From assembly GCF_003581425.1 (NCBI RefSeq), contig NZ_QXTG01000001.1, positions 1,364,001-1,428,000 on the forward strand: DNA of 64,000 nucleotides, read 5' to 3'. Within the stretch, counting starts at the first letter, position 1; each line of letters starts with the position of its first letter. The position numbers and the translations under genes are program-made. Shown here one piece after another: positions 1 to 64,000 of this stretch. The notes under the pieces are model-generated. The model did no database searches and was not told the origin of the DNA. It saw only the letters and a program-made list of their open reading frames with translations. This DNA is from Amnibacterium setariae (lineage in GTDB: Bacteria > Actinomycetota > Actinomycetes > Actinomycetales > Microbacteriaceae).

Positions 1-389
1 TCCGCGGCGCTGAGCCCGTCCCAGTAGGTCAGGCGCAGCAGCTCCTGCTGCGCCGCCGGGAGGGTGGCGAGAGCGGCGTGGACCTCGATGGCGTCGAAGC
101 GCGACTCGGCGCGTGCGTCGAGTGCTTCCGCGTCGTCGAGCGGAAAGGGAGTCGGTCGGCCGGCGCGACGGCGGTACTCGTTGCCGATCAGGTTGCGGGC
201 GACGCCGAACAGCCAGGCGCGATCGGAGCGGCGAGGCTCATCCCATCTCGACCACGCGATGCGGAACGTCTCCGCAGTCAGGTCGCGGGCGAGCTCGTAG
301 TCGTCGACGCGGCGGAAGCAGAACGCGACGAGCGCTGCATGGTCGGCGCGGAAGACGCGCTCGAACGCTGCAGCGCGGGGTTCAGGCAT
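1..389 (-). CDS. ECF-type RNA polymerase sigma factor (3' part cut by window edge)
   Basis: The first 129 residues are visible, starting MPEPRAAAFERVFRADHAAL; the C-terminal end lies beyond base 1. Sigma region 2 is recognisable (ARDLTAETFRIAW, then RAWLFGVARNLIGNEYRRR), followed by an acidic linker and the start of region 4 (LPAAQQELLRLTYWDGLSAA). Such proteins direct RNA polymerase to a small regulon, often under an anti-sigma factor. No anti-sigma gene is visible; it could lie beyond the left edge. The ATG at 389 has a modest upstream GGAG. The 171 bases up to the next gene (390-560) hold no gene I can support. Confidence 0.85.
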   Translation of the reverse strand, partial: MPEPRAAAFERVFRADHAALVAFCFRRVDDYELARDLTAETFRIAWSRWDEPRRSDRAWLFGVARNLIGNEYRRRAGRPTPFPLDDAEALDARAESRFDAIEVHAALATLPAAQQELLRLTYWDGLSAA

Positions 390-560
390 CGGCGACTCCG
401 GTCGGAAGGGGTTCACCACGCACGTTTCCGGATCGAGCGAATCCTTGCACCTGGAGCACATCCCCGCTTCGGGGGGCGAACGGCGAGACCAGGCGGACGA
501 TGTCCCACGGGCAGGGAAGTGCAACGTCTCCGCGTGAGCGTTCGAGTCTCCGGCCCGGCG

Positions 561-1478
561 CTACTCCGGAGGAGTGGCGAGGGCTGTTCGAGTGGTGCCG
601 GCGACGACGCTGCGGAACCACTGCTGTGCGGGGTCGGTGTGGAGGTGTTCCGCCCAGGAGAGCGTCGCTGCGACCGCTGCGGTCTCGAAGGGCAGCGGTA
701 CGGCCCGGAGCCCCTGCGTGCCGAGGGCGAGGCCGACGCAGATCGCCGGCATGACGCAGATCGTCGAGTGGTCGGCCCCGAGCACGCTCAGGGCCATGCC
801 GACCGTCGGCGTGGTCAGGTGCACCCGGCGCTGCCGCCCGAGCGCCTCGAGCGTGTCGTCGATGCGGTCTCGTGTGCGCCCGCGGCGGGAGACGACGACG
901 TGTCGGCGGGCTGCGAAAACGTCGATGTCGAGGCCTTCGGCGGGGATCGCCGACCGGGATCCGACGACGACGAGCTCGGTCGTTCCGAGCTGCTCGTGGC
1001 GCGTTCCGGGCTGCGCCTCGCGGACCTCCCCCAGCCATGCGTCCTCCGACCCGCGCACGTGCTCGGCACTCGTCGTCGGCTCCCCGACCACCCGCAGCGT
1101 CGCGGACGGTGCGAGTGCGCTGAAGCGTTCGGAGATGCGGGGGAGCACCGCCGTCGCGAGAGCGTCGTTGGCCCGCAGGACGAACGAGCGGGTCAGCCGC
1201 TCGGGCTCGATCGTCCGGACCGGTGTCAGGACCGCCTGCCCGCGCCGGACGAGCTCGCGGACCTCGTCGCGGATGCTGTCGGCGTACGGCGTCGTGACCA
1301 TCCGTGCTCCTTCGCGGACGAGCACGGCATCACCCGTCGTCCGGCGGATCGCCGCCAGCGTGCGGCTCATCGCCGGCTGGGAGGTGTTCAGGAGCGCGGC
1401 AGCCGCGGTCACGGACCGGAGCTCGATGAGAGCGTCCAGGGCGACGAGCTGGCGCAGGTCGCTATCCACTCTCGGCAT
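561..1478 (-). CDS. LysR-family transcriptional regulator
   Basis: The 305-residue length is normal for the LysR family. An N-terminal winged helix-turn-helix spans about residues 8-65, with the recognition helix around TSQPAMSRTLAAIRRTTGD, and a periplasmic-binding-like effector domain fills about 95-300. The gene is divergent from the FAD monooxygenase at 1567, the classical arrangement in which a LysR protein autoregulates and controls its neighbour in response to a substrate or product. The inducer cannot be read from sequence. The ATG at 1478 lies inside a GCATAG-N12-CTATGC inverted repeat, so binding there would probably repress its own gene. Confidence 0.88.
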   Translation of the reverse strand: MPRVDSDLRQLVALDALIELRSVTAAAALLNTSQPAMSRTLAAIRRTTGDAVLVREGARMVTTPYADSIRDEVRELVRRGQAVLTPVRTIEPERLTRSFVLRANDALATAVLPRISERFSALAPSATLRVVGEPTTSAEHVRGSEDAWLGEVREAQPGTRHEQLGTTELVVVGSRSAIPAEGLDIDVFAARRHVVVSRRGRTRDRIDDTLEALGRQRRVHLTTPTVGMALSVLGADHSTICVMPAICVGLALGTQGLRAVPLPFETAAVAATLSWAEHLHTDPAQQWFRSVVAGTTRTALATPPE

Positions 1479-1498
1479 AGTAGGAGTGCGATCTATGC
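1475..1498. promoter_or_regulatory. candidate LysR operator (inverted repeat)
   Basis: Perfect 6-bp arms GCATAG (1475-1480) and CTATGC (1493-1498) are separated by 12 bp in the 88-bp space between the divergent lysR and monooxygenase genes. LysR boxes are typically AT-rich dyads of this size. It overlaps the lysR start codon and lies about 70 bp upstream of the monooxygenase ATG. Binding is inferred. Confidence 0.5.
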
Positions 1499-1566
1499 AT
1501 TGGAGGTATCTGCTGGCTCGAGCTTCGATGAGGCGAGCAGGAATCGCCGAGCATCAAGGAGTCGTC

Positions 1567-2670
1567 ATGCGGATCGTCGTCGTCGGAGCGGGTCTCGTCG
1601 GGTTGACGACCGCGGCAGTGTTCCAGCGAGCCGGGCACGAGGTCGTCGTCGTGGAGCGGGCGCCCGAGATCCGTGCGGTCGGCGCGGGGATCGGCCTGTG
1701 GCAGAACGCGTTGCAGGTGTTCGACCACCTCGGGATCGGAGGGGAGATCCGGTCGATGAGCCACGAGGTCGACACGTGGTTCTACACACCGGCCGGCGAG
1801 GCGAAGCGTGCACCTGGCACGGCCGCGCAGGACTACCGCTTCCTGCTCGTCCCACGCCCCGAGCTCAACGCGATGCTGGCGGGACTCGTCGGCGACGACT
1901 GGATCCGCACCGACGACGCGTTCGAACGGTTCGGGGAGCACGACGGCGGCGTGACGGTCAGCCTGTCCAGCGGCGCCACGATCGAAGCCGCGCTGCTCAT
2001 CGGGGCTGACGGCGTGTACTCCCGGGTCCGCACCCAGCTGCTGCCCGGGACGCAGGCGGAGCGACACGGGTCGCACACGGCCTGGCGCGCGATCGTCCCC
2101 TCCCGCCTGGACGAACGGCGAGGTGGCACGTCGCTCACCATCGGTACCGACGGCACCCGAGGCGGGTACACGCGTCTGGACGACCACCGCACGATGTGGA
2201 TGGTGAACCAGTTCGACACGGGAGAGCTCGTCGGCGGGAAGCGCGACCGCGCGCTCGCCCGCGCCCGTCACCTCGCCTCGCCCGAATGGCAGCCGGAGCT
2301 GCTCGAGATGATCGCCGACACCCCGGACGAGGCGATCCTCGAGAACCCGATCATGCTGGTGCCGCCCCTCGGCACCTGGTCGTCACGCCACGTGACGCTG
2401 ATCGGCGACGCCGCGCACGGGCTCTCCCCGCACCTCTCGGCCGGCGGGACGCTCGGCATCGAGGACGTCATCGTGCTGCACGCCGCTCTCGCTGAGACGC
2501 CGTTCCACCTGGCTTCGGCTCTGCATGCCTACGAGAGCGCCCGCATCCCTCGTTTCGCGGCGGTGCGCGACTTCGCGAGCGACATCGAGCACGCATCGAC
2601 CGCCGAAGCGTTCGCCGCGGCCTACGCCCGCTTCAGCCACTGGATGGTGACGACCGCGCCGGTGATCTGA
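1567..2670 (+). CDS. FAD-dependent aromatic-ring monooxygenase (UbiH/PHBH family)
   Basis: A 367-residue flavoprotein with the dinucleotide motif GAGLVG (residues 7-12), the DG motif GADGV (146-150) and the second FAD motif GDAAHG (280-285), in the order and spacing of the p-hydroxybenzoate hydroxylase / salicylate hydroxylase family. These enzymes use NAD(P)H and O2 to hydroxylate aromatic or polyketide-like substrates; the substrate cannot be told here. The start is fixed by AAGGA at 1556-1560. Upstream in-frame codons are open only because of base composition. It is probably controlled by the divergent LysR protein. Codon use looks by eye slightly less G/C-extreme than in the housekeeping genes to the right. 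Confidence 0.88.
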   Translation: MRIVVVGAGLVGLTTAAVFQRAGHEVVVVERAPEIRAVGAGIGLWQNALQVFDHLGIGGEIRSMSHEVDTWFYTPAGEAKRAPGTAAQDYRFLLVPRPELNAMLAGLVGDDWIRTDDAFERFGEHDGGVTVSLSSGATIEAALLIGADGVYSRVRTQLLPGTQAERHGSHTAWRAIVPSRLDERRGGTSLTIGTDGTRGGYTRLDDHRTMWMVNQFDTGELVGGKRDRALARARHLASPEWQPELLEMIADTPDEAILENPIMLVPPLGTWSSRHVTLIGDAAHGLSPHLSAGGTLGIEDVIVLHAALAETPFHLASALHAYESARIPRFAAVRDFASDIEHASTAEAFAAAYARFSHWMVTTAPVI

Positions 2671-2857
2671 CGGTCTGCTCCGCGGACCGCGGCTCCAGGG
2701 ACGACGACGGCCCGGCGCCCGGCTGTCGCATCAGTGGCGGCCCGAGGCCCGTCTCCTAGCGGCAGAGCACTCAAGCGTCCCGCTACGAAAGTCTCGAGAT
2801 CGCTGTCGCCCTGGCGCGCCGACCTCTTCGGGGTGTGGCGCGGATCAGCGCCTGTTC

Positions 2858-2863
2858 TAGACT
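2858..2863 (+). promoter_or_regulatory. possible -10 box for the NmrA-like gene
   Basis: TAGACT fits the actinobacterial TAnnnT -10 consensus and lies 85 bp before the next ATG. No convincing -35 is seen. It is the only promoter-like element noticed in the 278-base gap 2671-2948, which holds no gene I can support. Confidence 0.35.
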
Positions 2864-2948
2864 CGTCGCAGCGAGGTGCAGCGTCGGAACGCCTCGTCGA
2901 GCACCGACTCCCTGTGGCGCGTAGTTCCTACGTGCAATGGAGTTCTCG

Positions 2949-3806
2949 ATGTCTGCTCTCTCGCCCAAGCCCACGCTCGTCATGGGGGCGCGCGGTGCTG
3001 TCGGTGCCCACGTCCTGACCGGGCTGATCGCGCGCGGGGCCCCCGTGCGCGCGTCCGTGCGCCGGCCGGAGCCGGGTCGGTTCCCGGAGGGCGTCGAGGT
3101 GGTCGCCGCGGATCTGACGGACCGGTCCACCCTCGACGCCGCCTTCGACGGTGTCGGATCGGTGTTCCTCTACGCGGTCCCTGAGGGCGTGGAGGGCGTG
3201 GTCGCAGCTGCGCGAGCGGCCGGTGTGGAGCAGATCGTGCTGCTGTCCTCCGGCAGCGTGATCCACCCCACCTCGCGCGGCAACGCGATCACGGAGGAGC
3301 ACCGCGAGGTGGAGGAGGCGTTCGCAGCGTCAGGTCTCACGGTCGTGCCGATCCGTCCGCTCGTGCTGGCGACGAACGCGCTGAACTGGTCGTTCCCGAT
3401 CAAGGCGAACCGCGCGGTCGCGCTCTACCAGCCGGACGCGATGACCGCGCCGATCCACGAACGCGACATCGCGGCGGTGGTCGTCGCAGCACTCACCGGC
3501 GCCGACGGCACCTCCGAGCTGCTCACCGGTCCGAGCCGGCTCTCGCAGCGCGACCAGGTCGTCGCGATCGGCGCCGCGCTGCGCCGCGAGATCGACGTCG
3601 CCGAGCTCTCCCGGGATGACGCGCTCGGCCAGTACGTCCGCTTCATGCCCGAGCACGAGGCCGAGGCCGTTCTGCAGTTCCTGGACGACGCGGCCGCCGG
3701 GAACTCGCCCGCCACCGACACCGTCAGGCGCATCCTCGGCCGCCCGGCGACGGCGTTCTCCGAGTGGGCGACCGAGCATGTCGCCGACTTCAGTGCTGCT
3801 CGGTGA
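2949..3806 (+). CDS. NmrA-like NAD(P)-binding protein (atypical SDR)
   Basis: A 285-residue single-domain Rossmann protein. The N-terminal nucleotide motif is GARGAVG (residues 13-19), followed by VRASVRRPEPGR, which suggests NADP recognition by arginines, and ADLTDRSTLDAAFDGV, typical of the NmrA/SDR_a5 group. The catalytic Tyr-Lys of classical SDRs is not evident, as is usual for this family, whose members are redox sensors or quinone reductases. The ATG at 2949 is chosen over the one at 2937 because GGAG at 2939-2942 has good spacing to it. It stands alone, between the monooxygenase and tRNA-Arg; a role in the same catabolic or stress function is only a guess. Confidence 0.8.
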   Translation: MSALSPKPTLVMGARGAVGAHVLTGLIARGAPVRASVRRPEPGRFPEGVEVVAADLTDRSTLDAAFDGVGSVFLYAVPEGVEGVVAAARAAGVEQIVLLSSGSVIHPTSRGNAITEEHREVEEAFAASGLTVVPIRPLVLATNALNWSFPIKANRAVALYQPDAMTAPIHERDIAAVVVAALTGADGTSELLTGPSRLSQRDQVVAIGAALRREIDVAELSRDDALGQYVRFMPEHEAEAVLQFLDDAAAGNSPATDTVRRILGRPATAFSEWATEHVADFSAAR

Positions 3807-4008
3807 CGGCGTCCCAGCCGGAGGCACGGCACGACCTGTTCGTCATGCGCGGCGGCGGCGCCGCCGCACCGGCCGGCCTGACCTTCGTCGCCGTGCCACT
3901 GCGGCACGAGGCCATGCTCGAGATCCCGGCCCTGCCGGCTCTCGCCGCGCGAACGCTCGCCGATCGAGTCCGAACTGATTGCACGGGACCCGTCGCCCTG
4001 AAGAGGTG
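3807..4008. other. intergenic stretch without a supportable gene
   Basis: About 200 bases between the NmrA-like gene and the hairpin next to tRNA-Arg. It contains a 16-bp perfect GC palindrome (3852-3867) centred on GGCGCC. Open frames here lack starts with ribosome binding sites or any recognisable protein. Confidence 0.4.
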
Positions 4009-4047
4009 GAGGCCCGTGACCAGGTTCACACCCTGATCACGGGCCTC
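4009..4047 (-). terminator. strong hairpin downstream of tRNA-Arg
   Basis: Perfect 11-bp arms GAGGCCCGTGA (4009-4019) and TCACGGGCCTC (4037-4047), with an inner CAGG/CCTG pairing (4021-4024 / 4032-4035). It lies 11 nt beyond the tRNA 3' end and also downstream of the convergent NmrA-like gene, so it may stop transcription from both sides. There is no U-tract on either strand, so terminator function is inferred from position and stability. Confidence 0.55.
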
Positions 4048-4057
4048 ATTCGGGGCG

Positions 4058-4129
4058 CGCCCCTACCAAGATTCGAACTTGGGCCTCTGCCTCCGGAGGG
4101 CAGCGCTCTATCCCCTGAGCTATAGGGGC
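4058..4129 (-). tRNA. tRNA-Arg (anticodon CCG)
   Basis: The 72-nt cloverleaf is complete. Acceptor GCCCCTA pairs with TAGGGGC, the D-arm is GCTC/GAGC, the anticodon stem is CTGCC/GGCAG with loop CTCCGGA (anticodon CCG, reading CGG), the variable loop is AGGC, and the T-arm is CCAAG-TTCGAAT-CTTGG. The discriminator base is G. CCA is not encoded, as in many actinobacterial tRNAs. CGG is a common arginine codon in a genome of this composition. tRNA 3' ends are frequent integration sites, and the accessory-looking genes lie on the 3' side of this one. Confidence 0.95.
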
Positions 4130-4246
4130 CGACGGGACGCCCAAGGTTATCAGCCCGAGCGTTCCCCGATCTCCACCACGCGGTGGCCGGACCCTCGCGC
4201 GGGAGGTGGACCTGCCGCGCGAGGGTCCGGGTACCGCGTCAGGCGG

Positions 4247-4912
4247 TCAGCGGCCGTTCTTGTCGCGGACCGCCGCGGCGAGGTGCTGCTCGAGGTTCGC
4301 CTTGTCGTCCGGCTTCACGTAGCCGGGCTGGTCGCGCTCGATGCGCCAGCTGTCCGCGAGCGGGCCGCCGTCGACCGTGTCGAATCCGAACTCGGCGATG
4401 ATCGCCGCGACGGTCGAACGCGCCTCGGCGTCGTCGCCGTAGACCGCGAGCGCACGGCGGCTGCCGTCGTCGAGCGTCGCGCCGTCGGTCGTCAGGTCGG
4501 CCGCGCCGATGTGGTTGAACGCCTTGACGACCTTGGAGCCCGGCAGGTGCTCCTGCAGCAGCCCCGCGGTGGTCGCCTCGTTCGCGTCGAGACGAGCGAT
4601 CTGCCCGTCTCGCTGCGGGTAGTAGTTGTTCGTGTCGATCACGATCTTGCCCTCGAGGGGCGCGACCGGCACGGCGTCGATGTTCTTCAGCGGGATGGTG
4701 ACGACGACCACGTCGCCGGCCTGAGCCGCCTCCTCCGCGGTGCCGGCCTTCGCGTCGGCGCCCAGCTCCGACACGAGGTCGGAGAGGGTCTCCGGGCCGC
4801 GCGAGTTGCTGATGACGACCCGGTAGCCGTGCTGCACGGCGAGCCGCGCGAGCGCGCTGCCGATGTTGCCGGCGCCGATGAGTCCGATGGTGGAGATGCC
4901 CTGCACTGTCAT
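4247..4912 (-). CDS. NADPH-dependent F420 reductase-like oxidoreductase
   Basis: A 221-residue protein with an N-terminal Rossmann motif GLIGAGNIGSA (residues 10-20), SNSRGPET just after the second strand (an NADP-type loop), VVVVTIPL and VVKAFNHI, as seen in the F420H2:NADP oxidoreductase / NADP_F420 family. Characterised members move hydride between NADP(H) and deazaflavin F420; many actinobacterial homologues have unknown substrates. A flavin-like or polar metabolite partner is equally possible. It is followed by the lipoprotein gene upstream on the same strand with a 79-bp gap, so they may or may not be co-transcribed. Confidence 0.75.
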   Translation of the reverse strand: MTVQGISTIGLIGAGNIGSALARLAVQHGYRVVISNSRGPETLSDLVSELGADAKAGTAEEAAQAGDVVVVTIPLKNIDAVPVAPLEGKIVIDTNNYYPQRDGQIARLDANEATTAGLLQEHLPGSKVVKAFNHIGAADLTTDGATLDDGSRRALAVYGDDAEARSTVAAIIAEFGFDTVDGGPLADSWRIERDQPGYVKPDDKANLEQHLAAAVRDKNGR

Positions 4913-4991
4913 GCAGAGCCCGAACCGGCGGAGCCGCGGGTCATTCCCGATCGCAGCCGGCTGTCAGGTCCCGTGCAGCCGATCGCGGTGG

Positions 4992-5681
4992 TCAGCCCGC
5001 GGTGGTCGGCGCGGGCGTCGCACCGGGAGCCGGCGCGCCGGGCAGGGGCGTGCCGCTCGGCGTGGGCGTCGGGGTCGGCTTCGCGCCGAGGCCCAGGCCG
5101 TCGAGCGCGGACGCGACCACGGCCGAGGCGTCGCCCGGCTCGTAGAAGCGGTTCGACCGGACGAACAGCCAGGTGCGGCCGCGGAACACGTCCGCCTGCC
5201 CGATGTGGTCGGCGACCTGGAAGTAGGCCTCGCCGCCGTACGTCGGCACGGACTGGCTGCGCAGCACGAGGTCGTCCTTCAGCGCGGTCGCGTCCTTCAC
5301 GGACGGCTTCGCCGCGCCGACCTCGAGCAGGTCGCCGGCGGCCGTCGTCCAGCGGCAGGTGGTGCCGTGCAGGTCCTCGAGGCGCGCCGTCGGGTCGTCC
5401 GCCTCCGGCACCCAGCCCTTGACGACCGCGAAGGCCGGGTCGAGCGCGCGGGCCACGGCGGCGGGCACCAGCTGCTTGCACTTCAGCGACACGGGCGTGG
5501 CGTCCGCCGCGATCTGCGTCGGCGGCGGAGTGGTCGGCGTCGGAGCCGGGGTGGAGGCCGCTGCGGTCGGGGCGGCGCTCGACGGCCGGATGTCCGCCAC
5601 GGGGTTCGAGGTGCAGCCCGCGAGGGCGCCCAGCACGACCAGGGAGGCGACCAGCGCGGTCGCCCGGCGGATCGTCGGCAT
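4992..5681 (-). CDS. exported lipoprotein of unknown function
   Basis: A 229-residue protein with an n-region (MPTIRR), a hydrophobic core and the lipobox ALAGC with the acylated cysteine at residue 23. A Thr/Pro/Ala-rich linker follows (PTPTTPPPTQ), then a globular part with a few conserved-looking Trp and Cys residues and a repetitive PTPTPTPSGTPLPG tail. The core is not recognised; DUF3558-like solute-binding or sensor lipoproteins have a similar shape, but that is only resemblance. The ATG at 5681 is supported by GGGAGGA seven bases upstream. It is divergent from argS. Confidence 0.75.
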   Translation of the reverse strand: MPTIRRATALVASLVVLGALAGCTSNPVADIRPSSAAPTAAASTPAPTPTTPPPTQIAADATPVSLKCKQLVPAAVARALDPAFAVVKGWVPEADDPTARLEDLHGTTCRWTTAAGDLLEVGAAKPSVKDATALKDDLVLRSQSVPTYGGEAYFQVADHIGQADVFRGRTWLFVRSNRFYEPGDASAVVASALDGLGLGAKPTPTPTPSGTPLPGAPAPGATPAPTTAG

Positions 5682-5728
5682 GGGTCGGTCCTCCCGTCGC
5701 GGCACGACCCCCGTCCGGGGGCGGTCGT

Positions 5729-5734
5729 ACCGTA
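5729..5734 (-). promoter_or_regulatory. -10 box of the lipoprotein gene
   Basis: TACGGT on the minus strand, about 48 bp before the lipoprotein ATG and followed by a short CCCCCG/CGGGGG hairpin in the leader. It fits TAnnnT; no clear -35 is visible. Confidence 0.4.
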
Positions 5735-5799
5735 GCAACGGGCCCGCCCGCATCCGTGGCGCCGCGTCGGCGCGGCGGAAGCGGCGTGTCGCCCGCCGG

Positions 5800-5805
5800 T
5801 AGGCT
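5800..5805 (+). promoter_or_regulatory. -10 box of argS, predicts leaderless mRNA
   Basis: TAGGCT ends eight bases before the argS ATG at 5814, and there is no Shine-Dalgarno sequence between them. This places the transcription start at or next to the initiation codon. Confidence 0.6.
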
Positions 5806-5813
5806 CGTCGACC

Positions 5814-7487
5814 ATGACTCCGGCCGAGCTCCAAGTCGCTGTAGGGGAACTCGTGCGGTCGGCCGCCGCGCGACGCGGCGCCGATCTCGCGCTGTCCGAC
5901 GCCGACGTCGTCCTCGAGCGCCCGCGCTCCCGCGAGCACGGCGACTGGGCGAGCACCGTCGCCATGCGGGTCGCGAAGCGCATCGGCATGCCCCCGCGCG
6001 ACCTCGCGCAGGAGCTCGCGAGCGACCTCGGCGCCCTCCCCGGCGTCGCGGAGGTCTCCGTCGCCGGCCCGGGCTTCATCAACATCACGCTCGAGGCCGC
6101 GAGCGCCGGCGCGCTCGCGGCGCGCGTCGTCGCCGAGGGGGAGGCGTTCGGCCGGGGCGACACGCTCGCCGGGCAGCGCCTCAACCTCGAGTTCGTGTCC
6201 GCGAACCCGACCGGGCCCATCCACCTCGGCGGCACGCGCTGGGCCGCGGTCGGCGACAGCCTCGCGCGCATGCTGCAGGCGCAGGGCGCCGACGTCACCC
6301 GCGAGTACTACTTCAACGACCACGGCGCGCAGATCGACCGCTACTCGGCCAGCCTGCTCGCGGCCGCGCTCGGCGAGCCGGCACCGGAGGACGGGTACGG
6401 CGGGGCCTACATCGCCGAGATCGCGGAGCGCGTCGTCGAGGGCTACGGCGGCGACATCCGCGCGCTGCCGCGGGAGGAGGCGCGCGAGGTCTTCCGCGAG
6501 CGGGGCGTCGACCTCATGTTCACGGAGATCAAGGAGTCGCTCCACGACTTCGGCGTCGACTTCGACGTCTACTTCCACGAGAACGACCTCTACGCGACCG
6601 GCGCGGTCGAGAAGGCCGTCGCGCGCCTGACCGAGCTCGGCCACATGTACGAGGCGGACGGCGCCCTCTGGCTGCGCACGACCGAGTTCGGCGACGACCG
6701 CGACCGCGTGGTGATCCGCGGCACGGGCGAGCCCGCCTACATCGCGGGCGACATCGCCTACTACCTCGACAAGCGCAGCCGCGGCTTCGACCGCGCGATC
6801 ATCATGCTCGGCGCCGACCACCACGGGTACATCGGCCGCCTCATGGCCGTCGTCGCCGCCTTCGGCGACACCCCGCACGTGAACCTCGAGATCCTCATCG
6901 GCCAGCTCGTGAACCTCGTCCGCGACGGCAAGCCGCTGAAGATGTCGAAGCGCGCCGGCACCGTGGTCACGCTCGAGGACCTCGTCGAGGCGGTCGGCGT
7001 CGACGCCGCCCGGTACACGCTGGTCCGCAGCTCGGTCGACACGGCGCTCGACGTCGACCTCGACCTCATCTCCAAGCGGACGAACGACAACCCCGTCTAC
7101 TACGTGCAGTACGCGCACGCCCGCACCCGGTCCGTCGCCCGCAAGGCGGCGGAGGCGGAGGTCGCCCGCGAGCACGACGGCCGCGACGCCTTCGACCCGT
7201 CGCTGCTCGTGCACCCGACGGAGTCGGACCTGCTCGGCCAGCTCGAGCAGTTCCCGCGCACCGTCGAGCGCGCCGCGACCCTCCGCGAGCCGCACCGCGT
7301 CGCGCGGTACCTCGAGCAGCTCGCCGGCGCGTACCACCGCTGGTACGACAACTGCCGCGTGATCCCGCCCGCGGGGGAGCCGGTGGAGGACGTGCACCGC
7401 ACGCGCCTCGTGCTGAACGACGCGGTCGCCACGGTGCTGCGCAACGGCCTCGGCCTGCTGGGGGTCTCGGCGCCGGAGCGCATGTGA
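5814..7487 (+). CDS. argS: arginine--tRNA ligase
   Basis: A 557-residue class I aminoacyl-tRNA synthetase that charges tRNA-Arg in the cytoplasm. The N-terminal Add1-like domain is followed by the HIGH-equivalent HLGG (137-140, in [16 protein letters not shown]), the catalytic core, the KMSKR loop (376-380) and an all-alpha anticodon-binding domain ending in [10 protein letters not shown], the typical ArgRS C-terminus. Full length for the family. The ATG at 5814 lies directly after a TAGGCT box, so the mRNA is probably leaderless. The stop codon overlaps the GTG of the next gene. Confidence 0.97.
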
Positions 7488-8302
7488 CCGAGACCTCCGG
7501 CGTCCGGCGGGATCCGCCGACGATGCCGCTGCCGGTGCAGGAGGCGGTCCGGCGCCGCCGGCGCGGGCGCCGCGCCTGGCTCGTCGTCCTGATCGTCCTC
7601 GTCGTGCTGGCGGTGCTCGCCGTCGTCGCCTTCTTCGTCGGCGACCGGATCTTCCGCGCGAACGCCGAGGCGCAGATCGAGCGGAGCGTCGAGCAGAACC
7701 TGCCGAACGGCGTGACCGGGAGCGTCGACGCGACCGTCGGCGGCGGCTCCGCGCTGCTGCAGTACCTGCACGGCTCGTTCGACGACGTGACGCTCACCTC
7801 CTCCGACCTCCGGGTCGCGGGCGCGCCGGCGTCCGCGCGCATCCGAGTCGCCGGGCTGCCGGTCGACGGCGGGAGGATCGACCGCGCGACGGGGACGATC
7901 TCCGTCGGCCAGGCGGCGTTCCGGACCGTGCCCGCGCTGCGGAACGTCGGGGCGACGGCGCCGCGGCTCGGCGACGGCACCGTATCGACGACGCTGACGC
8001 GCAAGTTCCTCGGGATCGACGTGAAGGTCGCGGTCGCCCTGAAGCCGGCGCTCGACGACCAGACCGTACGGCTCAGCCCCACCTCCGCGTCGCTCACCGC
8101 GGGCCCGGCGACGATCCCGGCGACCGCGATCGTGCAGCAGCTGCTGCCCGACGGCGTCTCGGTGTGCGCCGCGAGCTACCTGCCGCGCGGCATCGAGCTC
8201 ACCTCCGTCCGCATCCGGCCCGGGCAGGCGGTGGCCGGGCTCGCGGCCCGCGACGTCGACCTGAACGCGCTGGGGTCCGCCGAGACCGGCAGCTGCCGCT
8301 GA
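7484..8302 (+). CDS. DUF2993 (LmeA-like) membrane-anchored protein
   Basis: A 272-residue protein with a basic N-terminus (RRRRRGRR), one transmembrane segment (about residues 26-50, valine/leucine rich) and an extracytoplasmic domain beginning near [18 protein letters not shown]. The pattern of a lone anchor followed by repeated beta-strand segments matches DUF2993, the family of mycobacterial LmeA, which binds lipids and supports mannan maturation in the envelope. The GTG at 7484 overlaps the argS stop (GTGA) and has GGAG at 7475-7478; an ATG at 7523 is the alternative. Co-transcription with argS is expected. Confidence 0.75.
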
Positions 8303-8379
8303 CGCCTCCTGGTGAGTTCCCGCTCGTGGTCGTTCTGAGGCCGTCGGAGCGACGATCTGTGGCAACTCGCAGGCCCCGG

Positions 8380-8506
8380 TAGGATCCGAGCGGCTTCAGG
8401 GACCACGCCGGGTCCGCTCGCCCTCGGCCCGCACCCTCGGCCCGAGCCGTCGCCGCGCGACGGCGGCCGGCGCGGGCACTTCGATCGATCGACCGACGAG
8501 AGCTCT
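8380..8506 (+). promoter_or_regulatory. lysA leader: -10-like box, direct repeat and hairpin
   Basis: TAGGAT at 8380-8385 fits a -10 element and would give a leader of roughly 115 nt. The leader carries CCCTCGGCCCG twice in tandem (8421-8431, 8435-8445) and a perfect hairpin GCCGTCGC/GCGACGGC (8446-8453 / 8457-8464). No L-box (lysine riboswitch) architecture is recognisable. A regulatory role is inferred from leader length and structure only. Confidence 0.35.
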
Positions 8507-9916
8507 GTGACCACGCCGAACCCGCTCGCGCCCGCCCGGCTCACCGCCGCCGGCGACCCGCAGGCCCTGCCCGCGCACGTCTGGCCCGCGAGCGCCCGCC
8601 GCGACGACGACGGCCGCATCGAGATCGCGGGCGTCGCCCTGACCGACCTCGTCGAGCGCCACGGCACGCCGCTCTACGTGCTCGACGAGACCGAGCTGCG
8701 CACCCGCGCCCGCCGCGTGCTCGACGCCTTCGGCTCCCGCACGGCGCCGCTCGGCGCCCGCGCCCACGTCTACTACGCCGCGAAGGCGTTCCTCACCGCC
8801 GACGTCGCGCGGTGGATGCGCGACGCGGGCCTGCGCCTCGACGTCGCGACCGGCGGGGAGCTCGCGCTCGCCCTCGCCGCCGGCGTGCCGGGGGAGCGGC
8901 TCGGCCTGCACGGCAACGACAAGTCCGACGACGAGCTCGCCACCGCCATCGAGGCCGGCGTCGCCTCGATCGTGCTCGACTCCGCCGAGGAGGTCGGCCG
9001 CGTCGCCGACGCCGCCCGCCGCGCCGGAGCGGTGCAGGGGGTGCGGCTCCGCGTCAACAGCGGCGTCCACGCCTCCACCCACGAGTACCTCGCCACCGCG
9101 CGCGAGGACCAGAAGTTCGGCGTCGCGCTGGCCCAGGTCCCCGGCATCGTCGCGGCGGTCCGCGCCCGGCCGGAGCTGCGGTTCCTCGGCCTGCACAGCC
9201 ACATCGGCTCCCAGATCCTCGGGGTCGGCGGCTTCGCGGAGGCGGCGCGGCGGCTGCTCGAGGTGCACCGCGACCTGCTGGGCGGCGGCCCGGTGCCCGA
9301 GCTGAACCTCGGCGGCGGCTTCGGCATCGCCTACACGGCGGACCAGGAGGCGGTCGCGATCGAGGAGCTCGCCGACGGCATCGTCGGCACCGTGGTCGAC
9401 GCCTGCCGCGAGCTCGGCGTGCCCGTGCCGGACCTCGCGTTCGAGCCGGGCCGCTGGATCGTCGGGCCCGCGGGCGTCACCGTCTACTCGGCGGGCACGA
9501 CGAAGGACGTGGAGCTGCAGACCGAGGACGGGCCGGCCGTGCGCCGGTACGTCAGCGTCGACGGCGGCATGAGCGACAACCTCCGTACCGCGCTCTACGG
9601 CGCGGAGTACGAGGTGCGCCTCGCGAACCGGCTCTCGACCGCAGAGCCCGTCCTCGTGCGCGTCGTCGGCAAGCACTGCGAGTCCGGCGACGTCGTCGTG
9701 CAGGCCGACCTGCTGCCCGCCGACGCGGGGCGGGGCGACCTGCTCGCGGTCCCCGCCACCGGGGCGTACCACCACAGCCTCGCCAACAACTACAACCTGC
9801 TCACGCGGCCCCCGGTGGTCGCGGTGGCCGACGGAGCGGAGCGCGTGCTCATCACCCGGGAGACCCTGACCGACCTGTTCGCCCGCGACACGGGCCTCGC
9901 CGGAGGCGCGGCGTGA
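8507..9916 (+). CDS. lysA: diaminopimelate decarboxylase
   Basis: A 469-residue PLP enzyme of the fold III (alanine racemase-like) family that decarboxylates meso-diaminopimelate to L-lysine, the last lysine step. The PLP lysine sits in VYYAAKAFLT; HIGSQI, NLGGGFGI and the C-terminal substrate motif KHCESGD, with GAYHHSLANNYN near the end, are all present. Expected length for actinobacterial LysA. The GTG start at 8507 has only a weak purine-rich stretch upstream (GACGAGAG). It overlaps hom by four bases and forms an operon with hom, thrC and thrB. Confidence 0.95.
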   Translation: MTTPNPLAPARLTAAGDPQALPAHVWPASARRDDDGRIEIAGVALTDLVERHGTPLYVLDETELRTRARRVLDAFGSRTAPLGARAHVYYAAKAFLTADVARWMRDAGLRLDVATGGELALALAAGVPGERLGLHGNDKSDDELATAIEAGVASIVLDSAEEVGRVADAARRAGAVQGVRLRVNSGVHASTHEYLATAREDQKFGVALAQVPGIVAAVRARPELRFLGLHSHIGSQILGVGGFAEAARRLLEVHRDLLGGGPVPELNLGGGFGIAYTADQEAVAIEELADGIVGTVVDACRELGVPVPDLAFEPGRWIVGPAGVTVYSAGTTKDVELQTEDGPAVRRYVSVDGGMSDNLRTALYGAEYEVRLANRLSTAEPVLVRVVGKHCESGDVVVQADLLPADAGRGDLLAVPATGAYHHSLANNYNLLTRPPVVAVADGAERVLITRETLTDLFARDTGLAGGAA

Positions 9917-11220
9917 CCCCGGGCGTGCAGCCGATCCGCGTCGCGGTGCTCGGCGCGGGCACCGTCGGCGCCGAGGTCGCGAACCAGCTGCTGAGCCGAG
10001 CGGCCGACCTCGAGTCGCGCGTCGGCGCCCCGCTCGTGCTCGCCGGCGTCGCCGTGCGCGACCTCGACGCGACGCGTCGCCCCGCGCTCCCGAAGGAGCT
10101 GCTCACGACGGACGCGGAGAGCCTCGTGCTCGGCGCGCACATCGTGGTCGAGCTGATCGGCGGCGTCGAGCGGGCCCGCGAGCTCGTGCTCCTCGCCCTC
10201 GAGAGCGGCGCCGACGTCGTCACCGGCAACAAGGCCCTGCTCGCGACCCACGGCCCGGAGCTCTTCGCCGCCGCCGACCGCGTCGGCGCCCAGCTGAACT
10301 ACGAGGCCGCCGTCGGCGGGGCGATCCCGATCATCCGTCCGCTGCGCGACAGCCTCGCGGGCGACGACGTGCGCCGCATCCTCGGCATCGTGAACGGCAC
10401 GACGAACTTCGTGCTCGACCGGATGGACGAGCACGACGACACGCTCGAGGAGGCGCTCGCGGACGCGACCCGCCACGGCTACGCGGAGGCGGACCCCTCC
10501 GGCGACGTCAGCGGCACCGACGCCGCGCACAAGGCCGCGATCCTCGCCGGCCTCGCCTTCCACACGCGCGTGCCGCTCGCCTCCGTGCCCGTCGAGGGCA
10601 TCGAGCGGATCACCCGCGACCAGATCCGCGCGAGCCGCGAGACCGGCCACGTCGTGAAGCTCCTCGCGATCTGCGAGCGGCTCACCGGGCCGGACGGGAA
10701 GGAGGCGGTGAGCGCCCGGGTGCACCCCGCGCTGCTGCCGCGCCGCCACCCGCTCGCCTCGGTCCGCGGCGCGAACAACGCCGTCTACGTCGAGGCCGAG
10801 TCCGCGGGCTCCCTCATGTTCTACGGCGCGGGCGCCGGCGGGCCCGAGACCGCGTCCGCCGTGCTCGGCGACCTCGTGTCCGCCGCGCGGCGGCACGTCA
10901 TCGGCGGCCCGGGCCTCGCCGCCCCGCCGTCGTCCGGCCTCCCGGTGATCGACGCCGGGCTCGTGTCGAGCCGCTACCAGATCTCGCTCACGGTGCGGGA
11001 CGAGCCGGGCGTGCTCGCCCGCCTCGCGTCGATCGTGGCCGAGCACGACGTCTCGATCGAGACGGCGCAGCAGACGAGGGCCGCCGCCGGGGGCACCGCT
11101 ACCCTGGTGATCGGTACGCACCGCGCGCCCGAGGCGGCGCTCGCGGCGGTCGTCACGGCTCTGGGCGGCGCGCCCGAGGTCGAGGCCGTCGCCGGGGTGC
11201 TCCGCATCGAGGGCGAGTAG
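9913..11220 (+). CDS. hom: homoserine dehydrogenase
   Basis: A 435-residue NAD(P)-dependent enzyme reducing aspartate semialdehyde to homoserine. The Rossmann motif GAGTVG is near the N-terminus, TGNKALLA and NGTTNFVLDRM mark the core, and YAEADPSGDVSGTDAAHK carries the catalytic aspartate and lysine. An ACT domain occupies the last 80 or so residues (SLTVRDEPGVLARLASIV), the usual site for threonine feedback inhibition. The GTG at 9913 overlaps lysA by four bases with GGAGG at 9902-9906. Confidence 0.96.
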   Translation: MTPGVQPIRVAVLGAGTVGAEVANQLLSRAADLESRVGAPLVLAGVAVRDLDATRRPALPKELLTTDAESLVLGAHIVVELIGGVERARELVLLALESGADVVTGNKALLATHGPELFAAADRVGAQLNYEAAVGGAIPIIRPLRDSLAGDDVRRILGIVNGTTNFVLDRMDEHDDTLEEALADATRHGYAEADPSGDVSGTDAAHKAAILAGLAFHTRVPLASVPVEGIERITRDQIRASRETGHVVKLLAICERLTGPDGKEAVSARVHPALLPRRHPLASVRGANNAVYVEAESAGSLMFYGAGAGGPETASAVLGDLVSAARRHVIGGPGLAAPPSSGLPVIDAGLVSSRYQISLTVRDEPGVLARLASIVAEHDVSIETAQQTRAAAGGTATLVIGTHRAPEAALAAVVTALGGAPEVEAVAGVLRIEGE

Positions 11221-11232
11221 AGGACGAGGGCG

Positions 11233-12336
11233 ATGACGGTGGAGACGACTCCCGCGGGCGTGCGGTCGCGGCAGTGGCGCGGCGTGATCCGCGAGTACGC
11301 CGACCGGCTCGACGTGTCCGCGGCGACCCCGGTCGTGACGCTCGGCGAGGGCGGCACGCCGCTGATCGAGGCGCCCGCGCTGTCGCGGCGCACCGGTGCG
11401 CGCGTATTCGTGAAGTTCGAGGGCATGAACCCGACCGGCTCCTTCAAGGACCGCGGCATGACCATGGCGATCTCGAAGGCCGTCGAGCACGGCGCGAAGG
11501 CCGTCATCTGCGCCTCGACCGGCAACACCTCGGCCTCCGCGGCCGCCTACGCGACGCACGCCGGGATCACCGCAGCGGTGCTGGTGCCGGAGGGGAAGAT
11601 CGCGCTGGGCAAGCTGTCCCAGGCCATCGCCCACGACGCGCAGCTGCTGCAGGTGCAGGGCAACTTCGACGACTGCCTCGACCTCGCGCGCGAGCTCGCG
11701 GAGCAGTACCCGGTCCACCTCGTCAACTCGGTCAACAACGACCGCATCGAGGGGCAGAAGACCGCGGCGTTCGAGGTCGTCGAGGTGCTCGGCGACGCGC
11801 CCGACTTCCACTTCGTCCCGGTCGGCAACGCCGGCAACTACACGGCCTACCACCGCGGCTACCGCGAGGAGGTCGACCGCGGCGCGACCACGCGCCTGCC
11901 CCGCATGTTCGGCTTCCAGGCCGCCGGCTCGGCCCCGATCGTCGACGGCCACGTCGTCAAGCACCCCGAGACGATCGCCTCCGCCATCCGCATCGGCAAC
12001 CCGGCGTCGTGGCGGCTCGCGATCACCGCGCGGGAGGACAGCGACGGCTACTTCGGCGCGATCGACGACGCCGGCATCCTCGCGGCGCACCGCATCCTCT
12101 CCGCCGAGGTCGGCATCTTCGTCGAGCCCGCGAGCGCGATCAGCGTCGCCGGCCTGCTCGAGCGGTCCGAGGCCGGGGCGATCCCCGCCGGCTCGACCGT
12201 CGTGCTCACCGTCACGGGCCACGGCCTCAAGGACCCGCAGTGGGCGCTGAAGGGCCCGGGCGGCGAGGAGGCGACGCCGACGAGCGTGCCGGTCGACGCC
12301 GCCGCGGTCGCGGCGACCCTGGGCCTCGGCGGGTGA
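11233..12336 (+). CDS. thrC: threonine synthase
   Basis: A 367-residue PLP enzyme of fold type II that converts O-phosphohomoserine to threonine. The PLP lysine is in [11 protein letters not shown] and the phosphate-binding loop is [12 protein letters not shown]. It is the short actinobacterial/archaeal form. It lies 12 bp after hom with GAGG in the gap, and overlaps thrB by four bases. Confidence 0.96.
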
Positions 12337-13283
12337 CCTCCCGCGTCCCCGCGGGCCGCACGGTCGTCGTGGAGGTGCCCGCCACCACCGCGAACCTCGG
12401 GCCCGGCTTCGACACCCTGGGCCTCGCGCTCAGCGTCTACGACCAGCTGACGGTCACCGCCTCGGACGAGCCCGGCGTGCGCGTCGAGGTGCACGGGGTC
12501 GGCGAGGGCGAGGTGCCCGTCGACGAGCGCAACCTCGTCGCCCGCGCCATCCTGCGCGTGTTCGAGGAGGTGGGGGAGGAGGCGCCCGGCCTCGACCTCG
12601 TCGCCCGCAACGTCATCCCGCACGGCCGCGGGCTCGGCTCCTCCGGCGCCGCCGTCGTGTCCGGCATCGTCGCGGCGAAGGGCCTGCTCGACGGGATCGT
12701 CGACCTCGACGGCGACCGCCTGCTCGCCATCGCGACGGCGATGGAGGGCCACCCCGACAACGTCGCGCCCGCGCTGTTCGGCGGCCTCACGATCGCCTGG
12801 ACGGGCGTCGACGGCCCGCAGCACAAGCGGCTCCTGCCGCACCGCAGCGTGTCGCCGCTCGTCCTCGTGCCCGAGCAGACGATGTCGACCGCGCTGGCCC
12901 GCAGCCTGCAGCCGACGTCGGTGCCGCACGCGGACGCGATCTTCAACGTCTCGCGGTCGACCCTGCTCATCGCGGCGCTCATCCAGTCGCCCGAGCTGCT
13001 CTCCACCGCGACGGAGGACCGCCTCCACCAGTCGTACCGCGCGAGCGCGATGCCGGAGACCGACCGGATGATCGGGCTGCTGCGCGCGGCGGGCCACGCC
13101 GCGGTGGTGTCGGGCGCCGGGCCGTCGATCCTGGTGCTCGCGAGCGACCCCTCGCAGCGCCTCGCCGCGGCCGGGCTCGTGACCTCGAGCGCGGCCCAGC
13201 GGTGGACCGCCCTCCTTCCGGCCGTGGACATCAAGGGTGCTACGCTCGACCTCCAGCAGGCACCTGCGCGCGCCCACTCCTGA
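12333..13283 (+). CDS. thrB: homoserine kinase
   Basis: A 316-residue GHMP-family kinase that phosphorylates homoserine for ThrC. Motif 1 is [19 protein letters not shown] near the N-terminus, the ATP-binding motif 2 is [16 protein letters not shown], and the C-terminal motif 3 is [12 protein letters not shown]. The GTG start overlaps the thrC stop (GTGA). This is the last gene of the lysA-hom-thrC-thrB operon; 144 bases separate it from rho. Confidence 0.95.
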
Positions 13284-13427
13284 CGGAGCGCGCGGGACGT
13301 CTCCCGGCCGGATCTGAGGCCGGAGCAGCCTCTCCGGACCGCGGTTCCACCGCGACCGGGAACACCCAGGGGCGGCGGGAGAGACCCGTCCGCTCCTTCC
13401 GGGGCCCGAGGACCCCATCATCCGATC
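13284..13427 (+). promoter_or_regulatory. rho upstream leader
   Basis: A 144-base gap without a gene. It contains several GC-rich dyads, for example GGCCGG around 13303 repeated near 13320 and a GCGG/CCGC stem around 13340-13352. Many rho genes are autoregulated by Rho-dependent attenuation in the leader; here that is inference from position. No clear -10 box was found, so rho may also be read from the thr operon. Confidence 0.3.
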
Positions 13428-15581
13428 GTGACCGACGTCGAACCCCGACCTCGAGCCGCCGGCACCCCTGTGCCGCGCCTCTCGCGCAGCCGTCTGACCG
13501 CCATGCGCGTGGACGACCTGCGGCGTCTCGCCGTGTCCCTCGGCATCGGGAACACCTCCACCATGCGAAAGGGCAGTCTCGTGGACGCCATCGACGAGCA
13601 GTACGAGAACCAGACCGACACCGCCGCTCCGGACGCCGACGTCCAGGACGGCGAGCAGCAGCAGGCCGAGGAGCACGCGCCCTCCGCCGAGGCGCCCCAC
13701 GACCCGAACCCGGAGGGGCTGCAGCCGCAGCCCGAGGAGGCGGCCGAGACCGTGACGGCCGCCGAGGACGCGGTCGACGAGGCCGAGGGCGGCGCCGAGG
13801 CGCCCGACGCGGCCGAGCCCGCCGTGGAGCAGGCCCCGGCCGAGGCCGAGCAGCCCGCCGCCGAGCAGGCGCCCGCCGAGGAGCCCGCCGCCGACTCCGG
13901 CGTGACGCAGGTCGAGCCGGTCGAGCCGCAGACCGAGGCCGAGCAGCCCGCGACCGACGCCGAGCAGGACGCCGGGTCGACCGACTCCGACGCGCCGCGC
14001 TCCGCCGCCTCGCACGTCAACGCGGGCCTCACCGGCATCGCGGAGGACCTGCAGGCGCTGCAGGCCCGCGAGCAGGCCGAGCGCGACGCCGCGGGCGGCG
14101 AGCCCGAGGAGCAGCCCGCCGAGGGCGAGCGCACCGGCGGCCGTCGCGGCCGCGGTCGCGGTCGCGGGCGCGGGCAGAACGCCCGCCAGAACGCGGACCA
14201 GCAGCAGCAGGCCGAGGGCGACGCGCAGCAGCAGCCGAAGGCCGAGCCCCAGCAGGCCAAGGCCGAGGCGCCCGCCAAGCAGGAGCCGAAGCAGGACCAG
14301 GCCCAGCAGAACGGGCAGCAGCAGAACGGCCAGCAGCAGCGGCAGCAGGCCGCCGAGGACGGCGAGGGCCGCCGCGGCCGCTACCGCGACCGCAAGCGCC
14401 GCGGCCAGGGCAACGAGTGGGACGAGCCCGAGATCCGGGACGACGACGTCCTGATCCCGATCGCGGGCATCCTCGACGTGCTCGACAACTACGCGTTCGT
14501 GCGCACCTCGGGCTACCTCTCCGGCGCGAACGACGTCTACGTCTCGCTCGGCCAGGTGAAGAAGTACAACCTCCGCCGCGGCGACGCGGTGGTCGGCGCG
14601 ATCCGCCAGATCCCGGAGAGCGAGCAGCCGAGCCGCCAGAAGTACAACGCGCTCGTCAAGGTCGACTCGATCAACGGCCTGCCGGTCGCGGAGGCCGAGG
14701 GCCGCCTCGAGTTCGACGCGCTCACGCCGCTGTACCCGGCCGAGCGCCTCCGCCTCGAGACCGAGGCCGGCAAGCTCACCGCGCGGGTCATCGACCTCGT
14801 CGCCCCGCTCGGCAAGGGCCAGCGCGGCCTCGTGGTCGCCCCGCCGAAGGCCGGCACCACGCTGCTGCTGCAGGCCGTCGCGAACGCGATCACGAAGAAC
14901 AACCCCGAGGTCCACCTCATGGTCGTGCTCGTCGACGAGCGCCCCGAGGATGTCACGGAGATGCAGCGCACGGTCAAGGGCGAGGTCATCGCCTCCACGT
15001 TCGATCGGCCCGCCGAGGACCACACCACGGTCGCCGACCTGGCCGTCGAGCGCGCGAAGCGCCTCGTGGAGCTCGGCTACGACGTCGTGATCCTGCTCGA
15101 CTCGATCACCCGCCTCGGCCGCGCCTTCAACCAGACCGCGCACCAGTCCGGCCGGCAGGTCGGCGGCGGCATCGACGCGGCGGCCCTGCTGCCGGCGAAG
15201 CAGTTCTTCGGCGCCGCGCGCAACATCGAGAACGGCGGCTCGCTCACGATCCTCGCCTCCGCGCACGTGGAGACGGGTTCGGCCGCGGACGAGGCGATCC
15301 TCGCCGAGTTCACCGGCGCGGCGAACGCCGAGATCGTGCTCTCCGGCGCGCTCGCCGACAAGCGGATCTTCCCGGCCATCGACATCACCCGCTCCGGCAC
15401 CCGGCGCGAGGAGATCCTGATGGGGCCGGACGAGGTCAAGGTCACCTGGCAGCTGCGGCGCGCGATCGCGGGCCACACGCCGCAGGAGGCGCTCGACGTC
15501 GTCACGAGCAAGCTGCGCGAGACCGGCACCAACGTCGAGTTCCTCGTGCAGATGCAGAAGTCGCTGCCGAGCACGAAGTGA
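13428..15581 (+). CDS. rho: transcription termination factor Rho, with Walker A lysine missing
   Basis: A 717-residue hexameric RNA helicase family protein. A Rho_N domain (about residues 20-60, [18 protein letters not shown]) is followed by a long low-complexity Glu/Ala/Gln/Pro-rich insert (about 65-320), as in other actinobacterial Rho proteins. Then come an Arg/Gly patch, the S1-like RNA-binding domain, the ATPase core and the Q and R loops. Walker B is VILLDSITR, with D558. The P-loop reads [11 protein letters not shown] (from P472), where the family has PPKAGKT: the catalytic lysine is replaced by T477, encoded ACC. Every other core motif looks intact. The GTG at 13428 has little SD; the ATG of MRVDDLRRL is an alternative start. 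Confidence 0.93.
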
Positions 15582-16675
15582 CGGGGGAGACGGACGACCG
15601 CTTCGCGTCCGTCGCCCCGCTCGTCGCGGAGCACGCGGACCTCGAGCGGCAGCTCGCGGACCCCGACCTGCACGCCGACGCCGGGCGCGCCCGCCGCGTC
15701 GGTCGGCGCTACGCCGAGCTCGGGCAGATCGTCGGGGCCTGGGACGCGTACCGGCAGTACCGCGACGACCTCGCCGCGGCCCGCGAGCTCGCGCAGGAGG
15801 ACCCGGCGTTCGCCGCGGAGATCCCGGACCTCGAGCTCGCCGAGACCGCGGCCTCCGACCGCCTGCAGAGCCTGCTCATCCCGCGCGACCCGGACGACGG
15901 GCGCGACGTCATCCTCGAGATCAAGGCGGGGGAGGGCGGGGAGGAGTCCGCGCTCTTCGCCGCGGACCTGCTCCGGATGTACGTCCACTACTCGGAGTCC
16001 AAGGGCTGGCGGACGGAGCTGCTCGAGCGCACCGAGAGCGACCTCGGCGGCTACAAGGACGTCCAGGTCGCGATCAAGGGCTCCTCGAACGACCCCGCCG
16101 AGGGCGTCTGGGCGCACCTCAAGTACGAGGGCGGCGTGCACCGCGTGCAGCGCGTGCCGAAGACGGAGACGCAGGGCCGCATCCACACCTCCGCCGTCGG
16201 CGTGCTCGTGTTCCCCGAGGTCGACGAGCCCGAGGAGGTGACGATCGACCCGAACGACCTGAAGATCGACGTGTTCCGCTCCTCCGGCCCCGGCGGCCAG
16301 AGCGTCAACACGACCGACTCGGCCGTCCGGATCACGCACCTGCCGACCGGCATCGTCGTGTCGATGCAGAACGAGAAGAGCCAGCTGCAGAACCGCGAGG
16401 CCGCCCTCCGCGTGCTCCGCGCCCGGCTGCTCGCCGCGCAGCAGGAGGCCGCGGAGGCCGAGGCGTCCGCCGCCCGCCGCAGCCAGGTGCGCACCGTCGA
16501 CCGGTCCGAGCGCATCCGCACGTACAACTACCCGGAGAACCGGATCAGCGACCACCGCACCGGGTACAAGGCGTACGACCTCGACCGGGTGCTCGACGGC
16601 GCGCTCGAGCCCATCGTGCGGTCCGCGATCGAGGCCGACGAGGCCGCCCGGCTCCGCGCCCTCGCCGACGGCTGA
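15578..16675 (+). CDS. prfA: peptide chain release factor 1
   Basis: A 365-residue factor for UAA/UAG stop codons. The GGQ motif is in [17 protein letters not shown], where it promotes peptidyl-tRNA hydrolysis. The preceding stretch ([15 protein letters not shown]) and C-terminal [16 protein letters not shown] are typical of class I release factors. GTG at 15578 overlaps the rho stop by four bases. The next gene, prmC, methylates the GGQ glutamine of this product. Confidence 0.96.
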
Positions 16676-16676
16676 C

Positions 16677-17549
16677 GTGACCGGGCTGCCGCCGCGCCGC
16701 GCGGACGAGCTGCTCCGCGCCGCGGTCGGCCACCTCCGCCTCGCCGACGTGCCGGACCCGCGGATCGACGCCGAGCTGCTGCTCGCGCACGTCCTCGGCG
16801 TGAACCGCGGCCGGGCACAGGCGCTCGCCCTGCTCGGCTCCTCCCTGTCGCAGCCGGTCGCCGACCGGTACCGGGCGCTCGTGCTGCGCCGCGGTCTCCG
16901 CGAGCCGCTGCAGCACCTCACCGGCGTCGCGCACTTCCGCCGCATCGAGCTGCTCGTCGGCCCGGGCGTCTTCGTGCCCCGGCCGGAGACCGAGGTGCTC
17001 GTCGAGCACGCGCTCCGCGGCCTGCCCGAGGGCGGCACCGCGGTCGACCTCGGCACGGGCAGCGGCGCGATCGCGCTCTCGATCGCGCACGAGCGCCCCG
17101 ACGCGACGGTGATCGCCCTCGAGCGCAGCCCGGAGGCGTTCGCCTGGGCGGAGCGCAACCGCCAGCACGTCGGCGCCGCGAACGCCCGGGTGCTGGCGGG
17201 CGACCTCGCCGTCGCCGCCGACCTGCTGCCCGAGCTGCTGGCGGGCGTCGACGTCGTCGTGTCGAACCCGCCGTACGTCCCCGACGGCATGGTGCCGCGG
17301 GACCCGGAGGTGCAGCGCTTCGACCCGGCCGCGGCGCTCTACGGCGGCCCGGACGGGCTCGACCCGATGCGCGCCGTCGTCGCGACCGCCGAGCGCCTGC
17401 TGCGCCCTGGCGGCCTGCTCGCCGTCGAGCACGGGGAGCTGCAGGGCGAGGGCACCCGGGCGCTGCTGGCCGACGGGTGGACGGAGGCGGCGACGCACCC
17501 GGACCTCACGGGCCGCGACCGCGTCACCACCGCCCGCCGCGCCGGCTGA
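16677..17549 (+). CDS. prmC: release factor glutamine methyltransferase
   Basis: A 290-residue SAM-dependent enzyme that N5-methylates the glutamine of the release-factor GGQ motif. A helical N-terminal substrate domain (about 1-75) precedes the class I methyltransferase fold with the SAM loop VDLGTGSGAIALS and the catalytic NPPY (197-200). The GTG start is one base after prfA, the conserved prfA-prmC pair. The C-terminal ERLLRPGGLLAVEHGE is also typical. Confidence 0.95.
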   Translation: MTGLPPRRADELLRAAVGHLRLADVPDPRIDAELLLAHVLGVNRGRAQALALLGSSLSQPVADRYRALVLRRGLREPLQHLTGVAHFRRIELLVGPGVFVPRPETEVLVEHALRGLPEGGTAVDLGTGSGAIALSIAHERPDATVIALERSPEAFAWAERNRQHVGAANARVLAGDLAVAADLLPELLAGVDVVVSNPPYVPDGMVPRDPEVQRFDPAAALYGGPDGLDPMRAVVATAERLLRPGGLLAVEHGELQGEGTRALLADGWTEAATHPDLTGRDRVTTARRAG

Positions 17550-17597
17550 TCCCGCGAGCCGCCGCGGGGCTGCCCCGGGAACCGGGGACGCGGCGGC

Positions 17598-17603
17598 TAC
17601 GAT
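17598..17603 (+). promoter_or_regulatory. -10 box of tsaC, predicts leaderless mRNA
   Basis: TACGAT ends seven bases before the ATG at 17611 and overlaps the upstream in-frame ATG at 17602. This favours 17611 as the true start on a leaderless transcript and suggests a promoter between prmC and tsaC. Confidence 0.55.
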
Positions 17604-17610
17604 GACGGCC

Positions 17611-18345
17611 ATGGCGACGGTCGTCGATTGCGCCGATCCCATCAGCCTGCTGCCGGGGATGCGCGAAGCCCGCGCCGCGATCGCTCGCGGCGATCTCGTC
17701 GTCATGCCCACGGACACCGTGTACGGCATCGCGGCGGACGCGTTCCAGCCGGACGCGGTGCAGGCGCTGCTCGACGCGAAGGGCCGCGGCCGCAGCGCGC
17801 CGCCGCCCGTGCTCGTGCCGAACCGCTCCACGCTCGACGCGCTCGCCGAGGAGGTGCCGGAGGCCGTCGTGAGGCTCGCCGACGCGTTCTGGCCCGGCGG
17901 GCTCACGATCGTGCTCCCGGCGCGGTCGACGCTGGCCTGGGACCTCGGCGAGACGGAGGGCACGGTCGCCCTCCGCATGCCGGACGACCGCATCGCCCTC
18001 GAGCTGCTCGCCGAGACCGGCCCGCTCGCCGTCAGCTCCGCGAACCGCACCGGCGAGCCCGCCGCGCAGACCGCGCAGGAGGCGCTCGACCAGCTCGGCG
18101 ACTCGATCGACGTGTACCTCGACGGCGGCCGCACCCCGGGCGCCCTGCCCTCCACGATCGTGGACGCGACCGGGCTCGTCGACGGCAGCGGACCGCTCCG
18201 CGTGCTCCGCGAGGGCGTGATCACGCGGGACCAGCTCGAGGCGGTCGTGCCCGAGGCGTTCTCGATCCCCGAGGCGGGTCAGCACGAGGCGACGGAGGAC
18301 GAGGCGCCGGAGCCCGTCGAGGACGAGGCCGGGTCCTCGGCGTGA
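17611..18345 (+). CDS. tsaC: L-threonylcarbamoyladenylate synthase
   Basis: A 244-residue Sua5/YrdC/YwlC-family enzyme that makes threonylcarbamoyl-AMP from threonine, bicarbonate and ATP for the t6A37 modification of ANN-decoding tRNAs. The signature PTDTVYGIAADA, the KGRGR loop and PLAVSSANRTGEPA are present. The acidic C-terminal tail after residue 210 is not part of the catalytic fold. The start at 17611 (MATVVDC) is preferred to 17602 because the TACGAT box overlaps the latter. The stop overlaps the next GTG. Confidence 0.92.
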   Translation: MATVVDCADPISLLPGMREARAAIARGDLVVMPTDTVYGIAADAFQPDAVQALLDAKGRGRSAPPPVLVPNRSTLDALAEEVPEAVVRLADAFWPGGLTIVLPARSTLAWDLGETEGTVALRMPDDRIALELLAETGPLAVSSANRTGEPAAQTAQEALDQLGDSIDVYLDGGRTPGALPSTIVDATGLVDGSGPLRVLREGVITRDQLEAVVPEAFSIPEAGQHEATEDEAPEPVEDEAGSSA

Positions 18346-19565
18346 TCGTCACCCTGCTCGTCGCGCTCGCGGGCGCCGTCGTGAGCTTCCTGATGTCGAT
18401 CGTCATGTGGCGGGTCGGCATCCGGTACAAGCTCTACCCGGAGATCCGCGCCCGCGACGTGCACACCCGGCCGACGCCGCGCCTCGGCGGCATCGCCATG
18501 TACACCGGGCTGCTCGCGGCGCTGCTGATCGCCTCCCAGATCCCGTACTTCAACGCCGTGTTCTTCCAGGGCAACCAGAAGACGATCATCGCGATCCTCT
18601 GCGCGGCGACGCTCATCGTGGTGATGGGCGTGCTCGACGACTTCTTCGACCTCGACTGGAGCACCAAGCTCATCGGCCAGGTCATCGCCGCCGGCCTGCT
18701 GGCCTGGCTCGGCGGCCTCCAGATCGACCAGCTGCCGATCGGCGGCGTCACCATCTGGTCCACCTGGGTCGCGCTCGCCGTGACCCTCGTGATGATCGTC
18801 GTGGTGATGAACATGATGAACTTCATCGACGGGCTGGACGGCCTCGTCGCGGGCATCGCGATCATCGCCAACGGGGCGTTCTTCCTCTACAGCTACATGG
18901 CGCTGCAGGCGAGCGGCTCTGCCGTCTACTTCAGCCTCGGCACCCTGATCTCCGCCACCATGTGCGGCGTCTGCCTCGGCTTCCTGCCGCTGAACTGGCA
19001 CCCCGCCCGGCTCTTCATGGGCGACGCGGGCAGCCTGCTCGTCGGCCTCATGTTCGCCGTCGCGTCGATCAGCGTCTCGGGGAACATGGACCCGGAGATG
19101 TTCGTCACGCCGAACGGCTACTCCCGGGCCAGCTACGCCCCGGCGTTCACGCTGCTGCTGCTGCCGGTCGCGATCCTCATCGTGCCGCTGCTCGACTTCG
19201 GGCTCGCCGTCGTGCGCCGCATCGCGGCGGGCAAGAGCCCGTTCAGCGCGGACCGGAAGCACCTGCACCACCGCCTGCTCGACATGGGCCACAGCCGCCT
19301 GCACGCGACGCTGATCTTCTACGCCTGGACCGCCGTCATCTCCGTCGGGTCGCTGCTGTTCCTCGTCGCCGACCAGGTCGTCGCGTGGAGCTTCATCGGC
19401 GGCGGGCTGGCCGTGTGCGCGGTCGCCACGCTCGCGCCGCTGTCCCGCCGCAAGCGCCGCGAGTACGCGGTGCAGGTGGAGCCGGTCGCCACGACCACGA
19501 GGGAGATCGCCGTGCTCGACCCGCTCGACCGCGCCGCGACGGCGCCGAAGGAGCGGTCCGCGTGA
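18342..19565 (+). CDS. wecA: undecaprenyl-phosphate GlcNAc-1-phosphate transferase (MraY/WecA family)
   Basis: A 407-residue polytopic membrane enzyme transferring a sugar-1-phosphate from a UDP-sugar to undecaprenyl phosphate, the first step of a wall polymer or glycan. Family motifs are GVLDDFFDLDW (Mg-binding aspartates), NMMNFIDGLDGL, FMGDAGS and the histidine-rich loop KHLHHRLLDMGHS. About ten hydrophobic segments are visible. The last 40 residues are a charged cytoplasmic tail. GTG overlaps the tsaC stop, and its own stop overlaps the next GTG, so tsaC-wecA-atpI-like are one translational chain. GlcNAc as substrate is inferred from homology to Rfe/TagO. Confidence 0.9.
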   Translation: MIVTLLVALAGAVVSFLMSIVMWRVGIRYKLYPEIRARDVHTRPTPRLGGIAMYTGLLAALLIASQIPYFNAVFFQGNQKTIIAILCAATLIVVMGVLDDFFDLDWSTKLIGQVIAAGLLAWLGGLQIDQLPIGGVTIWSTWVALAVTLVMIVVVMNMMNFIDGLDGLVAGIAIIANGAFFLYSYMALQASGSAVYFSLGTLISATMCGVCLGFLPLNWHPARLFMGDAGSLLVGLMFAVASISVSGNMDPEMFVTPNGYSRASYAPAFTLLLLPVAILIVPLLDFGLAVVRRIAAGKSPFSADRKHLHHRLLDMGHSRLHATLIFYAWTAVISVGSLLFLVADQVVAWSFIGGGLAVCAVATLAPLSRRKRREYAVQVEPVATTTREIAVLDPLDRAATAPKERSA

Positions 19566-19984
19566 GCGGCGCGTTCGACAGCGCCGGCGGCGTGCTCCGG
19601 CGCGCGCTCGTGCTCGGCGCGATCGTCGCGGCGGCCATCGCCGTGATCGCCTCGGTGGTGGGCGTGATCACCGCCGGCACGCCGGGCCTCGTGAGCGGCC
19701 TGCTCGGCGCCGCGTTCGCGCTGCTGTTCCTCGGCGTCACGGCCGCGAGCCTGCTCGTGGCGGGGCGCTTCGACGGGCTCGGCACGAACGCGTTCTTCGC
19801 CGCGCTGCTCGCCGGCTGGCTCGTGAAGTTCGTCGTGTTCCTCGTCGCGATGCTCGCGCTCCGCGATCAGCCGTGGGTCGCGCCCGGGGTCCTGTTCGGC
19901 GCCGTCGTCGCGACGGTGGTCGCCTCGCTCGTGGTCGACGCCGTCGTCGTCAGCCGCGCGCGCATCCCCGTCGGCACGCGCTGA
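19562..19984 (+). CDS. AtpI-like small membrane protein
   Basis: 140 residues with four hydrophobic segments (about 13-38, 45-70, 78-100 and 108-130) and no enzymatic motif. Position directly before atpB, size and topology match the actinobacterial ATP synthase protein I position, whose members assist c-ring assembly or ion supply. Assignment rests mainly on context; sequence similarity to AtpI is weak by eye. It overlaps the wecA stop by four bases. Confidence 0.6.
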   Translation: MSGAFDSAGGVLRRALVLGAIVAAAIAVIASVVGVITAGTPGLVSGLLGAAFALLFLGVTAASLLVAGRFDGLGTNAFFAALLAGWLVKFVVFLVAMLALRDQPWVAPGVLFGAVVATVVASLVVDAVVVSRARIPVGTR

Positions 19985-20045
19985 TCGAGCACGATCCTCC
20001 TGCTCTCATCCTGATTCCGCGTCCCTGACGGGCGACCGGGTCCGA

Positions 20046-20051
20046 TAGGGT
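20046..20051 (+). promoter_or_regulatory. possible -10 box of the atp operon
   Basis: TAGGGT lies 47 bp before the atpB ATG, with CTGACG 15 bp upstream as a poor -35. It is the only TAnnnT element noticed in the 113-base gap before atpB. Confidence 0.4.
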
Positions 20052-20097
20052 TGAGCACGGCCACCTGACCGCGAGGCACGACGTCGCGCCCACGACC

Positions 20098-20922
20098 ATG
20101 GAGAGAGCGCTGCTTCACCACGCCTTGACCCAGATCAGCATGGCCGCCGAGGACGGCGGTTTCCATGCCCCGACCATCGCGGAGTTCTTCCCGCCGATCG
20201 TCCTCTTCGAGGGCACCCCGTTCGCCCTGAACCGGATCATGCTCATCCGCCTCGCGGTGATGCTGGTGCTCGTCCTGTTCGTCGTGATCGGCACGCGCTC
20301 GCTCAAGGTCGTCCCGACCCGCGGCTCCTCGCTCGTCGAGTTCCCGTTCAACTTCGTGCGCAACAACATCGCGTACGAGGTGCTCGGCGAGCACGACGGC
20401 AAGCGGTTCCTCCCGCTCATCACGACGATCTTCTTCCTCGTCATCGGGATGAACATCACCAGCGTGATCCCGGGCCTGAACATCGCCGGGACGAGCGTCA
20501 TCGGCCTCCCGCTGCTGCTCGCGGTGATCGCCTGGGTCGTGTTCATCTACGCCGGCCTCAAGAAGAACGGCGTCGGCTTCCTGAAGGCCTCGCTCTTCCC
20601 GCCGGGGGTGCCGAAGGCGCTCTACCTGCTGCTGACGCCGATCGAGTTCCTGTCGACCTTCATCCTGCGGCCGGTCACGCTGACGCTGCGGCTCACGATG
20701 AACATGCTCGTCGGCCACCTGCTGCTCGTGCTGTTCTTCTCGGCGACCTGGTTCTTCTTCTTCCAGCAGGGCCCGAACGGCTTCAGCTTCTTCGGGCTCG
20801 GCACGCTCGTGTTCGGCTTCGCCTTCACGCTCTTCGAGCTCTTCGTGGCCGCGCTGCAGGCGTACATCTTCGCCCTGCTCACGGCCGTCTACATCCAGCT
20901 CTCGCTCGCCGACGAGCACTGA
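20098..20922 (+). CDS. atpB: F1Fo ATP synthase subunit a
   Basis: A 274-residue integral membrane subunit forming the proton half-channels against the c-ring. The essential arginine lies in the helix VTLTLRLTMNMLVGHLLL, and the last helix carries ALQAYIFALLTAVYIQLSLADEH. Five to six membrane segments are visible. The start is uncertain: ATG at 20098 has no good SD, and an internal ATG (MAAEDGG) about 14 codons later is an alternative. Confidence 0.95.
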   Translation: MERALLHHALTQISMAAEDGGFHAPTIAEFFPPIVLFEGTPFALNRIMLIRLAVMLVLVLFVVIGTRSLKVVPTRGSSLVEFPFNFVRNNIAYEVLGEHDGKRFLPLITTIFFLVIGMNITSVIPGLNIAGTSVIGLPLLLAVIAWVVFIYAGLKKNGVGFLKASLFPPGVPKALYLLLTPIEFLSTFILRPVTLTLRLTMNMLVGHLLLVLFFSATWFFFFQQGPNGFSFFGLGTLVFGFAFTLFELFVAALQAYIFALLTAVYIQLSLADEH

Positions 20923-21234
<312 letters not shown>

Positions 21235-21266
21235 TCCCTCCCGCGACAACTCTGAAAGGAGCCGTC

Positions 21267-21821
21267 ATGGGTGGGCACATCCTGATGGAGACCTCCGGCG
21301 GGACTGGACCGTTCGGGCCGCTCGCGCCCGAGCCGTACGACCTCGTCTGGTCGGCGGTCATCTTCGTCGTCATCCTGCTGGTCGTCTGGCGCGTCGGCCT
21401 GCCGCGCATGGCGAAGCTGCTCGACGCGCGAACCGCCGCGATCGAGGGCAACATCGAGCAGGCGCAGGCCGCGCAGCGCGAGGCCAACGAGGCGCTCGAG
21501 CGCTACAACGCGCAGCTCGCCGAGGCGCGCGTGGAAGCGGGGAAGATCCGCGACCAGGCCCGCGAGGACGCGAAGCGCATCGTGGCCGAGGCGCGCGACA
21601 ACGCGCAGTCCGAGGCCGACCGCATCGTCGCCCAGGGCAACGCGCAGGTCGAGGCCAGCCGGGCCAAGGCCGAGGCGGAGCTCCGCACCGGCGTCGGCAC
21701 GCTGGCGCTCAGCCTCGCCTCCGGCATCGTCGGTGAGCACCTCGACAAGGACGAGAACTCGGTCGCGTACGTCGACCGCTTCCTCGCCGACCTCGAGGTC
21801 GAGCACGGCGCCAGGCCGTGA
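21267..21821 (+). CDS. atpF: F1Fo ATP synthase subunit b
   Basis: A 184-residue peripheral stalk subunit: one membrane helix (about residues 24-43, LVWSAVIFVVILLVVWRVGLP), then a long charged coiled coil rich in Ala, Glu, Gln and Arg (about 50-150). The ATG at 21267 is supported by AAAGGAG at 21255-21261; the ATG six codons later is less well placed. Confidence 0.94.
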   Translation: MGGHILMETSGGTGPFGPLAPEPYDLVWSAVIFVVILLVVWRVGLPRMAKLLDARTAAIEGNIEQAQAAQREANEALERYNAQLAEARVEAGKIRDQAREDAKRIVAEARDNAQSEADRIVAQGNAQVEASRAKAEAELRTGVGTLALSLASGIVGEHLDKDENSVAYVDRFLADLEVEHGARP

Positions 21822-21849
21822 CCGAACCGACCGGAACGGGAGTCCGCTG

Positions 21850-22638
21850 ATGGGTGCCGCCACCCGTGCCTCCACCGCGGCCGCGGTGGCCGAGCTCGAG
21901 ACGATGAAGCGGCCGGCGGCCGACCTCGGCGAGCAGCTGCTCGCCGCGGCGCGCGCCGTCGCCTCGTCGCACCAGCTCGTCGCCGTGCTCGTCGACCCGG
22001 GCGTCCCCGCCGACCAGCGGGCGACGCTCGCGGTGCGGGCCGTCGGCGGCGCGCTCGGGCTGCAGGCGCGCAAGCTCCTCGGCGTCCTCGCGGGCGGCCG
22101 GTGGTCCGAGCAGGCCGACCTCGTCGGCGCGATCGAGGAGCTCGGCATCCGGGCCCTCGCGGGTGCGAAGTCCGCCGAGGGGCTCGAGTCCGAGCTGTTC
22201 ACGGTCCGCCGCGCGATCACGTCCGACGGGCGCCTCGAGCTCGCGCTCGGCAACCACGCCTCGCCGGTCGAGGCGCGGATCGGGCTCGTCGACGCGCTGC
22301 TGCAGGACGCGAACCCCGCGACCCGCGCGATCGTGCGGCACGTGGTGCAGCTGCCCCGCGGCCGCAAGCCGGTCGAGGCGATCGACCGGGCGCAGGAGAT
22401 CGTCGCGGACGCGACGGGCCGCCTGGTCGCGGTCGTCGAGACCGCGCGTCCGCTGAGCGCGGACCAGGCGAACGCCCTCTCGGCACGCCTGGAGGCCGCC
22501 TACGGCCGTAAAATCGCTCTCAACCAGGTGATCGAACCGGACCTGGTCGCCGGCCTCCGGATCACGGTCGGCGACGACGTGATCGACGGCTCCGTGCGCG
22601 CCCGTCTCGACTCACTCCGCCTGCGTCTCGCGGGCTGA
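21850..22638 (+). CDS. atpH: F1Fo ATP synthase subunit delta
   Basis: A 262-residue OSCP-type subunit linking F1 to the peripheral stalk. It is longer than the 180-residue E. coli delta, typical of actinobacteria with an extended central part. The C-terminal signature is [23 protein letters not shown] at 21850 has GGGAG at 21838-21842; upstream in-frame codons overlap atpF and were rejected. Confidence 0.93.
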
Positions 22639-22678
22639 CCGACACGACTTCCATCTCGAACGACAAGGGACATCGACG

Positions 22679-24316
22679 ATGACCGACCTCAGCATCAGCC
22701 CCGACGCGATCCGCGACGCCCTCGCGGACTTCGCGGCGGCCTACGACCCGGGCAAGGCGTCCGCCACCGAGGTGGGCACCGTGATCGACGCCGCCGACGG
22801 CATCGCGCACGTCGAGGGCCTCCCCAACGTGATGGCGAACGAGCTCGTCGTCTTCGGCAACGGCGTGCGCGGCCTCGCGCTGAACCTCGACGAGGACGAG
22901 ATCGGCGTCATCGTGCTCGGCGAGTTCCAGGGCATCGAGGAGGGCCTGGAGGTGCGCCGCACCGGCGAGGTGCTCTCCGTGCCCGTCGGCGACGCCTACC
23001 TCGGCCGGGTCGTCGACCCGCTCGGCAACCCGATCGACGGGCTCGGCGTCATCGAGACGACCGAGAGCCGCGCCCTCGAGCTCCAGGCCCCCGGCGTCAT
23101 GCAGCGCAAGAGCGTCCACGAGCCGATGCAGACCGGCATCAAGGCGATCGACGCGATGATCCCGATCGGCCGCGGCCAGCGCCAGCTGATCATCGGCGAC
23201 CGCCAGACCGGCAAGACCGCCATCGCCATCGACACGATCATCAACCAGAAGTCGAACTGGGAGTCCGGCGACCCGCAGAAGCAGGTCCGCTGCATCTATG
23301 TCGCGATCGGGCAGAAGGGCTCCACGATCGCCTCCGTGCGCGGCGCCCTCGAGGACGCCGGCGCCATGGAGTACACGACCATCGTCGCGGCCCCCGCGTC
23401 CGACCCGGCCGGCTTCAAGTACCTCGCGCCCTACACCGGCTCGGCCATCGGCCAGCACTGGATGTACGACTCGAAGCACGTCCTGATCATCTTCGACGAC
23501 CTGTCCAAGCAGGCCGCCGCCTACCGCGCCGTGTCCCTCCTCCTGCGCCGTCCGCCGGGGCGCGAGGCCTACCCGGGCGACGTCTTCTACCTGCACTCCC
23601 GTCTGCTGGAGCGCTGCGCGAAGCTGTCCGACGAGCTCGGCGCCGGCTCGATGACGGGCCTCCCGATCATCGAGACGCAGGCGAACGACGTCTCGGCGTA
23701 CATCCCGACCAACGTGATCTCGATCACCGACGGCCAGATCTTCCTGCAGTCCGACCTGTTCAACGCGAACCAGCGCCCGGCGGTCGACGTCGGCATCTCG
23801 GTCTCCCGCGTCGGCGGCGACGCCCAGGTGAAGAGCATCAAGAAGGTCTCCGGCACGCTGAAGCTCGAGCTGGCGCAGTACCGGTCGCTCGAGGCGTTCG
23901 CGATGTTCGCGTCCGACCTCGACGCCGCCAGCCGCCGTCAGCTCGCCCGCGGCGCCCGCCTCACCGAGCTGCTGCGCCAGCCGCAGTACTCGCCGTACCC
24001 CGTGGAGGAGCAGGTCGTCTCGATCTGGGCCGGCACGAACGGCAAGTTCGACGAGGTCGCCGTGGAGGACGTGCTGCGGTTCGAGCGCGAGCTGCTCGAC
24101 TACCTGAAGCGCAACACCTCGGTGCTCGACACCCTGCGTGAGACGAACGTGCTGGGCGACGACACGGTGGCCGCGCTGAACGAGTCCGTGGACGAGTTCA
24201 AGAAGCAGTTCACGACGGGCGAGGGCAAGCCGCTCGCCTCCGTGGGCAAGGAGAGCTTCGAGGCCGCGGACCGCGAGGACGTCGAGCAGGCGCAGATCAC
24301 CCGGAACCGGAGGTAG
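22679..24316 (+). CDS. atpA: F1Fo ATP synthase subunit alpha
   Basis: A 545-residue non-catalytic nucleotide-binding subunit of F1. The P-loop GDRQTGKT is at 173-180 and the alpha/beta signature [15 protein letters not shown] lies further on. Beta-barrel N-domain, core and helical C-domain are all present at normal length; the tail after position 505 is the usual extra actinobacterial extension. Confidence 0.98.
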
Positions 24317-24319
24317 CGC

Positions 24320-26688
<2,369 letters not shown>

Positions 26689-26690
26689 TC

Positions 26691-26951
26691 ATGGCCGACC
26701 TCACGGTGAACGTCGTCTCGGCCGACGAGCAGGTCTGGTCCGGCCAGGCCTCGATGGTCGTCGCCCGGACGAAGGAGGGGGAGATCGGCATCCTCGCCGG
26801 TCACCAGCCGCTCCTCGGCATCCTCTCCGCGGGCGAGGTGCGCATCACCGCCGCGGACGGCGGCCGGATCACCGCGAACGCGGAGGACGGCTTCATCTCC
26901 GTGGAGAACGACACGGTGACCATCGCGGCCCGCGCGGCCGCCCTGGCCTGA
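26691..26951 (+). CDS. atpC: F1Fo ATP synthase subunit epsilon
   Basis: 86 residues comprising the N-terminal beta-sandwich only (GEIGILAGHQPLLGIL is the family signature). The C-terminal helical hairpin found in E. coli epsilon is absent, as is common in actinobacteria, so inhibition of ATP hydrolysis by that hairpin is not expected. It starts two bases after atpD and is the last gene before a strong hairpin. Confidence 0.95.
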   Translation: MADLTVNVVSADEQVWSGQASMVVARTKEGEIGILAGHQPLLGILSAGEVRITAADGGRITANAEDGFISVENDTVTIAARAAALA

Positions 26952-26961
26952 CCCGTTCCGA

Positions 26962-26992
26962 GAAGGGGCGGCTCCTCGTGAGCCGCCCCTTC
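26962..26992 (+). terminator. atp operon terminator or attenuator
   Basis: Perfect 13-bp stem: GAAGGGGCGGCTC (26962-26974) and GAGCCGCCCCTTC (26980-26992) with a 5-nt loop. Only a short T-poor tail follows, as is common in high-GC genomes. It ends eight bases before the yaaA start codon, which leaves no room for a ribosome binding site. Confidence 0.8.
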
Positions 26993-27000
26993 CGCACGTC

Positions 27001-27717
27001 GTGATCGTCCTGCTGCCGCCGTCGGAGACGAAGGCGGAGGGCGGCGCCGGCGTCTACGACCCCGCCGCGCTCGGCTTCCCGTCCCTGCGCGGGCGTCGGC
27101 GCACGGCCGCCGCCGCGCTGAAGCGCGTGCCGCTCGCGGAGGCGCCGGGCGTGCTGAAGCTCGGCGCCCGCAACGCGCACGAGGCCCGCTGGAACCGCGA
27201 GCTGTCGACGGGCGCCGCTCTGCCCGCGGTCGACCGCTACACGGGCGTGCTCTACGACGGCCTCGCCGCGGGCGCGCTGCCCGCCGAGGCGCGTCGTTGG
27301 CTCGACGAGCACGTCGTGATCGCCTCCGCGCTGTTCGGCCTCCTCCGCGCGAGCGACCCGATCCCGCTGTACCGCCTGTCCGGCTCCACGGCGCTGCCCG
27401 GCCTGCCGCTCAAGGCGCACTGGCGGGACGCCGTGAGCGCGGCGATCGCGGCGACGGGGGAGTGGGTGCTCGACGCCCGGTCGGAGGCGTACGTCGCGCT
27501 CGGGCCCGCGCCCGCGGGCAGCGCCTTCCTCGCGGTCGAGACCGCGGAGGGGCGTGCCCTGAACCACTTCAACAAGCACGCGAAGGGCGAGCTCGTCCGC
27601 GCGCTGGCGACGACCGGCGCCGAGGCGGGCTCCCGTAACGAGCTGCTCGCGTGGGCGCAGCGGTACGGCGTCGCGCTCGAGCCCCGCGGCGACGCCGACC
27701 TCGTCCTCCGCGTCTGA
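27001..27717 (+). CDS. yaaA: peroxide stress protein YaaA family
   Basis: 238 residues beginning MIVLLPPSETKAEGG, the hallmark N-terminus of the DUF328/YaaA family, and containing YTGVLYDGL and the C-terminal LNHFNKHAKGELVRAL. In E. coli YaaA limits intracellular iron and oxidative damage under H2O2 stress; the fold binds DNA. The start is fixed by the family N-terminus, although no SD precedes it: the atp hairpin occupies that position. It may be translated from read-through, or from a leaderless transcript starting inside the hairpin. Confidence 0.88.
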   Translation: MIVLLPPSETKAEGGAGVYDPAALGFPSLRGRRRTAAAALKRVPLAEAPGVLKLGARNAHEARWNRELSTGAALPAVDRYTGVLYDGLAAGALPAEARRWLDEHVVIASALFGLLRASDPIPLYRLSGSTALPGLPLKAHWRDAVSAAIAATGEWVLDARSEAYVALGPAPAGSAFLAVETAEGRALNHFNKHAKGELVRALATTGAEAGSRNELLAWAQRYGVALEPRGDADLVLRV

Positions 27718-27756
27718 CCGGCGTCGAGGGAGCCCGCGCTCTGCAAGGCTGAGGGC

Positions 27757-28848
27757 ATGGCACAGCGGGTCTCGGCGACGGCGGCGGCGGAGGCGGTGAC
27801 GCGCGCGCTGGAGCTCGCGCCGATCATCGACGGGCACAACGACTGGCCGTGGGAGCGGCGGGAGCAGCACGGCTCCTCCGTCGCGGGGCTCGAGGGGCCG
27901 CTCGCCGGCCACACCGACCTGGTCCGGCTGCGCCGCGGCCGGGTCGGCGCCCAGTTCTGGAGCGTCTTCGTCGAGGACGAGGGCCGCGGCAACGACGCGG
28001 TCGCCGAGACGCTCGAGCAGATCGACCTCGTCCACCGCATGGTCGAGGCCCACCCCGACGACCTCGTGCTCGCCCGGTCGGCGGCCGACGTCGAGGCGGC
28101 CCGCGCCTCCGGCCGGATCGCCTCCCTGCTCGGCGCCGAGGGCTCGCACAGCATCGCCGACTCGCCCGCCGTGCTCCGCATGCTCGCGGCCCTCGGCGTG
28201 CGCTACCTCACGCTGACCCACAACCGGAACAGCGCGTGGGCCGACTCCGCCACCGACGAGCCCGTCCACGGCGGGCTCACCGAGCGCGGCCGCGCCTACG
28301 TGCGCGAGCTGAACCGCCTCGGGATCCTCGTCGACCTGTCGCACGTGGCCCCGTCGACGATGCACGCCGCGCTCGACACGACCACGGCGCCCGTCATCTT
28401 CAGCCACAGCTCCTGCCGCGCGCTCAACGATCACCCGCGGAACGTGCCGGACGACGTCCTCGTCCGGCTCGCCGGCAACGGCGGCGTGATCATGATCACG
28501 TTCGTCCCCCAGTTCCTCGACCGGGCGTTCATGGAGTGGAATCGCGGCGGCCGGGAGGGACCCGCGCCGCAGGTGCCGATCTCCGTCGTCGCCGACCACG
28601 TCGAGCACGCCCGCGAGGTCGCCGGCGTCAAGCACGTCGGGCTCGGCGGCGACTTCGACGGCGTCGACGTGCTCCCCGACGGCATGACCGGCGTCGACGC
28701 CTACCCGCTCGTGCTCGACGAGCTCGCCCGGCGCGGGTGGAGCGCGGCCGACCTCGCCGGGCTCGCGGGCGCGAACGTCCTCCGCGTGCTCCGCGCCACC
28801 GACGCCGCCTTCGCGGGTGACCGGGAGCCGACCGCGCTCGAGCGGTGA
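27757..28848 (+). CDS. peptidase M19 (membrane dipeptidase-like)
   Basis: A 363-residue TIM-barrel metallopeptidase of the renal dipeptidase family, which cleaves dipeptides, including some with D-residues. The metal ligands are visible in order: IIDGHND (His and Asp), LLGAEGSHSI (bridging Glu), VDLSHV, FSHSS and GLGGDFDG. No signal peptide is seen, so it is probably cytoplasmic. The peptide ABC transporter operon begins 133 bases downstream on the same strand, consistent with hydrolysis of imported dipeptides; this link is inferred. Start ATG with GAGGG close by. Confidence 0.9.
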   Translation: MAQRVSATAAAEAVTRALELAPIIDGHNDWPWERREQHGSSVAGLEGPLAGHTDLVRLRRGRVGAQFWSVFVEDEGRGNDAVAETLEQIDLVHRMVEAHPDDLVLARSAADVEAARASGRIASLLGAEGSHSIADSPAVLRMLAALGVRYLTLTHNRNSAWADSATDEPVHGGLTERGRAYVRELNRLGILVDLSHVAPSTMHAALDTTTAPVIFSHSSCRALNDHPRNVPDDVLVRLAGNGGVIMITFVPQFLDRAFMEWNRGGREGPAPQVPISVVADHVEHAREVAGVKHVGLGGDFDGVDVLPDGMTGVDAYPLVLDELARRGWSAADLAGLAGANVLRVLRATDAAFAGDREPTALER

Positions 28849-28920
28849 GCCCGGGTCACGGATCGGTTGCGATCGGCGGGCGAACGGCGGGTGCGAAACG
28901 CCCCCGAAACCCTGGAGTCG

Positions 28921-28926
28921 TAGCGT
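28921..28926 (+). promoter_or_regulatory. -10 box of the peptide ABC transporter operon
   Basis: TAGCGT fits TAnnnT and lies 55 bp before the substrate-binding protein ATG. GAAACC is seen about 10 bp upstream, too close for a standard -35. Confidence 0.4.
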
Positions 28927-28981
28927 GCCCCCGTTCGGATGCCCGGGGAAGCCCGGGAGCCGCTCGGACCCGAGGAGACCG

Positions 28982-30565
28982 ATGAACCACCTGCCGGCGC
29001 GGCTGACCGCGATGACCGCGACCGCTGCGGCCGTCGCGCTGATCGTGACGGGCTGCTCCTCGAGCAGCGGCGGCGGCCAGAGCACGAGCAGCAAGACGCT
29101 CGTGGTCGACAACGCCTTCGACCTGAAGACCTCGGACCCCGCGCGGGCGTTCGAGCTGACCGGGTCGATCGTCGACAAGGCGATCTACGAGACCGCGCTG
29201 ACGTTCAACGGCAGCGACGTCACGAAGCCGGTCCCGCAGCTCACGACCTACACGATGAGCGACGACGAGAAGACGATCACGCTCACGCTGAACGGGAAGC
29301 ACGTCTTCTCCTCCGGCAACCCGGTCACGATCGACGACATCGTCTGGTCCTACAAGCGCGTGCAGGGCATCGCGGGCAACCCCTCGTTCCTGCTCTCGAA
29401 CCTCTCGACCGGCAAGCCGTTCGCGATCACGAAGACGTCGGACACGACGATGACGATCACGGACACGCAGCCGAACCCGGCGCTGCCGACGATCCTGCCG
29501 AACCCCTCGCTCGGCGTGCTCGACTCGAAGACCCTCGAGGGGCACGGCGGCACCACGGGCAAGGACGACGGCGCGGAGTCCTACCTGAACGCGACCTCGG
29601 CCGGCTCCGGTCCCTACCAGCTGTCCTCCTACAACGTGAGCAGCAAGGTCGTCTTCAAGCCGAACCCGAAGTACGTCGGCGACAAGCCGGCCTACGGCCG
29701 CGTCGTGCTGCAGAACGTCAAGGGCCCGTCGCAGAAGATCGACGTGCAGGGCGGCTCGGCCCAGCTGGCGCTGAACCTGAACTCGCAGCAGGTGAACGGG
29801 CTCGCGTCCGGCTCGATCAAGGTCGTCAAGACCCCGTCGGCGAACGTCGGCTACCTGTGGCTGAACCAGAACGCCGGCGTCTCCGGCGGCCTGACGAACC
29901 AGCCCGACTTCGTCAAGGGCGTCCGCCACGCGATCGACTACAAGGCGATCCAGACCATCGCGGGCAGCGGCTCGACCCAGCCCGGCGGCATCGTGCCGTC
30001 GCAGTTCCTCGGCTCGCTCGAGTCCGACGAGAACAACACCACCGATGCGGCGGCCGCGAAGTCGGACCTCGCGAAGTACCAGGGCCGGTCGATCACCCTG
30101 TCCTACCCGACGGACGCGGCGCTCGACGGCGTCTCCTTCGCGGACATGGCGCAGTCGGTGCAGTCCGACCTCGAGGGCGCGGGCGTGAAGGTCAAGCTGA
30201 ACGGTCTGCCGATCGCGACCCTGCTCGACTCCTTCCGGGCGGGCAAGCTGCAGGCCGGCCTCATGTACTGGGGCCCCGACTTCCCGGACCCCTCGGACTA
30301 CCTGACCTTCAGCCCCGGCGAGGGCCTCGGCCTCCGGGCCGGCTGGACGAAGGACATGGCGCCCGAGGTCACGAAGGCGAAGGAGGCCGCGATCGCGGCC
30401 CAGGGCGACGCCCGCGCCGCGGCCTACCAGGCCTGGCAGAAGGCGGCCAACGCGGACGGCGCCTTCGTGCCGCTCGTGCAGGCGGCCAAGTACGCGGTGA
30501 CGAACGGCGTCAGCGGCGTCACGCAGAACGCGATCTGGACGGTTGACCTCGCCACGATCGAGTAG
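28982..30565 (+). CDS. peptide ABC transporter substrate-binding lipoprotein (SBP family 5)
   Basis: A 527-residue extracytoplasmic receptor. Signal peptide with lipobox IVTGC, cysteine at about residue 21, then a Ser/Gly linker and the family 5 fold (SDPARAFELTGSIVDKAIYETALTF, KTITLTLNGKHVFSSGNPVTIDDIVWSYKR are split parts of its start). A C-terminal domain with GLMYWGPDFPDPSDYLTF is typical of DppA/OppA. It captures peptides and hands them to the two permeases that follow. ATG at 28982 has GAGGAGA immediately upstream. Substrate range cannot be read from sequence. Confidence 0.92.
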   Translation: MNHLPARLTAMTATAAAVALIVTGCSSSSGGGQSTSSKTLVVDNAFDLKTSDPARAFELTGSIVDKAIYETALTFNGSDVTKPVPQLTTYTMSDDEKTITLTLNGKHVFSSGNPVTIDDIVWSYKRVQGIAGNPSFLLSNLSTGKPFAITKTSDTTMTITDTQPNPALPTILPNPSLGVLDSKTLEGHGGTTGKDDGAESYLNATSAGSGPYQLSSYNVSSKVVFKPNPKYVGDKPAYGRVVLQNVKGPSQKIDVQGGSAQLALNLNSQQVNGLASGSIKVVKTPSANVGYLWLNQNAGVSGGLTNQPDFVKGVRHAIDYKAIQTIAGSGSTQPGGIVPSQFLGSLESDENNTTDAAAAKSDLAKYQGRSITLSYPTDAALDGVSFADMAQSVQSDLEGAGVKVKLNGLPIATLLDSFRAGKLQAGLMYWGPDFPDPSDYLTFSPGEGLGLRAGWTKDMAPEVTKAKEAAIAAQGDARAAAYQAWQKAANADGAFVPLVQAAKYAVTNGVSGVTQNAIWTVDLATIE

Positions 30566-31643
30566 CGCACTCGACGAGCGCGCGGAGACCGCCGCCCGGG
30601 CCGCTCGGCCCGGGCGGCGTCTGCCGCCGCTGGTGCGCTACGTCGCGATCCGTCTCGGGCTGTCGCTGCTGCTCCTCGTCGGCGTGACGATCGTCACGTT
30701 CGTCCTCACCAACCTGGTCCCGGGCGACCCGGTCATCGCCGCGCTCGGCCAGCGGGCCGCCGACGACCCGAAGATCGTCGAGGCCTACCGCGCCGCGCAG
30801 GGCCTCGACCAGCCGCTCGTCGTGCAGTACTTCCTCTACCTCGGCCACCTGCTGCAGGGGAACCTCGGCACGTCGATCGGCACGCGCAACCCCGTCGTGC
30901 AGGACCTCGGCTACGCGTTCCCCGCGACCGCCGAGCTCGCGGTCTTCGCCATCGTCGTCGCGGTCGTCGTCGGCCTCGTGCTCGCCGTCGTCGCGGCGCT
31001 GCGCCGCAACCGGTTCTCCGACCAGCTCATCCGGGCGATCAGCGTCGTCGGCATCTCCGTGCCCACCTTCTGGCTCGCGGTCGCGGCGTACTTCCTGTTC
31101 TTCTTCGTGCTGCACTGGACCCCGGGCTCGGGCCGCCTCAGCCCGATCTACGACGCCCCGCCGCGCGTCACGGGCCTCTTCACCGTCGACGCCCTGCTCG
31201 CCGGCCAGCCCGACGTCGCGGCGGACGCGTTCGCGCACCTCGTGCTGCCGGGCTCGGTGCTCGCGGTCTACACGCTCGGCCTGCTCGTCCGGTTCGCCCG
31301 GTCGTCGATCCTCGACGTGCTGAACCAGGACTACGTGCGCGCCGCCCGCGCGAAGGGCCTCTCCTCCGGCCGGGTCGTCGTCGCCTACCTCCTGCGGGGC
31401 GCGCTGCTGCCGATCCTCACGATCGTGGGCCTCGCGTTCGGCTCGCTGCTCTCGGGCGCCGTGCTCACCGAGCAGGTCTTCGCCTGGGGCGGCATCGGCC
31501 AGTACGCGTTCCGGGCCGCGACCTCGCTCGACCTGCCATCGATCATGGGCGTCGGCCTCGTCGTCGGCGTCGTCTACATCACCGTGAACTTCGTCATCGA
31601 CCTCGTCTACGGCTTCGTCGACCCGCGGGTGCGCGTCGGATGA
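30543..31643 (+). CDS. peptide ABC transporter permease (DppB/OppB type)
   Basis: A 366-residue inner-membrane permease with the OppB N-terminal region (LVGVTIVTFVLTNLVPGDPV), six hydrophobic segments and the EAA loop RAARAKGLSSGRVVVAYLLRGALLP that contacts the ATPases. The start is uncertain: TTG at 30543 overlaps the preceding gene by 23 bp, while GTG at 30633 (MRYVAIRLG) would give a 336-residue protein of more usual length; neither has a good SD. Confidence 0.9.
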   Translation: MTSPRSSSALDERAETAARAARPGRRLPPLVRYVAIRLGLSLLLLVGVTIVTFVLTNLVPGDPVIAALGQRAADDPKIVEAYRAAQGLDQPLVVQYFLYLGHLLQGNLGTSIGTRNPVVQDLGYAFPATAELAVFAIVVAVVVGLVLAVVAALRRNRFSDQLIRAISVVGISVPTFWLAVAAYFLFFFVLHWTPGSGRLSPIYDAPPRVTGLFTVDALLAGQPDVAADAFAHLVLPGSVLAVYTLGLLVRFARSSILDVLNQDYVRAARAKGLSSGRVVVAYLLRGALLPILTIVGLAFGSLLSGAVLTEQVFAWGGIGQYAFRAATSLDLPSIMGVGLVVGVVYITVNFVIDLVYGFVDPRVRVG

Positions 31644-32515
31644 CCGCCCTCCCCGCCGTCCGCCGGCGCTCCCTCCGCCTCCCGGTCGCGTGGCGCCGGC
31701 CCGCCGCGATCGGCGGCGCCGTGGTGCTGCTCGCCTGGATCGTGATCGCCCTCCTCGACCCGGTGATCGGGCTGCAGGGTCCGCTGCAGCGCGACGTGGA
31801 GGTCGCGCTGCAGGCGCCCTCCGCGGCGCACCCGTTCGGCACCGACGAGCTCGGCCGCGACGTGCTCGCGCGCACCCTGTGGGGCGTGCAGGCGTCGCTG
31901 CCGCTCGCCGTCGTCCTGGTCGCCGGGTCGCTCGTCATCGGATCCCTGCTGGGCGCGGTCGCCGGCTACCTCGGCGGCGTCGTCGACGAGGTGATCATGC
32001 GCATCGCCGACCTCGTCTTCGCGTTCCCGACGATCATCCTCGCGATGGTGGTCGCCGCGGCGCTCGGCCCCAGCCTCGCGAACGCCGTCGTCGCACTGCT
32101 CATCGTGTCGTGGCCGAACTACGCCCGCGTCATGCGCGCCCTCGTGCTCGGCGCGCGCGGGCAGGAGTACGTCGTGGCCGGCCGGCTGCTCGGCGCCGGG
32201 CCGTTCACGTCGCTGCGCCGCGACGTGCTGCCGAACGTCTCCGCGCCGATGCTGGTGCTCGCGATGCTCGACTTCGGCAACCAGATCCTGCTGCTCGCCG
32301 GCCTGTCCTTCCTCGGGCTCGGCGCGGTGCCGCCCACGCCGGAATGGGGGTCGATGGTCGCCGACGGGGTCGAGCAGTTCTCGAGCTGGTGGCTCGCCAC
32401 CTTTCCGGGCCTCGCGATCTTCTCGGTCGTCGTCGCCTTCAACCTCATCGGCGACTCGCTCCGCGACGCGCTCGACCCGCGCATCGCGGGCGCCGTGCAG
32501 GGGTCGTCGCTGTGA
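31640..32515 (+). CDS. peptide ABC transporter permease (DppC/OppC type)
   Basis: A 291-residue partner permease. HPFGTDELGRDVLARTLWG near the first third is the OppC signature, and VVAGRLLGAGPFTSLRRDVLPN is the EAA loop. Five to six membrane segments. ATG overlaps the stop of the preceding permease (ATGA), so translation is coupled. Confidence 0.94.
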   Translation: MTALPAVRRRSLRLPVAWRRPAAIGGAVVLLAWIVIALLDPVIGLQGPLQRDVEVALQAPSAAHPFGTDELGRDVLARTLWGVQASLPLAVVLVAGSLVIGSLLGAVAGYLGGVVDEVIMRIADLVFAFPTIILAMVVAAALGPSLANAVVALLIVSWPNYARVMRALVLGARGQEYVVAGRLLGAGPFTSLRRDVLPNVSAPMLVLAMLDFGNQILLLAGLSFLGLGAVPPTPEWGSMVADGVEQFSSWWLATFPGLAIFSVVVAFNLIGDSLRDALDPRIAGAVQGSSL

Positions 32516-33324
32516 GCGGGCTCGAGATCCGCGGGCTCGCCCTCGAGCTCGGCGGCAGGAGGATCCTCGACGGCGTCGACGTCGACGTGCCCGCCGGGCA
32601 GGTCACCGGCCTCGCCGGGGAGTCCGGGTCCGGCAAGACGATGACCGGCCTCGCCGTGCTCGGTCTGCAGCCGGCGGGGGCCCGCCGCTCCGGCACGATC
32701 GCCTACGACGACGGGAAGGTGCGGGTGCCGAACCTGCTCGACCTCCGTCCCGGCGCGATGAACCGGCTGCGCGGCCGCCGGATCGCGATGGTCTTCCAGG
32801 ACCCGACCGCGAGCCTCCAGCCGATGCTGTCGATCGGCACGCAGCTGACCGACCACATGCGCCGGCACCTGGGGCTGTCCCGGGCCGCCGCGCGCACCCG
32901 CGCCGCAGAGCTGCTCGAGCGCGTCCGCGTGCCGTCGCCGGAGGCCGCGCTGCGGCGCTACCCGCACCAGTTCTCGGGCGGGCAGCTGCAGCGCGTCGCG
33001 ATCGCGATCGCGATCGCCTGCGACCCGGAGGTGCTGATCGCCGACGAACCGACCACGGCGCTCGACGTGACGGTGCAGGCGGGCGTGCTCCGGCTGCTGC
33101 GCGAGCTGACCGACGACCTCGGGCTCGCCGTGCTGCTCGTGACGCACGACCTCGGGGTGATGTCGGCCGTCGCCGACACCGTCGCCGTGATGCGGGACGG
33201 GCGCGTCGTCGAGCACGGGTCGCGCTACCAGGTGATCCGCGAGCCCAGGACGGCCTACGCGAGGGAGCTCGTCGAGTCCCTGCCGCGCACGCCGCCGCCG
33301 GGCACGGGGGAGGGGTCCGCATGA
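32512..33324 (+). CDS. peptide ABC transporter ATPase (DppD/OppD type)
   Basis: A 270-residue nucleotide-binding subunit: Walker A GESGSGKT, signature QFSGGQLQR, Walker [13 protein letters not shown] and switch histidine in VTHDLGVM. It is shorter than OppD/DppD (about 320), lacking the C-terminal oligopeptide-binding extension with Fe-S cysteines. GTG overlaps the permease stop. Confidence 0.93.
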
Positions 33325-34100
33325 CGACTCGACTGGCCGTGGAGGGCGCGACGGTGACGTACCGGCAGCCCGGTCGGGGCGTGCTGACGGCCGTCGACGG
33401 CGTCGACCTCGAGGTCGGTGCCGGCGAGGTCGTCGGCCTCGTGGGGGAGTCCGGCTGCGGCAAGTCGACCCTCGCCCGCGCGGTCTGCGGCCTCGAGCCG
33501 CTGGCCGGCGGCCGGATCCTCCTCGACGGGGAGCCGATCGGCCGCCTCGGTCTCCGGTCGCGCCCGGAGCGGCTGCGGCGCATCCAGATGGTGTTCCAGA
33601 ACCCGTACGCCTCGCTCAACCCGCGTCGCCGGGTCGGCGCGCAGATCGAGGACGGCCGCCGCGTCTCCGCCGGGGAGGCGCCCTCCGTCGTCGAGCTGCT
33701 CGAGTCGGTCGGGCTCGAGGCGTCCGCCGCCTCCCGGTACCCGCACGAGTTCTCCGGCGGGCAGCGGCAGCGCGTCGCGATCGCCCGGGCGATGGCCGCG
33801 GGCCCGGAGCTGCTGATCGGCGACGAGCCGATCGCGTCCCTCGACGCGAGTCTGCAGGCGCGCGTCGCGGCCCTCATGCGCCGGGTCGCGCTCGAGCGCG
33901 GTGCATCGCTGCTGTTCATCAGCCACGACCTCGCGGTGGTCCGCGTCATCGCCGACCGCATCGCCGTGATGCAGGCGGGCCGGATCGTCGAGCAGGGGCC
34001 AGCGGAGCAGGTGTGGGCGGATCCGCAGCACCCCTACACGCGCCGCCTGCTCGCCGCGATCCCGATCGCGGACGGGCTCGGGCGCCTCCCCGTGGTCTGA
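33321..34100 (+). CDS. peptide ABC transporter ATPase (DppF/OppF type)
   Basis: A 259-residue second nucleotide-binding subunit: Walker A GESGCGKS, signature EFSGGQRQR, Walker B LLIGDEPIASLD, switch FISHDLAVV and the QNPYASLNPRRRVG stretch typical of OppF. ATG overlaps the previous stop (ATGA). Last gene of the transporter operon. Confidence 0.94.
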   Translation: MTTRLAVEGATVTYRQPGRGVLTAVDGVDLEVGAGEVVGLVGESGCGKSTLARAVCGLEPLAGGRILLDGEPIGRLGLRSRPERLRRIQMVFQNPYASLNPRRRVGAQIEDGRRVSAGEAPSVVELLESVGLEASAASRYPHEFSGGQRQRVAIARAMAAGPELLIGDEPIASLDASLQARVAALMRRVALERGASLLFISHDLAVVRVIADRIAVMQAGRIVEQGPAEQVWADPQHPYTRRLLAAIPIADGLGRLPVV

Positions 34101-34128
34101 CGAGGGGCGACGGAGTGCCCCGGGTCAG
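34097..34128. terminator. possible bidirectional terminator between dppF-like and tag
   Basis: CTGAC/GTCAG outer pairing (34097-34101 / 34124-34128) and GGGGC/GCCCC inner pairing (34104-34108 / 34117-34121) around an 8-nt loop. It overlaps the 3' ends of the two convergent genes. Confidence 0.45.
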
Positions 34129-34712
34129 TCGCGCGCGCGCCAGCAGCCGTCGACGTGGTCGTCCACGAGGCCGGCGGACTGCATGAGCGCGTAGACCGTC
34201 GTCGGCCCGACGAAGCGCAGGCCCTCGCGCTTCAGCGCCTTCGCGAGCGCCTTCGAGGTGCTGGTCGACGCGGGCACGTCGCCGAGGTCCGCGGGCCGCA
34301 CGTGCTCGGCCCGCGCCGCGTCCGCGAACGACCAGACGAGCGCGTCGAGGGCGCCCTCGCCGTCCCGCTCGCGGAGCGCGGCGACCGCGCGGGCGTTGTC
34401 GACCGCCGCCTCGATCTTCTGCCGGTTCCGCACGATGCCGGCGTCGCCGAGCAGCCGTTCGACGTCCTCCGCGCCGAACGCGGCGACCGCCTCCGGCTCG
34501 AACCCGGCGAAGGCGGCGCGGAACGCCGGTCGCTTCCGCAGGATGATCAGCCAGGACAGCCCGCTCTGGAAGCCCTCGAGCGTCAGCTTCTCGTAGAGCG
34601 CCCGGTCGCCGTGCAGGGGGACGCCCCACTCGTCGTCGTGGTAGGCGGCGTACAGGTCGCCGGTCGCCCACGGGCAGCGGGCGCGCCCGTCGGACCCGAG
34701 GACGGCGGTCAT
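34125..34712 (-). CDS. tag: DNA-3-methyladenine glycosylase I
   Basis: A 195-residue HhH-superfamily glycosylase that removes 3-methyladenine from DNA. RCPWATGDLYAAYHDDEWG is the conserved start with the zinc cysteine and histidine; the other ligands are in the C-terminal DDHVDGCW. LEGFQSGLSWLIILRKR is the substrate pocket region. The ATG at 34712 follows a TACCCT box by seven bases and lacks an SD, so the mRNA is probably leaderless. Confidence 0.93.
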   Translation of the reverse strand: MTAVLGSDGRARCPWATGDLYAAYHDDEWGVPLHGDRALYEKLTLEGFQSGLSWLIILRKRPAFRAAFAGFEPEAVAAFGAEDVERLLGDAGIVRNRQKIEAAVDNARAVAALRERDGEGALDALVWSFADAARAEHVRPADLGDVPASTSTSKALAKALKREGLRFVGPTTVYALMQSAGLVDDHVDGCWRARD

Positions 34713-34719
34713 GAGGGGG

Positions 34720-34725
34720 AGGGTA
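34720..34725 (-). promoter_or_regulatory. -10 box of tag, predicts leaderless mRNA
   Basis: TACCCT on the minus strand ends seven bases before the tag ATG. The intervening bases contain no SD. Confidence 0.55.
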
Positions 34726-34848
34726 GCGGGAGCGGGGAGCACGCCGGGACGGTAGGCCGCGCCCTGCGCCCCGGGGCCGTCCGAGCGCCCGCCGGGTCGA
34801 TCCGGGTCGGTCCCGGCCCTGGGGAGGAGCGGATCGCCGGCCCGGCGC

Positions 34849-35376
34849 TCAGCCGAGCGAGATCAGGACCGCGTCGCCCCAGTTCAGCGTGCTCGCGTAG
34901 AGGATCCAGGCGAGGTACGGCAGGAGCAGCAGCGCGGCGCCGCGCGACACCGGCCACGCGGTCGCGATCGTCGCGACGACGAGCAGATCGAGCAGGACGA
35001 TGATGCCGACCGCGATCCACAGCGCGCCGACGCCGATGAGCGGGTAGCCGCCGAAGAACACCGGCGTCCAGAGCGCGTTGACGACGAGCTGCGCGACGTA
35101 GAGCACGAGCGCGCCCTGCGCCTGCCGCCGCCAGAGCAGCCAGCCGGACACGGCGATGAGCAGGTACAGGACCGTCCAGACCGCGCCGAACGCCCAGTCC
35201 GGCGGCGTCCACGTGACGTGCGGGACGCGGGCGTACCAGCCGTCGACCTGGGCGATGCCGACCGCGGTGCCGAGCGCGGCCACGGCGGCGGCGATCAGCA
35301 CGAAGACCAGGAGCACGACGACGTCGCGCCCGGTCACGCCGCGACCGGGGCGCGACGGGCCGGGGCGGCGGCTCAC
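34849..35376 (-). CDS. TspO/MBR-family membrane protein
   Basis: A 175-residue protein with five membrane segments and the aromatic-rich family pattern (VTWTPPDWAFGAVWTVLYLLI, VNALWTPVFF, LPYLAWILYASTLNW). TspO proteins bind porphyrins and influence tetrapyrrole or stress responses. The first 15 residues are basic and not part of the fold; GTG at 35337 (MTGRDVV) is an alternative start. The 106 bases between this gene and tag hold no gene. Confidence 0.88.
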   Translation of the reverse strand: MSRRPGPSRPGRGVTGRDVVVLLVFVLIAAAVAALGTAVGIAQVDGWYARVPHVTWTPPDWAFGAVWTVLYLLIAVSGWLLWRRQAQGALVLYVAQLVVNALWTPVFFGGYPLIGVGALWIAVGIIVLLDLLVVATIATAWPVSRGAALLLLPYLAWILYASTLNWGDAVLISLG

Positions 35377-35412
35377 GGTCGTCCAGGACAGATGCGCTCC
35401 CTCGTCGCGGCA

Positions 35413-35418
35413 AGCCTA
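35413..35418 (-). promoter_or_regulatory. -10 box of tspO-like gene
   Basis: TAGGCT on the minus strand, 36 bp upstream of the GTG at 35376, between the end of the FAD oxidase gene and tspO. Confidence 0.4.
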
Positions 35419-35444
35419 GGGCGACGAGGGGCCGACGCCCCGGC

Positions 35445-36800
35445 TCATTCCCTTCCGAGTCGGCCCGACACCGCGGCGACGCGGGAGGGGACGCCGGTCG
35501 CCTCCTCCTCCCGGTCCGCGATCGACAGCGAGCCGATCACGGCGTTCACGCCGGCGAACCGGAGGGGCTCCGGCTCCCACCGCGGCGGCCGCTTCCCGAC
35601 CCACGGCAGCGCGGTGAGCGGGGTGCGCCGGTCGGTGACGAGGTCGGCGACCGTGCGCCCCGCGAGGTTCGCGGTGGCCACGCCGTCGCCGACGTAGCCG
35701 CCCGCGACGACCACCCGTCCGCCCGCGAGCGGCGAGACGAACGGGTGCCAGTCGCGGGGCACGCCGAGCGGGCCGCCCCAGCGGTGCGTGAACCGCGCGC
35801 CGTCGAGCGCGGGGAACAGCGCGACCGCGGCGCGCTCGAGGTGGCGGTGGACGATCGCCGACCGGTCGTACCCGGGCCGGATGGCGCTGCCGTAGTGGTA
35901 CCGGGCGCCGCGCCCGCCGAAGACGAGCCGGTCGTCCGCGGTGCGCTGGCCGTAGACGAGGTTGTGCCGGAAGTCCGTCACCGTCGCGCCGCGGGGCAGC
36001 CCGATCCGCTCCCAGACCGCCTCCGGCAGCGGCTCGGTCGCGGTCACGAGGGAGTAGAGCGGCAGGATGCGCCGGCCGATGCCGGGCAGCTCGGCGCCCC
36101 AGGCCTCCGTCGCGACGACGACGCGGTCCGCGATCACGGTGCCCTCGGTCGTCGTGACCCGGCCGGGCGCGATCCCGGTCGCGCGCGTGCGCTCGAAGAT
36201 CCGGGCGCCGCGCGCCTCGGCCGCCCGGGCGAGGCCGCGGACGAGCTTGCCGGGGTGCACGCTGGCGCAGGTCCCGGTGAACAGCGCCGAGCCGAGCGTC
36301 GCGTCGGTCACGCGCTCCGGCACGGGCAGGCCCGCCTCCTCCGCCTCCCGCTGCTCGTCGCGCGCCGCGCGGTCCGCCACCGCCGTGCGGATCAGCGAGA
36401 ACGTGCCCCGGCGGTCGTAGTCGCAGTCGATCCCGAGCGCCGCCGCGGCGCGGCCCACCTCCGCCACCGTGTCCGCGATCGCCAGCGACATCGCGCGGGC
36501 GGCGTCCGCGCCGTGGCGACGCGCCAGCTCGGCCGGCCCGATCGGCAGCAGCGCCGACACCCAGCCGCCGTTGCGGCCGGAGGCGCCGAACCCGGCGAAC
36601 TCCCGCTCGAGGACCACGACGCGGGCGTCGGGCTCCCGCTCGAGCACCGACACCGCCGTCCAGAGGCCGGTGAAGCCGGCGCCGACGATGCACACGTCCG
36701 CCGCCACGTCGCCCGGCAGGGCCGGCCGCGGGGCGAGGTCGTCGATGCCGCGCTCGGCCAGGTCGTCGAGCCAGAACGAGGTCGACCTCGCGTCCGTCAC
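35445..36800 (-). CDS. FAD-dependent amine oxidase / oxidoreductase (DAO family, PuuB-like)
   Basis: A 451-residue flavoprotein with VCIVGAGFTGLWTAVSVL (FAD-binding GxGxxG, about residues 34-51) and VLEREFAGFGASGRNGGW, the pattern of the DadA/PuuB group. C-terminal FVSPLAGGRVVVAGGYVGDGVA closes the FAD site. PuuB oxidises gamma-glutamylputrescine; other members oxidise amino acids or sarcosine. The gene overlaps the aminotransferase stop (GTGA) and is thus co-transcribed with it, which favours an amine/polyamine role. The exact substrate is inference. Confidence 0.82.
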   Translation of the reverse strand: MTDARSTSFWLDDLAERGIDDLAPRPALPGDVAADVCIVGAGFTGLWTAVSVLEREPDARVVVLEREFAGFGASGRNGGWVSALLPIGPAELARRHGADAARAMSLAIADTVAEVGRAAAALGIDCDYDRRGTFSLIRTAVADRAARDEQREAEEAGLPVPERVTDATLGSALFTGTCASVHPGKLVRGLARAAEARGARIFERTRATGIAPGRVTTTEGTVIADRVVVATEAWGAELPGIGRRILPLYSLVTATEPLPEAVWERIGLPRGATVTDFRHNLVYGQRTADDRLVFGGRGARYHYGSAIRPGYDRSAIVHRHLERAAVALFPALDGARFTHRWGGPLGVPRDWHPFVSPLAGGRVVVAGGYVGDGVATANLAGRTVADLVTDRRTPLTALPWVGKRPPRWEPEPLRFAGVNAVIGSLSIADREEEATGVPSRVAAVSGRLGRE

Positions 36801-38209
36801 AGGCGGGACCAGGCCTCGGTCAGCACGCCGCGCAGGATGCCCTCGATCTCGTCGAACTCGGGCTCGCCGATGGTGAGCGGCGGGGCGAGCTGGATCACGG
36901 GGTCGCCGCGGTCGTCGGCGCGGCAGTACAGGCCGGCGTCGAACAGGGCGGAGGAGAGGAACCCGCGCAGCAGCCGCTCGGACTCGGCGTCGTCGAAGGT
37001 CTCCTTCGTCGCCTTGTCCTTCACGAGCTCGATCCCGAAGAAGTAGCCGTCGCCGCGCACGTCGCCGACGATCGGCAGGTCCTGGAGCCGCTCGAGGGCC
37101 GCGCGGAACAGCGGGCTCTTCTCGCGGACCCGCTCGTTCAGGCCCTCCTCCTCGAAGATCGCGAGGTTCTCGAGCGCGACGGCCGCGGACACCGGGTGGC
37201 CGGCGAACGTGTAGCCGTGGGCGAACGAGGTCGAGCCGTGGCGGAACGGCTCGAACAGGCGCTCCGACACGATCGTCGCGCCGATGGGGGAGTAGCCGCT
37301 CGTCATCGCCTTCGCGCAGGTGATCATGTCCGGCCGGTAGCCGAACGTGTCGCACGCGAACGTCGACCCGATGCGGCCGAAGGCGCAGATGACCTCGTCG
37401 GACACGAGGAGCACGTCGTGGCGGTCGCAGATCTCCCGCACCCGCTGGAAGTAGCCGGGAGGCGGCGGGAAGCAGCCGCCCGAGTTCTGCACGGGCTCGA
37501 GGAACACGGCCGCGACCGTGTCCGGGCCCTCGAGCAGGATCTGCTGCTCGATGCGGTCCGCCGCCCAGCGCCCGAACGCCTCGAGGTCGTCCGTCGGGCC
37601 GCCGGCCTCCTCGGCCCGGTAGAAGTTCGTGTTCGGGACGCGGAAGGAGCCCGCGGGCAGCGGCTCGAACGGCGCCTTCATGCCCGGCAGGCCGGTGATC
37701 GCCAGGGCGCCGTGCGGGGTGCCGTGGTACGCGTACTGGCGGGAGATCACCTTGTACTTCGTCGGCTTGCCGATCAGCTTGAAGTACTGCTTCGCGAGCT
37801 TGTACGCGGTCTCGACGGCCTCGCCGCCGCCGGTCGAGAAGAACACGCGGTTCAGGTCGCCGGGCGCGGCGAGCGCGAGCCGCTCCGCGAGCTCGATCGC
37901 GGCCGGGTGCGCGTAGGACCAGATCGGGAAGAACGCGAGCTGCTCGGCCTGCTTCGCCGCCGCCTCCGCGAGCCGGCGCCGGCCGTGCCCGGCGTTCACG
38001 ACGAACAGCCCGGAGAGGCCGTCGATGTAGCGCCGGCCGCTCGCGTCCCAGATGTGGTGGCCCTCGCCCTTGACGATGATCGGGACGCCGTCCGCCTCCA
38101 CCGCGCTCTGCCGCGAGAAGTGCAGCCAGAGGTGGTCCTTCGCCTTGCGCTGCAGGTCCGCGTCGACGGCGGGCGCGGGGTCGGGCACGAGCTGGTCGGT
38201 GACGGTCAT
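36797..38209 (-). CDS. class III aminotransferase (putrescine/polyamine aminotransferase-like)
   Basis: A 470-residue PLP enzyme. STGGGEAVETAYKLAKQY binds the cofactor phosphate, LVSDEVICAFGRIGS gives the PLP aspartate and TCAKAMTSGYSPIGA carries the Schiff-base lysine. FFPIWSYAHPAAIELAERLA resembles SpuC/YgjG-type amine:pyruvate aminotransferases. Such enzymes convert putrescine to 4-aminobutyraldehyde, the substrate of the dehydrogenase encoded at 38870. The ATG follows GAGGGAG six bases upstream. It is flanked by an Lrp regulator gene on the same strand and the FAD oxidase downstream. Confidence 0.87.
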   Translation of the reverse strand: MTVTDQLVPDPAPAVDADLQRKAKDHLWLHFSRQSAVEADGVPIIVKGEGHHIWDASGRRYIDGLSGLFVVNAGHGRRRLAEAAAKQAEQLAFFPIWSYAHPAAIELAERLALAAPGDLNRVFFSTGGGEAVETAYKLAKQYFKLIGKPTKYKVISRQYAYHGTPHGALAITGLPGMKAPFEPLPAGSFRVPNTNFYRAEEAGGPTDDLEAFGRWAADRIEQQILLEGPDTVAAVFLEPVQNSGGCFPPPPGYFQRVREICDRHDVLLVSDEVICAFGRIGSTFACDTFGYRPDMITCAKAMTSGYSPIGATIVSERLFEPFRHGSTSFAHGYTFAGHPVSAAVALENLAIFEEEGLNERVREKSPLFRAALERLQDLPIVGDVRGDGYFFGIELVKDKATKETFDDAESERLLRGFLSSALFDAGLYCRADDRGDPVIQLAPPLTIGEPEFDEIEGILRGVLTEAWSRL

Positions 38210-38231
38210 GGTCTCCCTCTCGATGGCGTGG

Positions 38232-38267
38232 TCTCGAGGCCCGCTGCGCTCGCACCTCGACCGGCGG
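38232..38267. repeat. 36-bp intergenic repeat, copy 1
   Basis: Begins TCTCGAGGCCCGCTGCGCTC and matches the copy at 47256-47291 in 33 of 36 positions. TCGAGG and CCTCGA form 6-bp outer arms. It lies in the 63-bp space between the Lrp stop and the aminotransferase start. Confidence 0.8.
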
Positions 38268-38272
38268 ACGGG

Positions 38273-38752
38273 CTAGCGGACGCCCCAGTGGTAGGCCTGC
38301 TTGCGCAGCTGCAGGTAGACGAAGGTCTCGGTGGCGGTGACGCCGGGCAGGCGGCGGATCTCGCCGTTCAGCAGCTCGATCAGGTCGTCGTCGTTCTCGC
38401 ACACGACCTCGGCGAGCAGGTCGAAGGTGCCGGCGGTCATCACGACGTAGTCGACGGCGGGGATCTCGGCGAGCCGGTCAGCGACCTCCCGCACGTCGCC
38501 GGAGACGCGGACGCCGATCATCGCCTGCCGGGTGAAGCCGAGCTGCATCGGGTCGGTGACCGCGACGATCTGCATCACGCCGGCCTCGGTCAGGCGCTGG
38601 ACCCGCTGCCGCACCGCCGCCTCCGAGAGGCCGACGTGCTTGCCGATGTCGGCGTAGGAGCGGCGACCGTCCTCCTGCAGCTGGTCGATGATCGCCTTCG
38701 ACACGTCGTCGAGGTGGACGGGCGTCGCCTGGTCGCGCACTCGGGAGGCCAC
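38273..38752 (-). CDS. Lrp/AsnC-family transcriptional regulator
   Basis: 159 residues: N-terminal winged HTH (about 20-65, IIDQLQEDGRRSYADIGKHV then LSEAAVRQRVQRL) and the C-terminal RAM effector domain (ADRLAEIPAVDYVVMTAGTFDLLAEV). Lrp-type proteins respond to amino acids or related compounds. It lies upstream of the aminotransferase-oxidase pair on the same strand and divergent from the aldehyde dehydrogenase, so it probably controls the polyamine/GABA set. GTG at 38752 has no SD; CAGACT eight bases upstream may be a leaderless-type -10. Confidence 0.88.
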   Translation of the reverse strand: MASRVRDQATPVHLDDVSKAIIDQLQEDGRRSYADIGKHVGLSEAAVRQRVQRLTEAGVMQIVAVTDPMQLGFTRQAMIGVRVSGDVREVADRLAEIPAVDYVVMTAGTFDLLAEVVCENDDDLIELLNGEIRRLPGVTATETFVYLQLRKQAYHWGVR

Positions 38753-38857
38753 GACGGAGGAGTCTGGCAGGGGATCGGCCCCGCCGCTACCGGATCCGTC
38801 GTCGCGGCGGCGGCGAACCGCCGGAATCCGCCGTCGCAGCGCCGGGCGTCCCGCGGG

Positions 38858-38863
38858 TAGGTT
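38858..38863 (+). promoter_or_regulatory. -10 box of the aldehyde dehydrogenase, predicts leaderless mRNA
   Basis: TAGGTT ends six bases before the ATG at 38870 with no SD. It is in the 117-bp divergent region shared with the Lrp gene, the likely site of Lrp control. Confidence 0.55.
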
Positions 38864-38869
38864 CGTGCC

Positions 38870-40303
38870 ATGGCGACGACGACGGCACTCGGGAACTTCA
38901 TCGGCGGCGAGCTGCAGGAGGGCGGTCCCGGCAGCATCGACCTCGTCTCCCCGGTGACGGAGGAGGTCTACGGCACCTCGGTCGACTCCGGGCCGGAGCA
39001 GGTGGACGCGGCGTTCGCCGCGGCGAGGACCGCGTTCGCGACCTGGCGCGACACGACCCCGGGGGAGCGCCAGCTCGCGCTGTTCCGCATCGCGGACGCG
39101 ATGGAGGCGCGGGCGGACGAGTTCGCCGCGCTCGAGTCGCGGGACACGGGCAAGCCGCTCGGCAGCCTCGTGCAGGACGAGATCCTCGTGTCGGTCGACC
39201 AGATCCGCTTCTTCGCGGGCGCGGCGCGCAACCTCGAGGGCCGCAGCGCCGGGGAGTACATGAAGGACCACACCTCCTTCATCCGCCGCGAGCCCGTCGG
39301 CGTCATCGGCCAGGTCACGCCCTGGAACTACCCGCTGAACATGGCGACGTGGAAGTTCGCGCCGGCCATCGCCGCCGGCAACACGGTCGTGCTGAAGCCG
39401 TCCGAGACCACGCCCTCCTCGACCCTGCTGCTCGCCGAGGTCGCGGCGGAGTTCCTCCCCGCCGGCGTGCTCAACGTCATCACCGGCGGCCGTGCCACGG
39501 GCGCCGCGATGGTCGAGCACCGGACGCCCGCGATGGTCTCGATCACCGGGTCCGTGCGCGCCGGCATGGCGGTCGCCCGGGCCGCCTCGAGCGACCTGAA
39601 GCGCGTGCACCTCGAGCTCGGCGGCAAGGCGCCCGTCATCGTCTTCGACGACGCGGACATCGAGCTCGCCGTCGAGGGCATCGTCACCGCCGGCTACTTC
39701 AACGCCGGCCAGGACTGCACCGCGGCGACGCGCATCCTCGTGCAGGAGGGGATCCACGACGAGTTCGTCGCCGCGCTCGCCGAGTACGCGCGGAACAACG
39801 CGACGACCGGCGCGCCCGACGAGGACGTGCTGTACGGCCCCGTCAACAACGCGGACCAGTTCGCCCGCGTCGCCGGCTTCGTCGACCGGCTGCCCGACCA
39901 CGCCGTCGTCGAGACCGGCGGCGCCCGCCACGGGGACCGCGGCTACTTCTGGGACGCGACGATCGTCTCGGGCCTGCGCCAGGACGACGAGGCCGTGCAG
40001 CAGGAGATCTTCGGCCCGGTGCAGACGGTGCAGCGCTTCCGCGACGAGGCGCAGGCGATCGAGTGGGCCAACGACGTCGAGTACGGCCTGTCCTCCTCCG
40101 TGTGGACGCGCGACCACGGCACGGCCATGCGGGTCTCCCGCGCCCTCGACTTCGGCTGCGTCTGGATCAACACCCACATCCCGCTCGTCGCGGAGATGCC
40201 GCACGGCGGCTTCAAGCACTCCGGCTACGGGAAGGACCTCTCGGCCTACGGCTTCGAGGACTACACTCGCCTGAAGCACGTCATGTCCTACATCGGAGCC
40301 TGA
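38870..40303 (+). CDS. aldehyde dehydrogenase, probably 4-aminobutyraldehyde dehydrogenase
   Basis: A 477-residue NAD(P)-dependent [25 protein letters not shown] and KPSETTPSS are cofactor and family motifs; [17 protein letters not shown] contains the general-base glutamate, and the catalytic cysteine is in [11 protein letters not shown]. Overall style matches PatD/PuuC-type enzymes that oxidise 4-aminobutyraldehyde to GABA. Its neighbours (aminotransferase, Lrp, later gabT) support this. Betaine- or other aldehydes remain possible. Confidence 0.88.
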
Positions 40304-40373
40304 GCGCGCCTTCGGATCAGCGCCGGTCCCGCACGGGCGGCGGCTTCTCGGGATTCGATGGGGGACGGCTTTC

Positions 40374-41357
40374 TTGGGAACAGGCGCCTTCTACTCGGCC
40401 GACGTCCTCGAGCCGGGTGCGGACTGGCGGCTGCTCGTCACCGACCGGTTCCTCGGCGCCTTCGGGCCGTCGACGAGCGTGTCGACGATGAGCACGCTGT
40501 GGCGGATCGCGGCCGACGACGCGCTCGGCCTCGACGCGCTCGTGGGGGCGATCCCGTCGCGCGGGGTCGCCGCGGTGGACTCGTTCGCGATCGCGGCGCT
40601 CGGCCGCGTCGCGACGTTCGTCGTTCGGGGCGGCGGCTGCGCGGACGTGTCCGTCGGCGGCCGGGTGCGCCGGGTCGACGCGCGCGGCTCCGAGCCCTGG
40701 TACGTCGCGGAGCTGACCGGCGTCGAGCGCTTCCAGCTCGGGCCGCTGCAGCGCTCGCCCGGCGACCTGACGCGGCAGGCGCGCGACCTGCCCATCGACG
40801 GCGGCGTCGTCTTCGGGCCGTGGCTCGGCTGGTCGTCGGAGGCCGCCGCGGCGCCGCGCTCGGCGCCGACGCCGGTGCAGCAGCCCGCGCAGCCGCCGCT
40901 GTCGTCGTTCGACCCGCACGACACGAACGTGCTCGGCGACCTCGGACGGCGCGCCGCCTCCCTCCGCCGGCACCGGGGCGAGCCGCCGGCCACCGCGCCG
41001 ACGCCGGAGACGGAGTCCGCGACGGCGTTCCGCCTCGGCGACCGGGCGCCGGAGCGGGTCGACGCGCCCGTCTACGTCGGCCGCCAGCCCCGCAGCCCGC
41101 GGGTCACCGGCGGCGTCCTGCCGCGCCTCGTCCGGGTCGACAGCCCGAGCCGGGAGGTGTCCGCGACGCACATCGAGCTGCGGCCGACGCGGGAGGGCCT
41201 GGTGCTCACCGACCTCGAGTCGACCAACGGCACGGTGGTCCGGCAGCCCGGCACGGGGGTGCGTCGCCTCGAGTCGGGGGAGTCCCTGCCGGTCGTTCCG
41301 GGTACGCTCATCGACATCGGCGACGGGAACGTCATCGAGATACTCGCCTACCGCTGA
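40374..41357 (+). CDS. FHA-domain protein with uncharacterised N-terminal domain
   Basis: 327 residues. The N-terminal part (about 1-155, beginning GTGAFYSADVLEPGADW) is not recognised. A Pro/Ala-rich linker follows, then an FHA domain at about 231-325, where YVGRQPRSPRV holds the phosphothreonine-binding Arg, followed by SATHIELR and LTDLESTNGTVV. FHA domains bind phosphothreonine peptides, suggesting a partner phosphorylated by a Ser/Thr kinase. No kinase is in the window. TTG at 40374 is the only start that leaves the domain intact, with GGGGGA upstream. It is followed by a PP2C phosphatase and an FtsK-like ATPase. Confidence 0.8.
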   Translation: MGTGAFYSADVLEPGADWRLLVTDRFLGAFGPSTSVSTMSTLWRIAADDALGLDALVGAIPSRGVAAVDSFAIAALGRVATFVVRGGGCADVSVGGRVRRVDARGSEPWYVAELTGVERFQLGPLQRSPGDLTRQARDLPIDGGVVFGPWLGWSSEAAAAPRSAPTPVQQPAQPPLSSFDPHDTNVLGDLGRRAASLRRHRGEPPATAPTPETESATAFRLGDRAPERVDAPVYVGRQPRSPRVTGGVLPRLVRVDSPSREVSATHIELRPTREGLVLTDLESTNGTVVRQPGTGVRRLESGESLPVVPGTLIDIGDGNVIEILAYR

Positions 41358-41401
41358 CCGGCTCCGCGGTCCGGCCGACCGCGAAGGAGCAGGCCGCACA
41401 G

Positions 41402-42193
41402 GTGACGGAGATCGGATCGAGCAGCGGCCCCCGCCGCATCGCGCTGCCGGCGGGCGCAGGCGCTGTCGTCCTCTCGTGGGGCACCGCGACCGACGTCGGG
41501 CACCGGCGCCAGGTGAACGAGGACAGCTACATCGCCGTGCCGCCGATCTTCGCGGTGGCGGACGGGATGGGCGGGCACGCCGCCGGCGACCTGGCGAGCG
41601 ACGCGGTCGTGACCCGGCTGCGCGGCGCCGCGAAGGACGGCTTCGTCACGCCGGCCGCGATCGGCCTCGCGCTCGCGCAGGCGTCGCACGACATCACGCG
41701 CCTGGACGGGACGGCGCTCACCGGCGCCGGCACGACCGTCACCGGCGTCGCGCTCACGATGTCGGACGACGACCCCTACTTCGCCGTCTTCAACGTCGGC
41801 GACTCGCGCGTCTACCGCTGGTTCGACGGCGAGTTCGAGCAGGTCACCGTCGACCACTCGGTCGTCCAGGAGCTCGTCGACGCCGGCGCGATCACCCGCA
41901 GCCAGGCCGAGACCCACCCGGACAGCAACGTCATCACGCGCGCGGTCGGCTTCAACGAGCCGCCGATGCCCGACTACTGGATGCTGCCGATCGAGCCGGG
42001 CGTGCGGATGCTCGCCTGCTCCGACGGGCTGACGAAGGAGATCGGCGAGGACCGGATCCAGGCGCTCGTCGCGGCCGGCTCGCCGCCCGAGGCGACCGCC
42101 CAGGCGCTCGTGCAGGAGGCGCTCGCGGCGGGCGGCCGGGACAACGTGACCGTGGTGATCGTCGACGTCGTCGACGTCGAGACCGCCCGGTAG
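41402..42193 (+). CDS. PP2C-family serine/threonine protein phosphatase
   Basis: A 263-residue metal-dependent phosphatase. The metal ligands are in RRQVNEDSY, FAVADGMGGHAAGD, CSDGLT and GRDNVTVVIVDV; NVGDSRVYR is also typical. No membrane segment is seen, so it acts in the cytoplasm, unlike PstP. GTG at 41402 has AAGGAG 12 bases upstream. It sits 44 bp after the FHA gene and 71 bp before the FtsK-like gene, suggesting one regulatory unit that removes phosphates read by the FHA protein. Confidence 0.92.
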   Translation: MTEIGSSSGPRRIALPAGAGAVVLSWGTATDVGHRRQVNEDSYIAVPPIFAVADGMGGHAAGDLASDAVVTRLRGAAKDGFVTPAAIGLALAQASHDITRLDGTALTGAGTTVTGVALTMSDDDPYFAVFNVGDSRVYRWFDGEFEQVTVDHSVVQELVDAGAITRSQAETHPDSNVITRAVGFNEPPMPDYWMLPIEPGVRMLACSDGLTKEIGEDRIQALVAAGSPPEATAQALVQEALAAGGRDNVTVVIVDVVDVETAR

Positions 42194-42264
42194 CACCCGG
42201 GATCCCTCCCTCCCCAGCCGTCCGGCTCGCGCCGCCCGGGGCGCACGGGGCAGGCTCACGCGCC

Positions 42265-44781
42265 GTGACCGACCGGCTCGCCCTCCCCGCCCGCCCGGCC
42301 CCGCCGGAGCCGCCGCCGTTCCCGGTCCTCGGCGTGATCGCGCCGGTCGTGCTCGCCGCGGGGCTCTTCGCGGTGCTCGGCACGCCGACCGTGCTGCTGC
42401 TCGCCGTCTTCAGCCCGGTCCTCGCCGTCGCCGCGGTGCTCGACGGCCGGCTGCAGCTGCGCCGCAGGGCACGACGGCAGCGCGCTGCGCACGAGGTCGC
42501 GCTCGACGCCCTGGAGCGCGAGCTCGCGGTCCGGCGGTCCGCCGCGGTCGCGGAGGCGCGTCGGCGGGCGCCGGCGCCCGCGGAGCTCGTCGCCGACCCC
42601 GCTGCGTGGTCGGGGCGGCCGCCGTCGGGCGAGCTCATGATCGGGCTCGCGGACCTGCCGTGCCCGCCGGTGGTCGGCGGCGCGGCGGTCGACGACCGCG
42701 AGCGCCGCCTCCTCGCGGACGGCGCCGCGCTGCCGGACGCGCCGCTCGTCGTCCCCGCCGCCGCGACCGTCGCGGTCGCGGGGCCTGCGCCCCTCGCGGC
42801 CGCGTTCTCCCGCGCGGTCGCGGTGGCCCGGCTGCGCGGCGCCGGCAGCGCCGCGGGCGCGACCGTGCTGCCGACCGCGGACGGGGCGAGCGCCGATCTC
42901 GTGGTGGAGATCGGCCCGGACGCCGGCGCCCGCGTCGTCCACGCGAGCGGCCCGGCGGCCGCCTGCCCGGTCCGACGCTTCCGGCCGGCCCTGCTCACCG
43001 AGGCCGCGCACCGCGCCGCGGCGTCCTCGGGCGGGGGCGCCGACCTCGCCGAGCTGCTCGAGCGGCCCGCCGCCGGCGGTCTCGCGGCGCGGTTCCTGCT
43101 CGGGCCCGACGGCCCGCTCGACGTCGACCTCGTCGCGGACGGGCCCCACGCCGTCGTCGGCGGCACGACCGGCAGCGGCAAGAGCGCGCTGCTCACCGCC
43201 TGGATCCTGGCGCTCGCCGCGGCGCACCCGCCCGAGCGCCTCGTGCTGCTGCTCGTCGACTGCAAGGGCGGCGCCGCCTTCGACCCGCTCGTGGCGCTGC
43301 CGCACGTCGCGGGCGTCGTCACGGACCTCGACGGACCCGCCGCCGAGCGTGCGGTCGCGAGCCTCGGCGCGGAGCTGCGCCGCCGGGAGCGGGTGCTTCG
43401 CGACGCCGGTGCCGGCGACGTCGCGTCGACCGACCTGGCGCGGCTCGTCGTGGTCGTCGACGAGTACCGCGCCCTCGTGAGCCGCGCGCCCGGCCTCGCG
43501 GCGCTGTTCGAGGACCTCGCCGCCCGCGGGCGCTCCCTCGGCGTGCACCTCGTGCTCTGCACGCAGCGCCCGGCGGGCGCTATCCGCGAGGACGTGCTCG
43601 CGAACAGCCCGCTGCGGATCAGCCTGCGCGTGCAGGACGCGGCGGACAGCAGGGCGCTGGTGGGCACGGACGCGGCCGCCCGCCTCGGCCGGGACCCGGT
43701 CGGCGCGGCGGTGCTGCTGCTCGACCGGCCGACGCCCGTGCGCGTGGCCGCCGTGACCTCCGCCGTCGTCACCCGGGCGGTGGTCGAGGCTGCCCGCCGG
43801 CATCCCGACGCGGTGGTCCCGGCGCCCTGGCTGCCGCCGCTGCCCGCGGTCCTGCCGGTCGACCGCCTCCCGGCGCCGCCCGCGCCGCTCGTCGCGCTCG
43901 GGCGGACCGACCTCCCGGAGGAGCAGCGGCAGCCGGTGCTGGTCTGGGACCCGGTGCGGCAGCCGCGGCTGCTCGTGATCGGCGACCCGCGCAGCGGGCG
44001 GTCGACGGCGCTCGCCCTCGCGGCGCGGGGGATCGGCTCTGCACCGGTCGCGCCGGACCCCGCGGCGCTGTGGGACCGGATCGGCGTCCGCGACGAGGCG
44101 CTCGTCGTCGACGACCTCGACCACCTGCTCGACCGCCTCGACGACGCGCACCGCGCGGCGGCGGGGGAGCGGCTCGCCGCACGGCTGCGGGACCCCGCGG
44201 CGGCCCCGACGGTGCTCGCGCTGCGCGGCCCGTCCGCGTGGACCGGCCTGCCGCTGCGCCCCCTCCTCGGGCTCGCCGACGAGACACTGCTGCTCGCGCT
44301 CGGGCTCGACGACCACCTCGCCCTCGGCGGCTCCCGCGCGGACTGGACCGCGCGGCAGCCGCCGGGCCGCGGCCGGTGCGCGGGAGCCCTCGTCCAGCTC
44401 GCGCTCGCGGCGCCCGTCGCCCCCGTGCCGGCGTCGGTCGCCCTGCCGCTGCCGGCCGGGCCGCTGCTGCTCGTCACCGCGCGGCCCCGGCAGCGCGCCG
44501 AGCGCCTCGCCGCGGCGGGCCGGAGCGTGATCCCCCCGGACGCGGCGCCGTCGCGGCTCGGCGCGGACGACGCCGTGGTCGGGTCGCCCGTGGACTGGCA
44601 GGCGGCCTGGCGCGCGCTCGCGGCGCTCCGGAGCGCGGCCGCCGTCCTCGTCGACGGGTGCGGCCCCGGCGACCTGCGCACCCTGCTCGGGGTGACGGAG
44701 CTCGTGCCGCCCGTCACCCGTCCCGACGAGGTCGTCCACGTGCCGGACGAGGACGCGCCCGTCCGCGTCCGGCTGCCGTGA
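42265..44781 (+). CDS. FtsK/SpoIIIE-domain ATPase (EccC/EssC-like)
   Basis: 838 residues. Two membrane segments lie near the N-terminus (about 18-60), then a coiled, arginine-rich stretch. An intact FtsK ATPase domain follows: Walker A GTTGSGKSAL (about 299-308), DCKGGAAFDPL, Walker B RLVVVVDEY (about 398) and LCTQRPAG (about 432). A second, degenerate ATPase domain has a P-loop-like GDPRSGRST (about 573) and LVVDDLD (about 613). Two tandem domains after a short membrane anchor are the architecture of type VII secretion motors, not of chromosome-segregating FtsK, which has four membrane helices and a gamma domain. No WXG100 gene is visible. Upstream CAGGCT lies eight bases before the GTG. Confidence 0.85.
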   Translation: MTDRLALPARPAPPEPPPFPVLGVIAPVVLAAGLFAVLGTPTVLLLAVFSPVLAVAAVLDGRLQLRRRARRQRAAHEVALDALERELAVRRSAAVAEARRRAPAPAELVADPAAWSGRPPSGELMIGLADLPCPPVVGGAAVDDRERRLLADGAALPDAPLVVPAAATVAVAGPAPLAAAFSRAVAVARLRGAGSAAGATVLPTADGASADLVVEIGPDAGARVVHASGPAAACPVRRFRPALLTEAAHRAAASSGGGADLAELLERPAAGGLAARFLLGPDGPLDVDLVADGPHAVVGGTTGSGKSALLTAWILALAAAHPPERLVLLLVDCKGGAAFDPLVALPHVAGVVTDLDGPAAERAVASLGAELRRRERVLRDAGAGDVASTDLARLVVVVDEYRALVSRAPGLAALFEDLAARGRSLGVHLVLCTQRPAGAIREDVLANSPLRISLRVQDAADSRALVGTDAAARLGRDPVGAAVLLLDRPTPVRVAAVTSAVVTRAVVEAARRHPDAVVPAPWLPPLPAVLPVDRLPAPPAPLVALGRTDLPEEQRQPVLVWDPVRQPRLLVIGDPRSGRSTALALAARGIGSAPVAPDPAALWDRIGVRDEALVVDDLDHLLDRLDDAHRAAAGERLAARLRDPAAAPTVLALRGPSAWTGLPLRPLLGLADETLLLALGLDDHLALGGSRADWTARQPPGRGRCAGALVQLALAAPVAPVPASVALPLPAGPLLLVTARPRQRAERLAAAGRSVIPPDAAPSRLGADDAVVGSPVDWQAAWRALAALRSAAAVLVDGCGPGDLRTLLGVTELVPPVTRPDEVVHVPDEDAPVRVRLP

Positions 44782-44784
44782 CGT

Positions 44785-46140
44785 CTAGAGGGCGGCGATC
44801 GCCTCCCGCAGCACGGCGACCGCGTCGTCGAGCTGCTCGTCGGTGATGACGAGGCTCGGGAGGAACCGGATCACGTTCGCCCAGGTGCCCGCGGTCAGGA
44901 CGAGGACGCCCTGCTGCGCCGCGAAGTCGGCGATGCGGCGGACCGCTGCGGCGTTCGGCGTCTTCGTCGTGGCGCGGGTGCCGGGCTCGACGAGCTCGAT
45001 CGCGATCATCGCGCCGCGGCCGCGGACGTCGCCGATGACGTCGAACTCCGCCGCGAGGGCCTCGAGGGCCGGGCGGAGGCGCGCCTCGATGCTGCGGCCC
45101 GCGGCGAGGAGGTCCTGCTGCTCGATCTGCTCGAAGACGGCGATCGCGGCCGCCGCGGCGACGGGGTTGCCGCCGAACGTGCCGCCGAGGCCGCCGGGCT
45201 GCGCGGCGTCCATGATCTCGGCGCGGCCGGTGACGCCCGCGAGAGGCAGCCCGCCGGCGATGCCCTTCGCGAAGAACACCAGGTCGGGCTCGAAGCCGAA
45301 GTGCTCGCTCGCGAACCAGGCGCCGGTGCGGCCCATGCCGCTCTGGATCTCGTCCGCGGCGATGACGACGCCGTTCGCGTTCGCCCAGCGCTGCAGCGCG
45401 GGGAGGAAGCCGTCGGCCGGGGTCTGGAAGCCGCCCTCGCCCTGGATGGGCTCGACGACGAGGATCGCGAGGTCCTCCGCGCCGACGTGCTTCTCGAGGT
45501 AGCCGATCGTGCGGGCCGCGGCCTCCTCGCCGCTCAGGCCGTCGCGGAAGGGGTAGGAGCTCGGCGCGTGGTGCACGTCGCCGGGGAACGGCCCGAAGCC
45601 CGCGCCGTACGGCATGGCCTTGTAGTTCATGGCCATCGTGAGGCTGGTCCGGCCGTGGTAGCCGTGCTCGAGCACCGCGACGCCGCGGCGCCCCGTCGCC
45701 TTGCGGGCGATCTTCACGCCGTTCTCCACGGCCTCCGCGCCCGAGTTCACGAGCACGGTCTTCTTCGCGAACGAGCCGGGGGTGCGCTCGGCGACGAGCT
45801 CGGCCACGCGCACGTAGGACTCGTACGGCGTGATGGTGAAGAGCGTGTGCAGGAAGTCGCCGAGCTGCGCCTTCGCCGCCGCGACGACCGCGTCGTCCGT
45901 GTGGCCGATCGTCGTCACGCCGATGCCGGCGCCGAGGTCGAGGAACCGGTTGCCGTCGACGTCCTCGATCACCGCGCCGTGGGCGCGCGCGATGTAGACC
46001 GGCAGCGTGCTGCTCACGCCGACCGGCACGGCCGCGAGCCGTCGCTCGTGCAGGGCCAGCGACTTCGGTCCCGGCACCTCCGTCACGATCCTGCGGCCCG
46101 TCAGGGCGTCGGCGGCGGTCTCGGGCAGCACGGATGTCAC
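44785..46140 (-). CDS. gabT: 4-aminobutyrate aminotransferase
   Basis: A 451-residue class III PLP aminotransferase converting GABA and 2-oxoglutarate to succinate semialdehyde and glutamate. VNSGAEAVENGVKIARKATG, HGYHGRTSLTMAMNYK, VIAADEIQSGMGRTG and FFAKGIAGGLPLAGV (Schiff-base lysine) are all as in GabT. The second in-frame GTG (46140) is chosen because a TAGACT box ends six bases before it. The gene converges on the FtsK-like gene with a 3-bp gap. It would use GABA made by the aldehyde dehydrogenase at 38870; a succinate-semialdehyde dehydrogenase gene is not in the window. Confidence 0.9.
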   Translation of the reverse strand: MTSVLPETAADALTGRRIVTEVPGPKSLALHERRLAAVPVGVSSTLPVYIARAHGAVIEDVDGNRFLDLGAGIGVTTIGHTDDAVVAAAKAQLGDFLHTLFTITPYESYVRVAELVAERTPGSFAKKTVLVNSGAEAVENGVKIARKATGRRGVAVLEHGYHGRTSLTMAMNYKAMPYGAGFGPFPGDVHHAPSSYPFRDGLSGEEAAARTIGYLEKHVGAEDLAILVVEPIQGEGGFQTPADGFLPALQRWANANGVVIAADEIQSGMGRTGAWFASEHFGFEPDLVFFAKGIAGGLPLAGVTGRAEIMDAAQPGGLGGTFGGNPVAAAAAIAVFEQIEQQDLLAAGRSIEARLRPALEALAAEFDVIGDVRGRGAMIAIELVEPGTRATTKTPNAAAVRRIADFAAQQGVLVLTAGTWANVIRFLPSLVITDEQLDDAVAVLREAIAAL

Positions 46141-46146
46141 GGCCAC

Positions 46147-46152
46147 AGTCTA
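46147..46152 (-). promoter_or_regulatory. -10 box of gabT, predicts leaderless mRNA
   Basis: TAGACT on the minus strand ends six bases before GTG 46140. The first in-frame GTG (46146) would touch the box itself and is therefore less likely. Confidence 0.55.
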
Positions 46153-46205
46153 AGAACTCGGGTGCGCCGCGCAGGGTCGCGACGAGGATGGCTCAGGATG
46201 CTTCG

Positions 46206-47231
46206 GTGCACCTCCCGCGCCGACTCCTGCCCGCCCTCGCCGCCGCCGGCGCGCTCGCGCTGCTCGCCGGCTGCTCGAGCCCCGCCTCGACGACGTCCCC
46301 GTCGGCGTCGAAGCCCGCGACGTCGGCGCCGAGCGCGACGACGGCGCCCGCCGCGGACCTCGCGTGCCCGGAGCCCGGCTCGGCGTCCGCCGCCGTGAAG
46401 GTGACGGGCAGCGGCACCGGCGAGCCGAAGGTGACCTTCCCGACCCCGACCAGCGTGACGAGCACGCAGCGCACGACGGTCTCGATCGGCAGCGGCACCG
46501 CGGTGAAGCAGGGCGACAGCGTGAGCCTCGCCTACGCCATGTACGACGGGCGCACCGGCAAGAAGCTCGACAGCCGCGGCTGGACGAAGACGACCCGCGT
46601 CGTGTTCCCCGTCGACGCCACGCAGGTGCTGCCCGGCTTCGCCGAGTCCGTGGTGTGCGCGAAGGAGGGCGACCGCGTCGTCTCCGTCATCCCCTCCGCG
46701 AAGGCGTTCGGCGAGGCCGGCTCGCAGCAGCTGCCCGTGAAGGGCGGCGACTCCATCGTGTTCGTCGCGGACGTGGTCGGCATCTCGCCGACGAAGGCGA
46801 CCGGCGTCGCGAAGGACCTGCCGTCCGGCTTCCCGTCGGTGACGCTCGCGAGCGACGGCAAGCCGACCGTGAAGATCCCCGCCACCGCGGCCCCGAAGAA
46901 GCTGGAGATCGCGGACCGCAAGGTCGGCACCGGCGCCACGGTGAAGCAGGGCGACACCGTCACCGTGCAGTACCAGGGCGTGCTCTGGCGCAACGGCCAG
47001 GTGTTCGACCAGTCGTGGGGCAAGAGCCCGACGAGCTTCGCGACCACGCAGGTCGTGCCCGGCTTCGGCAAGGCGCTCGTCGGCCAGAAGGTCGGCTCGC
47101 AGGTCGTCGCGATCATCCCGCCCGACGAGGGATACGGGAAGACCGGCAGCCAGGACGGCACCATCAAGGGCACCGACACGATGGTCTTCGTGATCGACGT
47201 CCTGGCGACCGCCACCGGCACCGGGTCCTGA
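46206..47231 (+). CDS. tandem FKBP-type peptidyl-prolyl isomerase lipoprotein
   Basis: 341 residues with signal peptide MHLPRRLLPALAAAGALALL and lipobox LLAGC, then a Ser/Thr/Pro linker. Two FKBP domains follow: the first (about 90-200, QVLPGFAESVVCAKEGDRV) is less canonical; the second (about 235-341) has YQGVLWRNGQVFDQSW, VVPGFGKALVGQKVGSQV and IIPPDEGYG, with the binding-pocket aromatics in place. It is predicted to help extracytoplasmic protein folding. The GTG at 46206 is preferred to the ATG at 46188 because AGGA at 46195-46198 is well spaced; the longer form is possible. Confidence 0.88.
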   Translation: MHLPRRLLPALAAAGALALLAGCSSPASTTSPSASKPATSAPSATTAPAADLACPEPGSASAAVKVTGSGTGEPKVTFPTPTSVTSTQRTTVSIGSGTAVKQGDSVSLAYAMYDGRTGKKLDSRGWTKTTRVVFPVDATQVLPGFAESVVCAKEGDRVVSVIPSAKAFGEAGSQQLPVKGGDSIVFVADVVGISPTKATGVAKDLPSGFPSVTLASDGKPTVKIPATAAPKKLEIADRKVGTGATVKQGDTVTVQYQGVLWRNGQVFDQSWGKSPTSFATTQVVPGFGKALVGQKVGSQVVAIIPPDEGYGKTGSQDGTIKGTDTMVFVIDVLATATGTGS

Positions 47232-47255
47232 TCCGCGAGATGCAGCGGGGGGTGA

Positions 47256-47291
47256 TCTCGAGGCTCGCTGCGCTCGCACCTCGATCAGCGG
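47256..47291. repeat. 36-bp intergenic repeat, copy 2
   Basis: Begins TCTCGAGGCTCGCTGCGCTC. It differs from copy 1 at three of 36 positions, two of which are C/T changes. It lies 25 bp after the FKBP stop, where it could act as a transcription end or processing hairpin. Confidence 0.8.
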
Positions 47292-47342
47292 GAGGCTGAC
47301 ATCGGCCTCGCGGTCGCGCGGCGATCGCGGGAGAGTGGGCGC

Positions 47343-47669
47343 ATGGAGCACGTGCGGGAGGACGACGGCGAGGTGCTCGGCGAGCTCGTCGAGCAGGGCG
47401 ACGGGTGGGTCGCGCTCGATCGGCTCGGGCGCGCCCTGACCGGACCGACCGACCTCGCGGAGGCGCGGGCCGCGCTCGAGGAGCGCGGCCTCGGCTACCT
47501 CGCGGACGCCTACGAGCTCGAGGACGACGGCGCCGTGCACCCCGTCCGCATCGTCGAGGTCGGGCCCGACCGGGTGCGCGTGAAGCTCGAGGATCTCGGG
47601 GCGATCGACGGGCCGCGGCGCGAGTGGGACCTGCCGAACCCCGTCCCGCCGGCGCTCCGGCCCCGCTGA
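47343..47669 (+). CDS. conserved-looking small cytoplasmic protein, function unknown
   Basis: 108 residues, acidic, no signal peptide or membrane segment. Motif-like stretches are [20 protein letters not shown] and [19 protein letters not shown]. Codon use is as extreme as in its neighbours, and GGGAGAG lies about ten bases before the ATG, so it is probably a real gene. I do not recognise a family. It ends 26 bp before the OsmC-like GTG. Confidence 0.65.
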
Positions 47670-47682
47670 CCGCGGCCTCGCC

Positions 47683-47688
47683 TACGCT
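47683..47688 (+). promoter_or_regulatory. -10 box of the OsmC-like gene, predicts leaderless mRNA
   Basis: TACGCT ends seven bases before GTG 47696 and no SD is present. It would also drive the overlapping dxr. Confidence 0.55.
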
Positions 47689-47695
47689 CGCAGCC

Positions 47696-48160
47696 GTGGC
47701 GACCCAGCACACCTACGCGCTCGCGGCCGAGTGGACCGGGAACCGCGGGTCCGGCACCAGCGGCTACCGCGACTACGGCCGCGACGTCCTCCTCACGATC
47801 GCGGGCAAGCCCGACCTGCCCGCGAGCGCCGACCGGCCCTTCCGCGGCGACCCCGCCCGGTGGAACCCGGAGGAGCTGCTGCTCGCCGCGCTCAGCGAGT
47901 GCCACCTGCTCTCCTACCTCCACGTCGCCGTCAACAACGGCGTCGTGGTCACCGGCTACACCGACGCCGCGACCGGCGCGATGGAGGTCGACCGGGACGG
48001 AGGCGGCCGCTTCACCCGCGTCGACCTGCACCCGCGGGTCGCGCTCGCCGACGAGTCGCAGCGCGCGCTCGCCGACTCCCTGCACGCGGAGGCGAACCGC
48101 CTCTGCTTCATCGCCAACTCGGTGTCCTTCCCCGTGCACCACCACCCGGAGGCACCGTGA
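47696..48160 (+). CDS. OsmC/Ohr-family protein
   Basis: A 154-residue alpha/beta protein with the two redox cysteines of the family, in [21 protein letters not shown] (split at the cysteine) and [27 protein letters not shown] is the conserved helix before the first cysteine. OsmC/Ohr proteins reduce organic hydroperoxides using dithiols; this member (an OsmC-like YhfA-type variant) is not characterised. It overlaps dxr by four bases. Confidence 0.85.
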
Positions 48161-49269
48161 CCGCCGACCGCCCCCGCCGCCGCGTCCTGCTGCTCGGCTC
48201 CACCGGCTCGATCGGCACGCAGGCGCTCGACGTCGTCGCCGCGAACCCCGACCGCTTCGAGGTCGTCGGCCTCGCGGCCGGCGCGAACCGGGCGCTGCTC
48301 GACGAGCAGGCCGAGCGCTTCGGCGTCCGGGCGCTCGCGCAGGGCGCCGAGGCCGCGGAGGCGCTCGTCCGCGACGTCGAGGCGGACGTGGTCGTCAACG
48401 GCATCACCGGCGCCGCGGGGCTGGGGCCGACGATCGCGGCGCTCGAGGGCGACGCCGTGCTCGCGCTCGCGAACAAGGAGTCGCTCATCATCGGCGGCCC
48501 GGTCGTGAAGCCGCTCATGACGCCCGGCCGGGTCGTCCCCGTCGACAGCGAGCACTCCGCGATCTGGCAGAGCCTCGCCTCCGGCACGCACGACGAGGTG
48601 CGCCGCCTCGTCCTGACCGCGTCGGGCGGCCCGTTCCGCGGGCGGAACCGCGCCGAGCTGGCGTCGGTGACGCCCGAGCAGGCGCTCGCGCACCCCACCT
48701 GGTCGATGGGCCTCATGGTCACCACGAACTCGGCGACGCTCGTGAACAAGGGGCTCGAGGTCATCGAGGCGCACCTGCTGTTCGACGTCCCGTTCGACGC
48801 GATCGAGGTGGTCGTGCACCCGCAATCGGTCGTGCACTCGATGGTCGAATTCACCGACGGCGCGACCATCGCCCAGGCGTCGCCGCCCGACATGCGCCTC
48901 CCGATCTCGCTCGCGCTCGACGCGCCGCACCGGATCCCGGGCGTGGGCGCGCCGATCGACTGGACCATCGCGCAGTCGTGGACGTTCGAGCCGCTCGACG
49001 AGGACGCGTTCCCCGCCGTGGCGCTCGCAAAGGTGGTCGGCGCGGCGGGCGGCACGCGTCCGGCGGTGTTCAACGCGGCGAACGAGCAGGCGGTGCACGC
49101 CTTCCACGCGCGGCGGCTCGGCTTCCTCGACATCGTGCCGCTCGTCGAGGCCGTGCTCGCCTCGGTGCCGGAGGAGCCCGGCGCACCGGACCGCGCGGCG
49201 GTGCTCGAGGCCGACCGGCGGGCGCGGGAGGCGGCGGACGCGATCATCGCCTCCTCAGGCGCTTCATAG
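48157..49269 (+). CDS. dxr: 1-deoxy-D-xylulose 5-phosphate reductoisomerase
   Basis: A 370-residue NADPH enzyme making 2-C-methyl-D-erythritol 4-phosphate, the committed MEP-pathway step and target of fosmidomycin. [11 protein letters not shown] is the NADPH loop, [12 protein letters not shown] and [11 protein letters not shown] hold the substrate and metal ligands (Asp, Glu), and [15 protein letters not shown] is also conserved. GTG overlaps the OsmC-like stop. Confidence 0.96.
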
Positions 49270-49313
49270 CGTGCAGGTCCGCCGGGTCGCGCTGCTCGGC
49301 GGGGCGGCCGACG

Positions 49314-49319
49314 TACCCT
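49314..49319 (+). promoter_or_regulatory. -10 box of the site-2 protease gene, predicts leaderless mRNA
   Basis: TACCCT ends seven bases before GTG 49327, without an SD. Confidence 0.55.
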
Positions 49320-49326
49320 GTCGGCC

Positions 49327-50742
49327 GTGATCGAGCCCCTCCTCTACCTCGCCGGGGTCCTCGTGATCCTCGTCGGCGTGGTCGTCTCCATCGGCCTGCA
49401 CGAGGTGGGGCACCTGCTGCCGGCGAAGCTGTTCGGCGTCCGCGTGACGCAGTACATGATCGGCTTCGGCCGCACCGTCTGGTCGCGGCGCCGCGGGGAG
49501 ACCGAGTACGGGTTCAAGGCGATCCCGCTCGGCGGCTACATCTCGATGGTGGGGATGTTCCCGCCCGCGAAGCAGGGGAGGCGCGAGCGGCTGTTCCAGG
49601 GCCGCCCGCCCGCCACCGCGGGCGAGGCGGTCGAGGACGTCGTCGAGGAGGTGGAGGCGCCGTCGCGCGGCCGCACCGCCTCGACCGGGTTCTTCAACAC
49701 CCTCGTGCAGGACGCGCGCGACTCGAGCCAGGACCAGATCCAGCCGGGGGAGGAGCACCGCGCCTTCTACCGGCTCGCGGTGTGGAAGCGCGTCGTGATC
49801 ATGCTGGGCGGCCCGACCGTCAACCTGATCCTCGGGATCCTGTTCACCGGCATCCTGCTCACCGGGTTCGGCGTCGTCACCCCGACCACGACCGTCGCCG
49901 CGATCTCGCAGTGCATCGTGCCCGCGACGCAGACCCGCGACACCTGCACCGCCTCCGACGCCCCGGCGCCCGCCGCCGGCACCGCGCTGAAGCCCGGCGA
50001 CCGCATCACGGCGATCGACGGGAAGCCTGTCAGCACCTGGGACGACGTCACCGCCGTCATCCGCACCTCGGCGGGGAGGCCGATCGAGCTCACCGTCGCC
50101 GCGAAGGCGGGCGGCACGGAGCGGATCACCGTCACGCCCGCCACGAACACCGTGCCCGTGACCAATGCGGCCGGCGCGGTGGAGAAGGACGCGAACGGGG
50201 CGACGCGGACGCAGACGGTCGGCTTCATCGGCATCACCTCCACCGAGGCGCTGCAGCGGCAGCCCGTCACCGCGGTCGTCCCCGCCGTCTGGAACAACGT
50301 CACCGCGGTCGCCGGCGTGATCGTCAACCTGCCCGCCCGCCTCGTCGGCGTCGCGCAGGCCGCCTTCGGCTCCGGCGAGCGGGACCCGAACGGCCCCATC
50401 AGCGTCGTCGGCGTCGGCCGCGTCGCGGGCGAGATCGCCGCGAACCCGCAGGTCACCGTCACCTCGAAGGTCGCCAGCCTCGTCGGAATCCTCGGCAGCC
50501 TGAACATCGCGCTGTTCGTGTTCAACCTGATCCCGCTGCTGCCGCTCGACGGCGGCCACGTGATCGGCGCGCTGTGGGAGGGGCTGCGGCGCCGGGTCGC
50601 CCGGCTCCTCGGCCGCCGCGACCCGGGGCCCGTCGACACCGCCAAGCTGATGCCCCTCACGTTCGCCGTCGCGATCCTGCTCGGCGGCATGAGCGTGCTG
50701 CTGATCTACGCGGATCTCGTGCGCCCGATCTCGATCTTCTGA
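49327..50742 (+). CDS. rip1: site-2 intramembrane zinc metalloprotease (RseP/Rip1 family)
   Basis: A 471-residue membrane protease that cleaves anti-sigma factors or other single-pass proteins within the membrane. The zinc motif HEVGH is at 25-29 in the first membrane helix; a PDZ-like domain (ALKPGDRITAIDGKPVSTWDD) lies mid-protein; NLIPLLPLDGGH in a C-terminal helix supplies the third ligand. Its place between dxr and ispG is the usual actinobacterial arrangement. Confidence 0.94.
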   Translation: MIEPLLYLAGVLVILVGVVVSIGLHEVGHLLPAKLFGVRVTQYMIGFGRTVWSRRRGETEYGFKAIPLGGYISMVGMFPPAKQGRRERLFQGRPPATAGEAVEDVVEEVEAPSRGRTASTGFFNTLVQDARDSSQDQIQPGEEHRAFYRLAVWKRVVIMLGGPTVNLILGILFTGILLTGFGVVTPTTTVAAISQCIVPATQTRDTCTASDAPAPAAGTALKPGDRITAIDGKPVSTWDDVTAVIRTSAGRPIELTVAAKAGGTERITVTPATNTVPVTNAAGAVEKDANGATRTQTVGFIGITSTEALQRQPVTAVVPAVWNNVTAVAGVIVNLPARLVGVAQAAFGSGERDPNGPISVVGVGRVAGEIAANPQVTVTSKVASLVGILGSLNIALFVFNLIPLLPLDGGHVIGALWEGLRRRVARLLGRRDPGPVDTAKLMPLTFAVAILLGGMSVLLIYADLVRPISIF

Positions 50743-50803
50743 CCGGCGCGGCGCGGCGCCCCCCTCGGCGCTGCGCGTGCGCAGGGCGTCCACCCGGGCC
50801 GCG

Positions 50804-50809
50804 TAGCCT
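50804..50809 (+). promoter_or_regulatory. -10 box of ispG
   Basis: TAGCCT lies 20 bp before GTG 50830. Transcription would begin near 50816, just upstream of AAGGAGGT (50819-50826), giving a very short leader with a near-perfect SD. Confidence 0.5.
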
Positions 50810-50829
50810 GACGGGTGCAAGGAGGTGCC

Positions 50830-51984
50830 GTGCCCGCACTGAACATCGGCATGCCGAAACCCCAGCCCGTGACGCTCGCGCCCCGGCGCAAGTCGCGCCA
50901 GATCCGGGTCGGGAAGGTGCTCGTCGGCGGCGACGCGCCCGTCAGCGTGCAGTCCATGACGACCACGCCGACGCCGAACATCAACGCGACGCTGCAGCAG
51001 ATCGCGGAGCTGACCGCGTCCGGCTGCGACATCGTCCGCGTCGCCGTCCCCTCGCGGGACGACGCGGAGGCGCTGCCGATCATCGCCAAGAAGAGCCAGA
51101 TCCCCGTCATCGCGGACATCCACTTCCAGCCGAACTACGTCTACGCCGCGATCGACGCCGGCTGCGCCGCGGTCCGCGTGAACCCGGGCAACATCCGCAA
51201 GTTCGACGACCAGGTGAAGCAGATCGCCGAGCGCGCGAAGGCCGCCGGGGTCTCGATCCGCATCGGCGTGAACGCCGGCTCGCTCGACCCGCGACTGCTC
51301 GAGAAGTACGGGAAGGCCACGCCGGAGGCGCTCGTCGAGAGCGCCGTGTGGGAGGCGAGCTTGTTCGAGGAGCACGACTTCCACGACTTCAAGATCTCGG
51401 TCAAGCACAACGACCCGGTCGTGATGGTGCAGGCCTACCGGCTGCTCGCCGAGCGCGGCGACTGGCCGCTGCACCTCGGCGTCACCGAGGCGGGCCCGGC
51501 GTTCCAGGGCACGATCAAGAGCGCGACCGCGTTCGGCATCCTCCTCGGCGAGGGCATCGGCGACACCATCCGCGTCTCCCTCTCCGCCCCGCCCGTCGAG
51601 GAGGTCAAGGTCGGCCTGCAGATCCTGCAGTCGCTGAACCTCCGCGAGCGGAAGCTCGAGATCGTGTCGTGCCCGTCGTGCGGTCGCGCGCAGGTCGACG
51701 TCTACTCGCTCGCCGAGAACGTGACCGAGGGCCTGCAGGGGATGAGCGTCCCGCTGCGTGTCGCCGTCATGGGCTGCGTCGTGAACGGCCCGGGCGAGGC
51801 GCGCGAGGCGGACCTCGGCGTCGCGTCCGGCAACGGCAAGGGCCAGATCTTCGTCAAGGGCCAGGTCATCAAGACCGTGCCCGAGTCGGAGATCGTCGCC
51901 ACCCTGATCGAGGAGGCGAACCGCATCGCCGACGAGATGGGCCCCGGCGCCCCGACGGGCACCCCGGAGATCGTCACCGTCTGA
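50830..51984 (+). CDS. ispG: 4-hydroxy-3-methylbut-2-enyl diphosphate synthase (IspG/GcpE)
   Basis: 384 residues; converts methylerythritol cyclodiphosphate to HMBPP in the MEP pathway. The three [4Fe-4S] cysteines are C281 and C284 (SCPSCGR) and C316 ([10 protein letters not shown]). A TIM-barrel N-terminal part begins with [13 protein letters not shown] at 50830 is chosen for the AAGGAGGT four bases upstream; GTG 50815 is the alternative if the mRNA is leaderless. Confidence 0.96.
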
Positions 51985-51991
51985 TCCGTTC

Positions 51992-52030
51992 TGAAGGAGT
52001 TCTCGGGCGTCCCGCGCGAGAACTCCTTCA
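51992..52030. terminator. bidirectional terminator between ispG and the cupin gene
   Basis: Perfect 14-bp stem TGAAGGAGTTCTCG (51992-52005) and CGAGAACTCCTTCA (52017-52030) with an 11-nt loop. AAAA follows the right arm on the plus strand. It sits between convergent genes and is by far the strongest dyad there. Confidence 0.85.
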
Positions 52031-52038
52031 AAAGGGAT

Positions 52039-52371
52039 TCAGCGGACGACGTAGACCTTCCGCAGCGGCTCCACGACCGTCCAGCGCGTCCGCGTGCCCG
52101 CCGCGAGGCGCAGCACGGTCCCCGGCGTCAGCGCGACCTCGGCGCCGGTGTCGAGGTCCTCGACCGCGCCGCGGCCCGCGAGGATCACCGAGACCTCGTC
52201 GACCTCCACGTCCGTCGACGTCCCGGCGGTGATCGTCCAGACGCCGAAGGAGCCGTCGCCGAACCCGCCGAGGTCGACCGAGCCGGCGGACTGGTCGCCG
52301 TCGGCGCCCTCGACGGGCTCGAGCGGCACGGGCAGCGCCGGTGCGGACCAGGTCTCCATCGCGGGCGGCAT
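52039..52371 (-). CDS. small cupin-domain protein
   Basis: 110 residues containing a single cupin-like beta-barrel: [20 protein letters not shown], then [15 protein letters not shown] and [29 protein letters not shown], the form of DUF861/EutQ-type cupins. The metal-binding histidines are not evident. The role is unknown. ATG 52371 has no SD; a second ATG four codons later is possible. Confidence 0.75.
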
Positions 52372-52523
52372 GCCGCCCAGTGTGCCCGACGGCCCTCGGA
52401 CTGGGGGCCGTGCACGGAACGCCGCCGCTCCTAGCCTGGGCCTCCAGCGCGGCCCGAACGCCCGCTCAGCCCGGCCCCGATCGCCCGCCCCGATCGGGGC
52501 CGTCGCACGTCCAGGGCCCTCGG

Positions 52524-52529
52524 TAGGCT
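52524..52529 (+). promoter_or_regulatory. -10 box of proS, predicts leaderless mRNA
   Basis: TAGGCT ends eight bases before GTG 52538 with no SD. It is the same arrangement as in front of argS. Confidence 0.55.
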
Positions 52530-52537
52530 CCTGGACC

Positions 52538-54313
52538 GTGGTCACGCGCATGAGCCGGTTGTTCCTCCGCACCCTGCGGGAGGACCCGGCCGACGCGGAG
52601 GTGATCAGCCACAAGCTGCTCGTCCGCGCCGGCTACGTCCGCCGCCAGGCCCCCGGCGTCTTCGCCTGGCTGCCGCTCGGTCTGCGCGTGAAGGCGCGCA
52701 TCGAGGCGATCGTCCGCGAGGAGATGGAGGCGGCCGGTGCGCAGGAGGTCCACTTCCCGGCGCTGCTGCCCCGCGAGCCCTACGAGCTGACCGGCCGCTG
52801 GACCGAGTACGGCGACGGCATCTTCACGCTGAAGGACCGGAAGGACGCGGACTACCTGCTCGCGCCGACGCACGAGGAGGTCTTCACGCTGCTCGTGAAG
52901 GACCTGTACTCGTCGTACAAGGACCTGCCGCTCACGATCTTCCAGATCCAGGACAAGTACCGCGACGAGGCGCGGCCCCGCGCGGGCCTGCTGCGCGGCC
53001 GCGAGTTCACGATGAAGGACGCCTACTCCTTCGACGTCGACGACGAGGGGCAGGCCGCGTCGTACCAGCTGCAGCGCGACGCCTACGAGCGGATCTTCGC
53101 CCGCCTCGGCCTCGACTACGCCATCGTGTCGGCGCACGCGGGCGCCATGGGCGGGTCGCGCAGCGAGGAGTTCCTGCACCCGACCGCGATCGGCGAGGAC
53201 ACGTTCGTGCGGTCCGCCGGGGGCTACGCCGCCAACGTCGAGGCGTTCCGCACGCTGCCGCCCGCGGAGCGGCCCCTCGACGGCGTGCCGGCCGCCGAGG
53301 TCTTCGACTCGCCCGACACCCCGACGATCGCGACCCTGGTCGCGCTCGCGAACGAGCGCGTCCCGCGGGAGAGCGGCGAGCCCTGGACCGCCGCGGACAC
53401 GCTGAAGAACGTGGTGCTCGCCCTGACCCACCCCGACGGCGCGCGCGAGCTCGTCGTCGTCGGCGTGCCGGGCGACCGCGACGTCGACATGAAGCGCGCC
53501 GAGGCGGTCTTCTACCCCGCCGACGTCGACGCGGCGACCGACGAGGACTTCGCGGCGAACCCCGGCCTGGTCAAGGGCTACATCGGCCCCTGGTCCGCCG
53601 CGGGACCCGTGCTCGGCGACGCCGGCTCGACCGGCGTCCGCTACCTGGTGGACCCGCGGATCGTGACGGGCACGCAGTGGATCACCGGCGCGAACGAGCC
53701 CGGGCGGCACGCCCGCTTCGTCACCGCCGGTCGCGACTTCGTGCCCGACGGGACGGCGGAGGTCGCCGAGGTCCGGCCGGGCGACCCCGCGCCCGACGGC
53801 TCCGGGCCCGTCGAGCTCGCGCGCGGCGTGGAGATGGCGCACGTCTTCGCGCTCGGCCGCAAGTTCGCCGACGCGCTCGGCCTCAAGGTCCTCGACCCGA
53901 ACGGCAAGCTCGTCACCGTGACCATGGGGTCCTACGGCGTGGGCGTCACCCGCGTGCTCGCCCTGATCGCGGAGCAGGGCGCCGACGACAAGGGCCTCGT
54001 CTGGCCGCGCTCGGTGGCGCCCTTCGACGTGCTCGTCGTCGCGACGGGCAAGGACGAGGCCGTGTTCGAGGAGGCCGAGCGCATCGGGCGCGAGCTGGAG
54101 CAGCGCGGCGCCGACGTGCTCGTCGACGACCGCCGCGTGTCGCCCGGCGTCAAGTTCAAGGACGCCGAGCTGATCGGCGTGCCGACGGTCGTCGTCGTCG
54201 GCAAGGGCCTCACCGAGGGCGTCGTCGAGGTCTGGGACCGGGCCTCCGGCGACCGCTCGACCGTGCCCGCCTCCACGGTGGTCGACGAGGTCGCCGCCGT
54301 GCTGACGGCCTGA
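52538..54313 (+). CDS. proS: proline--tRNA ligase
   Basis: A 591-residue class II aminoacyl-tRNA synthetase of the bacterial type, with the editing (INS) domain inserted between motifs 2 and 3. [20 protein letters not shown] and the motif 2 loop [20 protein letters not shown] are present, as is [16 protein letters not shown] in motif 3, followed by the anticodon domain. The editing domain hydrolyses Ala-tRNA-Pro. GTG 52538 follows a TAGGCT box; ATG at 52550 (MSRLFLRT) is an alternative. Confidence 0.96.
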
Positions 54314-54315
54314 CC

Positions 54316-54537
54316 GTGCGCATCCCGCCGATCGCGTGGGCCGGCGCGGTCGCGCTCGTCCTCGTCGTGACCGCGATCGTGCTCGGGCTGCTCACCGGGC
54401 CGGGTCCGCAGCCCGCGTGCTCGCCCTCGCCGAGCGCCTCGGCGTCCGCGAGCCCGGCGCCGTCGCCGAGCGCCTGCGCGACGCCCGGCCCGAGCGGCTC
54501 CGCGCCGGCGCCCGACTTCCTCGGCGGAGGCGACTGA
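54316..54537 (+). CDS. small membrane peptide with Pro/Ser/Ala-rich tail
   Basis: 73 residues: one hydrophobic helix (about 7-28) and a tail made of SPSPSASASASPAPSPSA-like repeats with two cysteines. GTG is two bases after the proS stop, so it would be translated from the proS mRNA. No family is recognised; it could be an exported proline-rich peptide. Codon use matches its neighbours. Confidence 0.55.
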   Translation: MRIPPIAWAGAVALVLVVTAIVLGLLTGPGPQPACSPSPSASASASPAPSPSACATPGPSGSAPAPDFLGGGD

Positions 54538-54549
54538 CGGGGTCCGCCC

Positions 54550-54582
54550 GATCCCGGCCGCCCGGCATGACCGGCCGGGATC
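54550..54582. terminator. bidirectional terminator between proS operon and sbcC
   Basis: Perfect 10-bp stem GATCCCGGCC (54550-54559) and GGCCGGGATC (54573-54582) with a 13-nt loop, placed between convergent genes and ending four bases from the sbcC stop. Confidence 0.7.
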
Positions 54583-54585
54583 CGG

Positions 54586-57525
54586 TCAGGCGGGGGAGGG
54601 GACGCGGGAGCGGACCGCGCTCGAGCCGTCGGGCAGGCGCTCGACGTGGAGGCCGGCCGGGATGTCCTCCTGCATCGCCTCCACGTGGCTGATCAGGCCG
54701 ACGGTGCGGCCGCCCGCGCGGAGCGAGTCGAGGGTCTCCATCGCCGTGTCGAGCGTCCGGCGGTCGAGCGAGCCGAAGCCCTCGTCGACGAAGAGCGTGT
54801 CGAGCCGGACGCCGCCCGCCTCGGCGGACACGACCTCGGCGAGGCCGAGCGCCAGCGCCAGGGACGCGAGGAACGTCTCGCCGCCCGAGAGGGAGGCGAC
54901 GGGGCGCGGCCGGCCGGTGTGCTCGTCGAGGACGGCGAGGCCGAGGCCGCTGCGGGCGCCGCGGTACGCCGGGCCGTCGTCGTGCTGCAGCGTGAACCGG
55001 CCGTCCGTCATCGCGGCCAGCCGGACGTTCGCCGCCGCGACGATCTGCTCCAGCCGCGCCGCGAGGACGTAGCTCTCGAGGCGCATCCGGAAGGCGTTCG
55101 ACCCGCCGCCGCGGACGACCTCCGCGAGCGGCCCGACGACCGCGAGCTGCTCCCGGTCCGCCGCGGTCGCGGCCTCGACGGACGCGACCCGGGCCGCCAG
55201 CTGCTCCGCCGCCGCGATCGTCTGCCGCGCCGCCGCGAGCCGGTCGGCCGCGGCGTCGCGCGCGGCGAGCGCCTCCCGCTTCGCGGCGGCCGCGCCGGCC
55301 ACGTCGGCGGGCTCCTCCGGGGCGCCGGCGACGTCGGGCTCCGCGAGCTGCGCGGTGGCGCCGTCGCGGGCGGTCTCCCACGCGCGGATGCGCCGCTCGA
55401 GCGCCTCCCGCTCCTCCCGCGGCAGCGCCGCCGAGCGGGCCGATCCGGCATCGGGCAGGCCGGCGGCGACCAGCGCGTCCGCGAGCCGCTCCTCGGCGTC
55501 CCGCTCGGCGGCGACCGCCGCCGCGCGGCGCCGGGCCGCCTCCTCCGCCGCGGCCAGCGCGGCGCGCCGCCGGCGCAGCGCGGCCACGCGGTCCGCCACG
55601 GTCGGGGCGTCCTCGCGCGCCGATGCGACGCGGGCGACGGCGGCCTCCAGCGAGGAGCGCGCGGCGGCCGTGGCGGCCGTGCGCTCGGCGAGCACCGCCC
55701 GGGCGCGCTCGACCGCGGACGCGAGGGCCTGCTCGCGGGCCTCGAGGTCGCCGAGCCGTCGCGTCGCGTCCTCCCGGGCCGCGGCGGCGGCACGGGCGCC
55801 GTCCACGGCCGAGCTCGCGGCGCGGACCCCGTCGGCCGCGCCCTCGGCGGTCGCGCCCTCCGCGGCGGCGGCGGCCGTCGCCAGGGCCGTGCGGGCGTCG
55901 TCCGCGGCCGCCTGCGCGGCGGCGCGGCGCTCGGCGGCGCGCTGCTGGTCCTGCTCGGCGGCGGCGATCACCGCGTCGTCGGGCGTCCCCGCGTCCGTGG
56001 ACGCCGGCGCGGGGTGCTCCAGCGATCCGCAGACCGGGCAGGGCTCGTCGGGGCGCAGGGCGCCCGCCAGCAGGCCCGCCGCGCCGTCGAGCCTCGCGCG
56101 CAGCAGCGCACGCGTCCGCGCGATCGCCTCCTGCTCGGTCGCGAGGGCGCGGTCGAGCGCCTCCTCGGCGGTGCGCCGGGTCGCCGCGGCGCGATCCGCG
56201 GCGGCGACCGCGTCCGCGATGCGGCGCGCGCGGACGAGCGCCGCCTCCGCGGCGGGCAGGCCGTCGGCGGCCGCCTCGGCGCGCAGCCGCCGCTCCTGCA
56301 GCTCGACGCGGCGAGCGGGGAGCCCTGCCGACTCCGCCGCGAGCTCCGCGAGCCGCCGCTCGGCGTCCTGCTCGCCGCGCTCGGCGTCCGCCGCCCCGGC
56401 GCGCAGGCGGGGCAGCGCGCGCTCCTCCGCGAGCCGGTCGGCGAGCGAGCCCAGCAGCCCGTCGAGCTCCGCGCCCGCGGCGCCCGGGTCCTCGACGTCG
56501 CTCGGCAGGGCCGCGCGGGTCGCCGCGACCTGCCGTTCGGCCGCGGCCCGCTCGGCTACCGCGCGCGCCGCGGTCTCGACGGACGGCAGCACGGGCAGCA
56601 CGCGGACGGCCTCCGCGACGCGGCGCCGGGTCTGCTCGACCGCGGCCCGCTGCGACTCGATCGTCGCGAGCTCGGCGCGGGCGGACTCGCGGCGGCGCTG
56701 CCGGTCGGCGACCGCGGTCGCCGACGCGAGCGCGGCGTCGGCCGCGGCGAAGGACGCCCCCGAGGTCGCGGCGTCCTCCTCGGCGGCCACGACGCGCTCG
56801 CGCAGCCGGGCGAGGACCTGCCCCGCCCAGGGCCCGTCGGCGTCGTCCGGGAGCCCGTCGCCGACGAGGTCGGCGATCCGGCCGAGGTCGGCGCGGATCG
56901 CCGCCGCGCTCGCCCCCACCGACTGCTCGAGCGCGCGGGCGCGCTCCGCGATCTCCCGCTCGAACAGCTGGAACCGCTCCGTGCCGAACAGGGCGCGCAG
57001 CAGGTCGAGCCGGTCCTCGGACTTCGCCTTCAGGAACTCCTGGAACCGGCCCTGCGCCAGCAGGATGACTTGGAGGAACTGCTCCCGCGTCAGCTGCAGG
57101 ACCGGGCCGAGGTGCTCCGCGACGTCGACGGGGCGCGCCGCCACGCCCGTCCAGCCGCCCTGCTCCCAGCGCTCGAGCGTCGCCGCCTGCGGCTCCCGGG
57201 TCGTCCCGGTGCCGCGCTGCTTCAGGCGCTCGTACTCGGGGGAGCGGACCACCCGCCAGCGCTCGCCCGCGACGACGAGCTCGAGCTCGACGCGCGTCGG
57301 GTCCCCGACGCCCGCGTGGTCGCTGCGGAGCCGGGCCTGCGCGCCGTCGTACCGCGGCGCGGTGCCGTAGAGGGCGAAGCAGATCGCGTCGAGGATGCTC
57401 GACTTGCCGCTGCCGGTCCTGCCCGTGATGAGGAACAGCCCGGCCTCGTCCAGCGGGGCGAAGTCGATCTCCTGCCGACCGGCGAAGGGGCCGAACCCCT
57501 CCACGACGAGGCGACGGATCCTCAC
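54586..57525 (-). CDS. sbcC: SbcC-type SMC exonuclease subunit
   Basis: 979 residues of the Rad50/SbcC ATPase that with SbcD opens hairpins and trims double-strand DNA ends. Walker A GRTGSGKS is at 35-42; long Ala/Arg/Glu coiled coils flank a zinc hook CPVC (about residue 496) for dimerisation. The C-terminal half has the signature LSGGETFLASLALALGL and Walker B LFVDEGFGSLD. Complete and typical. GTG overlaps the sbcD stop (GTGA), the usual sbcD-sbcC operon order on the minus strand. Confidence 0.95.
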   Translation of the reverse strand: MRIRRLVVEGFGPFAGRQEIDFAPLDEAGLFLITGRTGSGKSSILDAICFALYGTAPRYDGAQARLRSDHAGVGDPTRVELELVVAGERWRVVRSPEYERLKQRGTGTTREPQAATLERWEQGGWTGVAARPVDVAEHLGPVLQLTREQFLQVILLAQGRFQEFLKAKSEDRLDLLRALFGTERFQLFEREIAERARALEQSVGASAAAIRADLGRIADLVGDGLPDDADGPWAGQVLARLRERVVAAEEDAATSGASFAAADAALASATAVADRQRRRESARAELATIESQRAAVEQTRRRVAEAVRVLPVLPSVETAARAVAERAAAERQVAATRAALPSDVEDPGAAGAELDGLLGSLADRLAEERALPRLRAGAADAERGEQDAERRLAELAAESAGLPARRVELQERRLRAEAAADGLPAAEAALVRARRIADAVAAADRAAATRRTAEEALDRALATEQEAIARTRALLRARLDGAAGLLAGALRPDEPCPVCGSLEHPAPASTDAGTPDDAVIAAAEQDQQRAAERRAAAQAAADDARTALATAAAAAEGATAEGAADGVRAASSAVDGARAAAAAREDATRRLGDLEAREQALASAVERARAVLAERTAATAAARSSLEAAVARVASAREDAPTVADRVAALRRRRAALAAAEEAARRRAAAVAAERDAEERLADALVAAGLPDAGSARSAALPREEREALERRIRAWETARDGATAQLAEPDVAGAPEEPADVAGAAAAKREALAARDAAADRLAAARQTIAAAEQLAARVASVEAATAADREQLAVVGPLAEVVRGGGSNAFRMRLESYVLAARLEQIVAAANVRLAAMTDGRFTLQHDDGPAYRGARSGLGLAVLDEHTGRPRPVASLSGGETFLASLALALGLAEVVSAEAGGVRLDTLFVDEGFGSLDRRTLDTAMETLDSLRAGGRTVGLISHVEAMQEDIPAGLHVERLPDGSSAVRSRVPSPA

Positions 57526-58676
57526 GCGGCGCGCTCCGCGGCCCGCACGGCCGACAGCACGTCGGCCACGAGCGCGCTCTCCGCATCGCTCGGGCCGGCG
57601 CCCGCGCGGACGTGCTCGAGGAAGCCCGCGATGAGCGCCGCGTCCGGCAGCCCGGCCGTGCGCGCGCCGTAGCTGCGCGCGTCCGCCGACGGCGCGCCCT
57701 CCGGCCGGTGCTCGAGGCGCGCCACGAACGGGAACCGCTGCCGCAGCCGTGCCATGGCGTCCTGCTGGCGGACGGGGTCCGTGAGCACGGCCTGGATCCA
57801 GTCGTCCTCGCGGTCGGCGAGCGCCGGGTCGGCGAGCAGCGCCTCGAGCGGCCCCGTGATCTCGGAGAGCCGCCGCGGGACCGCGAGGTCGAGCCAGCGC
57901 ACGTCGTGCAGCCCGGTCGCGTCGAGGTCGACGAGCCACGCGCCGCGCAGCGGCGAGGTCTCCCCGAACGAGTAGTGCAGGGGAGCGCCCGCGTAGCGGA
58001 CCTGCGGCGCGAGCTGCATCCGCGAGTGGAGGTGGCCGAGCGCGACGTAGGCGACCGGCGCCTCCTCGGTGCCCGCGAACACCGAGACGGGCACGACGTC
58101 GAGCCCGCCTGCGGTGATGTCCCGCTCGCCGCCCGCGGCGCGCGGCACCACGCCGGCGGACGCGAAGCAGTGGGCGAGCACGACCGCGCGGTTGCCGCGG
58201 CGGGCGACGGCGGCCCGGACCCGGTCCATGGCGCCGGCGAGCGCCTCCTCGTGCGTGCGGCCGCCCACGAGCAGCGGCTCGAGGTAGGGCAGGCCGAAGA
58301 CGTCGACCGCGCCGTGCTCGTCCGTCAGCTCGACGGGGACGTCGAGGCGGTCCGCCCGGGTGCGGACGTGCACGCCGCCCGCCGCGGCGAACGGTGCCTG
58401 GTGCCCGAGCCGGGCCGCCGAGTCGTGGTTCCCGCTCGTCATCACGACGGCCGCGCCGGCCGCGCGGATCGCGAGCACCGCCTCCTCGAACAGCTCGAAC
58501 GCCGCCGCGGCGGGCGTCGCCGAGTCGAAGACGTCGCCGGCGACGAGCACCGCGTCGACGCGCTCGCGCCGGACCGCCTCCGCCAGCTCCAGCAGCACCC
58601 CGCGCAGCGCGTCCAGCGTGGAGTGCCCGTGGAAGGTCCGGCCGATGTGCCAGTCGGAGGTGTGGAGCAGGCGCAT
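57522..58676 (-). CDS. sbcD: SbcD-type nuclease subunit
   Basis: 384 residues of the Mre11/SbcD metallophosphoesterase. Metal-binding motifs are HTSDWHIGR at the N-terminus, VAGDVFD, TSGNHDS, LAHCF and ALGHLHSRM. It provides the Mn-dependent nuclease of the SbcCD complex. ATG 58676 is chosen because TACCGT ends seven bases before it and the N-terminus MRLLHTSDWH is the family start. Confidence 0.95.
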   Translation of the reverse strand: MRLLHTSDWHIGRTFHGHSTLDALRGVLLELAEAVRRERVDAVLVAGDVFDSATPAAAAFELFEEAVLAIRAAGAAVVMTSGNHDSAARLGHQAPFAAAGGVHVRTRADRLDVPVELTDEHGAVDVFGLPYLEPLLVGGRTHEEALAGAMDRVRAAVARRGNRAVVLAHCFASAGVVPRAAGGERDITAGGLDVVPVSVFAGTEEAPVAYVALGHLHSRMQLAPQVRYAGAPLHYSFGETSPLRGAWLVDLDATGLHDVRWLDLAVPRRLSEITGPLEALLADPALADREDDWIQAVLTDPVRQQDAMARLRQRFPFVARLEHRPEGAPSADARSYGARTAGLPDAALIAGFLEHVRAGAGPSDAESALVADVLSAVRAAERAA

Positions 58677-58683
58677 GCCGCGC

Positions 58684-58689
58684 ACGGTA
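58684..58689 (-). promoter_or_regulatory. -10 box of sbcD, predicts leaderless mRNA
   Basis: TACCGT on the minus strand ends seven bases before the sbcD ATG, and no SD is present. Confidence 0.55.
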
Positions 58690-58715
58690 ACGGGGTGCTC
58701 GGACACCCCCTCGGC

Positions 58716-59024
58716 TCAGGCGGCGGGGACCGCGATCCGCAGGTCCATCCCGGCCACCCGCTGCGGCACGCCCTCGAAGGCCGCCGCGCGCTCCGGCGAC
58801 GCGGTCCACGCCGCGTCGAGGCGCCGGAACGCGGCCTCGTCGCCGGCCGTGGAGACCGCCCACACGAACTCCTGCGTCTCGGGCACGACCAGCGCGGACT
58901 CGAGGCGGAAGCCGAACGCCTCCCGCGCGGGCAGCAGCCGCGTGCGCCACCAGGCGACGAAGGCGTCGAGCTCGCCGTCGACGATCCGGTACCGGCGCAG
59001 CTGCACCGTGCGCTCCTCGCTCAT
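58716..59024 (-). CDS. NIPSNAP-like small protein
   Basis: 102 residues beginning MSEERTVQLRRYRIVDGELDAF, with WWRTRLLPAREAFGFRLESALV and FVWAVSTAGDEAAFRRLDAAW. The alternating pattern and the (R)RYR..DG..D.F..W start fit the dimeric alpha/beta-barrel NIPSNAP family, of unknown function in bacteria. ATG has GGAGGT six bases upstream. It is divergent from nusA. Confidence 0.75.
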   Translation of the reverse strand: MSEERTVQLRRYRIVDGELDAFVAWWRTRLLPAREAFGFRLESALVVPETQEFVWAVSTAGDEAAFRRLDAAWTASPERAAAFEGVPQRVAGMDLRIAVPAA

Positions 59025-59056
59025 GGCCGACCTCCAGGGGCTCACTCGGGCGCTGC

Positions 59057-59063
59057 TAGCGTA
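59057..59063. promoter_or_regulatory. overlapping divergent -10 boxes (nusA and NIPSNAP-like gene)
   Basis: The heptamer TAGCGTA reads TAGCGT on the plus strand (59057-59062) and TACGCT on the minus strand (59063-59058). Each fits TAnnnT and points to a gene with a proper SD: nusA at 59107 and the NIPSNAP-like gene at 59024. Confidence 0.45.
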
Positions 59064-59106
59064 GGGGGGCCCGAAACGCGGGCGCCGAGCGGACGGGGAG
59101 GGCCCG

Positions 59107-60105
59107 ATGGAGATCGATCTCGCCGTCCTGCGGATGATGGAGCGCGAGCGGGAGATCCCGTTCGACGAGCTGCTGCGCATCATCGAGGCCGCGATCCTCA
59201 CCGCGTACCTGAAGCACACGGACCGGCCCGAGCACGCCCCGGCGGGCACGCCGTCGCCGCGCGTGGAGATCGACCGGAAGTCCGGCCGGGTCACCGTCTA
59301 CGTGCCGGAGCTCGACGACGAGGGCGAGCAGGTCGGCGAGGCCGTCGACGACCCCCACGACTTCGGCCGCGTCGCCGCCTTCGCGGCGAAGCAGGTCATC
59401 AACCAGCGCCTGCGCGACCTCGGCGACGAGCGCGTGCTCGGCGAGTTCAAGGGCCGCGAGGGCGACATCGTCGCCGGCGTCATCCAGCAGGGCCCGAACC
59501 CGCGGATGGTCCACGTCGACCTCGGCTCGATCGAGGCGATCCTGCCGCCCGAGGAGCAGGTGCCCGGCGAGAGCTACCGGCACGGCGAGCGCATCCGCGT
59601 GTACGTGACCAGCGTCTCGCGCGGCCCGAAGGGCCCGTCGATCACGGTCTCGCGCACCCACCCGGCGCTCGTCCGCCGCCTGTTCGCGCTCGAGGTGCCG
59701 GAGATCGCGTCCGGCGTCGTCGAGATCACCGGCCTGGCGCGGGAGGCGGGGCACCGGTCGAAGGTCGCCGTGCGGGCGACGCAGCCGGGCGTGAACGCCA
59801 AGGGAGCCGCGATCGGCGAGCTCGGCGCGCGCGTTCGCGCGGTCTCCGCGGAGCTCGGCGGCGAGAAGATCGACATCGTCGACCACGCCGACGACCTCGC
59901 GACCTTCGTCGCGAACGCCCTCTCGCCCGCGCGCGTGACGAGCGCGTTCGTGCTCGACCGCTCGTCGAAGGCCGTCCGCGCGCTCGTGCCGGACTACCAG
60001 CTGTCGCTCGCCATCGGCAAGGAGGGCCAGAACGCCCGCCTCGCCGCGAAGCTGACCGGCGCGAAGATCGACATCCAGCCGGACTCGATCCTCGAGGGCG
60101 ACTGA
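59107..60105 (+). CDS. nusA: transcription elongation/termination factor NusA
   Basis: 332 residues: N-terminal RNA polymerase-binding domain (1-110), S1 domain (GDIVAGVIQQGPNPRMVHVDL) and two KH domains, the first around VEITGLAREAGHRSKVAVRA and the second ending GKEGQNARLAAKLTGAKIDI. It lacks the C-terminal acidic repeats of E. coli NusA, normal for actinobacteria. ATG follows GGGGAGGG. It modulates pausing, termination and antitermination, in part with Rho. Confidence 0.96.
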   Translation: MEIDLAVLRMMEREREIPFDELLRIIEAAILTAYLKHTDRPEHAPAGTPSPRVEIDRKSGRVTVYVPELDDEGEQVGEAVDDPHDFGRVAAFAAKQVINQRLRDLGDERVLGEFKGREGDIVAGVIQQGPNPRMVHVDLGSIEAILPPEEQVPGESYRHGERIRVYVTSVSRGPKGPSITVSRTHPALVRRLFALEVPEIASGVVEITGLAREAGHRSKVAVRATQPGVNAKGAAIGELGARVRAVSAELGGEKIDIVDHADDLATFVANALSPARVTSAFVLDRSSKAVRALVPDYQLSLAIGKEGQNARLAAKLTGAKIDIQPDSILEGD

Positions 60106-60113
60106 CCCGAGCG

Positions 60114-60143
60114 CCCGCGGGGCGCGCATCCGGCCCCTGCGGG
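60114..60143 (+). terminator. hairpin after nusA
   Basis: CCCGCGGGGC (60114-60123) pairs with GCCCCTGCGGG (60133-60143) with one bulged A. It lies nine bases after the nusA stop and has no U-tract, so it may be an attenuator between nusA and infB. Confidence 0.5.
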
Positions 60144-60209
60144 AACAGCGGAGGCGGTGCGGCCGTTGCACCCGGGGCGACGACATGCCCGGGGCGCGCA
60201 GCGGCCGGG

Positions 60210-60388
60210 TACACTCGTGCGAGGAGCGGCCACAGGCTGCCGTTCCTTCCACTGCCGCTCCGTTCGGGGCGGGCAGTTCTCACCACGCGAAGTGGAACAG
60301 GCACATGGACCAGCGATGAGCGACTCGAGATGAGACCCGCACCGCAGTAGCGGCCCGCCCTGTCCGGGCGGGCCTGGACAGGAGAGAA
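60210..60388 (+). promoter_or_regulatory. infB leader: -10 box and hairpin before the SD
   Basis: TACACT at 60210-60215 is a good TAnnnT box. A perfect 9-bp stem GGCCCGCCC/GGGCGGGCC (60352-60360 / 60366-60374, 5-nt loop) ends six bases before AGGAG of the infB ribosome binding site. The whole gap 60106-60388 is 283 bases and contains no gene I can support; in most actinobacteria a YlxR-type gene stands here. Confidence 0.45.
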
Positions 60389-63247
60389 GTGGCGAAACCA
60401 CGCGTCCACGAGATCGCGACCGACCTCGGGATCGACACGAAGCTGGCGCTCGCGAAGCTCAAGGAGATGGGCGAGTTCGTCAAGGGCCCGTCGTCGAGCG
60501 TCGAGCCCCCCGTCGTGCGCAAGCTGAAGGCGAAGCTCGCGGCCGACGGCATCACGACGGCCGGCGCCGCCGGCGGACCGCGCCCCGGCGCGCCCGTCGC
60601 GGGTCGACCCGGCCCCGTCGCGCGGCCCGGCACCCCCGGCCCGCGGCCGAGCGCGGCCCCCGCGCCGCGGCAGGCCCCGGAGACGGCGGCCCCCGCCGCC
60701 GCCCAGCAGCCGGCGGCGCCGCAGAGCGCGCCCGCGCCGCAGCAGCCCCAGCAGCCGGCGGCGCAGCCGCAGGCCGAGCGCCCCGCGGCGCAGCAGGCCG
60801 CGCCGCAGCGTCCCGCTGCGACCGACGACACCGCGCGGCCGGTCGAGGAGCGCCCCGGCGCCCCGCGTCCGGGCGGCGCAGCGACCCCCGGCGCGATCCC
60901 GCGTCCGGGCGGCGCCCCGCGTCCCGGCGCTCCGCGTCCGGGCAACAACCCGTTCGCCTCCAGCCAGGGCATGGGCCGTCCCGGCACGCCCCGTCCGGGC
61001 AACAACCCGTTCGCCTCGAACCAGGGCATGGGTCGTCCCGGCGCGGGCGGCGGCGCCAACGGCGCGATCCCGCGTCCGGGCGCTCCGCGTCCGGGCGCTC
61101 CGCGTCCCGGCGCGCCCCGTCCGGGCGCCCCGCGTCCCGGCGGGCCCGGCATGGGCCAGCGGCCGCAGGGCTTCGGCCAGCGTCCGAACTTCCAGCGCCC
61201 CGGCGGCGCGGGCGGCGGCGCGGCTCGACCCGGCGGCGCCGGTGGCGGCTTCCAGCGCCCGGCGGGCGGCTTCAGCGGTCCCCGTCCCGGTGGCGGCGGT
61301 CGCGGTCGCGGCCCCGGCGGCGGCACGGCGGGCGCGTTCGGCAAGGGCGGCGGCAAGAGCCGTCAGCGCAAGTCGAAGCGGACGAAGCGCGCCGAGTTCG
61401 AGATGCGGTCGGCCCCGACCCTGGGCGGCGTCAGCGTCCCCCGCGGCGACGGCTCGACCACGATCCGCCTCCGTCGAGGCGCCTCCATCACGGACTTCGC
61501 GGACAAGATCGACGCGAGCCCCGGCAACCTCGTCACGGTGCTGTTCCACCTCGGTGAGATGGCGACCGCGACGGAGTCGCTCGACGAGGCCACGTTCCAG
61601 GTGCTGGGCGAGGAGCTCGGCTACCGGATCGAGATGGTCTCGCCCGAGGACGAGGACCGCGAGCTGCTCGAGGGCTTCGACATCGAGTTCGAGTACGACG
61701 AGGACGACGAGGACCTGGAGATCCGGCCCCCGGTCGTGACCGTCATGGGCCACGTCGACCACGGCAAGACGAAGCTGCTCGACTCCATCCGCCACTCCAA
61801 CGTGGTGGCGGGCGAGTCCGGTGGCATCACGCAGCACATCGGCGCCTACCAGGTGTGGAAGGAGCACGAGGGCAACGAGCGCGCGATCACCTTCATCGAC
61901 ACCCCGGGCCACGAGGCGTTCACCGCCATGCGTGCCCGCGGTGCCGAGGTGACCGACCTCGCGATCCTCGTGGTCGCCGCCGACGACGGCGTCATGCCGC
62001 AGACGGTGGAGGCGCTGAACCACGCCCAGGCGGCCGGCGTGCCGATCGTGGTCGCGGTGAACAAGGTCGACAAGGAGGGCGCGAATCCGGCGAAGGTCCG
62101 GCAGCAGCTCACCGAGTTCGGCCTGGTCGCGGAGGAGTACGGCGGCGACACGATGTTCGTCGACGTCTCGGCCCGCACCGGGCTCGGGATCGAGGACCTG
62201 ATGGACGCGGTCCTGCTGACCGCGGACGCCGGGCTCGACCTGCGCTCGAACCCGAACCGCGACGCGCGCGGCGTGGCCATCGAGGCGCGCCTCGACAAGG
62301 GCCGCGGCGCCGTCGCGACGGTGCTGATCCAGACGGGCACGCTCCGCGTTGGCGACTCGATCGTGGCGGGCACGGCCTACGGCCGCGTCCGTGCGATGAC
62401 CGACGAGAACGGCGTCGCGATCGTGGAGGCGTACCCGTCGCGGGCCGTCCAGGTCCAGGGCCTCTCCTCCGTCCCGCGGGCCGGCGACACCTTCCTCGTC
62501 ACCGAGGAGGACCGCACGGCTCGACAGGTCGCGGAGAAGCGCGAGGCCGCCGAGCGGAACGCGTCGCTGGCGAAGGCCCGCAAGCGCATCTCGCTCGAGG
62601 ACTTCATGGGTCAGATCGAGGCCGGCAAGGTCGACTCGCTGAACCTGATCATCAAGGGCGACGTGTCCGGTGCCGTCGAGGCGCTGGAGGAGTCGCTCCT
62701 GAAGATCGAGGTCGACGACAGCGTCCAGCTGCGGATCATCCACCGCGGCGTCGGCGCCGTCACCGAGTCGGACGTGAACCTGGCGACGGTCGACAACGCG
62801 ATCATCATCGGCTTCAACGTGCGCCCCGACCCGAAGGCCCGGGAGCGGGCCGCTCGCGAGGGCATCGACATCCGCTTCTACTCGGTGATCTACTCCGCGC
62901 TGGAGGACGTCGAGCAGTCGCTGAAGGGCATGCTCAAGCCGGAGTTCGAGGAGGTCCAGTCGGGCCTCGCCGAGATCCGCGAGGTCTTCCGCTCGTCGAA
63001 GTTCGGCAACATCGCGGGTGTCATCGTCCGCAGCGGCACGATCACCCGCAACGCGAAGGCGCGGGTCATCCGCAACGGCGTGGTCGTCGGGGACAACCTG
63101 GCGATCGAGTCGCTGCGCCGCTTCAAGGACGACGTCACCGAGGTCCGCACGGACTTCGAGGCCGGCATCGGCCTCGGTCGGTTCAACGACATCCAGGTCG
63201 GGGACGAGATCGAGACGACCGAGACCCGCGAGAAGGTCCGCGTCTAG
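60389..63247 (+). CDS. infB: translation initiation factor IF-2
   Basis: A 952-residue GTPase that brings initiator fMet-tRNA to the 30S subunit. Two IF2_N domains: the first at 1-50 ([20 protein letters not shown]), the second before the G domain. Between them is a long Pro/Gly/Arg/Gln-rich region with tandem repeats, usual for high-GC actinobacteria. The G domain has GHVDHGKT (454-461), DTPGH, and NKVDKEG; domains II, III and the C-terminal tRNA-binding domain follow ([18 protein letters not shown]). GTG start with AGGAG 4-5 bases upstream. Confidence 0.97.
60935..61042 (+). repeat. tandem 57-bp repeat inside infB
   Basis: Two adjacent near-identical units with a 57-bp period (starting 60935 and 60992) encode [17 protein letters not shown] and [17 protein letters not shown]. 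Shorter [11 protein letters not shown] repeats follow. In-frame, so the protein is not disrupted; copy number is likely variable between strains. Confidence 0.85.
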
Positions 63248-63250
63248 CGC

Positions 63251-63365
63251 GCGGATCCGCATTTCCTTCGCGGATCCGCAGTTCTGAGGCGACACGCCGT
63301 GTCCGGGGTTCCCGGACACAGCGTGTCGCGCAGGAACTGCGGATCCGCGTTCGTTCCGAAGGAGG
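63251..63365 (+). repeat. nested inverted repeat between infB and rbfA
   Basis: A 16-bp perfect stem (63269-63284 / 63334-63349, beginning CGCGGATCCGCAGTTC) encloses a 4x4 internal loop, a 9-bp stem GCGACACGC/GCGTGTCGC (63289-63297 / 63321-63329), one C-A mismatch and a 9-bp stem GTGTCCGGG/CCCGGACAC (63299-63307 / 63311-63319) closed by a 3-nt loop. The palindrome GCGGATCCGC occurs three times (63251, 63270, 63339). TTTCCTT (63262-63268) can also pair with the rbfA SD AAGGAGG (63359-63365). It fills nearly the whole gap between the two genes. Confidence 0.9.
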
Positions 63366-63369
63366 AGCC

Positions 63370-63804
63370 GTGGCCGACCACGGACGCGCCGCGAAGCTCG
63401 GCGACAGCATCAAGGAGATCATCGCGAAGCGCCTCGAGAAGGGGCTCCGCGACCCCCGGCTCGGGTTCGTGACGATCACGGACGTCCGCATGACGGGCGA
63501 CCTGCAGCACGCGAGCATCTTCTACACCGTGTACGGCACGGAGCAGGAGCGCGAGGACTCCGCGGCGGCGCTCAAGGCCGCCACCGGCCTGCTGCGCACC
63601 GAGGTGGGCCGGAACATCCGCGCCCGGCTCACGCCGTCGCTCGAGTTCATCCCCGACGCGGTGCCGGAGAACGCGGCCCACGTCGCGGACCTGCTCGCGC
63701 AGGCCCGCGAGCGGGACAGCGCGGCCCGGGCGCTCGCCGAGGGCGCCCAGTACGCCGGCGACGCCGACCCGTACGTGAAGCCGCGCGAGGCCGACGCGGA
63801 GTGA
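63370..63804 (+). CDS. rbfA: 30S ribosome-binding factor A
   Basis: A 144-residue KH-like factor for 16S rRNA maturation and 30S assembly, also important in the cold. IIAKRLEKGLRDPRLGFVTITDVRMTGDLQHA is the conserved block, in two parts, and TPSLEFIPDA lies in the last strand. The acidic C-terminal extension after about residue 115 is common in actinobacteria. GTG is preceded by AAGGAGG, which the intergenic hairpin could mask. Confidence 0.95.
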   Translation: MADHGRAAKLGDSIKEIIAKRLEKGLRDPRLGFVTITDVRMTGDLQHASIFYTVYGTEQEREDSAAALKAATGLLRTEVGRNIRARLTPSLEFIPDAVPENAAHVADLLAQARERDSAARALAEGAQYAGDADPYVKPREADAE

Positions 63805-64000
63805 GCGGGAACCGCGCCGAACGACGGGCGGCGGCGCGCACGCCGCCGTCCGTGCAGCAGCGCTACGGCTCGGGCAAGCAGCGCCGGGCGCTGGCACCCG
63901 CCGCGCTCGGCGCCATGGTGCTGCTCGGCGGGCTGCTGCTCGTCGGGCAGGAGTGGTACCTCTACATCCGGTTCGCGGTGAGCGTGCTCGCCGTGATCAC
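63801..64000 (+). CDS. membrane protein, start only (cut by window edge)
   Basis: The first 66 residues are visible. A basic N-terminus (SGNRAERRAAARTPPSVQQR) is followed by two hydrophobic stretches (from about residue 37, LAPAALGAMVLLGGLLLVG, and from about 58, FAVSVLAVI). GTG overlaps the rbfA stop by four bases, so it is co-transcribed with rbfA. The family cannot be named from this fragment; truB, often found after rbfA, it is not. Confidence 0.7.
   Translation, partial: MSGNRAERRAAARTPPSVQQRYGSGKQRRALAPAALGAMVLLGGLLLVGQEWYLYIRFAVSVLAVI

Follow-up and report, generated by a model that had tools for sequence, protein, structure and literature searches.

The closest described counterpart of the element analysed here is the REP/RAYT system, in which RAYTs have been proposed to spread REPs. 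In passages of two papers on this system, REPs are extragenic palindromes dispersed 3' of genes, and the helper gene is framed by two inverted copies (Nunvar 2010, PMC2817692; Di Nocera 2013, PMC3733652). The same passages describe helpers that are repeat-specific and co-evolve with their repeats, with several families per genome (PMC2817692; PMC3733652), and the former also ties repeat abundance to the presence of the helper (PMC2817692). A second point of comparison is the EDxHD family of enzymes, for which a review reports long DNA targets (PMC3943268). The palindrome considered below lies between infB and rbfA of Amnibacterium setariae, in a 64,000-nucleotide stretch (the window; contig NZ_QXTG01000001.1, positions 1,364,001 to 1,428,000). 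We think it likely that this palindrome is a non-autonomous member, of the type F1, of a repeat family belonging to a small DUF559-type nuclease that is EDxHD/Vsr-like.

The two genes are separated by 122 nt, infB ending with TAG at 63245-63247 and rbfA starting with GTG at 63370, and the gap is laid out as follows.

63245 to 63247, plus strand: infB stop codon (sequence); the F1 element starts 2 nt downstream.
63250 to 63349, plus strand: F1 repeat element, complete copy (own-genome BLAST; 40-copy alignment; covariance model, 108.7 bits, this copy itself being among the 40 used to build the model).
63250 to 63261, plus strand: motif A, CGCGGATCCGCA, a direct copy of B (40-copy alignment).
63262 to 63268, plus strand: A-B linker TTTCCTT (consensus nTTCCTC), the segment that the sequence-only reading had paired with the rbfA Shine-Dalgarno sequence, or SD (alignment, fold).
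63269 to 63280, plus strand: motif B, left arm of the outer helix (at variable position 11, B equals C in 104 of 104 copies).
63290 to 63299, plus strand: S1, CGACACGCCG, left arm of the inner helix (alignment, covariation analysis).
63300 to 63318, plus strand: variable loop, here partly in an extra 9-bp helix (fold, copy comparison).
63319 to 63328, plus strand: S2, right arm of the inner helix, with one mismatch to the consensus (alignment, covariation analysis).
63338 to 63349, plus strand: motif C, right arm of the outer helix (alignment, covariation analysis).
63360 to 63365, plus strand: rbfA SD, AGGAGG (sequence).
63370 to 63804, plus strand: rbfA, GTG start and TGA stop (sequence; a search of 36 genomes, own included, found the protein in all 36).

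The gap folds into stacked helices of 16, 9 and 9 bp (MFE -96.7 kcal/mol, z = -8.3), and none of 200 shuffles folded equally well. The structure is far beyond chance. The sequence-only reading was right about the three helices, as it was about the three copies of GCGGATCCGC, which lie at 63251, 63270 and 63339. A fully paired inner loop is unusual within F1, being seen in 5 of 104 copies including this one. At the gathering threshold, Rfam has no family at the element, and a tRNA is its only match in the window. A phage origin of the element was rejected, as it has no match among 50,697 phage records at E 1e-3.

Within its own genome (G000), the gap gave at least 78 BLAST matches on at least 40 distinct sites (the best 40 of 131 candidates being scored); nearly all matches beyond one per site are the same palindrome on the opposite strand. 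Counted without duplication, the genome stretches examined contain 50 F1 elements with at most nine motif mismatches, 47 of them with at most three. GCGGATCCGC occurs 180 times in the genome, where base composition would give an estimated 19 or so. The gap element was matched in nine of the 60 genomes searched, own included: A. setariae, all six Amnibacterium congeners (G001-G006), and G012 and G050, the last two being the only ones among 53 genomes beyond the genus and having one weak hit each (E 1e-3 and 7e-4, respectively). The suggestion of a REP- or MITE-like mobile element with symmetrical ends therefore proved right in kind: there are many copies at home and in the six congeners, although movement itself was not seen.

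F1 is about 100 bp long, with the layout A(12)-7-B(12)-9-S1(10)-18/19-S2(10)-9-C(12). The motif sequences in 40 copies are CGCGGATCCGCA for A and B, CGACACGCCG for S1, CGGCGTGTCG for S2 and TGCGGATCCGCG for C, and by inspection the consensus foot is nCCTT-CGCGGATCC. Spacing in these copies is nearly invariant: A-B is 19 in 39 of 40, and B-S1 is 21 and S2-C 10 in all 40. Copies in the home genome are 95-98% identical in the motifs and 35% in the loop. In a set of 104 drawn from five genomes, 63 copies have a loop of 19 nt, 40 one of 18 nt and a single copy one of 17 nt. The linker between A and B has the core TTCC or TTCT in 54 of the 104. Downstream of C the 40-copy alignment has the consensus AAnnn, and hence no U-tract. 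Motif position 11 is C or G; there B matches C in 104 of 104 copies, while A departs from both in six. Compensating changes thus maintain the outer helix, and A is a less constrained additional copy of B. In the S arms, the paired change CGACACCCCG/CGGGGTGTCG is found in four copies, with one-sided variants at the same pair in three and three. Over the whole 38-pair stem of 40 copies, pairing is 79.9% versus 78.7% after shuffling, with the covariation score reached by 5 of 500 shuffles; because this is little above the shuffles, and pairing in the linkers is not clear, we do not claim the linkers as helices. Pairing in the inner loop is modestly above shuffled sequence (0.495 versus 0.415, 0 of 500). 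A:C pairing is kept nearly as well as B:C (97.9% versus 99.0% of cells), and A may be an alternative pairing partner of C. In 10 of 104 elements (eight of them in G006), an extra motif with at most two mismatches follows C near the 19-bp register, and in 1 of 104 such a motif precedes A; the elements concerned are L044:2460, L081, L083-L087, L091 and L097 (G006), L048 (G000) and L107 (G002).

Most F1 copies lie at the 3' end of a gene, with an orientation preference that follows the upstream gene. Of 110 copies, 84 have the end of a coding frame at their A side, compared with 90 of 2000 random points of the same loci, and the median distance from gene end to element on this side is 4-14 nt, depending on the genome. 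At the C side a gene ends in 46 of 110; 47 copies have a gene end at the A side only, nine at the C side only and 17 at neither. Many sites are common to several species, with both flanks matching, and loop identity is 45% in 17 orthologous pairs versus 34% in 3775 non-orthologous pairs. Shared sites, together with spacers that are more alike in orthologous pairs, indicate that many copies are inherited and constrained mainly at the motifs. Among the loci compared, no target-site duplication or clean filled-empty pair was established.

At unrelated sites in three genomes, a gene of about 1 kb lies between two inverted F1 copies. Its product of about 300 aa matches DUF559 at 21.5 bits (cut-off 20.6) and REase_MTES_1575 below the cut-off; the A. 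kyonggiense homolog scores 15.1 bits for DUF559, below the 20.6 cut-off, and Pfam support for a DUF559 assignment of the F1 nuclease is weak. Across homologs, E207, D234 and D260 are conserved in 59 of 59, and E244, D246 and H251 in 57 of 59, a residue pattern that is that of EDxHD/Vsr-like nucleases. A profile of 26 members gave four hits at E of 1 or less, of which 3hrl (an endonuclease-like protein, E 1e-8) and 3r3p (a mobile intron protein, E 9e-5) stand out, the other two not being significant. We take 3r3p to be I-Bth0305I. The N-terminus of some members is weakly AbiEi-like. AbiEi models match some nuclease members weakly, and an AbiEi-type name is attached to the nuclease homolog in two of four plasmid records. 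Where such nucleases carry an annotation, it is at best that of a DUF559 or an AbiEi-family antitoxin domain protein. A defence system was considered and rejected: PADLOC returned only weak AbiEi hits (best E 2e-4) and NCBIfam nothing above the cut-off. A RAYT helper was likewise rejected, since Y1_Tnp (PF01797) has no match in the A. setariae genome, while 5 of 14 control genomes are positive, and the helpers match DUF559/MTES_1575 instead.

The nuclease has four matches in the home genome and 32 in the six congeners, two of the latter being left out of the flank comparison for want of a locus. In all nine close homologs (E of 1e-71 or better; seven genomes searched), both the F1 model and direct comparison place elements on both sides of the gene, in each case F1 or a sister type in inverted orientation:

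L151, L155, L156 (with one in-frame TAG), L157, L158 and L161: flanks with the CGGATCCG motif.
L159: flanks with a variant of the CGGATCCG motif.
L162 and L163: sister-type flanks (CACGGATCAGG or CACCGATCAGG) that keep S arms of the CGACACGCCG type.

A broken, more distant nuclease (L168/L184) has weak element matches on both sides (28-32 bits) and the nuclease fragment L174 adjoins an element; among the remaining homologs run through the F1 model, the only element is near L170, 1.1 kb away. The nuclease unit follows the same gene in G000 and G002, occupies another site common to G001, G002 and G004, and a third in G003 and G006. At the site of G001, G002 and G004, A. setariae has a single element, with flanks that match between L029 and L080 (left 86%, right 92%); loss of the unit could equally account for this arrangement. 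The F1 model, run on both strands with the best 150 candidates scored per genome, gave 108, 128, 80, 58 and 105 matches in G000 to G004, each of which has an open close nuclease homolog, 46 in G006, where the homolog has an in-frame TAG, and 20 in G005, where no close homolog was found in an assembly that is 84% complete.

All seven Amnibacterium genomes have DUF559/Vsr-like nucleases, as do 15 of 23 from other genera of the Microbacteriaceae. We compared 350-bp flanks in inverted orientation for 59 nuclease genes (30 from Amnibacterium and 29 from other Microbacteriaceae, five fragments of 64 loci having been dropped), taking a score of 20 or more as high. Such scores were reached by 20 of the 30 Amnibacterium and 11 of the 29 other genes, 31 of 59 in total, leaving 28 without inverted flanks at this threshold. 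Control genes reached it in 5 of 228 cases, one being the G001 nuclease itself; these controls are all from Amnibacterium sequence, and the genes of other genera have no genus-matched control. Randomly paired flanks have a 95th percentile of 15.5 and a highest score of up to 58.5, probably because flanks of the same family were paired together. Non-nuclease genes also have elements nearby on both sides, namely an aminoglycoside-nucleotidyltransferase-like gene (L051) and enolase (L032), so that a pair of nearby copies is no proof by itself.

Repeat families differ between nucleases, and the two co-diversify. Over 31 loci, repeat and nuclease divergence are correlated (Mantel r 0.66, 0 of 2000 permutations), a value that still includes shared descent. 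Moreover, none of the 335 pairs with less than 35% protein identity has a repeat similarity of 20 or more, against 1 of 80 pairs with 35-45% identity, 10 of 42 with 45-60% and 6 of 8 with more. The repeat beside a second A. setariae nuclease, L152 (G000:C1:1541642-1542493, outside the window), which we call F2, has at least 80 matches on at least 40 sites in the same genome (the best 40 of 93 scored); F2 copies have a variable loop and often follow a stop codon, as does one in the window:

51984 to 52038, no strand assigned: F2 copy, TTTTGAAGGAGTTCTCG.., immediately following a stop codon, with a convergent reading frame beyond.

In a survey of further families, the L164 repeat has five sites in 118 kb of G006 and the L153 repeat four in 328 kb of G000, both gene flanks included in each case; the L152 repeat has six, and the F1 sister type of L163 five in G001. 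All families besides these and F1 have 0-3 sites in the examined stretches of their own genome. The repeat flanking L205 is not dispersed in G012, where two of its three matches are the flanks. On a Tsukamurella plasmid (NZ_LR134466.1), a tblastn match to the nuclease (L234) has inverted flanks with a score of 24.5, one of three plasmid homologs to reach 20 (L232 and L233 do not), hinting that the association reaches Mycobacteriales.

These features resemble REP/RAYT in several respects: F1 is dispersed and mostly downstream of genes, the nuclease is flanked by inverted repeats in nine of nine close homologs, nuclease and repeat co-diversify (Mantel r 0.66), repeat families are specific to their nucleases, and several families (F1, F2) share one genome. 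In contrast to RAYTs, the helper here is a DUF559/Vsr-like EDxHD nuclease and not a Y1/HUH tyrosine transposase; F1, at about 100 bp, combines direct with inverted motifs, and by inspection its foot has neither a GTAG nor a CGTC tag. With inverted flanks and co-diversification present and the enzyme family different, the system appears to work like REP/RAYT without being a member of it. By sequence profile, the F1 nuclease shares family and active-site residues with the EDxHD homing endonuclease I-Bth0305I and Vsr, but its gene is free-standing between two hairpins, with no intron or intein seen. As in MITEs and TIRtrons, short non-autonomous copies match the ends of a gene-bearing unit; the differences are that the sole gene of the unit is a DUF559-type nuclease rather than a DDE or Y1 transposase, that F1 is near-palindromic over most of its length and that many copies are vertically inherited.

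F1 is dispersed, with conserved motifs and spacing and drifting spacers, and the close nuclease homologs are framed by two inverted copies. We suggest that the nuclease would recognise its own repeat, through the motif together with a hairpin or cruciform, and nick or cut it. Host replication or repair might then place further copies elsewhere, either of the repeat or of the nuclease gene plus two repeats, as proposed for RAYTs and REPs, after which many copies would be inherited vertically and either tolerated or used as transcript 3'-end hairpins. On the pattern of association, the nuclease probably spreads or maintains the repeats; alternatively, the two might go together because the repeats serve a host regulator as operators or targets. 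The wider proposal, to which we would give about an even chance, is that of a second, independently evolved REP-like class in Actinomycetota, in which each free-standing Vsr-like (DUF559/EDxHD) nuclease owns dispersed palindromes, cuts them as hairpins and spreads them by a homing- or transposition-like route without a known transposase. Among the matches listed in the open-licence literature (subscription papers being outside the scope), nothing links DUF559 or MTES_1575 to dispersed repeats. DUF559/Vsr-like nucleases, mostly without a known role, would gain a function if each keeps its own palindrome family. If the proposal is true, the origin of actinobacterial intergenic hairpins is explained, and the RAYT/REP pattern, in which a nuclease and a population of short repeats persist together, arose also with an unrelated enzyme, so that how and why repeat populations persist becomes testable by comparison. 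For biochemistry, it supplies a candidate hairpin-specific nuclease.

At infB-rbfA itself, F1-type elements are found in G000, G005 and G006. G004 has a sister type with TTTCACGGATCAGG ends, the type of nucleases L162 and L163; G001 has a simple hairpin of at least 23 bp with a weak F1-model match (31 bits), and G002 and G003 have other hairpins. Gaps without F1 thus hold other hairpins, and no clean empty junction was established among them. Among 23 loci of other genera, a helix of at least 12 bp was read from the folds in 13, and none in G014 and G016, the rest not being parsed reliably because infB stops had been placed mechanically. In G000, G004, G005 and G006 the element between infB and rbfA has a paired inner loop, unlike most F1 copies. 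We read infB-rbfA as a site where some strong hairpin is wanted and where the repeat was taken into service: the copy there would occupy the lineage's strong-hairpin site, as an attenuator or an RNA-stabilising or insulating element, its loop having become fully paired. The sequence-only reading had envisaged instead a temperature- or ribosome-sensitive switch in which the F1 copy masks the rbfA SD. RbfA is a cold-shock ribosome factor, which speaks for this idea, and the helix between UUUCCUU and the SD can form in A. setariae, with best partner probabilities of 0.39-0.50 and a mean paired probability of the SD of 0.76. However, that mean is 0.11-0.68 in the other six Amnibacterium gaps, where the SD is free or pairs in part with other local bases and not with the A-B linker; pairing of linker and SD is predicted in one of seven gaps, in this species only. 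Moreover, linkers of this type are typical of the family, including copies that have nothing to do with rbfA, and the main helices are very stable, which makes melting at growth temperature unlikely. An RNA switch is therefore very improbable here.

There are two other rival explanations. F1 might mainly be a terminator or mRNA 3'-end stabiliser multiplied by the genus, with the nuclease association secondary. The gene ends a median of 4-14 nt before the A side, the orientation following the upstream gene, the maintained base pairing, the site-by-site vertical conservation and the strong unrelated hairpins at infB-rbfA in many relatives would all fit such a host element. Nevertheless we regard it as unlikely, because the sequence is conserved besides the pairing (95-98% in the motifs), which a terminator does not need, the hairpin lacks the U-tract of an intrinsic terminator (AAnnn after C), and both the inverted flanks of nine of nine close nuclease homologs and the nuclease-specific families are left unexplained. 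Fixed spacing with drifting spacers, and the extra motif near the 19-bp register (10 of 104 right of C, 1 of 104 left of A), would suit an array in which A, B, C and S1/S2 are operators of a double-strand DNA-binding protein (nucleoid, segregation or regulator), the nuclease being merely autoregulated via two copies. The identity of B and C in 104 of 104 copies, even in the six in which A differs, points to pairing instead, and oriented placement at gene ends is unusual for operators, so that we hold such an array to be quite unlikely. A dispersed repeat belonging to the nuclease remains our preferred reading.

Three further observations concern individual loci. A 25-bp near-perfect hairpin lies in the window at 4178-4239, about 50 nt from the tRNA-Arg gene at 4057-4129, and has no second copy in the own-genome stretches examined. 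At L051:2500-3766, two F1 elements enclose a gene that resembles aminoglycoside-2''-adenylyltransferase fused to a 2'-5' RNA ligase-like domain. A gene for a phage-integrase-family recombinase (L055:2567-3511) starts beside an F1 element, at a site common to two species.
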